DNA from: Branchiostoma floridae
Taxonomy: Eukaryota > Chordata > Leptocardii > Amphioxiformes > Branchiostomatidae
DNA length: 64,000 bases
Reading direction: 5' to 3'
Assembly (NCBI RefSeq): GCF_000003815.2
Contig: NC_049981.1
Span: 19,202,583-19,266,582 of the forward strand
Shown here: positions 1 through 64,000 of the stretch, piece by piece
How the letters are laid out: the number at the start of each line of letters is the position of its first letter
Position numbering within the stretch: the first letter of the stretch is position 1
The notes under the pieces: generated by a model
Seen by the model: only the letters and a program-made list of their open reading frames with translations
The model's database searches: none
What the model was told of the DNA's origin: nothing
Translations under genes and position numbers: made by a program

Positions 1-218
1 GAAGAATGGCCATACATGTAGATATAGCTCTATAAGCAAGAAAAACAGTGTTACTCATAGTTGTGAGCCCTGATTTCAACCACTCTTTGTGTTCTAAAAG
101 AAACCTTTAAACAAGACAAGAGTAAGCTTTTCCATGAAAAATGGTAGCAACAGCTTTGTGGAGTGTGTTGTGTTTTGCAGTATTTACAATTTATGTGACC
201 GTTGCCTTTTATTTACAG

Positions 219-3200
219 ATGGAAGCCTTGCATCATACCAGAGAGTAGAGAGGCTTGACTGTAAGTCATGTGTCATTGTTCATCAATATACACTGATGTC
301 TATGTTTGTCTTCAAGTTCCGACAGTATGATTTGTGATAATGTCAGATTACAGGCACAACTCTCATAACAACATACGTTGTGCACAAGAGTGTGGCAACC
401 TATACTAAATCTTTATGAGCCCAAGTGCTATCTACCATTGAAAATTCATGACCCTAGCATGTCCACAACACGAGATATTAAAACTGAAAATTCTATTGCA
501 GTACCACAGGAACCTACCAGGTGGTCCATAATCAAATTCACCCTTCATTTTGCCAGTACCTATCCACAGATATCAATGATTCATACACAGCTTACAAAAG
601 GCACAGAAAACATGAACTTCTTGTGTTCCACTGAAACTGGATGTTATTGAACATCTAAAATGTATTGTTCTCTCCCAATACAGACCATGTGCCGCGGCCT
701 TTGGTCCTGCTGGGCCCTGTGTGGGAGGCCGTGGCAGACAAACTGGTACTGGATAACACAGACAGGTTCACCAAGTGTGTGCCAGGTAAGTACAGCCCTA
801 ACTCTTTCACTGCCTCATCCTTCCACCTCTTTCTCAAAATATCTCCAAATTGTTTGTTTATCGGGTATACAGCAATAAAAGGTGTGTATCCACTGAATGC
901 AATGGTACAGCCTAATTTGGTGTATAAGACCTAAACAATGTTTCATTTCAATCCCAGAGGTGATGAAGGTTTCTCCCCAGTCCATGGAGAAGGGTCTCAC
1001 CGACAACATCTTTGTGGATTTCCGGCGCCGCGGCAGCTCCTTTGAATGCACCACGGCTGCAGCAGTGAAGGAGATCTGTGAAAGGGTGATTTTGTTTCTT
1101 TCTTTGTATTGTTTACCTGGTAAACTGCACCAAGGCATTTCACAACAGTTTTGTACTGAAGAGTACAAGCTGCATATTCGGACAGATTTATTTGATGCAC
1201 TCCCTACTGTTGATATTATTTTGGTGGGGACGTGCTTGAGGTGTGGCTGTTCTCAAACACGAGACCTCCATTTTATGTCCTATCTGAGAAACATCCCAAG
1301 CAGGTACTCCTAGTTTACACCTGAGTTGAGTGAGGAAAGTGCACAGCTTTTGGACATGTGAGGGATTTGACGTCAATACCTCCAGGCTCTGAGTCAACAA
1401 CCCCATGGCCACTGTGCCATCTCATCGGTGTACTGATGCAGTATTTCCTATGAAGATCACTAGGTGGTGCAGATGTACGAACAAAAAAACATATGGGGAT
1501 GGGATGTTGTCATGAACTGCCATTTTGCATTGTGCTACACTGTATATGCATCTGTGTATGAAAAGCTGCCATGGCAACATGTAAACACTAATTAGTCTGG
1601 GAACTGCCATAACCCATAACAAGTCATAGATTGGCTTCTGCCATCACAAGGCACGATCAGAGGATGCCTTACCACATCTTGGAATAAACTGAACTCAAAC
1701 ACATCTAGAATGGAACATTTTAAAGTAGCAAAATGCCACATGTTGTTATATTATTCAACCAGCACATGATAGCATGATTATATTTTGAGACAGTATATAT
1801 GTTTTATAGCATTATACCTAATAATAGGTGTGTAAGGTGCCGGTAACTCCTGAAGTTCATCCAGTCACTAATGAAAAACAGCAATGAAAAGTAGCAAATG
1901 CTGTCTGAAATGTCGGACCGTTTGAAAAATCATATGCAGTTGCTTGAGTAATTATCATTTGGCACATCTTAATACTTGGATGTCTAACCTTCACTGACAA
2001 ATTAATTTTATTTTTGTTACATTTACAGTAGCATATTGCTCTCCAGAATCCTTTTGTAGGGCTTTGAACTTCCAATTTGATGTGTTTTAAATGGTATTTG
2101 ATATATTTTTAGGCAGTATTGGTAATGTGAATGATTTTAGATGTCTTAGTAAAGTTCAATATGTTGTGAATGTCAGAGCAATTTAGGGACCCTATTAGTC
2201 TGTTCAGCTGTGAGTACCAAATATAATCCATTATTATCAAGCCCATGACACTTAAAAAGATGTGTGTCTAAAAGCTTCTCCATGTATTCTTGTAATCTAA
2301 CTGTACTATCCTCTTCCCTTACAGAGTCGCCACTCTATCCTAGACATAGACATACTGGCCATTGAGCGGCTGCACCGCCTGCAGCTATATCCCATAGTAC
2401 TCTTCATGAAGTGGAAGGGCGCCAAGCAGATCAGGTGCATAATACCAAACCTTCTAACAACTAACATGTCAAACTGTGCATGAATCTTGTCACTACAGAT
2501 AGTTGACACTTTTGGTCTATAAAGTAAGTTTTTTTCTTGGTTCTCAGATTAATTTGTGGCTTGGGCTGTCAAATTGAAGCTACACTAAATATATTCTGTG
2601 ATAAACCCCTTGCTTCCATTGTAATGCATCATTTTAGTTACATTTTTATGTCTCTTGAGAAGAACAAATTATTTTCTTGTAGAAAGGCATTTATGAATAA
2701 TGTATGTTGTTGCTTCCAAATATCAGTACCCATTCAATTGAATATTTTATATGGGTGCGATTGTCTTAACTTGATAGCTTGAAGGGTTATGAATGTTGCA
2801 TTATCAGTAGGACTTGACGTTTGTTATTCAGTTAAAGATCTTGACTGTACTTCATGTGTACATCCCCCAGGCAATGATCTGGGCCCCATTGTGAAGCTCG
2901 TTCTCGTTGAAACATGCAAAATGCTGTTTCTAGTCTTTATGACTGGATAAGAGCCAAATTACGGGCACCATCATAGCTTTCTTCATTTTTCTATACTTAA
3001 TATGTTTTATATAAAATGCACCACAACATCAGTATTGGTTGATGGCTTGGAAGAAATTATAGGTATGGTAGGATTCCTTCTCCTAAAAAGTCGCTGTGGA
3101 AACATGCAAAATTAAAAAAGCAGTTTAAAACATGACTAATTCTTGGTTGGCTGGTATAGCAAGCTAGTCTGGCTTTCTGACAGATCTGGTCAGATCGCTA

Positions 3201-4949
3201 TTGTCGCGGTGTATATTTGAGCCTTTATGTAGTTGAGATTTAATAGAGATGTTGAATTTTATGTATAATTCTGTCAAGTTGTATGATACTTGGAAAATAC
3301 GCTTATTTCGCAAATTTATTGGTTTGTCTTGGCTTGTTTGAATTACTATAACAGCTATGAAGTCAATGATGGGTAAGAAGCTGAATTCTATCATTGAACC
3401 ATAACAAGCCTACTCTTAGTCACTGTTCAAAATTTCACTTTGTTGTCCATTTAATCGTAAAAAAAGAGTATGAATAAGTTGATAAGTAATGTGTAGTATT
3501 TTGGGGTCAATATCCAACCATAGACTATACAATGGTTACATTTATGTATGAATAGGTAAATAAGTAATGTTTAATGTTGTCAACATTGTGCAAGCTCAAT
3601 AGAAGAATTTCATTGATTTAGCATGTAGACTAGAAATGTGATGATGAGAATGTGAATATCTGCAGCTGTTGAAATAATTGCAGTTGCATGCTATTTCCTG
3701 CTGGCCTGCTCAGGGCTGTCTCCAGCTTTATTTTTTTTATATAACTCATTGTTTAGGAGCAATTGTTGTTAACTTTTGTCATATCTGTCATTTTTAACTT
3801 ATGAAAATACCTTTTCATGAATTTCATGTAATAAAAAGTGTTTTCTGGGCTGTAGGGAGACAAAGGACCCCAGATTCCTGAGGGAGAAGTTGACCAATAA
3901 GCAGGCTCGGGAGATGTTTGAGGAAGGGCAGAGGCTGGAGCAGGACTTCAGCAGATACTTCACTGGTTGGTTCAGCCACTATTGTTGTTGTTGTTATTGT
4001 TGTTCACATTGTAGTGCCTAGTGGCACTTAGGTCAGCAAGTTTCCCTCATGTTTCTGTAGCAGGGTATATTTTTACTGGAAGGGGTTTCTGGCCCTACCC
4101 CTTAGGGGCACCTCCTCAAACACAGGACCCCCATTTTTTGTTCCTTCTAGTAACTGAAAGACAGGTGCAGCCCCAACCGAGATGCCCATCCCAGCATTTG
4201 AATCGGATTTGAACAAGTAATTGGAACCAGGAGCTCAACTGTGCTCAGGTTGCTACCAGTTGAGCCACAGGGACATCCGTTCCACCCCTGAGCTGAGGGG
4301 GATGCTAATCTAATTGCCTATTGTTGGTTGGCAGGCCAACCAGTAGGGACAGTTGGAATTTTGATTCTTGTATTGATTCTTTAATAAATGGTCAACCGAT
4401 CCAATCCCTTGGTGAAAAATGATCCATGACAGAAGTAATACGAATAGGTACTTAAAGGAAAGGAAAGCAATTCTGCCTTTGTTTGAGTTCAAAGTCATGT
4501 GCAATATGGAATAAAAAGAAAATATCAATAAAAGAAATGTATGTCGTCTTGTATGATTTGTGTTAAATTTTGGCTTTAGGGCCAAATTGCATTCTCTGTA
4601 CTCATTATTTTATTGAGAGGTTCCTGTTTGAATGTTGTATTAAAAAGGTAATTTCCCAGTATTTTGCATGATAGCTATGCTGTTTAATTTCCTGTTACGA
4701 TGTTTGCATTATTAAGGTTCTTTGTACACAGCCGATAACAATTACCTACTGTCATTTTTAATAGAACTGAAGATGGGCACCACCACTATGCTTCTGATCA
4801 AGATGCTTGAGTGGAATAAACTTAACCTTGATGTTTTCTTTTCAGCCAATATTGCTGGGGGCTCCCTGACGTCCATGTGTGAACAGATCAGGATCATTGT
4901 GGATCAAGAACAGAACAAGACTTTGTGGATCCCATCAGGCTCTCTCTAA
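219..4949 (+). CDS. DLG5: DLG5 (discs large homologue 5), 3' end, six exons, 5' part outside window
   Basis: DLG5 is a MAGUK scaffold at cell junctions and the cytoplasmic face of the membrane. Visible exons: 219-260, 684-785, 958-1085, 2325-2434, 3856-3965 and 4846-4949 (TAA). All junctions are GT-AG and the reading frame stays open across them (about 197 residues). The first exon (GSLASYQRVERLD) is the link after the SH3/HOOK region. The next starts the guanylate-kinase-like domain with RPLVLLGP. The end, QNKTLWIPSGSL, matches the DLG5 C-terminus as I remember it (..NKVLWIP.CPL), which separates it from DLG1-4. The ATP-binding P-loop is degenerate (GPVWEAVADKL, no GxGK), so the domain is expected to be a protein-binding pseudo-kinase, as is usual for MAGUKs. 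The protein starts upstream of the window; the SH3, PDZ and coiled-coil parts are not seen. Confidence 0.93.
1190..1420 (-). repeat. Degenerate tRNA-derived SINE in a DLG5 intron
   Basis: Read on the minus strand, the right end gives TGGCACAGTGG, a good match to the Pol III A box, followed by a weak B-box-like GACGTCAAATCC and a body that includes an ATGGAGGTCTCGTGTTTGAG stretch resembling the SINE body near 4.1 kb. It is too decayed to be a tRNA gene. It lies in the intron between the second and third guanylate-kinase-domain exons. Boundaries are approximate. Confidence 0.45.
3712..3850 (+). repeat. 5' part of an AGGGCTGTC-ended MITE, abutting a DLG5 splice acceptor
   Basis: Starts with AGGGCTGTCTCCAGCTTT, the same end seen at 32714 and 6778 and, more diverged, at 39340 and 57434. 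The internal CTCATTGTTTAGG is shared with the 32714 copy. The matching 3' end is missing or decayed, and the element runs up to the 3' splice site of the exon at 3856, so the polypyrimidine tract region is probably transposon-derived. Confidence 0.55.
4013..4276 (-). repeat. tRNA-derived SINE, DLG5 last intron
   Basis: On the minus strand the head reads TGGCTCAACTGGTAGCA (A box) and, further on, GTTCAAATCC (B box), then a body of about 190 bp. The same family appears at 15896-16757, where it shares the head (GAGCCACAGGGACATCC on the + strand), the GCAGCCCCAAC block and the CAGCAAGTTTCCCT-type tail. This is a SINE rather than a functional tRNA: the acceptor stem does not pair. Confidence 0.75.
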
Positions 4950-5122
4950 ACATGTCTAGGGCATGCTGGGTAACTGCCATATCAGCAAAGAATTCTAGGA
5001 AAGGTATCAAGTTGTGACTAAGGCAAAACTTACAGTGTCTTAGTATAGCAGGCATGCTGACCCTTTTATGATGTTGAAAAGTCACGCATCAAAAACATTC
5101 AGCAGTTTGTTTCTGGACTAAC

Positions 5123-5325
5123 AATAAAAAACTATGACTGCATGCCCACAGGCACAAGGAGAAGTCCTAACAAGCATTTTGAAGATTGATGAAAGAGTCC
5201 TCTTGTTAAATTCACTATGAATGGTAAGGTTTGTCTCTGCTCCTTAGAATCAGCCTTTACGTATGTATATTTTATGGCCATAACTGACACTCTAGGGCTA
5301 GATTCTTTGTGTAAAAAAAAATAAA
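5123..5325 (+). terminator. Candidate DLG5 poly(A) signals
   Basis: Two AATAAA hexamers lie at 5123-5128 and 5320-5325, 174 and 371 bases after the DLG5 stop codon. They are the first canonical signals downstream of the stop. Cleavage sites cannot be placed from sequence alone. Confidence 0.45.
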
Positions 5326-6777
5326 ACTGTAAGAAATTACAACTTTGTTAAGAAATATTGTTGCTGGCACTGGCTGCTTTGAAAGGAGCAATACAGAAAT
5401 TTATGTGATATTTTATTCTAATATGAAGTAGTTTTAAATGACGGACAGTACTGATTGTTGTTCATGTCACATTGTGAGTCAGCAGCTCGTGAACTGCGAG
5501 TCTGGCTGTCATACACAAAGAGCCTTTGGCACAAGAAGCAATTATAGGCTGGGTTTGATGACAGACAATTATGGATGAATGTTGGCAAGGTGACCCTTGG
5601 TAACTGTCACCATGGATACCAGATATTTTAAGAATAGAGGCTCCTGTATGGTAAGCGCTCATAGTTAGTCTTGCTCTAAGCCACTGTTACTTTGAGTCTA
5701 TTTGAGAGTGTGCTACAAACACACATTGTTATCAAGTTTGTAGCGCTTTACATCTTCAAAAAATTAAAAAAGAAAACTTACTTTTATAGAGATTCAGATT
5801 GTAATGCTATCCACAGACATTTTTTGCTATGTACATTTTGTAATTTCCTTCCAATGTGAACCAAGATGTTAAGAAATATTTAAAAGACTAATTGGATCCT
5901 CGAAATCAATTCCAAGTCACTACAATCATTTATTTTGTAGATTGTTTGGCATTTTCAGATGTTTTCTTACACAACTCTGTCTAAAAATAAGTAAAATGTT
6001 TCTGAGTGAAAACAATGAGAAGGATACAGTATTTGTGTGTGGAACGAATTGTATCAGATGCCCTCAATTGCACACACATACCATCTGTCTCAAAGTGTTG
6101 AATGACTCCCAACATTTGGCAGGGCTGTGCAGACACCTGAGAATTTGCTAGTAGATACTGGCCTGAATGAAACATTCCAAATTGTGGCAGATGAGGCAAG
6201 CCCTTGCATAGTATTGCATACATGAATACACAATGTTTAGTTAACTCAATTATAGACTAATCAATCAGGTCCTAATGTTTCAAACCAATTGAGAAACATT
6301 TTTTTATGTGTGTCCCTTAAGTGGGGCCCAAAGTTGTTGGAAATGGCTCAACAAATTTTCTTTAAATCTTCCAAATGTTACAGAAACTGACAAAAAGAGC
6401 ACTATTAACTTACTTTAGGGAATCAAAGTCAATTGCTATCCACAATTCATTGTAATCTTATGTGATAATCATAACTTTGTGAAGGTCCTATATTTGCAAC
6501 ATCTTAAGGACTACAATGCCAAAATGTTTGGTAGTATCATTTGAACTTTAGCAGTGACTTTTGAATACCAGTGACTTGGAACTGATTGTAAATCAAGGGA
6601 AGCAAAAATGTGTACAACATGATGTTCACTTGAGTGAGGATGTCTTCAGATGGAAGTATTGCGCAGGATTGTGCAGTACAACCTTTTCTGTCCTTTTTGA
6701 CAAGGGTATCTCTCTACCCGACCTAGGTCTCTCTGTCCACTGTCCTGTCAGTGTAGTGGTTCAGATGAATGCAGCCA

Positions 6778-7091
6778 AGGGCTGTCTCCAGCTTTTACAT
6801 TGTTGTCAGCCCCACTCACTTTTACCCATGGCAGGCCTTGGAAGGCATTAACCATGATGATTAATGGTTTTGCATTGCAAAGGAAAAGACAAATTTGATT
6901 CAGTTGGAATTTGAAAGCCAATGGTGTTCATTTTTAGTCTTAATTCTGTGATTTTCAGATGACAAAAATACATTTTGTCTGTTTCATGTCATGAATTTCA
7001 GATATTTTGCACGGACGGGGTAATTTTTTTTTCATTCCCAACAAGCAAATTTCAATGCTGGATTGTAGGGACAGGTCTTGGAGACAGCCCT
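6778..7091 (+). repeat. AGGGCTGTC-ended MITE, complete, 314 bp
   Basis: Begins AGGGCTGTCTCCAGC and ends TTGGAGACAGCCCT, an inverted pair of about 14 bases. The right part holds GGGACAGGTC next to the terminal repeat, as at 39340-39524 and, in reverse, 57434-57629. No coding capacity. No clear target-site duplication could be read. The extra length compared with the other copies (185-196 bp) suggests an internal insertion. Confidence 0.7.
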
Positions 7092-10000
7092 GTCTCTGTC
7101 ACAGACACAGGTATTCTTAGACATGGAGTATGTAGTAGTTACTAGTAATGTTAGGGCCAAGTGTGTTTCAAACTTGTTTTGCCACATCTGGCATCTCACA
7201 TGAAGGTCTAGCCTGGATGCCAGACCCCCATGCAAGGCAATACCAATCCCTTTGGCTGGGAGAAAAACATACGTCCTGCTCCCAAAGTTGGCACCGTTCC
7301 CCAGTTGACAAGCTGTTGCTTGGGGTCTAACTCGGGTGCCTTTGGAAAAAAATTCTCAGGTGCATTTTGGCCCTGGGGCCAAGGAGTTGTCCTGTGCAGG
7401 CCCTAGAAACAGTCTGGCATCCAAGCTAATGCAGGTCCATGTAGAGCTGCAGATGTCAATCAGAGACATGTTGCTTGAAACAAGTTCCTGTGCAGAGAGG
7501 GAGGAGGCCCCTTCTGCGTGCGCCAAAAAGTGAACAATGTCACCATCTTCATTGTCATTCATGTTAACAAACATTACAACTACAAGTATTTTATAGCAAA
7601 AACTAATTACTATTACCTTGTCATAAGGATCCACCAGTATATGTAAACTTCACATTCTTTGATTTCACCATTGCAGAAATCCTCCCCTTTCCCACTTTGT
7701 CGCAGGAACAGCACACTACTGTACATGTACGGGCCTGTGAAGGTGGTAGATCTACTAGATGTAACAAGAGTATCTTGTACAGGCTAAAATGGATGTTGAG
7801 TCAGACAAGACAAGTTTTTAGAGTTCTTTATGTCAGGCTAGAAAGTAGTTTTGGCTCACTGTGATGTAAAGGAAAATGCGACAAAAGGAAAATAATTATC
7901 ATAAATGTGAATTTCAGCTATTGTGTGCAGAAAGTTTGGGGAAAAGTTACCCAAGAAAACATAATTTACAATGTAACATGGTGGAAAAATGAACATATGA
8001 TTGATATGAATGAAAAAAAATTACCATTCCTGGATAATAACAAACTGAGTATATTTGACAGACACTCTCAGACCAACTTCTAGATTCACATCAGGTTGTA
8101 GTTCTGTCGACTGTTTCTATTTCAAGGTTATGAAATTACACCAGCCAGCATTTGAATTGATTGCCTTCAGATATGTTATCATTGCTTCGATACTGAATAC
8201 AGTCTGATTTATTCCTTGCTCATGTGCTTACTGCTGTATGCAATATTTCTTGTCTGATATGGCCACAATGGTGTTTTGACCATAGTTAGGTCTTCAAAAC
8301 TGGCTTGGAATATTATATGAAATAGTCATCTCAATGTGTATCATAATGTTTGCATTGCATTGATTGTCTTGTTGCTTCTACTTTGCCTTAGCCATCAACT
8401 GCCTTCTGTGTTGAAAAGAATTGTTGCATGTTAATTTTAATCTGCACTAACATTCTGGTGGGTTGTTCACAATGGAATGCTCCCATTACTTGCTAATCAT
8501 TCAACCTTGCGTAAGCCTGGGTACTGGACATGCACTCTTCCTGTATACAAATTTAACTTGTGCATTGTTATGTGTCCATGAAAAACTCACCCTCCAAGTC
8601 ACCTGCTGTATATCTTCAGACCTATGTATCATCTTCCTGACATAGCTGAAAAATGTATCTTACAAAGAAGAGAACCCTGTACACATAAGGTTGTGCAAGG
8701 GGGTTCAAAGTTTTATTTTTGTAGATGTCTTTTTATAGTGTATGTCCCCCTATGGAGGATTTTGGTGTATCAAAATCCCCCAAGCTGGAAAGAGTGCATA
8801 TCACAGGTGCCTAGCGAACCTCCCAACACACTAGTGTTGTAGTAAGAAGTTTGGTACTAATGCCAACTCAATAATCCAGCAAGTTAAAGATCCTATCTGC
8901 ATGGAAATAGAACGTGCCATTGAGATGGGTGAGGTAGCCATGTTGAATGATATATATGTGTATAGTGGTGATATTGATTAATACCGCTAGTTCTAACAAT
9001 GAAAGCGTGTTTTGATTGGACTGATATGTATATAGAGATGTTCTTGTTTTGTCGCCCTGTGTTTATGTAGATCTCTATTGAGTTTTTGAATCGAAGAGTA
9101 ATGTTACAGTGTGGGTGCCTGAGCGTTTGTTTTGTTGAATGTGCTGCTGTGACTCGTGAACTGCTTACCATGCACAAACAAGTGGCAAATAAAAGTACTT
9201 TTGTCATGAAAGTGTGTGCTGGTGTTTTTCTTGAGGCTAGTTGGTTTAGGATAGCCCTATGTTCCAACACCCCAAAATGTATGTTTTGTCACCTTGTTGT
9301 TAGGGTTAGGGGGTTCAAAACATACAGGGGTTGGAAAATGGGTGTAAGCAGTCAGTCTGTTTTACCTTCCAATAATCAGAAATGATAGCCATGAGCCAGA
9401 TGCTGAAGACATAAACAAAATGTATGCATTGATTCTGGAAAGATGTTTGTGAAGCCAAGGAGATCCAGTGTTATTAAATTGATGCTGGATTTTGTATTCT
9501 AAAAGCTGCTGATGCTATTACAAAGATTCTATATTTCCGTACACAAGGTAATGCTCTTACGAACAAGCTTTTGATCAATCCTCTGATCCTTCTCAAGAAG
9601 AAATGACCCTTATGACACTGTCATGACATTATTGCTATGTCATCTCCAGCTGTCAAATAATGGAACTGGTGGTACGCATTGCGGTTAAAACATCCCTATC
9701 GTATTCCTATCGCCACCGATAGCTGCCTCCCTTGTGAAGGGAGAAATAAATCCCAGCCACTACTATCCCTCCGACCGAAAGCTGCTTCAACACGAAATGC
9801 TTGCTCTGTATGTTGAATTAGAGGGGTTAGGTTTCAAATTTAGAAGAATGAAACAACTTAAGCCTTACCAAAAAAAGGCATGCAGGCCCCCATGTTAGCA
9901 GGTATTGTATTTGGCCAGCTCTATGGAAGATACAGTTAGATCTTTGACTAAAAAGACATCTGACATAAACAAAATGTATGCATGCAATGTCGTCTAAGTG

Positions 10001-10685
10001 TAAAATTGTTAGCATTTTGGGATTTAATACAGTGTATGTGGCTAATGTGTAACGTATGAAAAGATAATGATTGTTCTGCAATTTTCTAAGATTTCCACTG
10101 GTTTAAAGCGAATTTTCACATATTTCAGGACCTTTTATTTAATAGGTGAAAGCTTTCATAATTTAATAGTCCAGACTTTTGGTAAGACCGTGGAAAAGGG
10201 CGAATGTGTGGTGTGGTCTGGCAGCCCCAATAGTAAACTGGATGGCACAAAGGCTACAGATGAGAGGGTCTGCATGGGCATCTTGACAATGGGTGTCCTG
10301 ACAACGCTTTACACTGAATTCAAAAGAAAATCCTAAATATTACTCTAAAATTAGGGAAGGCAATTTCTTAAAATGTGGTTACCTCATTTTGAATAAGATG
10401 GCTTTTCTTACAAAGTACGGGAAATCAAAATAGGCTGCCTACGCCTTACGGAAAAGTGCATGCAGATATTGGGCCATCAAAGGAAGAGGGGTCAGAGTGT
10501 GCCTCATATCTGGGATGCCTTGCTGTCTATCCATCCCATGAATGGATGGTGGCCTACTGGTGATGAATGGTAATTTGAGTTGGGCATCTGTTGGTGACAA
10601 ACAGTAGAAACATGTGTCACTCTGTAGCTATGGCCACCCAGTACCCAGCCTTTTTCATGAGGATCTCCATGGGGGTTGTTACTTA

Positions 10686-10800
10686 GGTCACACCAATTTA
10701 ATTTGTTGGTTCTCGGATTTCCCGACCCATTTTCTTCCGATTTGGAAAAAAAAAAAAATTAGTCCCAAGAAAAATAATATAGGTTTTGCTATTGCAGACC
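10686..10800 (+). repeat. Left end of the GGCCACACC-family MITE, truncated
   Basis: Begins GGTCACACCAATTTAATTT after a TTA at 10683-10685, and continues with CGGATTTCCCGACCCATTTT, shared with the copy at 50652-51012 (AGATTTCCTGACCCAATTTT). The right terminal repeat expected some 360 bp later is absent; that place is occupied by another element starting at 10980. Confidence 0.6.
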
Positions 10801-10979
10801 TTTAAAAAACCCGATTCCAGGGGCACATACTGCTGATAAACCAAATTGAATCAGAGCGCTTATTTGCAGTCACATGATCAGAACAGTGGTATAAAATCAA
10901 AGGAAGAGATTCATTGGATAAATCATGCCATGAAAAGCTGAAAACATGACTACTTATCTTGTTTTTTTGTGTTATATAA

Positions 10980-11750
10980 GGCCATGTTGATTTCATTATA
11001 TGGATGACATCCTCCGGGAACTCCAAAACTGATGCGAGCGAGCGAATAAAAAAAAGTTCGGCCAAAAAAAAAAGTTGCCTTCAGTATACTATAAAATCAA
11101 AGTGGCCAGGAAGGTTGAACATAGGACTAAACACACATAGTATGGTATACCAACAGTTAGGTGTAGGGACCAGTACATCATACGGGTGCAAAACATTTTT
11201 TTCTTCTTGGACCAATCCGAAAAAAACAGACCTGAAAAAAAACAGAGGAACAGGTTTCGCCAATTACAAAATGGACACACTATATCGGAAGCCATTTGGG
11301 GTCTAACCGGGGGGCCAAGAAGACAACAAGAGCGAAGTCAAGTAGAGTGTAGTCAATTGCACCAAGTTTCTACAGTCAAAGGTACAGAGACAGTTAGCCT
11401 TTATTACATGGAGAAGGGATTTTAAAATGCAGTGGGAGTCCAATAATCCACCAAACAGATTCCTTTGTAGCAAAATTGACCAATTACCATTGTTTTGAGT
11501 ATTGCCAGTTCTCAAGTTTCCACAGACAATCAATTCCAGGTTCATGTCCGGACCTGGAAATTTCTGTACTGGTACCTCCCCCAACCAACAATAGATTTTT
11601 TTTCTTTCTGTCCTTTCACATCTTATTCTTTGACTTTAGATTCATCTTGGCATTCTATGGCATTAGTTATCTGTTTTCTGATACTTTTTTTTCAATCTAC
11701 GGAATATTTGTGCTCATTCTACAGTTAACGTTAATCAAATCAACGTGGCC
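10980..11750 (+). mobile_element. GGCCATGTTG-family non-autonomous DNA transposon, 771 bp, TAA target site
   Basis: Ends are GGCCATGTTGATTT at the left and the inverse AATCAAATCAACGTGGCC at the right, each flanked by TAA (10977-10979 and 11751-11753). Nearly the whole interior repeats the element at 40622-41851. Compared with that copy it lacks the nested 359-bp insert, leaving an intact TTA at 11636-11638, and has lost about 100 bp beside the right end. The open frames of 60-100 codons inside are not conserved coding sequence. Flank and end type suggest PIF/Harbinger. Confidence 0.8.
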
Positions 11751-11829
11751 TAAGTTGTGACAAGTCAAAAGGTGACTGACAGCTTCCCATAAAATTCCTT
11801 CCTTTACTGAATGAAATTGCAATACATGA

Positions 11830-12306
11830 AGGAAGTCTGCACCTGCTGTTCGCGCTTGGAACTTCCAAATGACTGGTAAACCCACCTGTCGGCTATCGCC
11901 TTTCTTCGGATCGGATCGGTTTTCTTCGGCAAATTCCGGTAAATCTCACGAAAAATGCCGAATATCTCCTTTTGTTCTGTGTATCCCTGAGCAGACTCAA
12001 AAAATAGTGCCATCAACGAAATCGTATATCATAGGTACTGCACTTTTCCATACGAATAGAAATTTATTTACAGAAGATTTTGTTTTTAAATTCTATCTTT
12101 TTGCTGAGATTGGATAACGACAGCGATAACGAAAGGCATAACTGGAAAGAGAAGTCAAGGGAGCGGATTTATTTTAGTTTTAATGAGCGTGGTGTGGCGG
12201 TTCCTCAGGTATAAGCCACGTGGTTTGGGTCATTTCGGAGCATTCCACCTCTTTTGCATTTGGTGAAGGACTGAAGCTAACCGCTACCGGCAAAACCTGA
12301 ACAAAA
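11830..12306 (+). promoter_or_regulatory. Probable promoter and 5' UTR of the cyclophilin gene
   Basis: Sequence upstream of the cyclophilin ATG turns richer in CpG (for example around 11885-11945 and 12120-12290) compared with the AT-rich DNA before it. No TATA box is convincing. An in-frame TGA at 12298-12300 sits three codons before the ATG, so this stretch is not coding and rules out an N-terminal targeting extension from this exon. The transcription start is not defined. Confidence 0.4.
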
Positions 12307-15300
12307 ATGGCAAAGCCAAGGGTCTTCTTCGACATTACCGCCGATGGTGCACCACTGGGGCGTATTGTTATGGAGGTGAGTTACAGAATTTGCTCCGTTT
12401 TCAGATAAACGTCTTGGAAAAATTAAGTGGCATGGGCGCTCATGGCGACACCACGCCTGGATAAGACCCCGTAACTGTTACATGCCCTCAGCGTAAATCT
12501 ATGGTGAAATTATCGTCTTAACTGGAATGTCCGATTTCCTAAAGCGTTGCAATTACGGACTGCAACGATATCGAGGTCTTCGGGGAAAGATTATCAGTTT
12601 TGATGCAGGATTATGTGGAAATTTTCATATCATTTGTGTTCGCGATTTTGTATTTCCCTTTCACGCCCGGTCTTTTTGCATGACTTCATTTTGCCCCCAA
12701 AAAACTAACCCTACCCTCATAATTTGGTAGGATGCAAAAATATTTGAAAGGTGGGAACATATTTTGCGTGAACGGAAGCGCAATTTCCAATTTTCTCACT
12801 AAACAGGTCGTTTCAGTGTTTTTGTTCAGTAAAACTAAAAGTGGACCATAGTTTTTCGCTACATCATAGTACATGTGACTGTCTGGTCTTTTCTGCTGTG
12901 ATTTGCATAAAAAGCGTCTCCTTTTTGTGGCCCTCGGGCACACCACACTCCTTCATGCGGTTTCATACTTAATTTCTTGCTGCAAGAATTTCACGGCTAG
13001 AAATCAAAGACCACTGTTTCGAGATTTTAGACTTCTGCAAATTCTAATTACCGTCTATGTAACGAGGAGAGATAGGAGATTGAAGCCCACCCACTCAAAA
13101 AACTGGGGCCATTGAAAGGGATTTGCAAAGATGTTTTGGCAACGCTCCAAGGGCGGGGACAAAGCAGAATTATGTCAGTAGTCACCCCAACTACTACTGG
13201 ATCTTACAGTAGCTGTTGAAAAGGAGATTTTAACACCTGGATAGATGCAGTGCTATAGTGCCCATCCACTGAAAATGAGGCCTTGGAAGGGGGTTCATCA
13301 TGAAATGACTTGGCACTGCTCCAGGGGTGTGGGTACTACTACTACTAGTACTAAGGTGTGGGCCAAGTGAACAGATATTGCCCTTCAAACTGTGCAAAGT
13401 CAATGCAATGGATCTTTCAAATTCTTCTTCAAATTGCAGTAGCAGTTCTAATGGAATTTTTTGTTTTAAGAAGCATGGCTGTAATACCTTTTACTAAGCG
13501 AATAAGTGAGGATTGTTCATGTCACAGCATCTACACAAGGACCACATTGTGAGCACTTTTTGGTAGTCCCTTACACAATTTGTCCTATTGATTCAAGGAT
13601 TAAGAATCCTGTCAATGGTGACAGACCACCTGTTCACATACACATCACCAGATCTGATCAGTCCCCAGAGTGGTCATCTATGGTAGATATGACTGTGAAT
13701 ATGTAAGTAAACAATGAAACATGTTGGCTGGCTGTTTTCACCTGTTAACTTGTTAAATCACCAAAATCATGATTAGTGGAAGAAAGATGTTGGATCCCAT
13801 GTATGTTGACTAACTAGGAATGTCTGACAAGCACCAGCCAATCTGTACCTGTGTTTGATGTTCTGTGATTGTTTGTTTTGCAGCTCCGAGCTGATGTTGT
13901 CCCCAAGACGGCAGGTAAGACATGGACTTGATTGATTGATTGCCATGCAATATCACTGGTGGCTTTTCTAACTTGTTGCCGCGACCCCCCTGCAGTAGTA
14001 TGTGTGCCACATACATTACAAACAGGGCTCTATCCGGTGCAATGGCCGAGTGGGTAGAGCAGGGTGTTCGCCNNNNNNNNNNNNNNNNNNNNNNNNNNNN
14101 NNNNNNNNNNNNNNNNNNNNNNNNNNNNNNNNNNNNNNNNNNNNNNNNNNNNNNNNNNNNNNNNNNNNNNNNAAGACGGCAGGTAAGACATGACTTGATT
14201 GATTGATTGCCATGCAATATCACTGGTGCTTTTTCTAACTTGTTGCCGCGACCCCCCTGCAGTAGTATGTGTGCCACATACATTACAAACAGGGCTCTAT
14301 CCGGTGCAATGGCCGAGTGGGTAGAGCAGGGTGTTCGCTTTGCATTCAGTAAGTTATGAGTTCGATCCCCAGCCCAGCCCAGTCATACCAAAGACTCTAA
14401 AATAGTAAAAATGGTACATGCTGCTTTCTCTGCTTAGCACTCGGCACTAATGAGGAAGAGTATTGAAGTTTAACACACATCACTACCAGTGGACCAGCCC
14501 CTTCCTGTAGTGGCTGGTCCAAGGGCTACTCGAAATGGAGATGGGTATCTGCACAGATTTTCGGGCAACTCAAACTTTAAACTCTAGCCAGCTCGAAATT
14601 TTTATCCGTCAGTCAATTCTCATTGTCACGAAAACCGCAAAAGTTAATTTTCATTATGACACTACAAAATAGTAGATTTTGTTATTGATATAGAATAAGA
14701 TGCCACGCAGTCACGCTTACATTTTGTACTACCCCTTTGCCCCGACCAGTGCTATCTGCAGCACGGCGGAAGAATAAATTCGTTCATAGAAGAAATGTTG
14801 GACGTAAAAACAACAAGTAGTACTTTGCTTTCCTTGTGATATGAGTTTTGAGGCCGCAAAACCTCCAAAGTGGCACAAATTGAGATGGTAGACAACACTC
14901 GAAACATGGCAGTAACGAGAAAAAAACTGTTTAAACCGGACTTGAACCAAACCATTACGTTTACTGTCGGCAGGGACATCCTCCCTAGATCATAAGGAAT
15001 GTCTTACTACAGTAGAAGACTTGACAGTAGTAGTTGTTGTCTTGATACCCTTTGTCCTGTTTGTAACTACATGAGAAGTTATCTTGTGCAGAATGTTTCT
15101 CAAGCATCTGGATAGATATTGCTAACTGAACTGTACCTTGCATAACTTACTACCTGGATATCTAATCTCCATGTAGGTATTAGTGTGTGCAGTTTTACTC
15201 TGCAGCAGTCTCTGCCACATTGTGAATTATACTTAATAGCTTCTACCTTTTTCTCGTCCAGAGAACTTCCGCGCCCTATGCACTGGAGAGAAGGGTTTTG

Positions 15301-16974
15301 GGTACAAGGGTTCGTCCTTCCACCGTGTCATTACTGACTTCATGTGCCAGGGAGGTGACTTCACCCGGGGAAACGGCACCGGAGGAAAGAGCATCTACGG
15401 CGAGAAGTTTGCAGATGAGAACTTCCAGCTGAAGCACACTGGTAAGGGATATGGCCTCAGCAATACAGTTTGATTGAAAATGGAGGACTTTTTTTTGGTC
15501 TATTTGTGTTGATCTGTGTCCTTAGTTATTTCAATGTTGTGGGGTGAGATGGAAGATCATATAGCTGGAGGCTGGTAAGATAGGAAGATTGGATCAGTAG
15601 GCTGGCAGGAAAACATATAGAATTAGTTTTAGAATTCATGCCGAAAAGAAACGAGAAATTCACAAGAACTCTCATTGTATTTAGATCTGTGATCATATAC
15701 CATAGCTTGTAACTGTAGGTATTGTGGGGTTTTGTCATAAATGTATGTCATGCCATTCTGTAGGTGCGGGTGTCCTGTCCATGGCTAATGCTGGCCCCAA
15801 CACCAATGGTTCACAATTCTTTCTGTGTACTGTAAAGACAGCATGGTAAGTTTATACTGTTCTAATCTTATTCATTATGTAGTATAGTACTGCTATACCA
15901 ACATAAATCAGCAAGTTCCCTTGCTGTGTCTGTAGCAAGGTATGTAGGGAAGGTTGCTAGCCCTTCCCCTTGAGTATTAAATCCCCATTTTACATTCCTT
16001 ATGAAAGACCATGCAGCCCCAACTTAGGCCCACTTTACACTACGGTTTTCGCGACAGCGGGACTAGCGAGAGCAGGAGCCACGTATAAAGAAAGTTCCAG
16101 TCGTCGTAATCACGCAGTCTTCAAATTTTCTCCCGTCCACTCTGAAGTGTACGCCCGTAGGCTCAGCGGGAGTCCCCAACAACTTCAAACTTATTTAGAG
16201 AACGCGTTAGGCTCCCCAACAGCGGGAGTAAGGGTAAAGCGGATTATTTCAGTGCATAGCCATAATTTAGCAGGTAATCACTGAAAGAAATGGATCTTCT
16301 ATTAAACAGTTAGCTTTGAAAGGGTTTTAAAGTGCATTTTTTATCGAAAATTTTGCGGTCGGAAGTTACCGGAAGTGTCAGCAAAACAACAACGTAGTCA
16401 GGGACTTGTATTTCTTATGCAAGTCACATATTTGAATTTTCAATCACTTGGAAGCGGTGCGCAAACAAAAAATGAAAGTTTGTTCAATATGACAGCACGC
16501 AGCTAAAAAAACACTGCGATCTTTACGGGTAGACTTTCCCGTGGTTGTCCTGCCAGATTTCGGGGTGGTGTGTCTAAAGAGGTCGGGATAGCGGCATCCC
16601 GACAGCGGGAAATTTCACCGCTGACGCGAAAAGCGTATGTAAAGTGGGCCTAAGATGTCCTGCCCCTGGGACTTGAACTAGGTCTCCTAGTTAACAACTA
16701 ATTGGAACCAGTACCTCAACTGTGAAGTTGCTACCAGTTGAGCCACAGGGACATCCCTTTGTATCAAGTTTAGTGTAAATTACCATGTACATGATCAGTG
16801 ATATTTAGAACATTATCACCTCATGTTTCTTAACTTTTCAGGCTGGATGGCAAGCATGTTGTGTTTGGGAGTGTCGTGGAAGGAATGGATGTGGTGAAGA
16901 AGGTAGAGGGCTATGGAAGCAGCAGTGGAAAGACCTCCAAGAAGATTGTCATCGCTGATTGTGGTCAGCTGTAA
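12307..16974 (+). CDS. PPIA: Cyclophilin A-type peptidyl-prolyl cis-trans isomerase, complete, five exons
   Basis: Catalyses cis-trans isomerisation of X-Pro bonds and is the cyclosporin-binding fold; expected cytosolic. Exons: 12307-12375, 13884-13914 (only 31 bp), 15262-15441, 15764-15845 and 16842-16974; all junctions are GT-AG and the frame is continuous. The 164-residue product aligns with human PPIA without gaps. R55, F60, M61, Q63, F113, W121 and H126 (human numbering) are all present, in [19 protein letters not shown] and [10 protein letters not shown]. It starts [10 protein letters not shown] and ends DCGQL. There is no signal or mitochondrial peptide. Several introns carry SINEs and a MITE, and a scaffold gap follows exon 2. 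It could equally be the unsplit ancestor of PPIA and PPIF. Confidence 0.96.
13905..14337 (+). repeat. Sequence duplicated on both sides of the scaffold gap (13905-14070 and 14173-14337)
   Basis: The block starting AAGACGGCAGGTAAGACATG and running through the SINE head occurs just before the 100-N gap and again immediately after it, with only a few differences (for example GACATGG versus GACATG, and CTGGTGG versus CTGGTGC). The second copy repeats the last 10 bases of cyclophilin exon 2. This is the pattern of overlapping contigs or two haplotypes placed end to end, so the second partial exon is probably not real. Confidence 0.8.
14073..14172. other. Assembly gap, 100 N
   Basis: A run of exactly 100 N, the usual placeholder for a gap of unknown size, in the intron after cyclophilin exon 2. 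Near-identical sequence flanks both sides, so true missing sequence may be nil. Confidence 0.99.
14290..14530 (+). repeat. tRNA-derived SINE, second family
   Basis: The head reads TGGCCGAGTGGG (A box) and, about 40 bases on, GAGTTCGATCCCC (B box), followed by a body ending in a short inverted pair, GGACCAGCCCC and GGCTGGTCC. The head also occurs before the gap at about 14040-14072, cut by the Ns. The surrounding bases do not fold into a tRNA acceptor stem, so it is a SINE and not a tRNA gene. Confidence 0.7.
15896..16757 (-). repeat. tRNA-derived SINE split by a MITE
   Basis: Same family as 4013-4276. The two halves are 15896-16026 and 16651-16757; joined, they give the family order: tail, GCAGCCCCAAC, then B box (minus strand GTTCAAGTCCC) and A box (minus strand TGGCTCAACTGGTAGCA). 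The split point falls exactly where the 4.1-kb copy has AACCGAGATG, which shows that the MITE went in after the SINE. Confidence 0.8.
16027..16650 (+). mobile_element. GGCCCACTTTACA-ended MITE, 624 bp, inside a SINE
   Basis: Left end GGCCCACTTTACACTAC and right end GTAAAGTGGGCC form an inverted pair; a second inverted pair is CGCGACAGCGGG near the left end and CCGACAGCGGGAAA near the right. It is flanked by TTA (16024-16026) and TAA (16651-16653). Compared with the uninterrupted SINE at 4.1 kb, exactly three bases occupy the site, consistent with a 3-bp TWA target duplication that has since mutated at one base. No coding capacity. Confidence 0.75.
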
Positions 16975-17266
16975 TGGGCACTGGCACAGTCCCTTTTTCC
17001 TATCATGCTAGAGTTCAATTCAGAGGGTCCCATACATGTATGTCTCTACTAGGGTCCAATCATGATATTGTAGACAAAGTTGCAATGCTGTATGTGTAGC
17101 TGTACAGTTCTCTCCATACCCCTCATGTACACCTGACATATGTATGCTGTCTTGTAGGTCATCACCAAGTGCAGGGTTGGTCATAACCAAGTGTAGGCTT
17201 AACACAACAGATAAGATAGAAAATATGGACTAATTTGCTCCTACCTTCTATGATACTGAGTAACAC

Positions 17267-17272
17267 ATTAAA
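17267..17272 (+). terminator. Possible cyclophilin poly(A) signal (ATTAAA)
   Basis: The variant hexamer ATTAAA lies 293 bases after the cyclophilin stop. I see no AATAAA in the first 800 bases after the stop, so this is the best of weak candidates. Confidence 0.25.
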
Positions 17273-18662
17273 CAGTGAAACCTTCAAACCCACTAGTGCA
17301 CATAAGCTTGTCCCACATCTCTACATAGAAAGTAAAATCAACTAATGAATAGTAGGCTCATGCAATCCATGCAGTCAGGATTAACAGGCTGGAGACTTTC
17401 CTCCGTATCATCCTCTCCTTATTTGTCTGGATAACCAATTTTATGTCAGAAATGTTGAGATTTTGATGTATTTTTGCTCTCGTTTCACCTGTGTATAGAC
17501 ACCAAACATGAGAGTGTACCTGATGGCAGTGGAACATAACTGTGCAATCTTGTACTTCAGTATCATGTTAGAAGAGGAGTAGTAATAATCAACCTCCTTC
17601 CATGTATGGAGTTTTCAAAAACTTCATTTCAAATGGAAACAGTACAAGACAGTTTAGATCCCACCCCTGCCCTATGTTCAGTGGATGTTGTGTCGTACCC
17701 ATTGAGCTGCCCTTTGTGTTCCTAATCAATTCACTGTGGCTCATTAAACTTTCTATCACCCCACAGAACTGGCTTTATTCTTCTTACTTTTAATCTTGTA
17801 TGTTCATTTATTGCATACTTCTCTGGTAAGAGTTCTAGGGGTGTGGTGAGGATCCCAGAAAAACATCCATTGGACACAAACCTTCAGGTAGTCATGGTGT
17901 TTGCATTGTAGGCAAGGTGTTTGATACTCTGTTAAACCTGTTTTCCATGTATTAGTTGGTAACCATTTAGCCTAACGGTCGTGCATTGTTCCCTAGCCGG
18001 CTGTACTCTGGCCGGCTTACTCCTCTATTTGTTCCTTTTCTACGTTTTTTCCAGCAACCTGTGGAGTCTGGTAGAGACTAAACTCTCACTGCCAAAATTA
18101 ACACATATTCGTCAATCGTTTCTGGAGGTAACTACAGTAGAACATGACAACAAACTCGTCAGGAAAGCATCTGCACCACTGGTTTGATGAAAAAGTAGTG
18201 TTGCTCAAGCCCTCACGATCACACAAGCCCTCACGATCACACAGCATCCCTCTCCAGCTGATGATGGACTCCAATCTACATCTGAAAATGAATCATGATT
18301 CTCATACACTTGTAGAAATGCAACTCCAAACGCAATTAACTAAGTAGGTGGGTGAAACAGAAATAAGGTATCATACAATGGGCCCAAGTGTTACCTTAAG
18401 ATATAACTGGGTTGTCACCATTTCAAATTTGGGACTTGAAACTCCTTGACAAAGGACTTGCCTCACTGTTGGTGCCAAAATATTAATCTCTAAGCAGAGC
18501 TGTTGGGGGATAAAGATGATATCTATTGGCTTGTGGGCCAATTGGATGCTGCTTAGTCTTTTGGATACCATCTTTGCCATGGACAGATCTGATGGGAGAT
18601 TATCAGAATATTAGCATTTCTGAGTTGATTCACATCTTGAATACACTATCTAGACAGCTTTT

Positions 18663-18762
18663 NNNNNNNNNNNNNNNNNNNNNNNNNNNNNNNNNNNNNN
18701 NNNNNNNNNNNNNNNNNNNNNNNNNNNNNNNNNNNNNNNNNNNNNNNNNNNNNNNNNNNNNN
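18663..18762. other. Assembly gap, 100 N
   Basis: A run of 100 N in intergenic DNA. Unlike the gap at 14073, I see no duplicated flanks. Confidence 0.99.
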
Positions 18763-18932
18763 TCAACCTAATTAGCCATGGCTGTTATTCAAGAGACAGT
18801 TACAATCTATGAGTAATAGCTAAGCAATGAAAGTGAAATCTGTATCTTTACCATATTGTCTCATCTTACCAGGGGGACCCCTTCCCTCATGACCCCAATG
18901 AAAAGCTGCCAGGCCTGCAGGTCCATTTGATT

Positions 18933-19115
18933 AGCCTCCACAGCAGGCTCTCTAGGACCTTTTTTGGCTCATAATACACTTTTGCTGGCCATTTCTTTTT
19001 GTACTGGATCGCTGATTGCTGGCCTTTTCTGACTGCCGGCCGTCAGAAAAGGCCAGCAACCCAGTACAAAAAGAAATGGCCAGCAAAAGTTCCTGGAGAG
19101 CCTGCTATGGAGGCT
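18933..19115. repeat. 183-bp near-perfect palindrome (hairpin MITE)
   Basis: Left arm AGCCTCCACAGCAGGCTCTC.., then TTTTGCTGGCCATTTC and TTTTTGTACTGG; the right arm is the inverse, ending GAGAGCCTGCTATGGAGGCT. The centre is GTCAGAAAAGGCC-type sequence around TGCCGGCC. A single 10-base interruption (ATCGCTGATT) is present only in the left arm. Almost the whole length would fold back on itself. It has no coding capacity. Confidence 0.75.
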
Positions 19116-20401
19116 ACATTTGAGCTTATATTAAATGAAGAAACAATGGTTCGGACAAGCCTACAGTTCAGAGGGGAAGCAGCAGCATTATTTTTTCCCG
19201 TTTCTACAATATAATCCTGACACCTGAATTTTAGATAGTTATTCTCCACCGCTGGGCACTCCAGTTTGTCTAGACAGTGTATTTCAATGTTGACTCATTA
19301 CTGGTAAGTGGTGCATTTGTTCAGTGCCATGGACTTTGATACAGGAGGTATATGAACCCACGCAATACACACATTCCTGACAAAATGATTTATTATGAGT
19401 CAGTAAATTTTGATGCAGATCTGGTATGTGTTATTTGAAAGAAAGGAAGAATTTTTGTGTCTAATCATGGCATGGCAGTCGTGATACAGTGTGTGTAACG
19501 ACACAGTCACGGTCATTTTAGGTTGTTGTACAATATTTTCAATTTCATGTAGACTTTCTAAGTAGGATGTTACAAAATTAACAATGATCTAACATCTTTT
19601 CCGTGACAAAACTGTTCTCCCAGCACTGATACAACCAGTAGATTTCTAGCGAGGACACCTTCCTTCAGGCAAGGAGCTTTATGTAACCTTCAGGCTTGCT
19701 TCAGCCGTAAGAAATCCTGGCTACTGAAACTTCGGCTTGGAGAATATATTGTGCAACACTTTCCTATCCGACTATCCTAAGAATGCCCTCAGTTTACGAT
19801 TGTACAGCAATCTCACACAGAATACGCCCCGGCCCTAAGTATGATGATGCATGTGTGCATTTCTTCTTTGTTACCATAAAAGTGCTAGCCAAATTCTCTG
19901 GCTGGCTTCTTTGGTAAATTATTTGCCAATCTCTACCACTCATTCAGCCTTAAATGGAGGCAAGCACATGTACAGTCCAGTGTGTTTGGGATGTACATTG
20001 AGACTTATATCTGATAAACGGTACATGTGTATCAAGTCTGCAGGGCATGTGGATATTATTATATCAATGACATCAGCGTGCACACCAAGTTTCAGCTATT
20101 TCCCCCAAACAATTTTCAACTGAACTGTAAATTGTGGAAAGCAGCTGCAAAATAAGCAAATGCATAACTTAGATTGCAAGAACAATTATCGGAAAATGCC
20201 TAGGTCAATTCCAAGGTCAAAGAAGCTGTGAAAGAACAAAGATTAAGAATCTATTGTCCGGACGTCCAGCATACCATATCCTGTATGTTAAGACATTTGT
20301 TCAACCCTTCTAACCACTTAGATTTTTATGATAAAGGCAACTGTTTTTTCAGTCTAACTTTTTGTTTATTCCCACACTCGCATCAGTCTTGAGGTCCCCA
20401 G

Positions 20402-20432
20402 AGGATGTCATCTATAAAATCAAATCATGGCC
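20402..20432 (+). repeat. Isolated right end of a GGCCATGTTG-type element
   Basis: GGATGTCATCT then AAATCAAATCATGGCC matches the right terminal repeat of 40622-41851 (ATGTCATCCATATAATC, then AAATCAACGTGGCC). No matching left end was found nearby, so it is a relic. Confidence 0.45.
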
Positions 20433-22061
20433 TTGATGATGAGTTTTTTTGATGACACTGCGTAGAGATCCTACAATAGTCTATATAACAAAGATACAGG
20501 GCAATAGATTGCCTTCATCACAAGACCTGATAAATAATATATGATACATGAAGGTGTTCCCACAAGAAGCAAGGACATCATATGGAGCAAGCCTGCTTCA
20601 AAGACATTCTAAGGTCACCATCATCATCTTCTACTGAAATTAGAGGAATGACTCTGGACACCCACCTAGGTCTTCCCGTGAAATGTGTCGTAAGTCCAAT
20701 AGTTGTGATAACTGAAGCTTAACGGTCTGCCACATCGTTATGATAAATGTCCAGGGATATGTGTTATGTTGAAAGCACATTTAATATCCCTGAGAACTGG
20801 AAACCATTATTTATTGACTCTGCCTGTCTGGACGGTCCGCCTTCAGCATCAAGCTACCCCGTTATTTGGGCAAGTGGCCCTCTTGAAAATTGCAAATCAG
20901 CGCTCCCTCAAAGAATTAATGCCATCCGCACATAGAAGGCCTGCGTTGGAGGCTAACATGGGACTTGCTATGATCGAAGAGAAGTTGAGGATAAGGGCCA
21001 CGTGATCCTTTTATCCACCATGACTCCCTCCCTGCAATAACAGTCATGGACCCGTTGTGCTTGCAGCGCCTCCTGTGGCTTAGTGTGTGCATTGCAGTCA
21101 CCTTTATCAGAAAATTAGTTGATTGTGGTCCACTAGCAATTCAACCATAAAATGTTACTAGCACAATGCGACAGAATAGGCACCTCATTCTTTTTATAGT
21201 CCAGTGGCATAGTTGGAAAACTCAGACCAACAGATTTGCCTAAAAAGTACCAAATTTGAAGATCTTCTACATATGGTGACATCTCAGTTTCTATAAGTGT
21301 TCTATAGAATTATCCAGTGAAGATATCCCTATTGTGCTTGGTGATAACAAATTCCACTCTACGATAGTTCTGGGAAAATACAATTTTTTTTTTCAACATA
21401 TCAATCCTAGGTTGGTAACTCTGGTATTTGAAGTCATGACTACTGCTTGTTCTTATCTTGAATTCACAACCCCGAACAGACCATATAATGATTAATGTGA
21501 AATGTTTATTTTAGGGGACAGAACTACATGTATACTGCACAGCAAACGACTACCAGATCCAACATTCGACCAACAAACAAACAAGCACTTGTGAAAACAT
21601 CTCTTGAGACAAACAACTAGCCTCCTTTGCAGACCCTTTGGGTGGTTCGGCGTTGATTTTTTGATTCCCAGAAAAGTTCGATGACGCAGCCATAAAAGCT
21701 CCTAGTCTGTATCCTTGGTGTAACCAAGGAGGACTCTGCTGTCTAGGGTTATAACTGGCCCTCTCCGCTAGGAGTCCGGTCGGATGCTGGGCGGGCTACT
21801 ACAAGCGAGATTAAAAATCTCAAAATCAGCGAACACCGGCCGCACCCAGAAGACTGAGGCTAATAAACAATACCTGTTGACGTTGGTTGTCAAGGCAACG
21901 TCATTGTTGCCTCTTAGGCCTACAGACTGCTGGTCGTAACGTCAGAACACGTCATAAACCTGGAACACCTTTCTGCCATTTTTTATCTCATTCTGTCAGA
22001 AAGGTCTTTGCTGCAAAACTCTAACGTTAGGTTCTAGAACACCTTAGCGCAGATTTTTAGT

Positions 22062-23555
22062 ATGATGCAAAGTACAGAGGTAAAGGCGAACTACACTTTC
22101 CAAGAGCCCGTACCCCTGAGACGAGCACGTGGAACTGTACTGGAAGAGATCCAGACGGAAACACTGAAACTGCAATACTTTTCACATGAGTATGGCGAGG
22201 TTCCCATTCTCTTCGGCTACTTGAGCGTCCGCTCGCAGGATGAGACAGAAGACGTCATCAACCGCATTTTGGCAATGTTTGAGGAGGAAAAAGTCATTTT
22301 GCTTGCGGAACGAAGAGACGGCCCGGTCGGTCCGCGTACCTACCTCCACTCCAAGTACTCCGACCTCCTCAAACAGGCCTGCTGCTGTTGCTGGAAATTT
22401 CAATTGGATCAAAACAACCCATTGGTCAAGCGGGTTCTGACGTTCGACGTTCTCCATAGCGACGAGAATACGATTTCGCGTCTGATTCGCGTCATCAACG
22501 ACAAGACTAATGGGTATAATCTGGGCCTCCTGACGCGCTGGTACCTCAGGCAACTTCAGAAGAAGTTCAAGTACTTCGTAGGGGTGGCGGCGAACACCTG
22601 GTTTGATGACAGATTGGGTGAGAGGCTACGACTGGTCAATCAGTTAGAGTCACCTTGGGAGTTCAGCTACTTGCACCTTGCCTCCTTTTGTACCCACCCG
22701 AAGCTGATCGCCTTGCTCCTCCGGCACGGTGCGGACCCGGACCGCGGATCACCCCGCTTCGGTCGGCGGTGCCCAGTGGAGTACCTCTTCCTCGCTATGT
22801 GCTGGGACGTGTACAAGGTTAGGTGACAGCAAGTATATGTTATGAATGACATCATCTGCGGACTAAAAAATTTAAGAGAGAGGGCGAAAAAAACAAGATG
22901 TGTAGAAAAAACTAGATATCTAACATTAGATTTTCAAAATAGACACCATGAACGTTAAAACAATTGAAGCTGGCAACAAAACGTGGTATCACAGCCAAGA
23001 AGTCCTTTATTTCTGTATTCAAGAGGTACACGTGTGTAGTAGACGTGTGTAGTAGTAGTGCGGTGTTATTTACCAAGTTGACAGCTACAGTTATGGCTAC
23101 CACATTGGGCACGCACACTTCCCAATACGTGTGATAACGAAAAATAACAATGTAAACTGCCATTATAGAAGAAAATGTTGCATAGAGGTCAAAAGTACAT
23201 CATGTATTCTAGCATCTCTGTATTTCTGAAGGGTCGTGATGACTGTGCCTCCCGTGTCCGGCGCTGCCTACGGATCTACTGCCGAGCCATGCCGAAGATC
23301 CCGCTACAGATCCCGTCCTTCCATGACCCGAGCGACTCGGACAGCGACTCGGAGCCGGACCTGCTAGCCGTGCCGCACGCCCGGTGGAACTCTTGGGTGC
23401 CCCGGAACAGGTGCACCAACCCCTGCGAGCTCAAACACCTCTGCAGGTGTCTCATCAGAAAGCTTCTGCAGGACAACGGAGTACTGCCAGGGGGCGTTTA
23501 TCAACTCAAGCTGCCGACACTCCTGCAGAAATATCTCGACTTGCTCCATGATTAG
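22062..23555 (+). CDS. Ankyrin-repeat and SOCS-box protein (ASB-like), two exons
   Basis: SOCS-box proteins recruit Elongin B/C and Cullin-5 to ubiquitinate partners; ankyrin repeats usually bind the target. Exon 1 is 22062-22822, preceded by an in-frame TAG at 22035; exon 2 is best read as 23213-23555, giving 367 residues. An alternative junction, 22817 to 23232, also keeps the frame (359 residues). Residues about 203-236 (YLHLASFCTHPKLIALLLRH then GADPD) form one clear ankyrin repeat; earlier repeats are weak or absent. After an acidic Ser/Asp run (DPSDSDSDSEPD), residues about 325-365 form a SOCS box: ELKHLCRCLIRKLL (BC-box pattern L-x3-C) and LPTLLQKYLDLL (Cullin-box position, second Pro missing). 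The stop codon TAG is completed by a transposon's first base. I cannot assign a specific ASB orthologue. Confidence 0.8.
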
Positions 23556-23863
23556 GCCATACTGATTTAATTATAAGGATGACATTCAGTGGGACCCGAA
23601 AATTAATGCCAAAAACAAGTTAGGCAAAGAAACTTCATTGTGAAATTTAATTCTTCAGGAGGGTAAATGACCGAAAATATTTTGCAGCTTCTTTGTATGA
23701 TTTTTTTTTTTTTTGAGTGATCTTTATTTGCTCTCTGCCACCAATGGGCCACAGCAAAGTAACATAGACATAGACATACATTCAACAAAACAATGAAATC
23801 ATGATACTGTCTATGGTCGCAATTCTTTCGGGGATGCCATCCACTTAATCAAGTCAGTTGGCC
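23555..23863 (+). mobile_element. GGCCATACTG MITE, 309 bp, starting inside the ankyrin/SOCS stop codon
   Basis: Left end GGCCATACTGATTTAATTA then GGATGACATT; right end GATGCCATCCACTTAATC then AAGTCAGTTGGCC, an inverted match. It is a diverged member of the family at 10980 and 40622. Flanks are TTA (23552-23554) and TAA (23864-23866). The element's first G is the last base of the TAG stop of the gene before it, so the gene's 3' UTR begins with transposon sequence. Confidence 0.75.
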
Positions 23864-26507
23864 TAAATCTGAACGTAGAGGGAAAAAGTGGAAAGTATAA
23901 ATTCTTGTTTATCAACTGGATCTGTCAAAAGCCAATCGTGATTAGCCAATAAACAAACTGGGATGCTGATTTCCTTAACTATAACCAGTTTTATACTGTA
24001 CTTGAATGACTGGTATGCGTAGACTAGCCAAAAATACACCAAAGAAACATAACGCAGTGCTACCAGTTGTCGTGCGCTACTGATTATTGTAGTACACGTA
24101 CTTTCGGTCTGATCGTATCCTCATGTCATGGTGTAAGCAAAGCTAGTTCTAATACAGAGTGTACGATGTTGTTTTTGTTCAGACAGAGAAACACTCACAG
24201 ACCATGAACTGATATTTCTCGCCATGGGTTACAAATTTTGCTCTGTCCGAGCATTTTTAAGGTAAGTCACGTTTTCAATAAATTGGACGATAATTGTCCA
24301 ATTTGCTTTGATTGTTGTGGAGTAAAACGCACAAACGCTTTGTCTTTCAAGCTTTTGTCACCGACTCAACCAAATTGTGCTAAAACGTATGAAACCAGAG
24401 GGTATAGCACTCTTCAGATCGAGCACTACTCTTAGTTTGGCTACTTGCGGAAAACGTGTCGCGTTGATGACGTCACGTGGAATTCATGTCAAAACGCGTG
24501 CCTAGCCCAGTTCTGTTCCCATACGCGTGTCTGTTAGGGATAGTTGCGCAGCATATTCCAAACATCATAACGTGTGTAAACGTTTCAACGTTAGATAGAA
24601 GCTTCGTTAGTTTCAGTACGCGTGGCAGTTCTCATTACTTTCCGATATGTTTCAGCGCTATGGACACTGAACACGGTTTCTGACAGGCTTCTGTCCCCAC
24701 ACCAAAACTTCAGTACTATGGGCAACAAACTGTTGCTTCCTTTAACCACACTTTAGTACTATGGATAGGGCATTATCGTTTACTTGCCAACGCTTCTGTC
24801 CTGTGGACAGCACTGTTTCTGACTGGCTAGTGTTTCCCTCACCAACACTTCAGTACCATGGGCAGCACACTGTTTCTGACTGGCTAGTGTTTCCCTCTCG
24901 AAGACTTCAGTACCATGGACAGCACACTGTTTCTGACTGGCTAGTGTTTCCCTCACCAACACTTCAACACAAGCAGATGTACCTATATAAGAGCTAGAAA
25001 TGGGGGCGACCGGCCACGAGGCGCAGTGAGGGAAGTACGTGGCCCGAGGTGCGTGTGAACAAAGTCCATTTGTACATCAGTCAAAGGCTTTTGCGTCTTA
25101 CATCGTACTTGGCACCGTGACAACCTGGTAGTACACCTGGGGTGGACAACTGTGGAGTTGTGGACCTGTAAAGACTGGGAGAGGGAGTAGAAAAGCACAG
25201 CCCGGTGTTTTTCAACTTCTCTATATCAGTCTATGACGGGCTAGGTTAGGCTTAGTGGCACGTTTCAGGGTTGTGTTCTGTCTAAATGCCTCGCGTTCTT
25301 CGGTAGGCGGGTTGCAAAGTTCAAAGCCTGGACTTGGGCTAGCTCAAAATCACAAATCAGCGCTCCCCCTAACCCCTCCAAAAATAATGACCTCGAAATG
25401 TGCGAGGAGGCTAGGGGTAGGTATACATTGGAGATAGCTTTCGTCTCATTAAGTCTAAGGTTGGAATATATGGTGTTGAGGGTGAGAATACCTAGTGACG
25501 TGTTATATGGTTGGGCCTTGTAGTAGCATCCGGTGAGAAAATCTATCGTCTTATCTTTGTGACCTTCACTGTCAATGTCAAGGTTAAGCATATGACGGCT
25601 AGGACAACCGAATCTGACGAAGAAAAGGACAATTGTATGTTGATGATTAGTGGTATAGGTGAAAGTGCAAATTTAACATTTTTTGTGCTATTAGATCGTG
25701 ACAGAACCAACACCCAAAAAACGACAAAGAATACTGTAACTTCACGCACTTTGCATCACACGATGAAGGGCCAAGGAATATGCATGTGGGATAGAGATCA
25801 AGGTCGACCGTAGGCACTGGGAGGGATCTGTCAGCCAATAAGGCTTAGGAAAGACATTCCTGTGTTTTCGGTTAGTCGAGCGACCCTCAAAAACCTGCCG
25901 ACCCTAGCCTTATTTGGACGACCGCTGTCGATCTGACATCTGATGAAATTCCTGTATTTTACACTGTGAACAAATTAAGGCTGTGGACATTTGATGTAAG
26001 AGTGTATACCAAACATGGTACCTCTTTCTTCACTTCTGCTTGTCCAATGTATATCTGATGTAGAAAATACGTTTGTATGTTTGTGAAGATTATATACAAA
26101 ATATTATTATCCTGATGCAATTCAGTTTTACAATTTGTTTGATCACTTCGGCCGAAAGAAGAGAAAGAGAGAATCCTGGCCCTACCTACTGAATCTGATA
26201 TGCTCATCACCTTACTCGGAAACACAACATTACTAACTCCTGCCTGTCATAATGAGGTAGGCTCGGTAATGGGACTAGCGTTTGGCGCGATTTTATTGGT
26301 GTCCATCTGCATCATTATGCAACGGCGTGGTTGAGTGAGCAAAGGCAAACCGGCCCAGAGGGACACCTGATTTTTCTAATGTTCGAGGAAAACAGCCATT
26401 CAGTAGACCCGGGAAAAAATCGATAGGTGATCGGAGGAATGCCGTTACGTCTGATCCCGGGACAGAGCCTTGCGGTTTGGGTTCCTGTAATTGTGGCTTA
26501 TAGATAG
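23864..26507. other. Intergenic DNA with a minisatellite, no supported gene
   Basis: Includes the 57-bp minisatellite at 24680-24972 and a block at 25859-26240 that resembles 29265-29610 (both carry GGTTA..CG, GCGACCCT, GACCGCTG, TCGATCTGAC and TGATGCA.TTCA in the same order). Open frames of about 100 codons at 25265-25813 do not look like genes. Confidence 0.55.
24680..24972 (+). repeat. 57-bp minisatellite, three good and about two decayed copies
   Basis: The phrase CACTGTTTCTGACTGGCTAG recurs at 24811, 24868 and 24925, exactly 57 bp apart; each unit also holds GTGTTTCCCTC and CTTCAGTACCATGG. Decayed units precede it (CTTCAGTACTATGG near 24708). The period is a multiple of three, which is why both strands stay open across it; I see no evidence that it is translated. 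Confidence 0.85.
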
Positions 26508-26921
26508 ATGCCTTCAGTTACTCAGGAAAGGGACGAGAAGCCCAAATGGCAGGTGCTGAACTCACCGAAAGTCTCGCGATATTACGAGAGCGATAAGTCA
26601 GCACCACGCCGCCGTTACGATTTGCATGATGAACCAACACATTTCGGTAGGTACCGTGCTGCTGACATCACCGCCTGTGTGGAGGCCTGGCGCTCCATTG
26701 TTGGGAAAACGTCTAGGGAAATTAATGATGCGTTTCCGATTACGTCCCCCCAAAATAAGATTGGAAGATGGGGATTCTTAATTTCCCTTTTTTTTTTGTA
26801 GATTTTGATTGAAGTGACTCAACTCATTTTGAAGGACTCATCTGACGCCGCGGCCTTTGCGGATGGTCTGACGTTCTGGCATGACGTTAACGCAGGGCGC
26901 TATAAGCTGCCGCCTTCCTAA
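26508..26921 (+). CDS. Unrecognised small ORF with a possible second exon
   Basis: I do not recognise this protein. An ATG at 26508, just after an in-frame TAG, opens 97 codons rich in charged residues (EKPKWQVLNSPKVSRYYESD). After a strong acceptor (T-run then TAG at 26799-26801), a further 40 codons stay open in one frame only, ending TFWHDVNAGRYKLPPS and TAA at 26919. Base composition is markedly more GC- and codon-like than the flanks. A phase-0 donor at 26702 (ATT then GTTGGG) would join the two, but it is weak. It may be a lineage-specific gene, an exon of a larger gene, or a decayed pseudogene. Confidence 0.3.
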
Positions 26922-27265
26922 TGGCTACGCCGAGCATCCATCAGCGGTTAATGTTCAAATCTGAAACAGTGATCTACAGCGTATATCAAGTATCTTAGGC
27001 ATAGCCTCTTGTGTAGTACTCCCTGCTGAATGTAGAATGAGCCTCTCCGAAGGTCGCTCCACTTCTCCGATGTTTGGCAAATGGCCAAGAGGCGAGCCGT
27101 GGGCGAGCGCAGTTTACCGTTCCTCATCATCTGCCCCGCACTTCGGTTGATGCCCTACCGCCCCAACGATTACTTTCAGCTTAGAGGATTAGGTCTACAC
27201 GAGGAAACGAAGGAAGTGAACTTTGAACAGTCACTCACACGTGCGGACACGTTTGCAAGCACGTC

Positions 27266-27350
27266 CTCTCTCTCTCTCTCTCTCTTACTCACTCTCTCAC
27301 ATTGACACACCCATACACACACGCGCGCGCGCGCGCGAAACACACACATA
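27266..27350 (+). repeat. CT and CG/CA dinucleotide microsatellites
   Basis: A run of CT repeats at about 27268-27286 is followed by alternating CA/CG (CACGCGCGCGCGCGCG) at about 27320-27345. The second tract is alternating purine-pyrimidine and can adopt Z-DNA. A related, weaker CA/CG tract, also followed by ACTCATGAGTA, occurs at 30717-30760. Confidence 0.9.
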
Positions 27351-27969
27351 CTCATGAGTAAAGTACATATACATATGGCTCAAAAGCATGAATTCGGTAA
27401 TCAATAGCTTTCATACCAACATCATATCATTCCAATAAAAAGGCTTTCTAATGGTTAAAGGCCGGCTCTGATTGGCCAATCACATAGCGTATACCGCACG
27501 TGTGGACAGGTGGCAATGATGACGTCTTGCGGACAGCTATTTTATTTAGATCATATCATTTCTTGATGCTGATGATTACTTTCGCAACGTTTACAATGTT
27601 ATTTCTCTCTTTCGCAAGTGTTCACTTTTCTGCGATTCCCACTGTCCACAGTGCACCATTGTCATGCCGTGCTGCTGTCTTCATTTTAAGTTCGCCGTCT
27701 AGATCTACTGTTCCATGATGTTTCTCGATTGTGCTGTTTACGTACTCGTAATATAGCGCGAGATAGAAGTACGGAACACTTTCGCTCTTCCTCTCTGAAA
27801 GTGAAAACGATTTCCTCTGTGTCAACCACAGTAAGTGTCCCTGTGTTATTTGGGAAAGCCGGAAGGTACTTTCAATGCAATCATGTACTCTACCTAACAT
27901 TTCCGCGCCTCCGACAAGGCTGAAAAGTTTGATATAGCATTAGAAGACATCACCCAGTGAAATTGACAA

Positions 27970-28250
27970 AAGGTGAGAGAGAGCTACAGTGGAAGAGGGA
28001 TAACAGCTAGGGAGCGAGGAGAGGACTGAGACAGAGAGCTAGAGAGGGAGAGAGAGGTAAGCAGACAGGAAGAGAGCGCAGACAGAAAGTGAGAGCCGCT
28101 AGAGAGGGGAGACAGAGAGACAGATAAACGGAAAGGGGGCAGATAAGCAGAGCTAAGAAAGGGAGAGAGAGAAGACAGAGAGCGAGAAAGAGCTAGGGAG
28201 ATATATGAATAAGGATGTACGTAGAGAAGAGACAGAGACGGAAAGAGATT
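27970..28250 (+). repeat. Purine-rich GA tract, about 280 bp
   Basis: Almost entirely A and G on the + strand, with AGAGAGGGAGAGAGAGG-type runs and short irregular interruptions. It ends directly at the MITE that starts at 28253. Homopurine strands of this length can form triplex (H-DNA) structures. Confidence 0.85.
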
Positions 28251-28252
28251 TA

Positions 28253-28994
28253 GGCCCCGTTCATGATACAAAAAATGAAACGGTTCTATCGGTTACTATC
28301 GGTTAGGCCAGCTGAAACGGATAAGTTTTGTCATCATGGACGGTCCGAAACGGATCTGAAGCGATAGGAAACGGTTTGTTCGGAACCACCTCGCGAGGTA
28401 GTATTGAAACGGTTTCTTCCTTATCCGGAATTGCGAATTTGTATCATGAACGCAAAAGCGGCGCGATCCGTTTTACATCCGGGCATGTGCGTTCATATTT
28501 GAGGGCGCCACGGGGGAAAGTACAATTTTTAATCTGTCATTCGGGTGTTTCGGCCGTGTTTTCAATTGTAAAATTCGTTTTTATTATCGGGCCGCCACCT
28601 AGTCGAGTGAGGAGCCAGCAGTCCTGATATCGCAAGGGGAATGTGTCAGCAGATCCAGTGGAAATGTCATAGCATGGCATATATCGGGACCACAATGTTT
28701 TCAGAGGCATTTTCAATGTCATAACAGAACCCAGCTTCGAATACAGTAAGACATTGGTTCAAGTTCGATCAAAGACCAACAATCTGACACAGAAGTACAA
28801 GTTTGGGCAAGATCACAACAACCTCAGGGGTCAGAGGTCGCATTTCCGTGCATTACCATGCCTTTTCAAGGAACTGAAACGGTTTGCAAGTTTGCATTGT
28901 GAACGCAAAATGCAAACCGTTTCCTGTCGTTTGCTGTCGGATTTCCAGGCCTAACCGATAGAACCGTTTCATTTTTTGTATCATGAACGGGGCC
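28253..28994 (+). mobile_element. GGCCCCGTTCATG MITE, 742 bp, 42-bp inverted ends, TTA target site
   Basis: The left end GGCCCCGTTCATGATAC, then AAAAAATGAAACGG and TTCTATCGGTTA, is repeated in inverse at the right with no visible mismatch over about 42 bases. TTA flanks both sides (28250-28252 and 28995-28997). The motif GAAACGG and its inverse occur many times inside, mostly near the ends, where a transposase would be expected to bind. No transposase; ORFs are under 100 codons. Confidence 0.88.
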
Positions 28995-29264
28995 TTATAG
29001 ATAGATACATGTATCGATATGTGTGTTTGCCTTGCCGAGGAGAGAAGCAGGAAAATACGTTTAAGGCAATGTAATCATCATCCTTGAAGTGTGACAACTG
29101 CACCTGAAAGTAGGAAACAAACAACTCCATGTATGGTGAACACCTCCTATGTCGTGACGTCAGGTCGATCACCCGTTGTCGTGCTCCGTAACAAAAACAA
29201 GGGCTAAGCTTTCAGCAGGCCCACATATGGAGAACAGTAAAAATGCCTGGAAAATAGAATTACG

Positions 29265-29610
29265 TGTTTCCGGTTACCCGGCGACCCTAGCAGAAACTGC
29301 AGCCTTTTTTGGGTCGACCGCTGGCAAGGGTCATAAAGTTTTCGATCTGACGCTAGTAATCGAAATCTGACTTCCTAACTTTAACACAGTTGACATAAGA
29401 ATGTGCAGTCAAAACTGCACTACTTCTTTGTTCAATTTACTAGTACAGCTGTCATATTACAATGTTGTAAATCTGTATAACTGAAAATTCCGGTGTCCTG
29501 ATGCATTTCATCTTGACATTATTGAACTACATTAGCTGGATCACTTCGGGCGAAATTTGAAAAAAAATAAGAGAATTACTACTTATCGCAATGGGAAACA
29601 CAGCATTATT
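29265..29610 (+). repeat. Diverged copy of 25859-26240
   Basis: Shares ordered landmarks with 25859-26240: GTGTTT.CGGTTA, GCGACCCTAGC, TTGG..CGACCGCT, TCGATCTGAC, TCCTGATGCA and GATCACTTCGG.CGAAA. Similar ordered resemblances continue to the CA/CG tracts (27.3 and 30.7 kb), so this may be a large old duplication or a long decayed repeat. Confidence 0.45.
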
Positions 29611-31094
29611 TCTCAGCATTTCACAGCATTATTTCCTAAGAACAAAACGTACTTGAACAGTTGAACTGCTAACGCACAACGAGTTTGGCCTTCATCGGTA
29701 GTGACAACCTGGCACACATGCGTGCATAAGAGGTACATGGAACTAAAGTTGTACTCCCGTTTCGAAAATAGAAGAATTTTTGACCATATTGAAAATCATA
29801 CAAAGCGGCTGCAAATAGACAAATATATGCAGTTACTTGTAACAAAATATTGGAAAAACAGATACTGATGTCAAAGAATGCCAAAGTCGATTTCCAAAGT
29901 ATTAAAGGAAAGATGTGAAGAAGAAAAAATGATTTATTGTTCAGTACATCCTACTCTGTGTGTCAAGCCATTTCGAGAACTTTCCTGACCACCTATATTC
30001 GATTTCATAACGAAGGCAACACTTTTTAGACGATGTCATCCCTGTGATCGGATCAAGACGGCCCTAACTTGATACAAGCGCAAAATCTGGTAAAAGCGTG
30101 TCGCAATAAACGAGGAATGCGAAAATACACCAGAACGTTGATAGATCGTCCTTAAAGAATTAATTGACCAAACGCGAGGCAAGAAAATTCAGTTGGCCAA
30201 TTAATTTCGAGAGCGCATTTTTTCAGCGCACATTTCATGCTTTTTCTGCCAATTAAGCAACATCCGAGGAAGTGACTCGATTGTTATGATCATTTCCTTG
30301 CTTCAACCCATGCAACAGAAACTTACGAAAGATCATGGTATGAAGTAGCCTGGGTACCATTCCACTGGCTCAATCTTTTTGCTTGCTGACAACCACTCCG
30401 TGGTTAGAAAGCGAAATGATTCAGCCGGCGGATATAGGTTACCCCGCGGATAAAGGTGAATAAGCATCACTAGTAATATTATCAAATCAAACATAATAAC
30501 AAGAACCGCATGTTCCGCTGCAGTACCGTGAAAAGCTGCCAGGTGGTGCCCAGAATCTAATTATTTCCAGCTTTTGTCACAACCTATCAACACAGCAAAT
30601 ATATAAAACTAATCCATCCAACCGATCTTGAGTTATCTTGGTGACCAACAGGCACAGTAACAGACACGTACACAAACACACACAGATTCACACAGATTAA
30701 AACACAAAGAGATTTAAAACACACACACACGCACGTGCGCGCACTTGCTACTCATGAGTACATAAGGTACTATAAGGTACATGCCTTTCTTCAATAGCCG
30801 TCTTCTTGAATTCATTCAGGAGCCACAATAATGACGTCAAAGTTATGTCACACACTTTTGCTGTATCAATAAAGATGTGGATGTGGAGAAATACAGGTAT
30901 CTGATGTTGTATTGAGGAGATTTACCGTGTATTGATAAATACGGGTGCATCAACCCCTACAAAATTACTGTCCAACGAGCCTCCACCAATCACAACCCAA
31001 CAACAAATGCGCCGAATTATGTTCTACAGCTAGATCGGGTTGTAACAAGCGCTGTAATCGTTACAACTGGAGTGTTAGGCTGTTTTTTCATATA

Positions 31095-32000
31095 CAGTCA
31101 AACCTGTCTATAGCGGCCACTCAAGGGACTGGTCAAAATTGGCCACTATAGAGAGGTGGCCCCTATAGAGAATATGCTGATTAATTGACCACAAGCAATA
31201 AGTTACACATGGTTCTAGTACCCACTGATCTTTATTCACATAATACAGTACTGTACATGTACTGCAATGATTTTTACACTATATGTATTAAGAAAACAAA
31301 AGCTATAAAAAGTTTTAAATGTTCTACTGTTGATATTGTCTGAACAGACCGGTATCGTCATATTTCTTTGATCTTTCGTCTTGTATCCTTTGATACTTCG
31401 CCGTTCGTGTGTTCCCTCCCGCGTTCACACGTCAGATTCGCCCATTATGCTAATGTGGTACTCACAAGAAAAGTCTCGTCATTTTAGACTTATCTCTTAA
31501 TCAATGTGAGAATAAAATCCACCATAGTCTGAAGTTCATATCACTTTGTCTTTGTAACAATTTATTTAGAAAGTTTTTGTGACGTAAATTAACCTAAGTG
31601 ATAGTGTATTAGAACGTAACTTTAACACAATTAACCTCCGTAATATTGGTGTCGTCTATTGACCTTATATGACATCGTTTGTCAGCGGGTATGGGTAGCG
31701 CCAGTTTACGAAGTTTTGTTTTGAAAATAAGTCAAAGAGGTTTTAAATCCGGCGTAGGGTGACGATACGGCCGCTGTATATGGCCGAACGCGTGCCGAAA
31801 CATAGATCAGCGGTCCGCGTAGCCGTTATCGGCAGTGTTTTTGTACCTGCGGGACCGGAAATCGTGTGGCCGTGGCCGCGTTGGACAGGTGGCCGCTAAG
31901 CCTATTTCTTAATCATTACGAATCCAAGGGACCGACAAAAATTGGCCACTATAGGCAGGTGGCCGTTATGCAAAGGTGGCCGCTAATACAGGTTTGACTG
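31095..32000 (+). mobile_element. CAGTCAAACCTG DNA transposon relic, 906 bp, TA target site
   Basis: Begins CAGTCAAACCTGTCTATAG and ends TAATACAGGTTTGACTG, flanked by TA on both sides (31093-31094 and 32001-32002). The motif GGCCACTATAG and its variants recur near both ends, with GCGGCCAC and GTGGCCGC inside the terminal regions. TA target and CAG..CTG ends fit the Tc1/mariner-pogo group. No transposase frame remains. Confidence 0.8.
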
Positions 32001-32713
32001 TACACGTATATAATGTTATATATGGTACATGTATATTTCCAGCGGTCGACTACTCCCACCATCAGCCCCTCCCAAAAGTCTAGGGCCGGTCGGGTAACCG
32101 AAAACACAGCATTTTATCTAGACCTTACTGTTGCGACTTTGTGTTAGTCACTTTGAACAGCCAATTGAACACGGAGTAATACTAATACACAAGCTGCCAA
32201 CTGTATGTTACCCGCACCGAAAACACCTGCTGACAAATGTGTGTACATGTTCGGACCATAGAAGCCATTTAGGACGTGAACAGCGACAATTATCCTCGGT
32301 GTGGTTTAGTTACTGTACCATGTGGCTGTGAAATTTCCCTTTGTTGCTTTTGTGAAGGGTGAAAGGACAATGAGTGCAAGGCCGGTGTGGCACAATAAGG
32401 TCAACTTCGTTAGCAAGGTTCGGAAGGTTACCGTCCGTAACATGGTAAAACCCTGCAATACAACTACGTTAATCTTGGCATGACCTTTGTTTGGATACTA
32501 GTAAATAATACTGAATGCTCGGAAACGAAGAGTCCCATTCAATATCTCAATATCTCAAGTCTTGTGATGTGAAAACTGACTAACTGGTAAAATGACGACC
32601 CGTTCACAGGTATGTGGGACAGAAGCACGGGTATTTTCGTTATTCGTTTCTATAATCGTCTTGTCACCCCGGTGGCAAAATTCTACGGAAGAATCACTTT
32701 CACCACTTGAAAC

Positions 32714-32912
32714 AGGGCTGTCTCCAGCTTTCATTTTTTCCGGCCCACTCATTGTTTAGGCGCCAACTTTGTTAACGTGTTTTGTTAAGTCTTACGACGA
32801 TATTAAAGTTATTTTCAATTTTTGGTCATAACGTTAAGATTTTTTTTGACGGAGGGGGTGAAATTTCCGAACCAAAATTTCTGTCCCGTGATAGAGGGAC
32901 GGGTTTATTATT
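32714..32912 (+). repeat. AGGGCTGTC-ended MITE, right end decayed
   Basis: Left end AGGGCTGTCTCCAGCTTT, then CCCACTCATTGTTTAGG and TTTGTTAA, as at 3712. Further right it carries GTGAAATTTCCG and TAGAGGGACGGG, matching the subterminal GTGAAATTTTGTC and GGAGGGACATG of the 39340 copy. The terminal CTGGAGACAGCCCT is lost. Confidence 0.6.
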
Positions 32913-33599
32913 TTCTTATGGTTTCTGTAGCTGTAGATCCGATAACAAAGCGCTTTTCAAAACGCAAATAATGAACATGACGTCGTTCTACACGTCAATA
33001 CGGCTGTATGACACATGCTGTTTGAGACTCCCTAGCAACTTTACTTTCACCAAGGATGTATTATTTTCATCCTTGCTTTCACAAAATAAGAGATTTCGTC
33101 ACTTTAAATGCCTTCGCCAAGAAGGTTATGTTTTAGGCCCCACTTGTGTATCTATACGTCTGTCTGTGGAAAGCAAAGCTGGAGAGCTGTGGGTGGAACC
33201 TTGATACATGTATTTGTTATGTAAATACAGGCCGGAAAAAGAAGAAGGTCAAGTTCGATAATGGGTCTCCTAGCGACTTTCCATGGCACTGTAGCGTTTG
33301 ATATGTCGTGTTCTGGACATGACATTTTAAGTAAAAGGTGACTTTTGTGCAGATAGTAAGTGACATTTTAGGCCTTCTATCAGCTTTCTTTGGAACTACA
33401 GAAGGCTTTGAAACAGAATAAGTCATGATGGGATGGATGTTTTTTATTTTATTTTTGACCTGTAGATAACTTTGACAAAGGCCAACGGAATGTTTTCTCT
33501 GTAAGTTACAGGACGATCTTCTCTATCAGGTTCTCAAGCTGGTGGGTTTTCTGTTACCATGGCAACGACGAACAAGTGCAAAGAGAGACAATTGTGGGC

Positions 33600-36500
33600 G
33601 CCATCAATCATTGCCATGTAGTCCGTACGTGACCAGGCGGAGATAGGCCCCTTCCCTGCTCCCGGCTTTACAGTCCTTACGTACCGACCACTGGAGGTCA
33701 TCGGTCGACCAGTGGTCAGAGGCTGCCGACTTACCGTGGTGGCATTGGCCAGGGTGGCACGTGACGTCCCCCCAGGCGCGCGACATTCCCCCGGCATTGC
33801 GAGTTTCACTCGACAAGAAAAGATGCGTGACTTGGGCGAGCCAGGCTCCGCAGCAGCGAGACAAAAGGCAATGCGAATCAAATCCTGACATTAACTCGCG
33901 CGTCTGGCACACGTCTTGCCCTGGTGGTGAACATCCAAGGCAGAGACGGGGTTTTAAAAGCCGCCATATTGATTCATTCGCCAGTCTGCTCTCGTCTGCT
34001 CGCACAAGGCCGGCTCAAAGTGACTGATTAGCTACCTGTCTGAGTTCGTCCCGACCGACGGCCATTTTGTCAGTATCAGACGATAACACACCCTGCTAAA
34101 CATGTAGAACCTCCCCGTGAGGTGTACTACCACTGAAAATATATTCACCGCCTCCATAGAATTTGCTGGCGGGAGCTCACCAGTAGAATTGGGCACGGTA
34201 GCGACAGGTTGCCCGCTTCTTGGCGCAGGCGACGGGTCCCACCTGAACCGAGCAAACATGACGCCGTCCTTGCCTTCGCAAACACTCAGAGTTGGTTACC
34301 ATGAAAGCAATTTTGGGGTACAATTTGTGGATGGCAGAGTGTATTATTTAGAGGGGTACAGGCCGACGAAGACCTCATGGCGCAGTCGTCCATGTTCTGT
34401 GGACAGCCCCGTCAGGGCCCCATGGTTGATGATAGACAGGAGGAGAGGTGCTGAAAAGGTGTCTCTTTATTCGGCAATTCAGACCTTTCGAACCGCCGCT
34501 TTTCTCCCGACGTATAATGAACACGGCGTTTGAAATGGCTGCTGTAGAGAACATGCATTGGCGACTCAGAGAGCGAAGTCGCGCATTTCAGTGGATCGTC
34601 CCCATCTGCTATGCCTATGTAAATTATCCCGGACCGTCCATGACGTAATTCGACTCGCCCCTCGCCATCCCTCGCCGCGCCTGGCCGCGGACAAGCAGAC
34701 GGCGTTTTCGAGCGGACGCTGCTCGGGGGCACGCACGTTTTCGAACCGGAGATCCGCTGACGGAAAGCGACCCGCGACAGGGTGTACGTGAGGAAAATGC
34801 GCCCGTGTTTTGCCGCGAAAATGAACATTTAAATCCCCGCTGTCGTCTGATTTTAGCCGTCGATCAAGACCCCACAGCGCATCCATCACTACAGACAGCC
34901 TCTCCCTTTAACATGCATAGATTGGCAACGAGTTCGATTTTATGAACATGCGAAGGCTACAGGCAGGAGCAATAGAGAAGCTTTACAGCGTTTCACCCGA
35001 CTGGGTCTATGTGCGGACATAAGCGACCGCAAGCTCGCGTTAAGCGAATGGCCGACAGCCGCTTGCGAGCTGATTTGCATGTTATCAGAGCGTCAGGTCC
35101 AGGGGGCACACCTTGACAGGGCCTCTGCGTCGAGCTGGCCTTACGTCATACAGTAGCACGTCTTGGGCCGTCCTTTCACCGGAAAATGTGAAAATTAATG
35201 TTGTCAAAGGAAGCAAAGACTTATGATAATACAAACATTTAATAACGAAACGAACCCGTGAAATTCCTCCAAGATTTTATTACATTGAAAAGGGTATTCA
35301 CGTCTTACTTGTAGTAAAGCCGACAGCTTAAACCATGTGTAGGCCCTGAGACGGTTTATGTCACTAATTGAAAGAATGATAAGATTTGTGTCAAACATAT
35401 TTCATGTTTTTTCTATTTTCTTTAAATTCTTCGTCATATATCACACCTGGAACACCTGCCTCCACCGTCGGTTTGATTTAAAAGAACATAGTTGATAAGA
35501 TTTTTGTCTGCATTTAAGTCGCTTGAACATTAAGTTCAGCGACGAAAACCTCGTCTTATAAGAGAGCTGAATCTTCACACACTCTGTCCCATGTTTCCTG
35601 CTCCCCGTTAGGGGCTGAGTCTAGTCGTCTGCATATGAAGCACCCGGTGCGACAGAGATACATTTCTTGGTGTCGAGTAAAGCAGAATACGTTTGAAGGG
35701 AGACCATACATCTGGGCCATTTTGTCTCACCCATACCCAGCAACGTCCGAGGTCTTTCCAGAATTTAGCCGTATCTTTAATTTTTAGGGAAAATTCTGAA
35801 TTTGCATCGCATCCCATTTCCTGCCTCCTCCTCCTCCTTTGCGCATCCCGTCATCCAGTGCGAGACCTGGCCCCCTGTGCCGTCCTCCCCTTTGTTTGCG
35901 TCTGCGGCGGTGCCGACCGACCTGCGTCTTCGCACCGAGTTCTTCCCGATCTTTCTCCGAAATTTACGTTCAACGAGAGTAAGCCGATCCTCCAAAGGGT
36001 TGTGGAGCTCTCCACAAGCCTCTAATCCAGGTAGGGCGGTAAATCTGGACGGTGTTGTGTGTTTTTCGCGGCTGGTGCGCCGGCCTGTCGGGTCTGTGGT
36101 GCGCGGTGCTGGTGGTGTTTTTGGCAAGAATAGTCTCCATGATGACACGGGCGGCGGACATGCAGACGCAGTACGTACGCCCAGCTCGATCCGCCGCTGA
36201 ATTTCGATCGACTCGCTGTTACCACGCAGTTCCGGGGGGACGACGCTGCATTTATGCTGCAAGCTAAGGTTTGTAGGCCCTAGGATTTCGCTGCTGTGCC
36301 GGGGTCTGTGTGGGTGGTAGTCGGACGTTCGGGTCGGCGGTGTGGCTGTGGGTTTTGGGCAGGGAGAATCACGATGACATGGATGCAGACACACTGTGAG
36401 CACTCGCTCCCATTGATCGACTCCCGCTCGGTTTCAATTTGTAAAATTTTCCACTGCAGATCGTCGACGTTTGTTGCCTATGTGTATATGTCAAGAGCCC

Positions 36501-37350
36501 AGGGAGAGTTAGGTAGGTTTTATCGGTGTTAATCTGCTGGAATCGGGGAGGGGAGGCGTGTACCGTTGGTCGGGGGTGTCGGGCCCCAGAGTCGGGCGCA
36601 AGCCTGCACTGCCAGGCGGTGCGTCCGCTCGCCTCGTCCCTGGCGGAAAGGTAGGTCTCACTGACTGATTAAGGGACATAGTCTATCCTACATTCTGGAA
36701 TATGGATGTTCTTTGTGTTTTGTGTGACGTTTTTTGGCGGGCCTCGTCCGGTAGTCAGCTATCATGGCAGCACACACACATAGCGGATGTGTGACCGTGG
36801 CAAGATGGAGGACGTGCGCACGTCTGATAAATAAATTTGTCCTTCCTCGCGAGGCCCAGTCTGACATTTTCAACACTTCATTATCTGTCAGAAAGGTCTG
36901 ACGCCTCGCACACTTATCCTACTGGGGGACTCTGAGGAGGCATTTTGAGTAGGTTTTGCTGCAAGAGGGCACGGTTGGGGTGACGGGCGGCCTCGTCCAA
37001 ATTGTGGGTTTGGGGCGGGTCGGCTCGGGTCGACATTTCGAACGGCCCCACAGAGGCCGGGACGGGTTCGAAAATCCTGTCCAGACTACCCGGCCACAGT
37101 CGAGCGCCCGGGCGCGTCAGATCGATGGACGTTATCACGTTCTTCCGGCGTCGAGTGTGGGAAAACTGCAGGTTGCAACTTCCTCGGCAGTTGAAACAAA
37201 TTCCGCGGGCGCTCGGGACCTGGTCGCCACCGGGATTCGGTGGGCGCTCCGTGCCCCGCGCGTCGTGACCGACTGACCCCTAGATCCAGTCCGCCCTCCC
37301 CTCGCAGACCTGCGTCGCTGCGCTAGTCGCTTGCGTCCGCAGTGCTGACA
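33600..37350. promoter_or_regulatory. CpG-rich block, candidate promoter region
   Basis: CpG density rises sharply here compared with the AT-rich surroundings, most strongly at 34600-34800, 35850-36350 and 36550-37330. Open frames on both strands (up to 208 codons at 35777-36403, minus) are those expected in GC-rich DNA and show no family resemblance. Donor-like sites CCAG|GTAGGG (36030/36031) and GAAAG|GTAGGT (36651/36652) could end untranslated first exons. ZNF800 begins coding on a spliced exon at 53.4 kb, so this could be its promoter, with an intron of about 16 kb; that link is inference. Confidence 0.4.
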
Positions 37351-39339
37351 CAGGGCAGGCTTCACAGACATTACAACAGCACAAATATATCCCAAACACC
37401 TTGCTGTAAAGTGGCAATAACATTTCGTGCGTGTCAAGGGTTCTCTGTGGTGAATGATTGTCCCTGGCACGGCAAGGACTAAGCTACACCAGCGCGACCT
37501 TCAGACTGCCATGTCTGTCGATCTGGCGCTGTGTCATCAAATAAAGACTGGGGCCTTCGGGGGCTTCAAAACAATCCCTCCCCTCAGCAATTTGCTGAAA
37601 CACTGTCCTGTTCTGTCATGATAACCCCCAATGGTGCATAATTTGATGATATTTGGATGATTTGGTAGACCCACTGCACCCCCACCTGCCACCCTGTTAG
37701 TCATTTAGCATGACAATATTCCACAGCCAGCCCCCCAGAGCACAGGTTGACCCTGTTTACTACACTGGACGGACTGCCAGGGTTGACTGTTTGAGGTTTG
37801 GGTGCTGTTTGTGTGTGGCTGTTCTGTTGCAGACTTTCTCTCCATGTCTGTGCCACAGATGTAAGCCGGGCTGTTCTTTCGTTTGCTGAACTTGAGCCCT
37901 GGAAAGAAAACACCAGCTTGGAGCTCAATTGGACAAAAGAGAAATTCAGCTTGGAACAAAAGAAATGCACAGAATGACGATTGTATTACCTTATTGTGTA
38001 AACAAGTTGTAACACAAACAAAACAACCAACTAGAACTATTTTTATGGAGGTTTGAAAAAAGCATGACACAGTTATAAGAAGAATAGAAATAGGTTTAAT
38101 GGCCATTATGTCAACACAGTACTAATGTTACATGTACTGGTATTTTTTTTAATTCAATGCAATATGTAATAAATGCATAATGTTAATTATTGTTAGTTGT
38201 ATACAGAATGCTCTGTGCACCTTGTTATCTCAAATTTATAAAGCCTAAGGCCAATTCTACATTCTTGGGAATATTATTTTAGATGTGGAAAATGGTTAAT
38301 CTCCTAGACTGCACTGTTTAATTCCATATTTATATGATGATGAATATATTGCAAATCACAAGTGTGTTGATGCAAGTCTGTACCATCAACCTCGTCAGGT
38401 GAATAAGTGTTTGCTTATTATCATTATATCATGTCACATGTTTACGTTGGTAGAGTATGCACAACAACCAGCCTACATGTACTCACAGAGCTCATATCCC
38501 AAAGCAGAGGGTCTTCCAGGGGGTTGCAGAAAGAATTGAAATGCAACCACATCCAAAAATGGGGACCTCTGTTGTAATCTCAGGGCTATTTGTGCAACTA
38601 CACAGAAGAGTTGCGTTTTTTAACCAAGCACACCGGGTCACCCAGGGACACCCTTACTCTTAATTAGTGAAAAAAAGTGTGTTGGGTTCTTTTACAATTA
38701 CATGCAGAGTTTTGAGGCTTACGCTTATGGGTCCCTCAAACATGGGGCTTGCTTTACCCCCCTCCAAAGGGATAATGGGACCCTTCCAGTAGTGCAAAAT
38801 TAATACTAATGTTGAAATTTTGTTGTGCCTTTTGATTAAAGCCTGATATACACGCTCATCAGTCTACTGACATTAAATAGCTTCCATAACTTTGAAATAA
38901 TGTTGGATTTTTCTTTTCATGTCATTCTTACAAACCAGCAGACTCATTCTTGAATAATAGTACCATCTTCAGGAAAGAAGTCAGTTTCGAGCCTGTAGAA
39001 ACCTGGTCTTCGCTCTTGCCGTGTCTCATGTGATATTCTTTTTATTCCTCCGATGATTGTTCAATCTGGTCCTAAATTTACTAGTTTTAGCTTTAACCAC
39101 AAGCTGTGGCAAAGAGTTTTACAGTTCTAACACTAGAACTGACCTCCTATTCCTACATCCCCCCCATTGTTTATATATATGTAACTTATTGTAAGGAGGA
39201 GTGATATGACCACCCCCATGTTGAGCCAGGGAATGAGAATTATGAGACCATGTGGAAGTCAATGATGGACTCAGCATGGCAGTAGTTGTCGTAGGTCTAT
39301 AGGCAGAACACTTTATGTTTGGCATGTATATTAGTACGA

Positions 39340-39524
39340 AGGGCTGTCTTCAGCTGTTTTGGAGACTAAGTTGTTAATTTTCTTTGTTAAATCTGCCTTT
39401 TTAAGCTTAGAAAAGTATAGAATTTCATGTCATATAAAGGTTCAGATTTTTTGGGGGGAATCAGGTGAAATTTTGTCTTCGGTTCCTGTTCTGGGATGGA
39501 GGGACATGTCCTGGAGATAACCCT
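39340..39524 (+). repeat. AGGGCTGTC-ended MITE, complete, 185 bp
   Basis: Left AGGGCTGTCTTCAGCTG, right GGGACATGTCCTGGAGATAACCCT (the last 14 bases inverse to the left end). GTGAAATTTTGTC and a GGGATGGAGGGACATG stretch are shared with the 57434 copy (inverse) and 32714. Confidence 0.7.
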
Positions 39525-40621
39525 GAACTGAAGGCAATACTACCTGTCAATAGACAACCTGTCGTAGAATGATTTTCTGCTTGAAGAAGACCACTGTTTG
39601 ACAATCAATGTATGTTTTTAAAAGACCAAGTCTTTCTGGACTCGGTTGAAGGGAAAAGCAAGCAGATGGAGAAAGGCAAATGGTAACACATTTCACACTC
39701 CTCTGAACAGAAAGGCCTGCTGCTTTGCAGAATGGGGAGCTTTATGCTTCCTGAATTGAAAGAATGTATTTCAGGTAGCCTTCACCAGGCCTTCCTATGG
39801 GGGTACTGACAGTAGAATTGTCAGAAATAGGGTGTACGATTGGCCATCACATTTCCCCCTCATACATATAACTGTTCCAGGCCAATGAGATCCTATGGTG
39901 ACTAAAGTCCCATGGCAAAATTATTCTACCTATAGTGAGACTAGTTAGCCTGGCAGAGACTATCTTTAGCTACCTCTTATAAAATGACAAGGCCCTCAGT
40001 GTGTTAAGCCTTGTCAATTTCATTGTTTAAGGATGGGTCGTTTTCTGTCTTTCCATCTTGTCTACCAGGCATGAAGAAAATGGACTCTCATTTGCACCTG
40101 GATCGACATTCTGGCAGGTACTTGTCTGTCTCCCCCCTTACAGATATATTCTGGGTAAGCCCTGATAGGTGTATGTATGCATTCCTCCCAGGTGAGGGCT
40201 TGGTGGCATAATTGCTGCCATTTTTGGCCCAGAAGCTGAAAGTTCTTGGTATGAATATCCCAGCATGCCCCAGTGTTGTGGCCTTGGAATACTAGTAGGC
40301 AATTTACATGTTCCTCACTTTATGTTGATTTGATTTCCTAGCTTCAGTTAATGATGTCCCTTAGATAGGATGTTGATGGAGGTCCCATGTTTGAGGAGAG
40401 CCACATCGAAAAGAGTATGGGTTTTTCCTGGTGTGATGGGATCAAATCTATTAGTATACAGTATATTGACTACAGAATCACAAATATGAACTGGTGGTAG
40501 CCTCAACCGAAAGAAGTAGAAGGATCATGCTATAGTATTATATCCCTCTGTGTTCAGTCTGTTTCATGGGACGTTTTTAACTTTTTACAAATATCCTTTG
40601 GATATTTGACATCACTTGTAA

Positions 40622-41851
40622 GGCCATGTTGATTTGATTATATGGATGACATCCTCCGGGAACTCCAAAACTGATGCGAGCGAGCGAATAAAAAAAAAGT
40701 TTGGCCAAAAAAAAAAGTCTCAGTATGAAATCAAAGTGGCCAGGAAGGTTGAACATAGGACTAAACACACATAGTATGGTATACCAACAGTTAGGTGTAG
40801 GGACCAGTACATCATATGGGTGCAAAACATTTTATTCTTCTTGGACCAATCCGAAAAAAACAGACCTGAAAAAAAAACAGAGGAACAGGTTTCGCCAATT
40901 ACAAAATGGACACACTATGTCGGCAGGCATTTGGGGTCTAACCGGGGGGCCAAGAAGACAACAAGAGCGAAGTCAAGTAGAGTTTATAGTCAATTGCACC
41001 AAGTTTCTACAGTCAAAGGTACAGAGACAGTTAGCATTTATTACATGGAGATGGGATTTTAAAATGCAGTGGGAGTCCAATAATCCACCAAACAGATTCC
41101 TTTGTAGCAAAATTGACCAATTACCATTGTTTTGAGTATTGCCAGTTCTCAAGTTTCCACAGACAATCAGGTCCAGGTTCGTGTCCGGACCTGGAAATGA
41201 TCCTCTGGACCTGAATTTTCTGTACTGGTACCTCCCCCAACCAACAGTAGATTTTTTTTCTTTCTGTCCTTTCACATCTTATTCTTTGACTTTAGGCCAC
41301 ACCAATTTAATTTCTTGGTTCACGAATTTTTTCATAAAAAATATGGAGTGAGAGGGCGAAATAAAAATAAAAATTGTAAAATGGTTGGGGTAAAGGTAAC
41401 GGCTAATCCAAAACATAAAGAAAAAAGTTTTCAACTTGAAAAAAGTACAAAAACACTATTATTGTACAGTAACAGCACCTGTACCCATTCTTTAAGGAGC
41501 TTATAATATAAAGGCCGATTTGCTACACCAGAAAGTTCCTGAATGGTTTCATTAATGGTGAAAATTTGCTGAGTGCTAATTTTTATTTTTATTTTTTTTC
41601 CAAAAAATAGGAGCGAGCGAATCCGTGAACCAAGAAATTAAATTGGTGTGGCCTTAGATTCATTTTGGCATTCTATGGCATTAGTTATCTGTTTTCTGAT
41701 ACTTTTTTTTTCAATCTACGGAATATTTGTGCTCATTTTACAGCTGCTTTGCACAATTTATTGTGTGGTCGAAAACTTTTTTTTTTTTTTGGAAATGGCC
41801 GAAAATTGGTGCGAGCGCGGATGTCATCCATATAATCAAATCAACGTGGCC
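40622..41851 (+). mobile_element. GGCCATGTTG-family element, 1230 bp, carrying a nested MITE
   Basis: Ends GGCCATGTTGATTTGATTA and TAATCAAATC then AACGTGGCC, with TAA on both sides (40619-40621 and 41852-41854). Near-identical to 10980-11750 outside two differences: it contains the 359-bp element at 41295-41653, and it retains about 100 bp next to the right end, including GGTGCGAGCGCGGATG, the inverse counterpart of the left subterminal CATCCTCC..GATGCGAGCGAGC. It is therefore the fuller copy. No transposase. Confidence 0.85.
41295..41653 (+). mobile_element. GGCCACACC-family MITE, 359 bp, nested, TTA target site
   Basis: Ends GGCCACACCAATTTAATTTC and GAAATTAAATTGGTGTGGCC, an inverted pair that extends through CTTGGTTCACG and CGTGAACCAAG (about 30 bases). 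TTA flanks both sides (41292-41294 and 41654-41656). The related element at 10980-11750 has one TTA and no insert at the same place, which proves the target site. The same family is at 50652-51012 and 10686. Confidence 0.9.
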
Positions 41852-42370
41852 TAAGTTGGTTTAAATGGATGGAAGCAAAGGAATGTCTGATTGGATCAGG
41901 AGGGACATTGAGAGGAAAAGCAAAAGTAACTGATGAACAGGTGGTAAGCTGGATATGTTTGCATACCACCTTCCTAAAACTTTAAGAAAAAGGCTACAAC
42001 TATTGTAGTCACAATACTTATACTAAATAGGATGACAAAAATCTTCCTCCACAAGCCCAGCTGCCTCTAATTCCCTTTCAGAACTAAAATTGCCTGGCTA
42101 AGGACAATTTACTTTTGTAACCTACAGGACCTTTTGCCATGATGATTGTTAACAAAACTGTATCCCTAATTTCACAGCTCATGGGAACATCTGCACCTTT
42201 TGTACCTTCCAGCATCTCATTAGTATCATTATGGAGTTTTGCTCACCTGCCCTACTTTGTCTGATACACATCAATTGAGGAGAAATGTTATTTAGATCTT
42301 GTAGTACAGCTGACTCTTCAGATTGGCTCTGGTGTGTGTTCAGGCTCAATGTGGACCATATTGGTTTTTA

Positions 42371-42740
42371 CTTCCATGAAAAATGGAGGTATAGTTTCAG
42401 GTGTGTGTGTGTTAGTCTGTGTAACGCAAACTCCGCCATCCGCAGCTGGTAGCCTCCTCCCCGCGATCGGCGCGGCAATTACGACGGGCCTGAGAAGCGC
42501 GATTAAATCAGGCTATGTGTGTGTATGTCTGTGTGTGTGTGTGTGTCTGTGTTTCCATGTATTTATGGTCAGCATAACTTTAGAACCTCTGGATGGATTG
42601 TTACAATACATGTATTTGGTATGTGGCCATGTGCATAGGTACTGGGAAGACGAATGTCAAAGTCCCATGTTGTGTGTCTTTGGTAACGTTACTGCAGCAG
42701 AACATTTGGCCTGGACATTTGATGAGCTTGATTTTTGGTA
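42371..42740 (+). repeat. Repeat headed by a CTTCCAT-AAAA-ATGGAGGT hairpin
   Basis: Opens with a small hairpin (CTTCCAT, GAAAA, ATGGAGG at 42371-42389) and GTATAG, then a GTGTGT tract, AACCTCTGGATGGATTG, GGTATGTGGCCATGTG and CTGCAGCAGAAC. An inverted copy with the same hairpin is at 44057-44354, and the GGTATGTGG..GCAGCAGAAC part recurs at 52030-52110. Another hairpin of this type is at 61384-61405. An unrelated GC-rich insert (GCGATCGGCGCGGC) lies inside it near 42430-42510. Confidence 0.55.
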
Positions 42741-43183
42741 GCAGATAGCATTTGATGATCAGATTTTCAACATTTTCAGAGGGAGCATGCCCCCTAGCCC
42801 TCTAGAAAGCTTGCTCTGTTGGATCCCCTCTAACAAAATGCTGGCTACGGGCATGCAGGAGACATCTCAATGTTGTAATTTGTAACAATCAGAGAAGTAA
42901 AACCCTTGTATTCAACAATACCTCCTTTTGCTTACTGCCCTTAAATCCATTGATGGTAGTTCCTGAATTTTTGTATGCCGTTCCTGAAAGGAAAAGAGCA
43001 ATGATTAAATGAATAATATACAAGGCTGTACTACTTAGGAAGGATTAATCACTACAATCCCAGACACTTGCAACTGGTACAAAATGTCGCAGGTGTTACC
43101 TGTGGCTGGTCTAAAACCTTTATCAAAATTGCATAATCATGCCCATGGAAGTTGAGGTATAGTTTTGCCATGGACCTATTTAT

Positions 43184-43383
43184 ATGCTAACCTCTGACTG
43201 TAAAAGCACAGCAGACATCAGGACCTGCATCGGCCGTGCCACTGCAGCCATGGCAACCCTCTTTACCATCTGGACCAACAGGTGTCTCTCCCTCCACACT
43301 AAGATCAGACTTTACAACAGCCTGGTATTGTCCATCCTTATGTATGGCGCAGAAGCCTGGACCCTGATAGCCACCGAAGACAC
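43184..43383 (+). pseudogene. LINE reverse-transcriptase C-terminal fragment
   Basis: About 60 codons translate to a typical non-LTR retrotransposon segment: STADIRTCIGRATAAMATL, then SLHTKIRLYNSLVLSILMYG and AEAWTL. The IRTxIGRATAA and LYG.E.WTL signatures lie just past the RT fingers/palm in many LINE ORF2 proteins. It is cut off on both sides, with no upstream catalytic FADD-type motif, so it is a 5'-truncated or broken relic. It starts near a terminal hairpin repeat pair (42371 and 44354) and may have been captured between them. Confidence 0.7.
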
Positions 43384-43589
43384 TGGCGGCGGCACAGTGG
43401 GGACGGTCGCCCCCACAAAGAACATATGATGGGGGCAATAAGCGGAACGGGGCTGTTTTTTTATTGGGGGGGGTCCGCGATTTTCAACGTTGGCTATGTT
43501 CTCTTGTGTCAGGAAAGGGAGTTTGCCTAGGAAGGGAGTTTGCTGTGGAAGGGAGTTTGCCGTGATAGGGAGTCTTTGCCTGTTTGGAC

Positions 43590-44040
43590 TGGGCAAAATT
43601 GCCCCTGAAATTGCAGGAAATGACGTTTCAGCGGGTCCAGATTTCAAAATTTCATAGGACCTCTCTTGCAAGGATTCGCACCTTCTGCACTGGACAAGGT
43701 GGGAAAATGGTGCCGGAGCGTCGTCCCCCACGACCCTTTCTACTAATAGAAATTTCATTATCAAACTTAACCTACCTTGCAACGGCTGGTGCCTTCGGCG
43801 CTCAAAATGGTGCAAAAATATGTTGGGGGCGTCTCCCTCAATAATGAAAGCTAAAACCATGGGTATCTTTAATAGAAATGACATTGAAGTTAGCTTAGTC
43901 TGGCAGCAAAATTTGCCCCTCAAAATGCAGGAAATACAGTTTCAGAGGGTTTAGATTTGAAAACCTTCAGCCTGATGCTTTGCGCCTTCGGCGCTTGATT
44001 TGGTGATATACAAAATTTTCGCCACCAGAACTAAAAAATG
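43590..44040 (+). repeat. Two diverged copies of a block about 316 bp apart
   Basis: GGGCAAAATTGCCCCTGAAA, TTGCAGGAAATGACGTTTCAG and GGGTCCAGATTTCAAAATTT (from about 43593) are echoed by GCAAAATTTGCCCCTCAAAA, TGCAGGAAATACAGTTTCAG and GGGTTTAGATTTGAAAACCT (from about 43909). The phrase CTTCGGCGCT also recurs at 43795 and 43987. Probably repeat-derived, perhaps the tail region belonging with the LINE scrap before it. Confidence 0.45.
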
Positions 44041-44056
44041 GTGCCACTACCTATGG

Positions 44057-44354
44057 AAGAACAGCTCCTGGACGCCTTGACAGTTAGAATCTACAGACAG
44101 ACGACTTAAACAAACCACACCAAAGACATAACCTCCTTCATGAAGTTTATACATGTAATAGAAAACGAAACAAGACATCCAGGGCAAGTTCTGTTGCAAT
44201 ATCGCAATATTGACCATGAGCTCAGGCTTCTCAAAATATACCAACAAATATCATCATAATCCATCCAGAGGTTCTTGAGTTATACTGCCCACAAATATCA
44301 CACACACATACATGTAGACATGCCAAAAGCTATACCTCCATTTTTCATGGAGGT
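44057..44354 (-). repeat. Inverted copy of the hairpin-headed repeat at 42371
   Basis: The hairpin ACCTCCATTTTTCATGGAGGT sits at 44334-44354; going left it has TATGTGTGTGTG (inverse), CTCAAGAACCTCTGGATGGA (inverse) and the GATATTTGTTGG block. It faces 42371-42740, so the pair brackets the LINE fragment and the 316-bp duplicated block in inverted orientation. Confidence 0.55.
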
Positions 44355-44672
44355 ATACAAAACAGGTTACTGGTATATCTGAGTACATGTAGGCAATGTG
44401 ATGCATGCTGACACGTGTTCCTGATCCCTAACCCTACATTATGGAGGCCTCTCCTCTGATGTCTCAGAATCACACACTGGCAGCCATAGCTTCTGACACA
44501 GTGCTATACATCAGAGTTATGGTGCCATCCGTAATGGTCCAGGCAGCTGAGTGCTCTCCACCACCCAAGGCAAATGTGTTCTATTCATACTGGCATGGCC
44601 TCTTGTGATTGGTCCAGGTGTGGTCACATGACCTGTTTGAAGGCCCAGCACCCATGGTGACATGTACCCTCA

Positions 44673-45020
44673 TGTTGGACGCCCGTTTGAGGCACTTGAC
44701 ATGGTCGCGTAAAAAAAAGATTAAAAAATCGCGGTGGCCCAAATCAGGCTATCAAAGGTGTCCTCGTAATCCCCACGAGTTGTTCTATCGCCTACAGTAC
44801 TCGTGTTGATTCAAATATTATTTCGGGATGAGATTTGAAGAGTCAAAGTTAGCCTTCAAACTGGCTCTTTATGCCTGTTTTTGGCCTCGATTTCGCACTG
44901 CATGGGGTTTTCCGTGCAACCGATTACGATCATATACTTCCGGGTCGTACGAGTGAGGTCATTGAACGCGGGTCACCAGGTATCTTGACGGTCTCAGTCT
45001 GCGCTAGGTTCGGTAGAGGA
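44673..45020 (+). repeat. Left terminal inverted repeat of the 5.4-kb element
   Basis: Pairs with 49745-50083. Strong identity over the first 115 bases; farther in, matching islands include GTCAAAGTT, GATTTCGC/GGTTTCGCC, GCATGGGG, TTCCGGGTC and GAGTGAGGTC. Divergence between the arms indicates that the insertion is not very recent. Confidence 0.75.
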
Positions 45021-45197
45021 GGATTCAAGTCAGGCTTATGCATATTGTTAAATTAGGTTTGTTAAGGGACTCTTGGCGAAAGTATGTTTGAACTTGCAGA
45101 ACGTTTTTTAAGTTTGTGTTTGTTCGTATCGTCTCGGCCCACGTTGCGAATCTGCAACGGTTGTAAGATCCCTTCCGAACGAACTAACTGGCATTCT

Positions 45198-47460
45198 CGT
45201 AGACATCAGGAGACAAACTGTGTTAATTTGAATAACACACTTATAGAACAGTGCTGTAAGAAGTGTATACAGGGAACTAATAGCGGAAAACGTGTTCGGG
45301 AGACCTCCTTGGGGAGACAAACTGTGTCAATTTGAATGACACACTTACATAATAGCGCCGTAAGAACTGTATGTAGCTTAACTAATAGCGATAAACGTGT
45401 TTAGGAGACAAACTATGTCAATTTGAATGGCGCACTTACATAATAGCGCCGTAAGAACTGTATGTAGCTAACAAATAGCGAGAAACGTGTTCAGGAGACA
45501 AAATGTGTCACTTTGAATGACACATTTATAGAACAGCGATGTTAGACCTGTATATAGCTATTAAGTAATCGCGTATTCAGGTGTCAAACTGTGCCAATTT
45601 AAATGACACGCTTATAGAACAAAGCTAAAAGAACTGTATATAGCTAACTAATAGCGGAAAACGTGTTCAGGAGTCAAACTGTGTCAATTTGAATGACACA
45701 CTTACATGATAGTGCCGTAAGAACAGTATATAGCTAACTAGGAGCGAAAAACATGTTCAGGAGACAAACTGTGCCAATTTGAATGACACAATGCATTATA
45801 GAATAGCGCTGTAAGAACTGTATATAGTTAACTTGAAGCGGATGCGTGTTCAAATGTCAATCTATGTCAATTTGAATGACACACTTGTAGACAGCGCCCA
45901 AAGAACTGTATATAGCAAACTAATAGCGAAAACGTATTCAGGAGACAAACTGTGTCCATTTGAATGACACACTTATGGAACAAAGCTGAATGAACTGTAT
46001 ACAGCTAACTAATAGCGAAAAACGTGTTCAGGAGACAAACTGTGTCAATTTGAATGATGCATTCATAGGACAGCGCTGTAAAAAAAACTGTATATAGGTA
46101 ACTTAAAGTGTAATGCATATGCGTGTTCAGGAGTCCAACTGTGTCACTTTGAATGACACACTTATAGAACAAAGCTGAATGAACTGTATATAGCTAACTA
46201 ATAGCGAAAAACGTGTTCAGGGGACAAATTTATTGTGTCAATTTGAATGATGCAATCATAGAACAGCGCTGTAAGAACTGTATATAGCTAACTTAAAGCG
46301 CAATGCGTATTCAAATGTCAAACTGTGTCAATTTGAATGACACACTTATAGAACAAAGCTAAAAGAACTGTATATAGCTAACTAATAGCGTAAACGTGTT
46401 CAGGAGACAAACTATGTCAATTTGAATGACACACTGACATAATAGCGCCATAAGAACTGTGTATAGCTCACTAATAGCGAGAAACGTGTTCAGGAGACAA
46501 AATGTGTCACTTTGAATGACACATTTATAGAACAGCAATGTAAGACCTGTATATAGCTAAGAAATCGCGGAAAACGTATTCAGGTGTCAAACTGTGCTAA
46601 TTTGAATGACACACTTGCAGAACAAAGCTGAATGAACTGTATATAGCTAACTAATAGCGAAAAACGTGTTCAGGAGACAAATTAATTGTGTCAATTTGAA
46701 TGATGCATTCATAGAACAGCGCTGTAAGAACTGTATATAGCTAACTTAAAGCGCAATGCGTGTTCAAATGTCAAACTGTGTCAATTTGAATGACACACTT
46801 GTAGAATAAAGCTAAAAGAACTGTATATAACTAACTAATAGCGGAAAACGTGTTCAGGAGTCAAACTGTGTCAATTTGAATGACACACTTACATAATAGT
46901 GCCGTAAGAACTGTATATAGCTAACTAATAGCGAAAAACGTGTTCAGGATTCAAACTGTGTCAATTTGAATGACACACTTACATGATAGTGCCGTAAGAA
47001 CTGTATAGAGCTAACTAGGAGCGAAAAACATGTTCAGGAGACAAACTGTGTCAATTTGAATGACACAATGCATTATAGATAGCGCTGTAGAACTGTATAT
47101 AGTTAACTTAAAGCGGAATGCGTGTTCAAATGTCAAACTGTGTCAATTTGAATGACACACTTGTAGACAGCGCCCAAATAACTGTATATAACAAACTAAT
47201 ACCGAAAACGTATTCAGGAGACAAACTGTGTCAATTTGAATGACACACTTACATAATAGCGCCGTAAGAACTGTATATAGCTAACTAATAGCAAAATACG
47301 TGTTCAGGAGACAAACTGTGTCAATTTGAATGACACACTTATATAATGGCGCCGTAAGAACTGTATATTGCTAACTTAAAGCGGAATATTAATGCGTGTT
47401 CAGAAGTCAAACTGTGTCAATATGAATGACACACTTACATAATAGCGCGGTTTAGGCAGC
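45198..47460 (+). repeat. Forward array: about 25 monomers of roughly 90 bp
   Basis: Each monomer reads GTTCAGGAGACAAACTG, then TGTGTCA-ATTTGAA-TGACACA, CTTACATAATAGCGC, CGTAAGAACTGTATATAGC and TAACTAATAGCGAAAAAC. I count 25 dyads. Monomer types differ (AATAGCGCCGTAAG, AACAAAGCTGAATG, CAAATGTCAAACTG) and whole runs recur: 45508 onward reappears about 1.0 kb later, and 45614-45910 reappears at about 46800-47170. These look like unequal-exchange duplications. Confidence 0.92.
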
Positions 47461-48540
47461 GCTTTTCTGCAAGTGTGTCAGACAAGTTCTAAGGTCCCTT
47501 CTTACGAACTAAATGGCGTTCCTTCGTATATATATGACTTTAGGTGTGGTTATTTCATATCAATTAACAACTGATTACTGGAGTTTGGACCATGGTAGGG
47601 TTTAAAGTAACTGAAATACTAACTTGTTCAAGTAAACTGTCAAATCTAGTAACTGCGCTGTCTGAGCTGAAAACTGTGTCAATCATATGACACACTTTTG
47701 AAACGCATAATAACTATCTTATGACGGAAAACTCGCTCTGCCAAAAACTTTTTCAATCGAATGATTATACGATTTAGGCATATCTATTCAGTTTGCTAGT
47801 TTGTCACATTAATTGACACAATAGTTTATAACAGAAAACTTTGTCAGGAGGACGGCTTTGCAATTAATAACCGAGTGTTAAACAGTATAAAACTGCCTCA
47901 TGACGGAAACTTTGGTGGACAACTGATCATTAAACAGTATTAAACTGATGGAAGACTTGGTCGGGACGACAACTGTGTCAATTAACAAGTTTTTTTAAAA
48001 CTTATTAAAATTTCACAAAACGGAAAACCCTCACGGTCAGGACGACAACTGTATCAAATGACAGAAAACCTTGTCAGGAGGACAACTGTTATTTCATATG
48101 ACACACTATGAAACACGATGTGAAATCAGTGTAAAATTGTCTTGATGGCGGGCGACTTTTTCAGGAGGGAAATTGTGTGAATGTGTCTGACACCTTTGTA
48201 AGCGATGTTTGAACCGTGTCTTAAAAATGGAAAACGTTTTTCCGGGGGACAACTGTGTCAATCTATATCACCCACAATTAGAAAAGCGCTGTTTAACGTG
48301 TGCAAAATTGATCACGGAAAAAGTTGGACAGTAAAGAATTTGTGTCAATTTATATGACACTGGTAAAAAGTGTACTTTTGGCTGTACCTAACAACTTTAT
48401 TGCTGAAAACGTAGTCAAAAGCACAGCTGTGTCGATTTGTTTCGACACATTTGTAGAATAGCGCCGAACGTATAGTATACAAATGTATGACTAAATCTTA
48501 ACGGCTAATGTGTTCAGGACACAAAACTGTGTCAATTATA
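47460..48540. repeat. Decayed middle of the element with relic dyads
   Basis: Fragments such as CTGTGTCAATCATATGACAC, TTGTGTCAATTTATATGACAC and GGAAAAC..CAGGA recur irregularly, evidently old monomers. Orientation becomes mixed. This central part separates the two arrays and contains no long ORF, so the autonomous coding region has been replaced or lost. Confidence 0.6.
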
Positions 48541-49560
48541 TACAGTTCTTAGAGCTTTGTTCTATAATGTGTCATATTGACACAGGTAGTCTTCTGAACA
48601 CGTTTTTTGCTTTACGTTTGATATATACAGTTCTTACATACATCGCTGTTCTATAAATGTGTCATTCAATTGACACAGTTTGTCTCCTGAACACTTTTTC
48701 CGCTATTAGTTTGCTATATACAGTTCTTATTGCGCAATCTGCAAGTGTGTCATTCAAATTGACACAGTTTGTCTCCTGAACACTTTTTCCGCTATGAGTT
48801 AGCTATGTACAGTTCTTATTGCGCTATCTGCAAGTGTGCCATTCAAATTGACACATTTTGTCATCTGAACACTTTTTCCACTATTAGTTTGCTATATACA
48901 TTTCTTATTGCGCTATCTGCACGTGTGTCATTCAAATTGACACAGTTTGTCTTCTGAACACGTTACACTTCGCTATGAGTTAGCTATGTACATTTCTTAT
49001 TGCGCTATCTGCAAGTGTGTCATTCAAATTGACACAGTTTGTCTTCTGATCACGTTACACTTCGCTATGAGTTAGCTATATACATTTCTTATTGCGCTAC
49101 CTGTAAGTGTGTCATTCAAATTGACACGTACAGTTTGTCTCCTGAACGCTTTTCCGCTATGAGTTAGCTATGTACAGTTCTTATTGCGCTATCTGCAAGT
49201 GTGTCATTCAAATTGACACATTTTGTCTTCTCACGTGACACGTTTTGCGCTATTACATGTAGCTAAATAACGTTATAGTTCTTACTGTTCTGTAAGTCTG
49301 TCATTCAAATTGACACAGTTTCTCTTCTGAACACGTTTTTCGCTATTAGTTAGCTATGTACACTTAATGCAGCGCACAACGGTCCTTTAGATGTGTCATT
49401 CAAATTGACACAGTTTGTCTTCTGAACACGTTTTCCGCTACAAGTTAGCTATATAACGTTACAATTCTTACGGCGCTATTTTTTGTGTCATTCAAATTGG
49501 CACAGTTTCTCTTCTGAACACGTTTTTCGCTATTAATTAGCTATATACTGTTCTGATCTT
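48540..49560 (-). repeat. Reverse array: about 11 monomers of roughly 90-95 bp
   Basis: The inverse of the forward monomer: AGTTAGCTATATACAGTTCTT, GTGTGTCATTCAAATTGACA and GTTTGTCTCCTGAACACG. I count 11 dyads. Several monomers share ATTGCGCTATCTGCAAGTG, absent in the forward array, so the arrays have evolved separately after inversion. Confidence 0.9.
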
Positions 49561-49744
49561 AGTTAATCCCTCAGTCAGGCGCGACTGTCGGGTAACGTTA
49601 CCTACAGTTCACTTTACCCACGACGCAACCTATTGGAATAACACCTTACAGATCATAGTGCTGTCTTATACTTCAAAGACATTTCAATATTACTTCGTAA
49701 CATGATAAAACGCTGACAGCACCATCAAAAGTACTTGTGTACTA

Positions 49745-50083
49745 CACTACCGAGTGAGGTCCCGAGTGACTGCCGCAACGGTATAGCGTGACCCGGAAAC
49801 AGTTGAACCTCGCCCACTAAGCGGACACCCCGAAACCCCCATGCGGTGCGTATTTCGGCTTGGAAACAATGGCGAAACCATAGGAAAAAGCTGTCGAAAA
49901 TCGGTCAACTTTGACATTAGATATATACTTTCTCGTAAAAGTCCATCGCTTGAGATTCACAAGGCAGATAGAACAACTCGTTGGGATTACGAGGACACCT
50001 TTGACAGCCTGATTTAGCCCACCGCAATTTTTAATCTTTTTTTTTACGTGACCATGTCAAGTGCCTCAAACGGGCGTCCAACA
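49745..50083 (-). repeat. Right terminal inverted repeat of the 5.4-kb element
   Basis: Inverse of 44673-45020. The last bases, GTGCCTCAAACGGGCGTCC then AACA, mirror the left end exactly over about 28 bases, and the match continues through TACGTGACCATGTC, TTTTTTAATCTTTTTTT-like and GAACAACTCG with small differences. Confidence 0.75.
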
Positions 50084-50651
50084 CTCAGCCCAGCATTACC
50101 AGCTATCTTTTGGCATCGCAACACAGAGTTTGCATTTTTTTAGTCAATACTGCTGCCAAAAAAGCCTCGGCCTTTACTCAAATATTCAGGCCATATGATT
50201 GTTTCTTGTGCTGATAGCCTTATAACATCAACGTGGGGATTGACTTGCGTTTATCTGGTTTATAAGGCTGCTGTTATTTTATGATGAAAGTGTCAAGTTT
50301 GTAGCATACTGCATTACTGGCACATGTACTGTATTCTGGAGAAGTTTTCAAGATAAAACAGTCTTAAGTCTACTCTCCAAGCAGAGGTTATTAGGCTCTT
50401 GCTTTTGTGGGGATTTTTATTTTTGCCAGGTTTTCTTTTTGGACCAAAAGATATCACAAACGAGCCAGAGCCTAACATCTGTTTGGTGAGTAGTCTACAG
50501 TCAAGTGTAGTGCAGATTAGTCTACAGTCAAGTGTAGTGCTGATGCAGTGCAAGAAGTGATGGGACGTGTTGAAAGTCAGGCCACTAGGGCCCATTTTAA
50601 ACATCAAATTTCGTGACATTGGGATAAGGGAGAACGTTTTACACCTTGTAA

Positions 50652-51012
50652 GACCACACCAATTTTATTTGTTGTTTGTCAGATTTCCTGACCCAATTTT
50701 TTCCGATTTGAAAAAAAAATTTTTTTCCAAATTGATGGCCACACCTTGTGTTGACAAAATTTCACTGCCTCTCCTTTAAAAGAATTAACTATGGGCCTCA
50801 ATTCCAGTACCTTTACATGCCTATTTTGGACGGTCCGTTTATAATTTTTCTTCAAACTTTGGACTTTGCTCCCAGGGACCCCATAAATTAACTCTTACTT
50901 CAGAAAGCCCTCTCTCCTACCCGCACTTTTTGCAAGAGTTTTTTTTTTCGACCGACTGACCCAATTTTTTTCTGAAAAAATACAAGAAACAAGAAATAAA
51001 ATTGGTGTGGCC
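50652..51012 (+). mobile_element. GGCCACACC-family MITE, 361 bp, TAA target site
   Basis: Ends GACCACACCAATTTTATTTG and AATAAAATTGGTGTGGCC; TAA flanks both sides (50649-50651 and 51013-51015). Same family and nearly the same length as 41295-41653. The interior differs from that copy but shares CAGATTTCCTGACCCAATTT and its inverse-like partner near the right end. Confidence 0.85.
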
Positions 51013-51999
51013 TAACAAGCAAATCTATGGTCATATGAAGACTTCAGGTCAGACACCTCAGATGAGTAGCGCAGTGGAGGGCTCTAAATAGGCAAAAGAT
51101 TTTAGTGCGACCTAAAATCCTTGGAAATCCTTCTTTTAAATTTCCTTGAAAACTTTGGCCTAATCTGGTGACCTTTTGGGTTAGGAGGAATAGGTAGGGA
51201 CTAGGGACTCAAATCTTGTTCAGTTCAGCAGGTTAGTAGTCATTATGAGGGTTTTAAGGTATATTGGGTCCTGTGGATGGATGATTTCATTGAAAGGTTA
51301 CAGAGAAGACCCTTGTTACTTTCTGGTGGAGAAGAATTTTTAACATTAAAATTTCGGTAAGTACTTGGCAAGAATTTTAGGTGGCACTAAGCTTTGTTTG
51401 GGTCATATCCTTGTATTTCAACATGCTTGGCAATGGCCAGCCCTAGCTGTGTTGTCTGCCCATGAGCATCCCAAACCACATGTACTACTACATGTACAAG
51501 GACCATTATCATTCACCACTTTGGCAAGTCTTTAGAAAAACAAATCATCTAGAGGACAATCTTAAAGTGGTTTGAAAATAAATAAAAGAAATGACTTAAC
51601 AGATATGTTGTTTTGTAAAAGCTAATGTGTAGATTTTGTCCCTACACAGAAATGTAGTAGCCCGAGGGTGATTTCTATGGATAGTTGAAATTCTCTTGAG
51701 TTGACATAATACACCAGACACTTATCTCCTAGGGAGGCTGTGTTCAAACTGCCACAATGCTTTCTATAGGGCAATGAAAAATATGAACGAGGCCCACGAT
51801 AGCAGTATCTGCAGTGGTGTCAATTCCTCTAACTTGACCTGCTGTCTGTAATAAGATAAGGAAATGATTGAGCCAGCAGTTTTGCCATTGATTTGCTATT
51901 GGCCCATGCTTGCCTGTACTGCATTGCAAGAATGAATGATGAAAACTGTCTTTCACAATACTTGATTTGGTGATCTATTCTTCTGTATTTTTAGATGGG

Positions 52000-52130
52000 T
52001 CATTTTCCACACGAAATTGTAATGATATGTGGTATGTGGATAGCGGTGGGGAAGATGAAGGTCAAGGTCGATTTTGGCCCCCCTGGTGTGTGGCATAATA
52101 ATTGCAGCAGAACTTCTGTCCTTGACATGC
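52000..52130 (+). repeat. Fragment of the 42371-type repeat
   Basis: ATATGTGGTATGTGGATAGC, GGTCAAGGTCGATTTTGGCC, GTGTGTGGC and GCAGCAGAACTTCTGTCC run parallel to the body of 42600-42715. The hairpin head is not visible here. Confidence 0.45.
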
Positions 52131-53429
52131 TAGTCTTGTTGTTCACGAAAACCGATTTCTTTGTGTACCTGTACCTGTACATGCACGTCCTGTGATTATG
52201 ATCCGAAGTTAAGGATTAGAACACTGATCGATGATCCCCAAGTTGATCCCTTAAGAGCCAGGAGATCCGTGTCTGTAAAGATATACCAGATGAATCCCAT
52301 TGTTGGATTCCATCAAGCAGTCATAATGGCCTCCAGTTGTCAGACATTTTGGGAGACCTGTAACTTTAAATGAAAGTTGCTGAAATATCATATGGAAGAC
52401 AAAACAGTATTAGAAAGACAGGATGGGTAATCTGCATGTTTGTATATCAGACAACAGAGATATGGCAAGTACCATGTAAATATGTACTTGTGCACTTTGT
52501 ATTACTGTCTTGTCCCTCTAATTTTACTTTTACATGAATGACCTTTACTCTAGCTGCGTGAATAGTGTCAGTATTTAAGTGGTTAGGTTAGTGGGCACAG
52601 AATTGAGAGGTTCGATTCCTAGATGCTAGACATTAGGTGATATTGTGAAAGCTTCCTGATGATACTGAGGTGAAGACTGCAATTAAAAGATACCACAAAA
52701 GTTCAAGATTACAAAAATTCTTAATTGTAACATATGCAAGAGTAGATGTACAGAAAGTATTTGATATTGTATGGGGCTATGTCAGGCATCTACACTGTGA
52801 CCTAATCTCCAAGCAGATCATACAGTAGCATAAAATAGTATCAAAAGCTGGCATAGGAGTGAAGCTGTCCTAGGAGTGTGTTTTGCTACCGGGTAACTGT
52901 GACCTACTTTTTGCTATCAAAAAATCCATAGTAATTTCACCTGGTCAATGCCAGGTACTCTTGGCTGAGGGAAAATGTCCATGCCAATTAGGCTGCAAAC
53001 AAGCTGATGTTTGTCATGTTCTCGAGCATCTGCAAGTTTACAAGACCAGGTTGATTACACAAAGTTTCAATGACCCCAAACCTCACACTGTCACAGTATT
53101 ATTTGTACCTTATTTGCATAATTGTGACTTAACAACTTATATGTCAGAAATATGAACTCATTTATCAATGAGTTTGTGCAACATTGGCTCCTCATAGACA
53201 TGCAAAGCATAATTTGTATGAATTTATTTCCTGTATCTCCTCCATATCACACATGTTGCAATGGCCTCAATAATTATGTAAATGACGTCATAATCTACAC
53301 AATGTACATTGTATGTCTGATGATACTCCCTTTATCTAACTTGCATGAGTTGCTAGTATGTATATTCTATTATTTTGCTTGAGAGTTGGAGCTGAACAGG
53401 GAAGTGATATTCATCTTCCTGTGTTTCAG

Positions 53430-53478
53430 GTAGCTTTGACTCCTGAGGAGACTGACGCAGGTTGCCTGCTGGATCACC
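53430..53478 (+). other. ZNF800: ZNF800 5' UTR part of the coding exon, with splice acceptor
   Basis: TTCCTGTGTTTCAG ends at 53429, a strong 3' splice site 49 bases before the start codon. An in-frame TGA at 53437-53439 excludes an upstream in-frame start within this exon. At least one non-coding exon must therefore lie upstream; the CpG-rich block at 33.6-37.35 kb is the best place in the window. Confidence 0.65.
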
Positions 53479-56007
53479 ATGGCCGAGGCTGCTGACTACG
53501 CCCTTCTGCAGCGGCCTGTGCCATCCAACCAGACAGGGGTGCGCCAGATCATTGAATGCTTCACTGCTGGCACAGAAGACATCAAGCGGCTGCTGCTTCA
53601 CGAGGCAGACGTGATCCTGGAGTGCCGAGTTTGCCGCAGTCTGTACCGAGGTCTGCTCAACTTCGTGTCCCACAAACAGGAATACTGTGCCATGCCCTTC
53701 AGCGAATATGAACAGCAGCGACTTGGTATGTCTGGGACTGGGTCGTACTTCATGGACACACCCATGGCTCCAAAAGCAGACACATCTGCAGAGACGTCAA
53801 TCACAGACAGTCTCTTACAGGGGGAAAGTCTTGTCGTGGTGTTACCTGAGCCGCCACCTGATGACCCGCAGCCTATTGTTGGCTCTGCAGCTGAGAACTA
53901 CAGTATAGAATTCCAGTCCATCCCAGGGACATCCCAGGCTGTCTACCAGAGGGTGACCAGGCCAAAATTTGTCGCGGGATCAACCCCAAACAGTCGTAGC
54001 CCTGAAAACAGTAGCAGATCAGGCAAGTTCGCAAAGATTAGTCCACCGGAATGCACCACATCTGACTACGATCCCATCCGGGCATACTGTCGCCTGTGCG
54101 ACAAGACCTTCTCCTCTCGCCGCAACGTGCGCCGCCACATGGTGGAAGTTCACAAGAAGACCCTCCCCGGCAGAACAATCATTCCAAGTAAGAGTGGGGA
54201 CTTTGATCTGGAAAAACTGATTTGTCGCCTCTGTAAGAAAACCTTCATCTCAAAACAGAGCATCAGACGACACATGGTGGAGCATCACGGCAAGTCACTG
54301 GAGATAGAGCCATCCACAGGAACTGAAGAGAAGACCACCTCCCCATCATCCTCTACATCCTCAAAGTCTGAAGAAGAGCATGACAGAGACACAAAGAAAG
54401 GCGAAAAGAAAGATGATGATGATGGAAGGGAAGAGGAGGAAAAAGACAATGAAAATCATGCTGCAAATGACAAGGACAATGACTCTTCTTCTGACAGTGA
54501 TGAAGAAGATGATGAAGAAAGTGACAAGGACAATGATGAGGAGAATGATGCAGAAAGTGTATCAAAAGACTTAAAGGTTAAACAAAACATGTGCCAGCAT
54601 TGTGACAAAGGTTTCAGTAGTAAAGACACCTGGAAGAAGCACATGGTAGATGTTCATGGTCTGGACCCCGATGGTGATGATCCCGACAAAGATTCAGAGG
54701 AGGAAGATGATGATGATGATGATGATGATGACGATGACGATGATGATGACGATGATGAGGATAAAGATCAGACAACACCATCTCGTCCGCCCAGCACGAG
54801 CTCAAGTGGCACACCTAAACTCCGCAGCAGCTATGACATGGATCGGAAGTGCTGCATTGTGTGTGATCGCTATTTCACCACGAAGAGGAACCTTATCCGC
54901 CATATGGTAGACGTCCACAAGAGACCTATGTCACAGTTTAAGATTGGTGCTGAATATGACAAGCTGCTGTCTCACTGTGATCTGAAGCGAAAAATGTGTC
55001 TCATCTGCAAAAAAGTGTTTGCATCCAAGAGGAACACCAAAAGGCACATGGTAGATGTTCACAAACAGCAGCCCAGTGTGAAGCTGCAGAAAGACAACGG
55101 TCCTGAATCCTCCAGCTCGGAACCATCGACTCCTACTGAAGAGAAGCCAGCGGGTAAAACAACAAAGCTGCAGGCAAGCTATGATTTGGAGAAGAAGGAA
55201 TGTCTCATCTGCAAGCGCAAGTTCAGCAGACAGCTCAACCTCCTCCAGCACATGAATGCCCATGGTCGCCCAGTCAAGTTCTTCCGCTGCCCGTTCTGTG
55301 CATACGAGACGAGGGAGAAGCGCCACGTGCTGCGCCATGCTGGTAGCGTCCACAAAAAAGGCCCAAAAGACCTGCAAAAGATTCACACCAGTTTGAAAAC
55401 ACGGGCAGTCATGCGCATGATTGGTCCTGATGGCAAGGTAAAGCCCATGGTGCAGCCAAGCTCAAAATCAGAGACTGAGAATGGGAATGGGAATGAGGAA
55501 AACGCCCCTGCTACAGGAAACGAGGTAAAGATATCAGAGGCTTTGACCCTACACAAGTGCAATGTGTGTAAGCGGGCATTTGCCAACAAGGGGACATACT
55601 GCAAGCATATGAAGTGGATGCATGGCAGAAACATCAAGCAAGAAGAAAACTCTGCAAAGAAAGAAGAACAGACAAATTCTTCTACCAAAAAAGAAAAGGA
55701 AGGCCATGAAAAACAGAGCATCACCAGCCAGTCTGCAGGGTCAAAGAAGTCTGGAACAGGTGTGACCAACAAACAAGAGGAGAACTCTGCCAAGAAAGAG
55801 GAACAGACAAATTCGTCTACCAAAAAAGAAAAAGATGCACATGAAAAACCGAGTATCACAAACCAATCTGCAGTGTCAAAGAAGTACGGGACAGGTGTGA
55901 CCAAAATCATGGATGTACCGAACTTGAAATGCCTGAAGTGCAACAAGAAGTTTAGTGGACCACAGGTGCTACAAAGACATGTGCGACTCCACATGTCTCA
56001 GGACTAA
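53479..56007 (+). CDS. ZNF800: ZNF800-like C2H2 zinc-finger protein, 842 residues, single coding exon
   Basis: Nuclear C2H2 protein; in vertebrates ZNF800 acts as a transcriptional regulator. The N-terminus (VRQIIECFTAGTEDIKRLLL and ECRVCRSLYRGLLNFVSHKQ, then EYC at 70) is the ZNF800 signature, including a C2HC-type finger (C49, C52, H65, C70). Classical fingers: residues 204-225, 249-270, 372-393, 459-480, 507-528, 575-595, 604-625, 694-715 and 818-838. The seventh (CPFCAYETREKRHVLRHAGS) with the KIHTSLKTRAV that follows also matches ZNF800. Most fingers share the KRHMVDVH ending, so they arose by internal duplication. Acidic runs (residues 297-360 and 400-430, including an Asp stretch) separate fingers. 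The start is the first ATG after an in-frame TGA, in CACCATGG context. A 45-residue Lys/Glu-rich tandem duplication precedes the last finger, which I do not recall in human ZNF800. Confidence 0.92.
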   Translation: MAEAADYALLQRPVPSNQTGVRQIIECFTAGTEDIKRLLLHEADVILECRVCRSLYRGLLNFVSHKQEYCAMPFSEYEQQRLGMSGTGSYFMDTPMAPKADTSAETSITDSLLQGESLVVVLPEPPPDDPQPIVGSAAENYSIEFQSIPGTSQAVYQRVTRPKFVAGSTPNSRSPENSSRSGKFAKISPPECTTSDYDPIRAYCRLCDKTFSSRRNVRRHMVEVHKKTLPGRTIIPSKSGDFDLEKLICRLCKKTFISKQSIRRHMVEHHGKSLEIEPSTGTEEKTTSPSSSTSSKSEEEHDRDTKKGEKKDDDDGREEEEKDNENHAANDKDNDSSSDSDEEDDEESDKDNDEENDAESVSKDLKVKQNMCQHCDKGFSSKDTWKKHMVDVHGLDPDGDDPDKDSEEEDDDDDDDDDDDDDDDDDEDKDQTTPSRPPSTSSSGTPKLRSSYDMDRKCCIVCDRYFTTKRNLIRHMVDVHKRPMSQFKIGAEYDKLLSHCDLKRKMCLICKKVFASKRNTKRHMVDVHKQQPSVKLQKDNGPESSSSEPSTPTEEKPAGKTTKLQASYDLEKKECLICKRKFSRQLNLLQHMNAHGRPVKFFRCPFCAYETREKRHVLRHAGSVHKKGPKDLQKIHTSLKTRAVMRMIGPDGKVKPMVQPSSKSETENGNGNEENAPATGNEVKISEALTLHKCNVCKRAFANKGTYCKHMKWMHGRNIKQEENSAKKEEQTNSSTKKEKEGHEKQSITSQSAGSKKSGTGVTNKQEENSAKKEEQTNSSTKKEKDAHEKPSITNQSAVSKKYGTGVTKIMDVPNLKCLKCNKKFSGPQVLQRHVRLHMSQD
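54705..54765 (+). repeat. ZNF800: GAT/GAC trinucleotide run inside ZNF800, encoding poly-Asp
   Basis: About 18 consecutive Asp codons (residues 410-427), mostly GAT with some GAC, between fingers 3 and 4. The mixed codons reduce slippage. The run also generates long antisense and shifted open frames here, which should be ignored. Confidence 0.9.
55636..55905 (+). repeat. ZNF800: 135-bp tandem duplication inside ZNF800 coding sequence
   Basis: Residues 720-764 and 765-809 are copies of one 45-residue unit starting KQEENSAKKEEQTNSSTKKE and ending SKK.GTGVT. They differ at about seven residues (for example EGHEKQ versus DAHEKP). Exactly in frame (2 x 135 bp), between fingers 8 and 9. Confidence 0.92.
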
Positions 56008-57433
56008 GTTTTGGTCAATCGTCAGCACAGATTAGACTTTGACATTCTCCTTGCTGCCTGAATTGATTAGGCCTAGGAAATGTTGTATTTCTGGTCACAG
56101 TCCTGAAAAAGTTAGAGTTGGAAACTAGGATTCTTGTTTTTTTGTGTGTTTTTGTTTAGATTTTGGCAGAAGTGATCGAACAAATGCAGTTAAGCAATGT
56201 AAAGCTGTACAACTATGTTATACAAGCACAAGTATATTTATAACCTAAACAATGGAGTACAATGTTCATTACAGTTACTTTAATACATCAATTTTTCGAA
56301 GCCTAAGTCTGTTAACAGAGTGAAAAATACATATTAAGTCTGTTTTGTATTTCATCACTTAAATGTCTGATCAAAAAGTCTATGTCCCATGTCACCTTCG
56401 GTTGACCAAAAAAGAGGTCCAGGTTTCGTCTGGTACCCGGAAACACAACATTTTTTTTCTAGGTTGTACCAATACAATATGTGGTGCCAAAGGCTACTTC
56501 AGCAGGGAGAAGGTTGAATGGTCTAAAAATTCCCAACCGTTGAGAATGTCATATTGCCTGCCCACTGTTGGTAAAAGGAATGAAACAAAACTCTGAAATA
56601 AGAGAGAAGCTGTAGGAGTCAAACATAAACTGTAATCTCCAACGCAAAAATTCGACTTTCTACAAATTTTGGACTTTTCAAGTCCAGTCCATGTCAACGA
56701 AGGAGAAGTCCACTGCTTCTGTGATGTCATGTTATACAGATAGAACATTTGACTCTGTCACACAAGCAGTGGATTGCTCATTCCTAGACAAAGAGGAGTT
56801 GGAAAGTAAAAAATTTGGGTAAATCCATTTTTTGTGTTGGAAATTACAGTTCAACTTTGGTCCAGAATCACTTCTACCAACACAGATGAACTTTCAAGTT
56901 AAATTGTAGGCTTGTCTCCATCAAACTACCTTCATTTTAAACATGATGATGAAAACAGATGGTAGCCTATGTTTGGGGCTAGATCACAGATGAAATGGTG
57001 AAGACGGAAATGTTGCTGCATATTATGACTTGTACACGTCCAGTACAATGTCGACGGATTAGATGACTATCAAATATGACCCAAACAATGCCAACTCCTT
57101 TAAAAATATAATAAGATGATAAGAGTCAATGGAATTTCATGAACTGTTCTTAAACTGATGGGTTTGCTGAATACATGTATTTGAAGATGTGAAATCCATG
57201 TAGACAATAGAAGGGAATAGTAAATGTAAAGTAAAGGTAGAAAGATCTTCATGAATATAATGAAGTTATGCTGCATTTATGATGGAATATGTTAATGTTT
57301 TTATGCACTCGGAGGTTGGATGTTTGCATTACCGACATTATTCTAACAGAAGATTTTTTTTTTAATGTAGTGCAAATCTCTCTTGAATGTACTGTATACT
57401 TTCCTCTGAACTTGGTGATTCTGTGAACACCAC

Positions 57434-57629
57434 AGGGCTGTCGTCAGGATCTGTCCCTCCGTCCTGGGATGGAAATTTGCTTCTTGGGATACACAAAAAG
57501 TTCACACCATCTGTCCCCAAACTGCTGACATGAATTGACTGGTAATGCCAGATTTCAGAATAAAATTAACAACATGGATTCCCTTACAATAAGTGCAATG
57601 GCCAAAAAATTAAAGCTGGAGACAGCTCT
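57434..57629 (-). repeat. AGGGCTGTC-ended MITE, 196 bp, reverse orientation
   Basis: Left AGGGCTGTCGTCAGGATCTG then TCCCTCCGTCCTGGGATGG; right TTAAAGCTGGAGACAGCTCT. The right side carries the CCAGCTTT-type end that is on the left in the other copies, so it is inverted relative to them. It lies within the likely ZNF800 3' UTR or just beyond. Confidence 0.7.
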
Positions 57630-59607
57630 GGAATACCATCTCTGTTTGTTACCAGTGCCAAGTAAGGGCAGTCCCCATCTGCAAAGTTCCTGTGGTTTGT
57701 TAACCTTAAACATATGGTTGCAGATCTGAATGTTTGGAACTTCCTCATTGTTGTTCACCATTGTTTAGGAGTTGTCCTTGAGTCAGTGTGTTCTGTCTGT
57801 TGGTACGAATAGGACATAGGGACATAAGCATTACTTTTGGTGTATAACGTATAGTTGTATATACAATGGAAAAATATTATCATATTCCCTGGTTGCAGAT
57901 GCTTCTAGATGCCCTTTCCTTACGAAATGCTCCAATGTTCTCAGCTGTCCGAATCGTAAGCAAACACCATTTATTACTCCAAATGGACATACAAAATGCA
58001 AGAGTGTGCTGTAGGAAGCCCTGGTATATCCCCCTCTCAATACTATAGCCACCAGTCTCTAAACGCAAGACGTATTATGGAATGGTTTTATAATTCGTTC
58101 CCAGAATGGCCCTCAGTCAGTAGTTTCTTAGCGAACAGGCCGATGTGCCATAAGAGACTTGCTTCTTTCATAAGTATGCTGTATATCATTGTGTGCAGGG
58201 AGAGAAGCACAGTTCAGGATGGGCTTGCCTATGGTGCTACTAGAAAACTAGTTATCAAAATAGCTGCTTGGAGTACAGCTTCACAAAGACAGTTTGCACC
58301 AACCTATGGTCAATCTTAATGCTGTATTTCAGTATTAGCAGAATGATTCCACATATCAAATGGTAGTGTTATGTTGATTGTTTGCCATTAGAACAGAAAT
58401 ACATGTAGCAATGTCTTGCAAAGCTGCCTTCCCTTAAAATGGAAAGAAATGCATTTTGAATGTCAAGTTATTTGCACAATCCCATCAGTTGTTGGGTTCC
58501 CAGAGGATGTGCATATCATCAAATCACATGGCCGAAGACAAGAAAACATAAAGTAGAAAGTCAATCTGTTTAGTCATTGACATTACCTGATTACAGGGTG
58601 TGTTTCATCTTTATGCAAAACATGGGGAAATAGAACAGAAACTTTACTACTGAGTAGTTGCCATTGGTGTTCTCTGACTTCCTCTCATTCATTCATCTGT
58701 CTTATGAATCTCCATCTTCCACCATCAATTGATATTTGCAACTGTTTTCCTATATGTAGCCCTACTTTTTTTAAACCTTGTAACATTACATGATTGTGTA
58801 TATTTATTTTTTCGTCAGCTTTGTTTAAATCAGATGATGTGCAATATGTAATGTTTAGTATTTAAGTGATTGTTTTGCTGTTTTGGATGATATAGCAGCT
58901 TCAATGTCAGGTGAAACAGACCAGTACTAATTTTTCCACTTTTCACAAACATAGCCATGTCAAAGTCTCACAACATGTTCCCAAGTTACTCTATGATAGG
59001 TGTCCATGGTTTTTTCAATGTGCCACAACCTCACAGATATTTCTACATTGACATGTTATCACACGTTCCTATTTTCTGCTGTGTGGAAAGAAAGTCTTAT
59101 CGTAAATTGCCATGTACCTCAAGAATGGCCATACTGTAGTCTTATTTGTTGGCAGTAGATGGAATGCACTGTCAATGATATCCCAAAGAAACCTCAAAAC
59201 CCCATTCCACTAGGGCGAACAGGGATTTCATAAAATGATAGTAAAACTATTTTTTTTTACGCTTTATGTGTTTTGTAATCCTTTCAGTCATACTTTTGGA
59301 TGGTGTCGAGGGGTTACAGAAATCCATTTAACATGTAGGTTGCAGCGAGACCGCTGGGCAATCACTATCTAGTGGAATGGGGACTTCATTCTATAGCTGG
59401 ACTGTATTCACATATGTTTGGAATCTGAACTCCAGTGTGAATTTGTCGCCGTGTCAATACGTCAATAACGTATGTCAGGACAGTCCACTACTTGATATGA
59501 AAAAGCTCATTCAACTGATGTTTTAAACTGAATGCGTATTAGCAAGAATGTTACACATCAATCAAACACGAGTTACAGGAGGATTGGTACCATTTTTTTT
59601 TTAATGC

Positions 59608-59817
59608 TAGGTCACCTTCAGCCGCAGGTAACTCATATCTATTGTTTTTAAAAGTGGAATTCAGGGAAATCAATTCGAAGGAAGGTGGTTTTAAATTGCA
59701 GTACTTGTATTTTCAAAATATTGCAGTTTGAAACCACGGTCCATTGCCATTTATATCCGTGAATGCTGTTTTTAGAAATAACAGATATAGGTTGCCCCTC
59801 TGGATAAATGTGAACTA
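59608..59817. repeat. Hairpin MITE, 210 bp, TAGTTCACCTT-type ends
   Basis: Left TAGGTCACCTTCAG then GGTAACTCATATCT; right AGATATAGGTTGCC then GGATAAATGTGAACTA, an inverted pair. Inner arms also pair (GGTGGTTTTAAATTGCAGTA with TATTGCAGTTTGAAACCAC). Same family as 60319-60504. Confidence 0.65.
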
Positions 59818-60318
59818 ACATGATGTTGCTGCACATTTTACCAGTATTGTTATTGGCAACTCATATATCCTCTGTGATATCACAAAACATTATTACATTA
59901 TATTCAACTCATGTATTTTTACTGTCCAAGCTGAGGTTGGTAGGGAAGATTGTGACTTGGTGGAAAGAAAATGGGACATATGAAGAAAAGGTCACAATCG
60001 TCCTCCACCCACCTCTGCTTGGAGAGTCACTGTGTTATTTTTTCCCAAGTATGAAGAGTATAGTTATAACGTAGAGGTGAAATATGTACTAAGCACATAT
60101 TCAGGATATTGTAGATTTATGTTCAAGTTCTAAATGTTGATGTTGAAAAGAAAGTAGCCAGTGAAGGTTTTGCACAACCCTCGTAGAAAGACAGTGTTTG
60201 AGCTCTTCTTTAAAGTCAACAAGTGTTATTATTAATTATATATATTGTCTATAAAGGATAGATCAAAATGGAAAGTTGCTAAGATTTAGCTGTCAATGAC
60301 TTGCAGCTCCTAAAATGC

Positions 60319-60504
60319 TAGTTTACCTTTATCTGAGGGGTAACCTTTACCCATAAAAACGGATATCAAGTTGAAAAATGGTTTCAAAGTACAATGTACA
60401 ATGTACTGCAGTTTGAAACCACTGAACACTTGATCTTGATATCCCCAAGTACCCTTTTTTTAGAAACAACATATATAGGTTACCTCTTGGATAAAGGTGA
60501 ACTA
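60319..60504. repeat. Hairpin MITE, 186 bp, TAGTTCACCTT-type ends
   Basis: Left TAGTTTACCTTTATCTGAGG then GGTAACC; right ATATAGGTTACCTC then GGATAAAGGTGAACTA. Inner arms TGGTTTCAAAGTACA and GTACTGCAGTTTGAAACCA, and GATATCAAG and CTTGATATC, complete a near-palindrome. A third end of this family lies at 30427-30462. Confidence 0.72.
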
Positions 60505-62238
60505 ACATTTCATTTTCCAAAAATATGTTTTGGTCAAAAGAACTGTTGTGTACCTTGATCTTCAGTTAGAGGTGTAATATTGTACATAGAATATACTGAA
60601 GGGATGTATTTCACCAGTGTCAAAGCCATTTGCAGTTTTCTGAACTAAGCCATTGTGGACATGTTTTGAGGATGTTTTACTCAATGTGAGAGACTTTTAC
60701 TGTACCTGTCAAGCCAGTTGGAAAATGGATGTAACTCAAGATGTAATAATGTTGATACATGAATGAAAAGATAGGTTTCCAGTAGTGTATGTACTTAAAA
60801 GAATGTCATTATACCTGCCAAATTGTCACATTCCACAGCTGTAGTACAACATCACTCACCAGAGTTGTTATGGATGCTTTGTGGAGCATTGTACATTACA
60901 TTGGTATTAGATGTAAACCGGAAAGTTCGTGTGGTTGTTGTCTATTGTCACTTGTTCTTGTTACTCACACACTCATTCACTCTCTCATTCATTCACTCAC
61001 ACTGGCTCACTCACTCTGGTTTTATATTTGTTGTTCCCTGCCTTGCAATAATTAGGCATATGGACCATTTAGGTCATCAGAGACTGCAGAAGTCACCCCA
61101 AGCCCTTTACCTACACTGGTTTGCAACCCTTCCAGTCCCCCAGAAAAAGGAGGGAATAATGTATTGTGCATTGCAGAATTGGGAATTGCAGAAACACACA
61201 ACTGCCATAAAGGCACAAGCAAACAAAAAACACAAACATATCGACATACATACAAGCCAAAAACAGCGCATTGGCCAAAAACATTTCAAATGTGAAAATG
61301 GACAAAAAGCAGTCCAAAGCCTGGGACAGAAAAGAAATGGGAAAAGGTCTTCCGTCATACACTCTTCTAATTTACTTACCAGTCATGTTTACCTCCATGA
61401 AGATGGAGGTATTGTTGAAGTTTGTTGCCAGATACCCGCCCTTGCTCGGCGGCATGTCATATTGAATTTTACATTGGTGTGTAAAAAGCGCCACATGACG
61501 CCTGCAGGATGAACGACAAGTAGATGCTACTGCAGATGTTACTGACCTAATAAAAAAAGAAAAGAACCAAATAGAAAGATAATTACGAGGATATGCTCTA
61601 ATGCGGTGTACATACAGTCGTCAAAACTCCAAAGCAAAGTTGGGAAAACGTTTAGTGTAAATGAACACACACGGTTTCCAATTCCCGTTACGCACATGTT
61701 ACGTCCGTAAGTGCAATTTGTATTTTCATGTTTTAGTTGCTTTGAAAATAATTGAAATCGCCTAGAGAACAAATATTTTTTGGAGGTAGCAAATGTAAGA
61801 TAACTTTTGCAAACAACTATATATTGTTTACCTACACGTAGTCTGTCCTAGAAAACTACTGCTGTTTATTCTTCTTGAAACACATTCATATGTATGGCGA
61901 CCAGGCCCTCCATTTCTGTCCTGTAGACTCTTGACTTTCCAATTAATCATAACGTTATAGCCGAGGTAACGTTATAAATCTGTGAAGGGTGACTCTCTCT
62001 CGGAGGCGCAACTCTGAACAAGGGGCCTGAACACTAAACGTTATACTATGAAGATTGTATAGTCCCAATGATCCAATAGAAAACATGAATCACGTTTTTC
62101 CAACCAACTAACGTTACACAAAAACGGGGTGGTTTTTTTTTCGAACGGTACTAGTTTGTGTAAAACACGCGTCTTTTGTGTCAGAACGTTACAACTAAAA
62201 CCGTCGCTGATATTTTGATAAAGTTAGATGAGTCGATT

Positions 62239-62342
62239 ACGATAGCCATATCACGTTTTTAGCAGGACAATACGGACAAATGCCGCGGTCTGTGACGATA
62301 GCGATATTAGCGTTACGTTTTTAGCAGGACAATACGGACAAA
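62239..62342 (+). repeat. Two-copy direct repeat before a donor-like site
   Basis: CGATAGCCATATCACG and CGATAGCGATATTAGCG each lead into CGTTTTTAGCAGGACAATAC then GGACAAA; spacing is about 60 bp. A good donor (GGCAAAG then GTAAGC) follows at 62370-62371. The CpG-containing context suggests an untranslated first exon of a gene beyond the window, but nothing here proves it. Confidence 0.5.
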
Positions 62343-63004
62343 AAAGACACAGAAGCGAAGAAGTGGCAAAGGTAAGCTGTAACAGCAACATGTAACTGTG
62401 GGAAATAATACGTTGATCATTTGTCAAATTAGTATCGCTTGAGAAATCCCAGTAAACCTGGTGATATTATGGTAACGTTTATGGATGTTACATTTTTTTA
62501 TTCCGATTTGACCTATTGTGACTGTACTATGCCTTTCATTAACATTTTACGATGTCAACCAAATTAGCTGCCGACTATTGGTTAGTTTTGTCCAATGATA
62601 CTAACGTTAACGTTAACGATAGATTTTACATTAGCCAATCAACTGTAACGTAACGTAACGTTGTCTTATTTGTTACCTGGATCGACGAATCAACTGCAAA
62701 TTTTTTGTTATCAATTTCGACGAAAAAAATCTGCATTTTGCTTTTTGATCACTAGGTGTCACTGTGAGACCGTGAGCAGTTAACTAAAAGCGTGTGGTGA
62801 AATGGCTTCTATGATCTGAGACATTTTGTGGTTCACCCTTCCCGAAGATTTCGTTGAAGTTGGTGAATACCATGGTGTCGATTCTATTCTAGCTCTGGTT
62901 TGCTCCTCTGGTCGCTTCTGTCGAATTCGAATTCATCAATACTTACGCTAGTTAGGAGGGGGGGGGGGCATGAAATCTTGCGAACCATGGTAAATAGCCG
63001 TGTT

Positions 63005-63031
63005 GACTGCAGGCGTTGTTTGCCTGCAGTC
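63005..63031. repeat. Perfect short inverted repeat
   Basis: GACTGCAGGC, seven bases, GCCTGCAGTC. A 10-bp stem with a 7-base loop; no T-run follows, and no gene is adjacent. Confidence 0.7.
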
Positions 63032-64000
63032 GCCGCAACTTGGTGTATGAAGTGATTCCTGTATTCATTCATCGTCTACATTACGTTTTGTGCTGAACAC
63101 CTGTCCTTGGTGCTGAAAACCCTCCACACCTTTCCGCGCTGAAGACCACACACCCATAAGCTAGCATACCTGTCTTTGGTACTGAACACTCACACAAGTA
63201 AACACAACTGTCATGACAAAGCACATACACATGGACTCTTTTTCCCAACTGTATAATTAGCACAAAATAAAACAACCCCTTTCCAATCATAATATTTTTG
63301 TTATGATCACATATTCGTGGATTTAACACCAGGTGAGTAGGCTGCAAAACGGGTGTCAAAATTTCCCTTGATTATATTTCCGTTAATTTTCATAATTACC
63401 AGCATTATTGAATACTAGTAACGTGATTAGTTTTCTTAAGAATGATTTGTTATAATCACGCCTTTGCACAATGAGCACAGTGACTGATCTTGTGGTGAGT
63501 GCCGAATAAGTGCCGAAATCTGTCTGCCAATGTCAGACACTGTGTAGGTTGGAGAATTTTTGCACTTTTGTTTTGCAACTCACTCACCTATACATCAATG
63601 AACGTTAAGTCACTGTTTAAGAGGAAAAAGCTTTCAACTGATCCAATTAATTTATAACACAATGCAATTGACAAAGAAGCATTGGATATATGATTGACTC
63701 AAATCAAGTTTCTCTATCTAGGATATAATACGACGGCATGTTTATATGAAGATACCTGCAATGATACTTTTATTTCTTTTATTTCTTATTTTATTTCACT
63801 TGCTCAATTACATGTACTCTAAACCAAGGATACACATATTATGAAAACTATTTTGTCATCCAGTTATAGATGAACAACCGTATAACAAGCCATACAATAC
63901 ATATGTAGAAAAAAACATGCACCTTGGCCTAAAAAATCACCTGTTACATACGAGTATATTACTAAAGCTAAATTAGTAGAAATGTCATGAGTGACAGGGT

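Follow-up and report, generated by a model that had tools for sequence, protein, structure and literature searches.

Ginger transposons, according to the accessible part of their description (Bao et al. 2010, PMC2836005), target CCGG or CCGT/ACGG (Ginger1) or RTATAY (Ginger2) and carry terminal inverted repeats (TIRs) of ~40-270 bp in Ginger1 and 50-180 bp in Ginger2. Dada, a strictly targeted DNA transposon, hits multicopy RNA genes, as stated in the available part of its account (PMC3706591). In the lancelet transposon ProtoRAG, site choice is unaffected by YY1, again judging from the portion of the report at hand (PMC7481187). The element described here lies in a window of 64,000 nucleotides (the whole stretch of Branchiostoma floridae DNA that was analyzed) and is probably one copy of a young, small, non-autonomous family of foldback-like DNA transposons whose insertions keep a constant spacing from a YY1-type site. 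This fixed-distance motif, unnoticed in the earlier reading of the locus, is the main and new result.

The element spans window positions 44673-50083 (5,411 bp) and is bounded on both sides by CTCA; the original prediction of inverted TGTTG..CAACA ends next to CTCA holds at 44673 and at 50083, and these termini follow the TGTNR..YNACA pattern. The inverted ends are about 122 bp long (121 of 122 bases aligned; an ungapped comparison of the first 117 gives 91% complementarity) and, because they are inverted rather than direct, an LTR element or solo LTR is ruled out. This copy has no reading frame of 110 aa or more. The opposed ~90-bp arrays that had been proposed are also present: Tandem Repeats Finder delimits 23.5 units of 90 bp at 45313-47448 and 10.7 units of 92 bp at 48572-49554, while a single-sequence profile scan places 25 forward monomers at 45209-47452, a lone forward unit at 48424-48515 and 12 reverse monomers at 48531-49556. 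The predicted forward count of 25 is matched; for the reverse array, put at ~11, the two methods give 10.7 and 12. The spacer at 47453-48423 is similar to decayed monomers. The features are as follows (window coordinates; strand).

44654..44660; minus; YY1-like target motif in the flank, reading outward TCACCAT (5/7 vs CCGCCAT), 12 bp off the element end
44669..44672; no strand; left copy of the CTCA target site duplication (sequence and copy comparison)
44673..50083; plus; whole foldback element, 5,411 bp
44673..44793; plus; left TIR, beginning TGTTGGACGCC
44794..45208; plus; left subterminal non-array region, 86% homology (element 8-373) with a 371-bp piece of another repeat
45209..47452; plus; forward array, 25 monomers of ~90 bp (Tandem Repeats Finder and profile scan)
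47453..48423; plus; central spacer, decayed array
48424..48515; plus; lone forward monomer (profile scan)
48531..49556; minus; reverse array, 12 monomers (Tandem Repeats Finder and profile scan)
49557..49961; minus; right subterminal region, matching the sister family at 84% across 133 bp
49962..50083; minus; right TIR
50084..50087; no strand; right copy of the CTCA target site duplication (sequence and copy comparison)

In the host genome, 29 or more copies were recovered with both of their ends and the flanks, and these support the idea of a non-autonomous, foldback-like element built of opposed satellite-like arrays. Target duplications are exact over 4 bp in 19/29 copies and over 5 bp in 2/29, with neither in the remaining 8/29; when non-partner flanks are paired as a control, the rate is 5/812, so the predicted 4-bp duplication is real. 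All 29 two-sided copies contain the array, many share the same boundaries, and the 20-mer TGTTGGACGCCCGTTTGAGG, searched with up to 2 mismatches, matches the genome 69 times vs 0 for a reversed control pattern. The family thus has what defines foldback-type DNA transposons: inverted ends enclosing opposed tandem inner domains, and mobility, seen as duplications at independent sites (eight insertion sites, rebuilt by joining the flanks, have no mutual flank similarity). The arrays of different copies are collinear and differ by blocks; young, countable copies of this kind preserve a natural record of array expansion and contraction in foldback elements. Few parts of the monomer are as well conserved as the dyad TGTGTCA-N7-TGACACA. 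We do not claim it as a covarying hairpin: 628 distinct monomers contain only 10 compensatory double changes in the dyad, all at a single pair, and shifting the pairing by -1 or -2 leaves as many unchanged cells as the true pairing, or more.

What do the insertion sites have in common? Counting offsets outward from 65 element ends (37 elements, 29 two-sided and 8 one-sided), CCAT occurs at offset 15 in 25/65 ends and only once at twelve other offsets together. Per element, this amounts to 25/37 (22/29 two-sided and 3/8 one-sided copies); the other 12/37, including 7/29 two-sided copies, lack CCAT at this position. The longer GCCAT is found at offset 14 in 20/65 ends vs 6 occurrences in 5,828 other positions. 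The full YY1-like sequence, CCGCCATNTTGG, begins at offset 12, i.e., 8 bp past the duplication, and agreement with a YY1 site exceeds the core, extending over ~12 bases: beyond the CCAT by which the ends were selected, the YY1-fitting bases are G in 20/25, T in 17/25, T in 18/25 and C in 15/25. The window copy is a weak example (5/7 motif bases). The element therefore inserts at a defined spacing from a motif, as a site-selective transposon does, and the placement of most examined copies at one distance from a YY1-like sequence hints at an unusually precise target choice.

A genome probe composed of a YY1 site, 12 bp and TGT, whose final letter leaves out the element's own family, gave 214 matches vs 175 for a reversed control; therefore, such insertions do not emerge as a broad class, and 8 of the 214, inspected among the matches listed, resembled neither the element nor each other. 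Start codons, considered as the true target in place of the motif, are unsupported because the frames opened by the motif ATG through rebuilt empty sites run for only 3-50 codons (26 rows, limited to sites with flank long enough for frame closure).

The positional motif recurs in a sister family (end sequence TGTTGACCGCCGAAA), which has an array homologous to that of the element and matches its right subterminal region at 84% over 133 bp: CCAT is at the preset offset in 3/6 sister ends, two of the three from a single insertion. A 224-aa frame in the sister stretch C7 has no Pfam match at 0.1. A relaxed inner-end pattern has 128 matches and, among the matches listed, retrieves mainly members of the element family and a repeat of 1.8 kb in which the element's left end is present as a 371-bp copy.

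How could a non-autonomous transposon reach such sites? We consider it likely that these non-autonomous foldback transposons are served by a transposase that places them at a constant spacing from a YY1-type site. The enzyme, not found in this analysis, would act in trans; integration would proceed through a staggered 4-bp, sometimes 5-bp, cut positioned by a reader of CCGCCATNTTGG on one side, 12 bp off the end and 8 bp past the duplication, and the motif may face either element end. An autonomous relative sharing the ends, envisaged in the original prediction, did not emerge from genome searches by ends and array. We infer from the motif that the simplest reader would be the host zinc-finger protein YY1, bound into the complex that integrates the element; the same pattern would arise if the transposase itself had a YY1-like DNA-binding part. 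Host YY1 is encoded at one strongly conserved locus, two pieces of which share 96% and 97% identity with the human fingers, while other listed finger matches reach 42-60% (150 of 3,685 candidates scored). In this model YY1 would occupy the target and contact the transposase; what is observed is the motif likeness and this one conserved locus. YY1 may thus be a molecular ruler, with the complex docking on YY1 at CCGCCATNTTGG and cutting 8 bp away, and the arrays, kept in two families, may be a protein-loading platform; we hold this combined reading tentatively, at somewhat less than even confidence. The opposed arrays would be an ancient, inherited component of the family, expanding and contracting by blocks of monomers, and are probably either a multi-site protein platform or tolerated passengers.

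Does the host factor take part at all? It is possible, though we would not bet on it, that the transposase reads CCGCCATNTTGG with its own DNA-binding domain and that the YY1 likeness reflects convergence or mimicry. Direct recognition would yield base-exact spacing, as observed, and the Dada paper, in its accessible part, argues likewise for direct readers (PMC3706591); the indifference of ProtoRAG site choice to YY1 also counts against a YY1-guided explanation. However, the motif matches YY1 over ~12 bases, outside the core too, and among the scored candidates the best YY1-like fingers are those of the YY1 locus itself. YY1-type sites are common around gene starts, and the motif might then reflect insertion survival, e.g., near YY1-rich promoters, rather than site choice; this is very improbable because the spacing is exact, with the enrichment confined to a single offset and orientation.

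The affiliation and fate of the element invite other readings. The original prediction called it Ginger-like, and the end pattern, the ~122-bp TIR and the 4-bp duplications do agree with the published description, the available part of which reports both groups in B. floridae (PMC2836005). Yet a non-autonomous Ginger1 or Ginger2 derivative is unlikely: CCGG, CCGT or ACGG occurs in 0/19 exact duplications and RTATAY in 0/19 rebuilt targets (by eye), the target being a YY1-like site instead; in 2/29 copies the duplication is 5 bp long; and neither this copy, with its lack of a frame of 110 aa or more, nor the genome searches by ends and array yielded an integrase. Seeding of free satellite DNA, also suggested originally, would suit a modular plan of the Tetris kind (PMC4079207, as far as the available text describes it) and one related locus made of an end and four monomers only, but we judge it quite improbable: the ~150 array matches listed, of at least 489, all lie within element copies (by reading), in an assembly that may lack heterochromatin.

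If the YY1 reading is true, a eukaryotic DNA transposon would achieve base-exact, factor-guided integration at otherwise unrelated loci, and a transcription-factor-type motif would be another route to regulatory DNA. Tethering of the transposase lends itself to testing, since YY1, the predicted partner, has one conserved gene, a DNA-binding domain of solved structure (1ubd) and a known motif. Literature searches (titles and abstract openings of the papers listed) found no description of YY1- or factor-guided transposon integration or, among foldback, satellite and lancelet elements, of this family.

Each known system, as far as the accessible parts of the reports describe it, shares some of these features. 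Ginger1 and Ginger2 share the TGTNR ends, 4-bp duplications, TIR length and host, but their CCGG/CCGT or RTATAY targets are absent from the element family, in which no integrase was found (PMC2836005). Tetris of Drosophila virilis is likewise non-autonomous, lacks an ORF and combines an end domain, variable inverted tandem repeats and a middle domain; unlike the lancelet element, it has 8-10-bp duplications, ~220-bp units and free satellite arrays, and the available text notes no target motif (PMC4079207). ProtoRAG, another lancelet transposon, has machinery that interacts with YY1 via GCCATCTTG, but its YY1 site lies inside the TIR, its ends contain CACTATG and its duplications are 5 bp (PMC7481187). 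Dada, also a DNA transposon whose insertion point is fixed with respect to a sequence, differs in its 6-7-bp duplications and its multicopy snRNA and tRNA gene targets (PMC3706591); the loci chosen by the element family are otherwise unrelated and have the YY1-like motif alone in common.

The element ends at positions 44673 and 50083 of the window with CTCA flanking both, and its inverted ends align over 121 of 122 bases, bearing out the original prediction; the opposed 90-bp arrays, expected to hold about 25 forward and about 11 reverse units, hold 25 and 12. Its ~1 kb spacer matches a decayed array, and no stop-to-stop frame of at least 110 aa is present in this copy. The features of the window are:

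13810-14382, run of N flanked on each side by near-identical sequence (seen in the frame list)
23169-23552, SOCS-box open frame (Pfam), probably a host gene's final exon
44673-50083, foldback element with monomers of ~90 bp each: 25 forward, 12 reverse and a lone forward unit
53440-56007, 855-aa open frame in which Pfam identifies C2H2 zinc fingers; a 135-bp tandem duplication lies within its coding sequence

The ends are conserved across a family. In the 513-Mb assembly (431 contigs), a 20-base end pattern has 69 matches at up to two mismatches, and a control pattern 0. Pairing of ends gives 29 copies in which both ends and their flanks are present (a copy at C341:1-8372, contig:position, was excluded because it sits at a contig end); further copies show one end only. 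Forward array, spacer and reverse array are present in the window copy and in all 20 stretches of ~10 kb, each with a left end, taken for comparison. Array sizes vary (forward/reverse: 25/12 in the window; 27/10, 17+3/25 and 44+3/22 elsewhere), several stretches being cut or containing N. The window copy and these stretches account for 18 of the 29 two-sided copies, and the remaining 11 have array matches; of at least 489 array matches genome-wide, those listed (~150) sit, by reading, in family loci. At C11:8074790-8078000, a related end TGTTAGACGCCC is followed by four monomers only and then by unrelated sequence; this locus (C11:8074823) is a truncated or older relative. A 1.8-kb repeat, tandem at C4:25922500-25927500 (98.6%), includes 371 bp that match element positions 8-373 at 86% identity; a pattern taken from this segment recurs exactly dozens more times in the genome, so it seems that the left end was captured by another repeat.

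Identity over the first 536 bp is 96.0-99.8% among the 21 copies formed by the window copy and those 20 stretches (mean 98.2%), and the family therefore looks young. Monomer order is broadly collinear among the copies compared, with whole blocks gained or lost, and forward monomers of the window copy are closer to each other than to reverse monomers; so the two arrays have diverged separately for some time. Unequal exchange or slippage may have changed the arrays, which may serve a function of some kind.

Insertion was repeated, with a 4-5-bp stagger: the 4-bp duplication predicted for other copies is exact at 19 of 29, exact 5-bp duplications flank two, and eight have neither; between non-partner ends, a control, 4-bp agreement is 5/812. 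The 19 sequences are diverse. Ginger1 is reported to prefer CCGG or CCGT/ACGG and Ginger2 RTATAY (excerpt of PMC2836005); none of the 19 is CCGG, CCGT or ACGG, and no RTATAY was seen by eye in their rebuilt targets. With these preferences absent, what stands of the Ginger assignment is end pattern, terminal inverted repeat (TIR) length and duplication length, traits partly common to other TG..CA elements (excerpt of PMC10045372).

If the duplicated sequences are diverse, what do the insertions share? Flanks were read outward from 65 ends, which belong to 37 elements: 29 two-sided and 8 one-sided, with the relative C11:8074823 among the latter. The sample excludes one flank of C13:16485800, where the end is damaged. 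CCAT starts 15 bases out (offset 15) in 25 of 65 ends and occurs once over the twelve offsets 3-14 combined; when the flanks are extended, GCCAT is found at offset 14 in 20/65 ends versus 6 in 5,828 other positions. The 25 rows align over offsets 12-23 as CCGCCATNTTGG. Row selection fixes CCAT itself; the bias outside it is C 15/25 at 12, C 14/25 at 13 and G 20/25 at 14, and, 3′ of it, T 17/25 at 20, T 18/25 at 21 and G 13/25 at both 22 and 23. At the sequence level, this matches the YY1 motif, given as CGCCATNTT, GCCATCTTG in PMC7481187. The motif lies beside the left end at 17/25 insertions and the right end at 6/25, two being without assignment; the window copy's own, TCACCAT, is a weak match. 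CCAT is absent from offset 15 in 12 of 37 elements:

C12:4552248, motif shifted outward by one base
C16:19073222, perfect motif at offset 7, adjoining a damaged end
C2:27199411, motif at offset 30
C8:3365509, CAGCCAC at offset 12
C8:23601481 and C6:24893249, no clear motif match in either flank
C13:16485800, the relative C11:8074823 and four further one-sided copies, no motif on the visible side

A sister family agrees. Over 133 bp, the element's right subterminal region shares 84% identity with this second family (five loci; ends TGTTGACCGCCGAAAAGAGGCAC), whose 105-bp tandem array shares with the monomer a 23-column core, 21 columns identical (score 34; best of 200 shuffles 27). Its complete copy (n=1), on contig C3, is 3,101 bp long, is flanked by a CCTG/CCTG duplication and shows one array by Tandem Repeats Finder; one end resembles the window copy's right end, the other its left (70.6% over 282 bp). 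At the offset preset from the first family, CCAT occurs in 3/6 ends (2/5 copies, the C3 copy supplying two of the three matches) and nowhere else within offsets 0-21; assuming independent ends, the chance is ~1e-6. Separately, a YY1-like site, CAAGATGGCC, was read by eye in the sister family's end region, within the sister element itself, near position 375 of stretch L112.

What reads the motif? The genome carries a single YY1 locus, split into two pieces that share 96% and 97% identity with the human zinc fingers; other YY1-finger matches listed reach 42-60% over the aligned part, the scoring having covered 150 of 3,685 candidates. Lancelet YY1 binds the ProtoRAG TIR and interacts with its transposase, and ProtoRAG target choice is unchanged by YY1 (PMC7481187, in part). 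A trans-acting transposase would move the element by cut-and-paste. YY1 may be the reader and tether the transposase, or the transposase may recognise the motif directly; the exact spacing speaks for a rigid complex in both cases.

Among the papers listed for YY1- or factor-guided transposon integration, none describes a YY1-type ruler. Tandem arrays within foldback elements have a precedent in Tetris (excerpt of PMC4079207), and site-specific DNA transposons have one in Dada (excerpt of PMC3706591).
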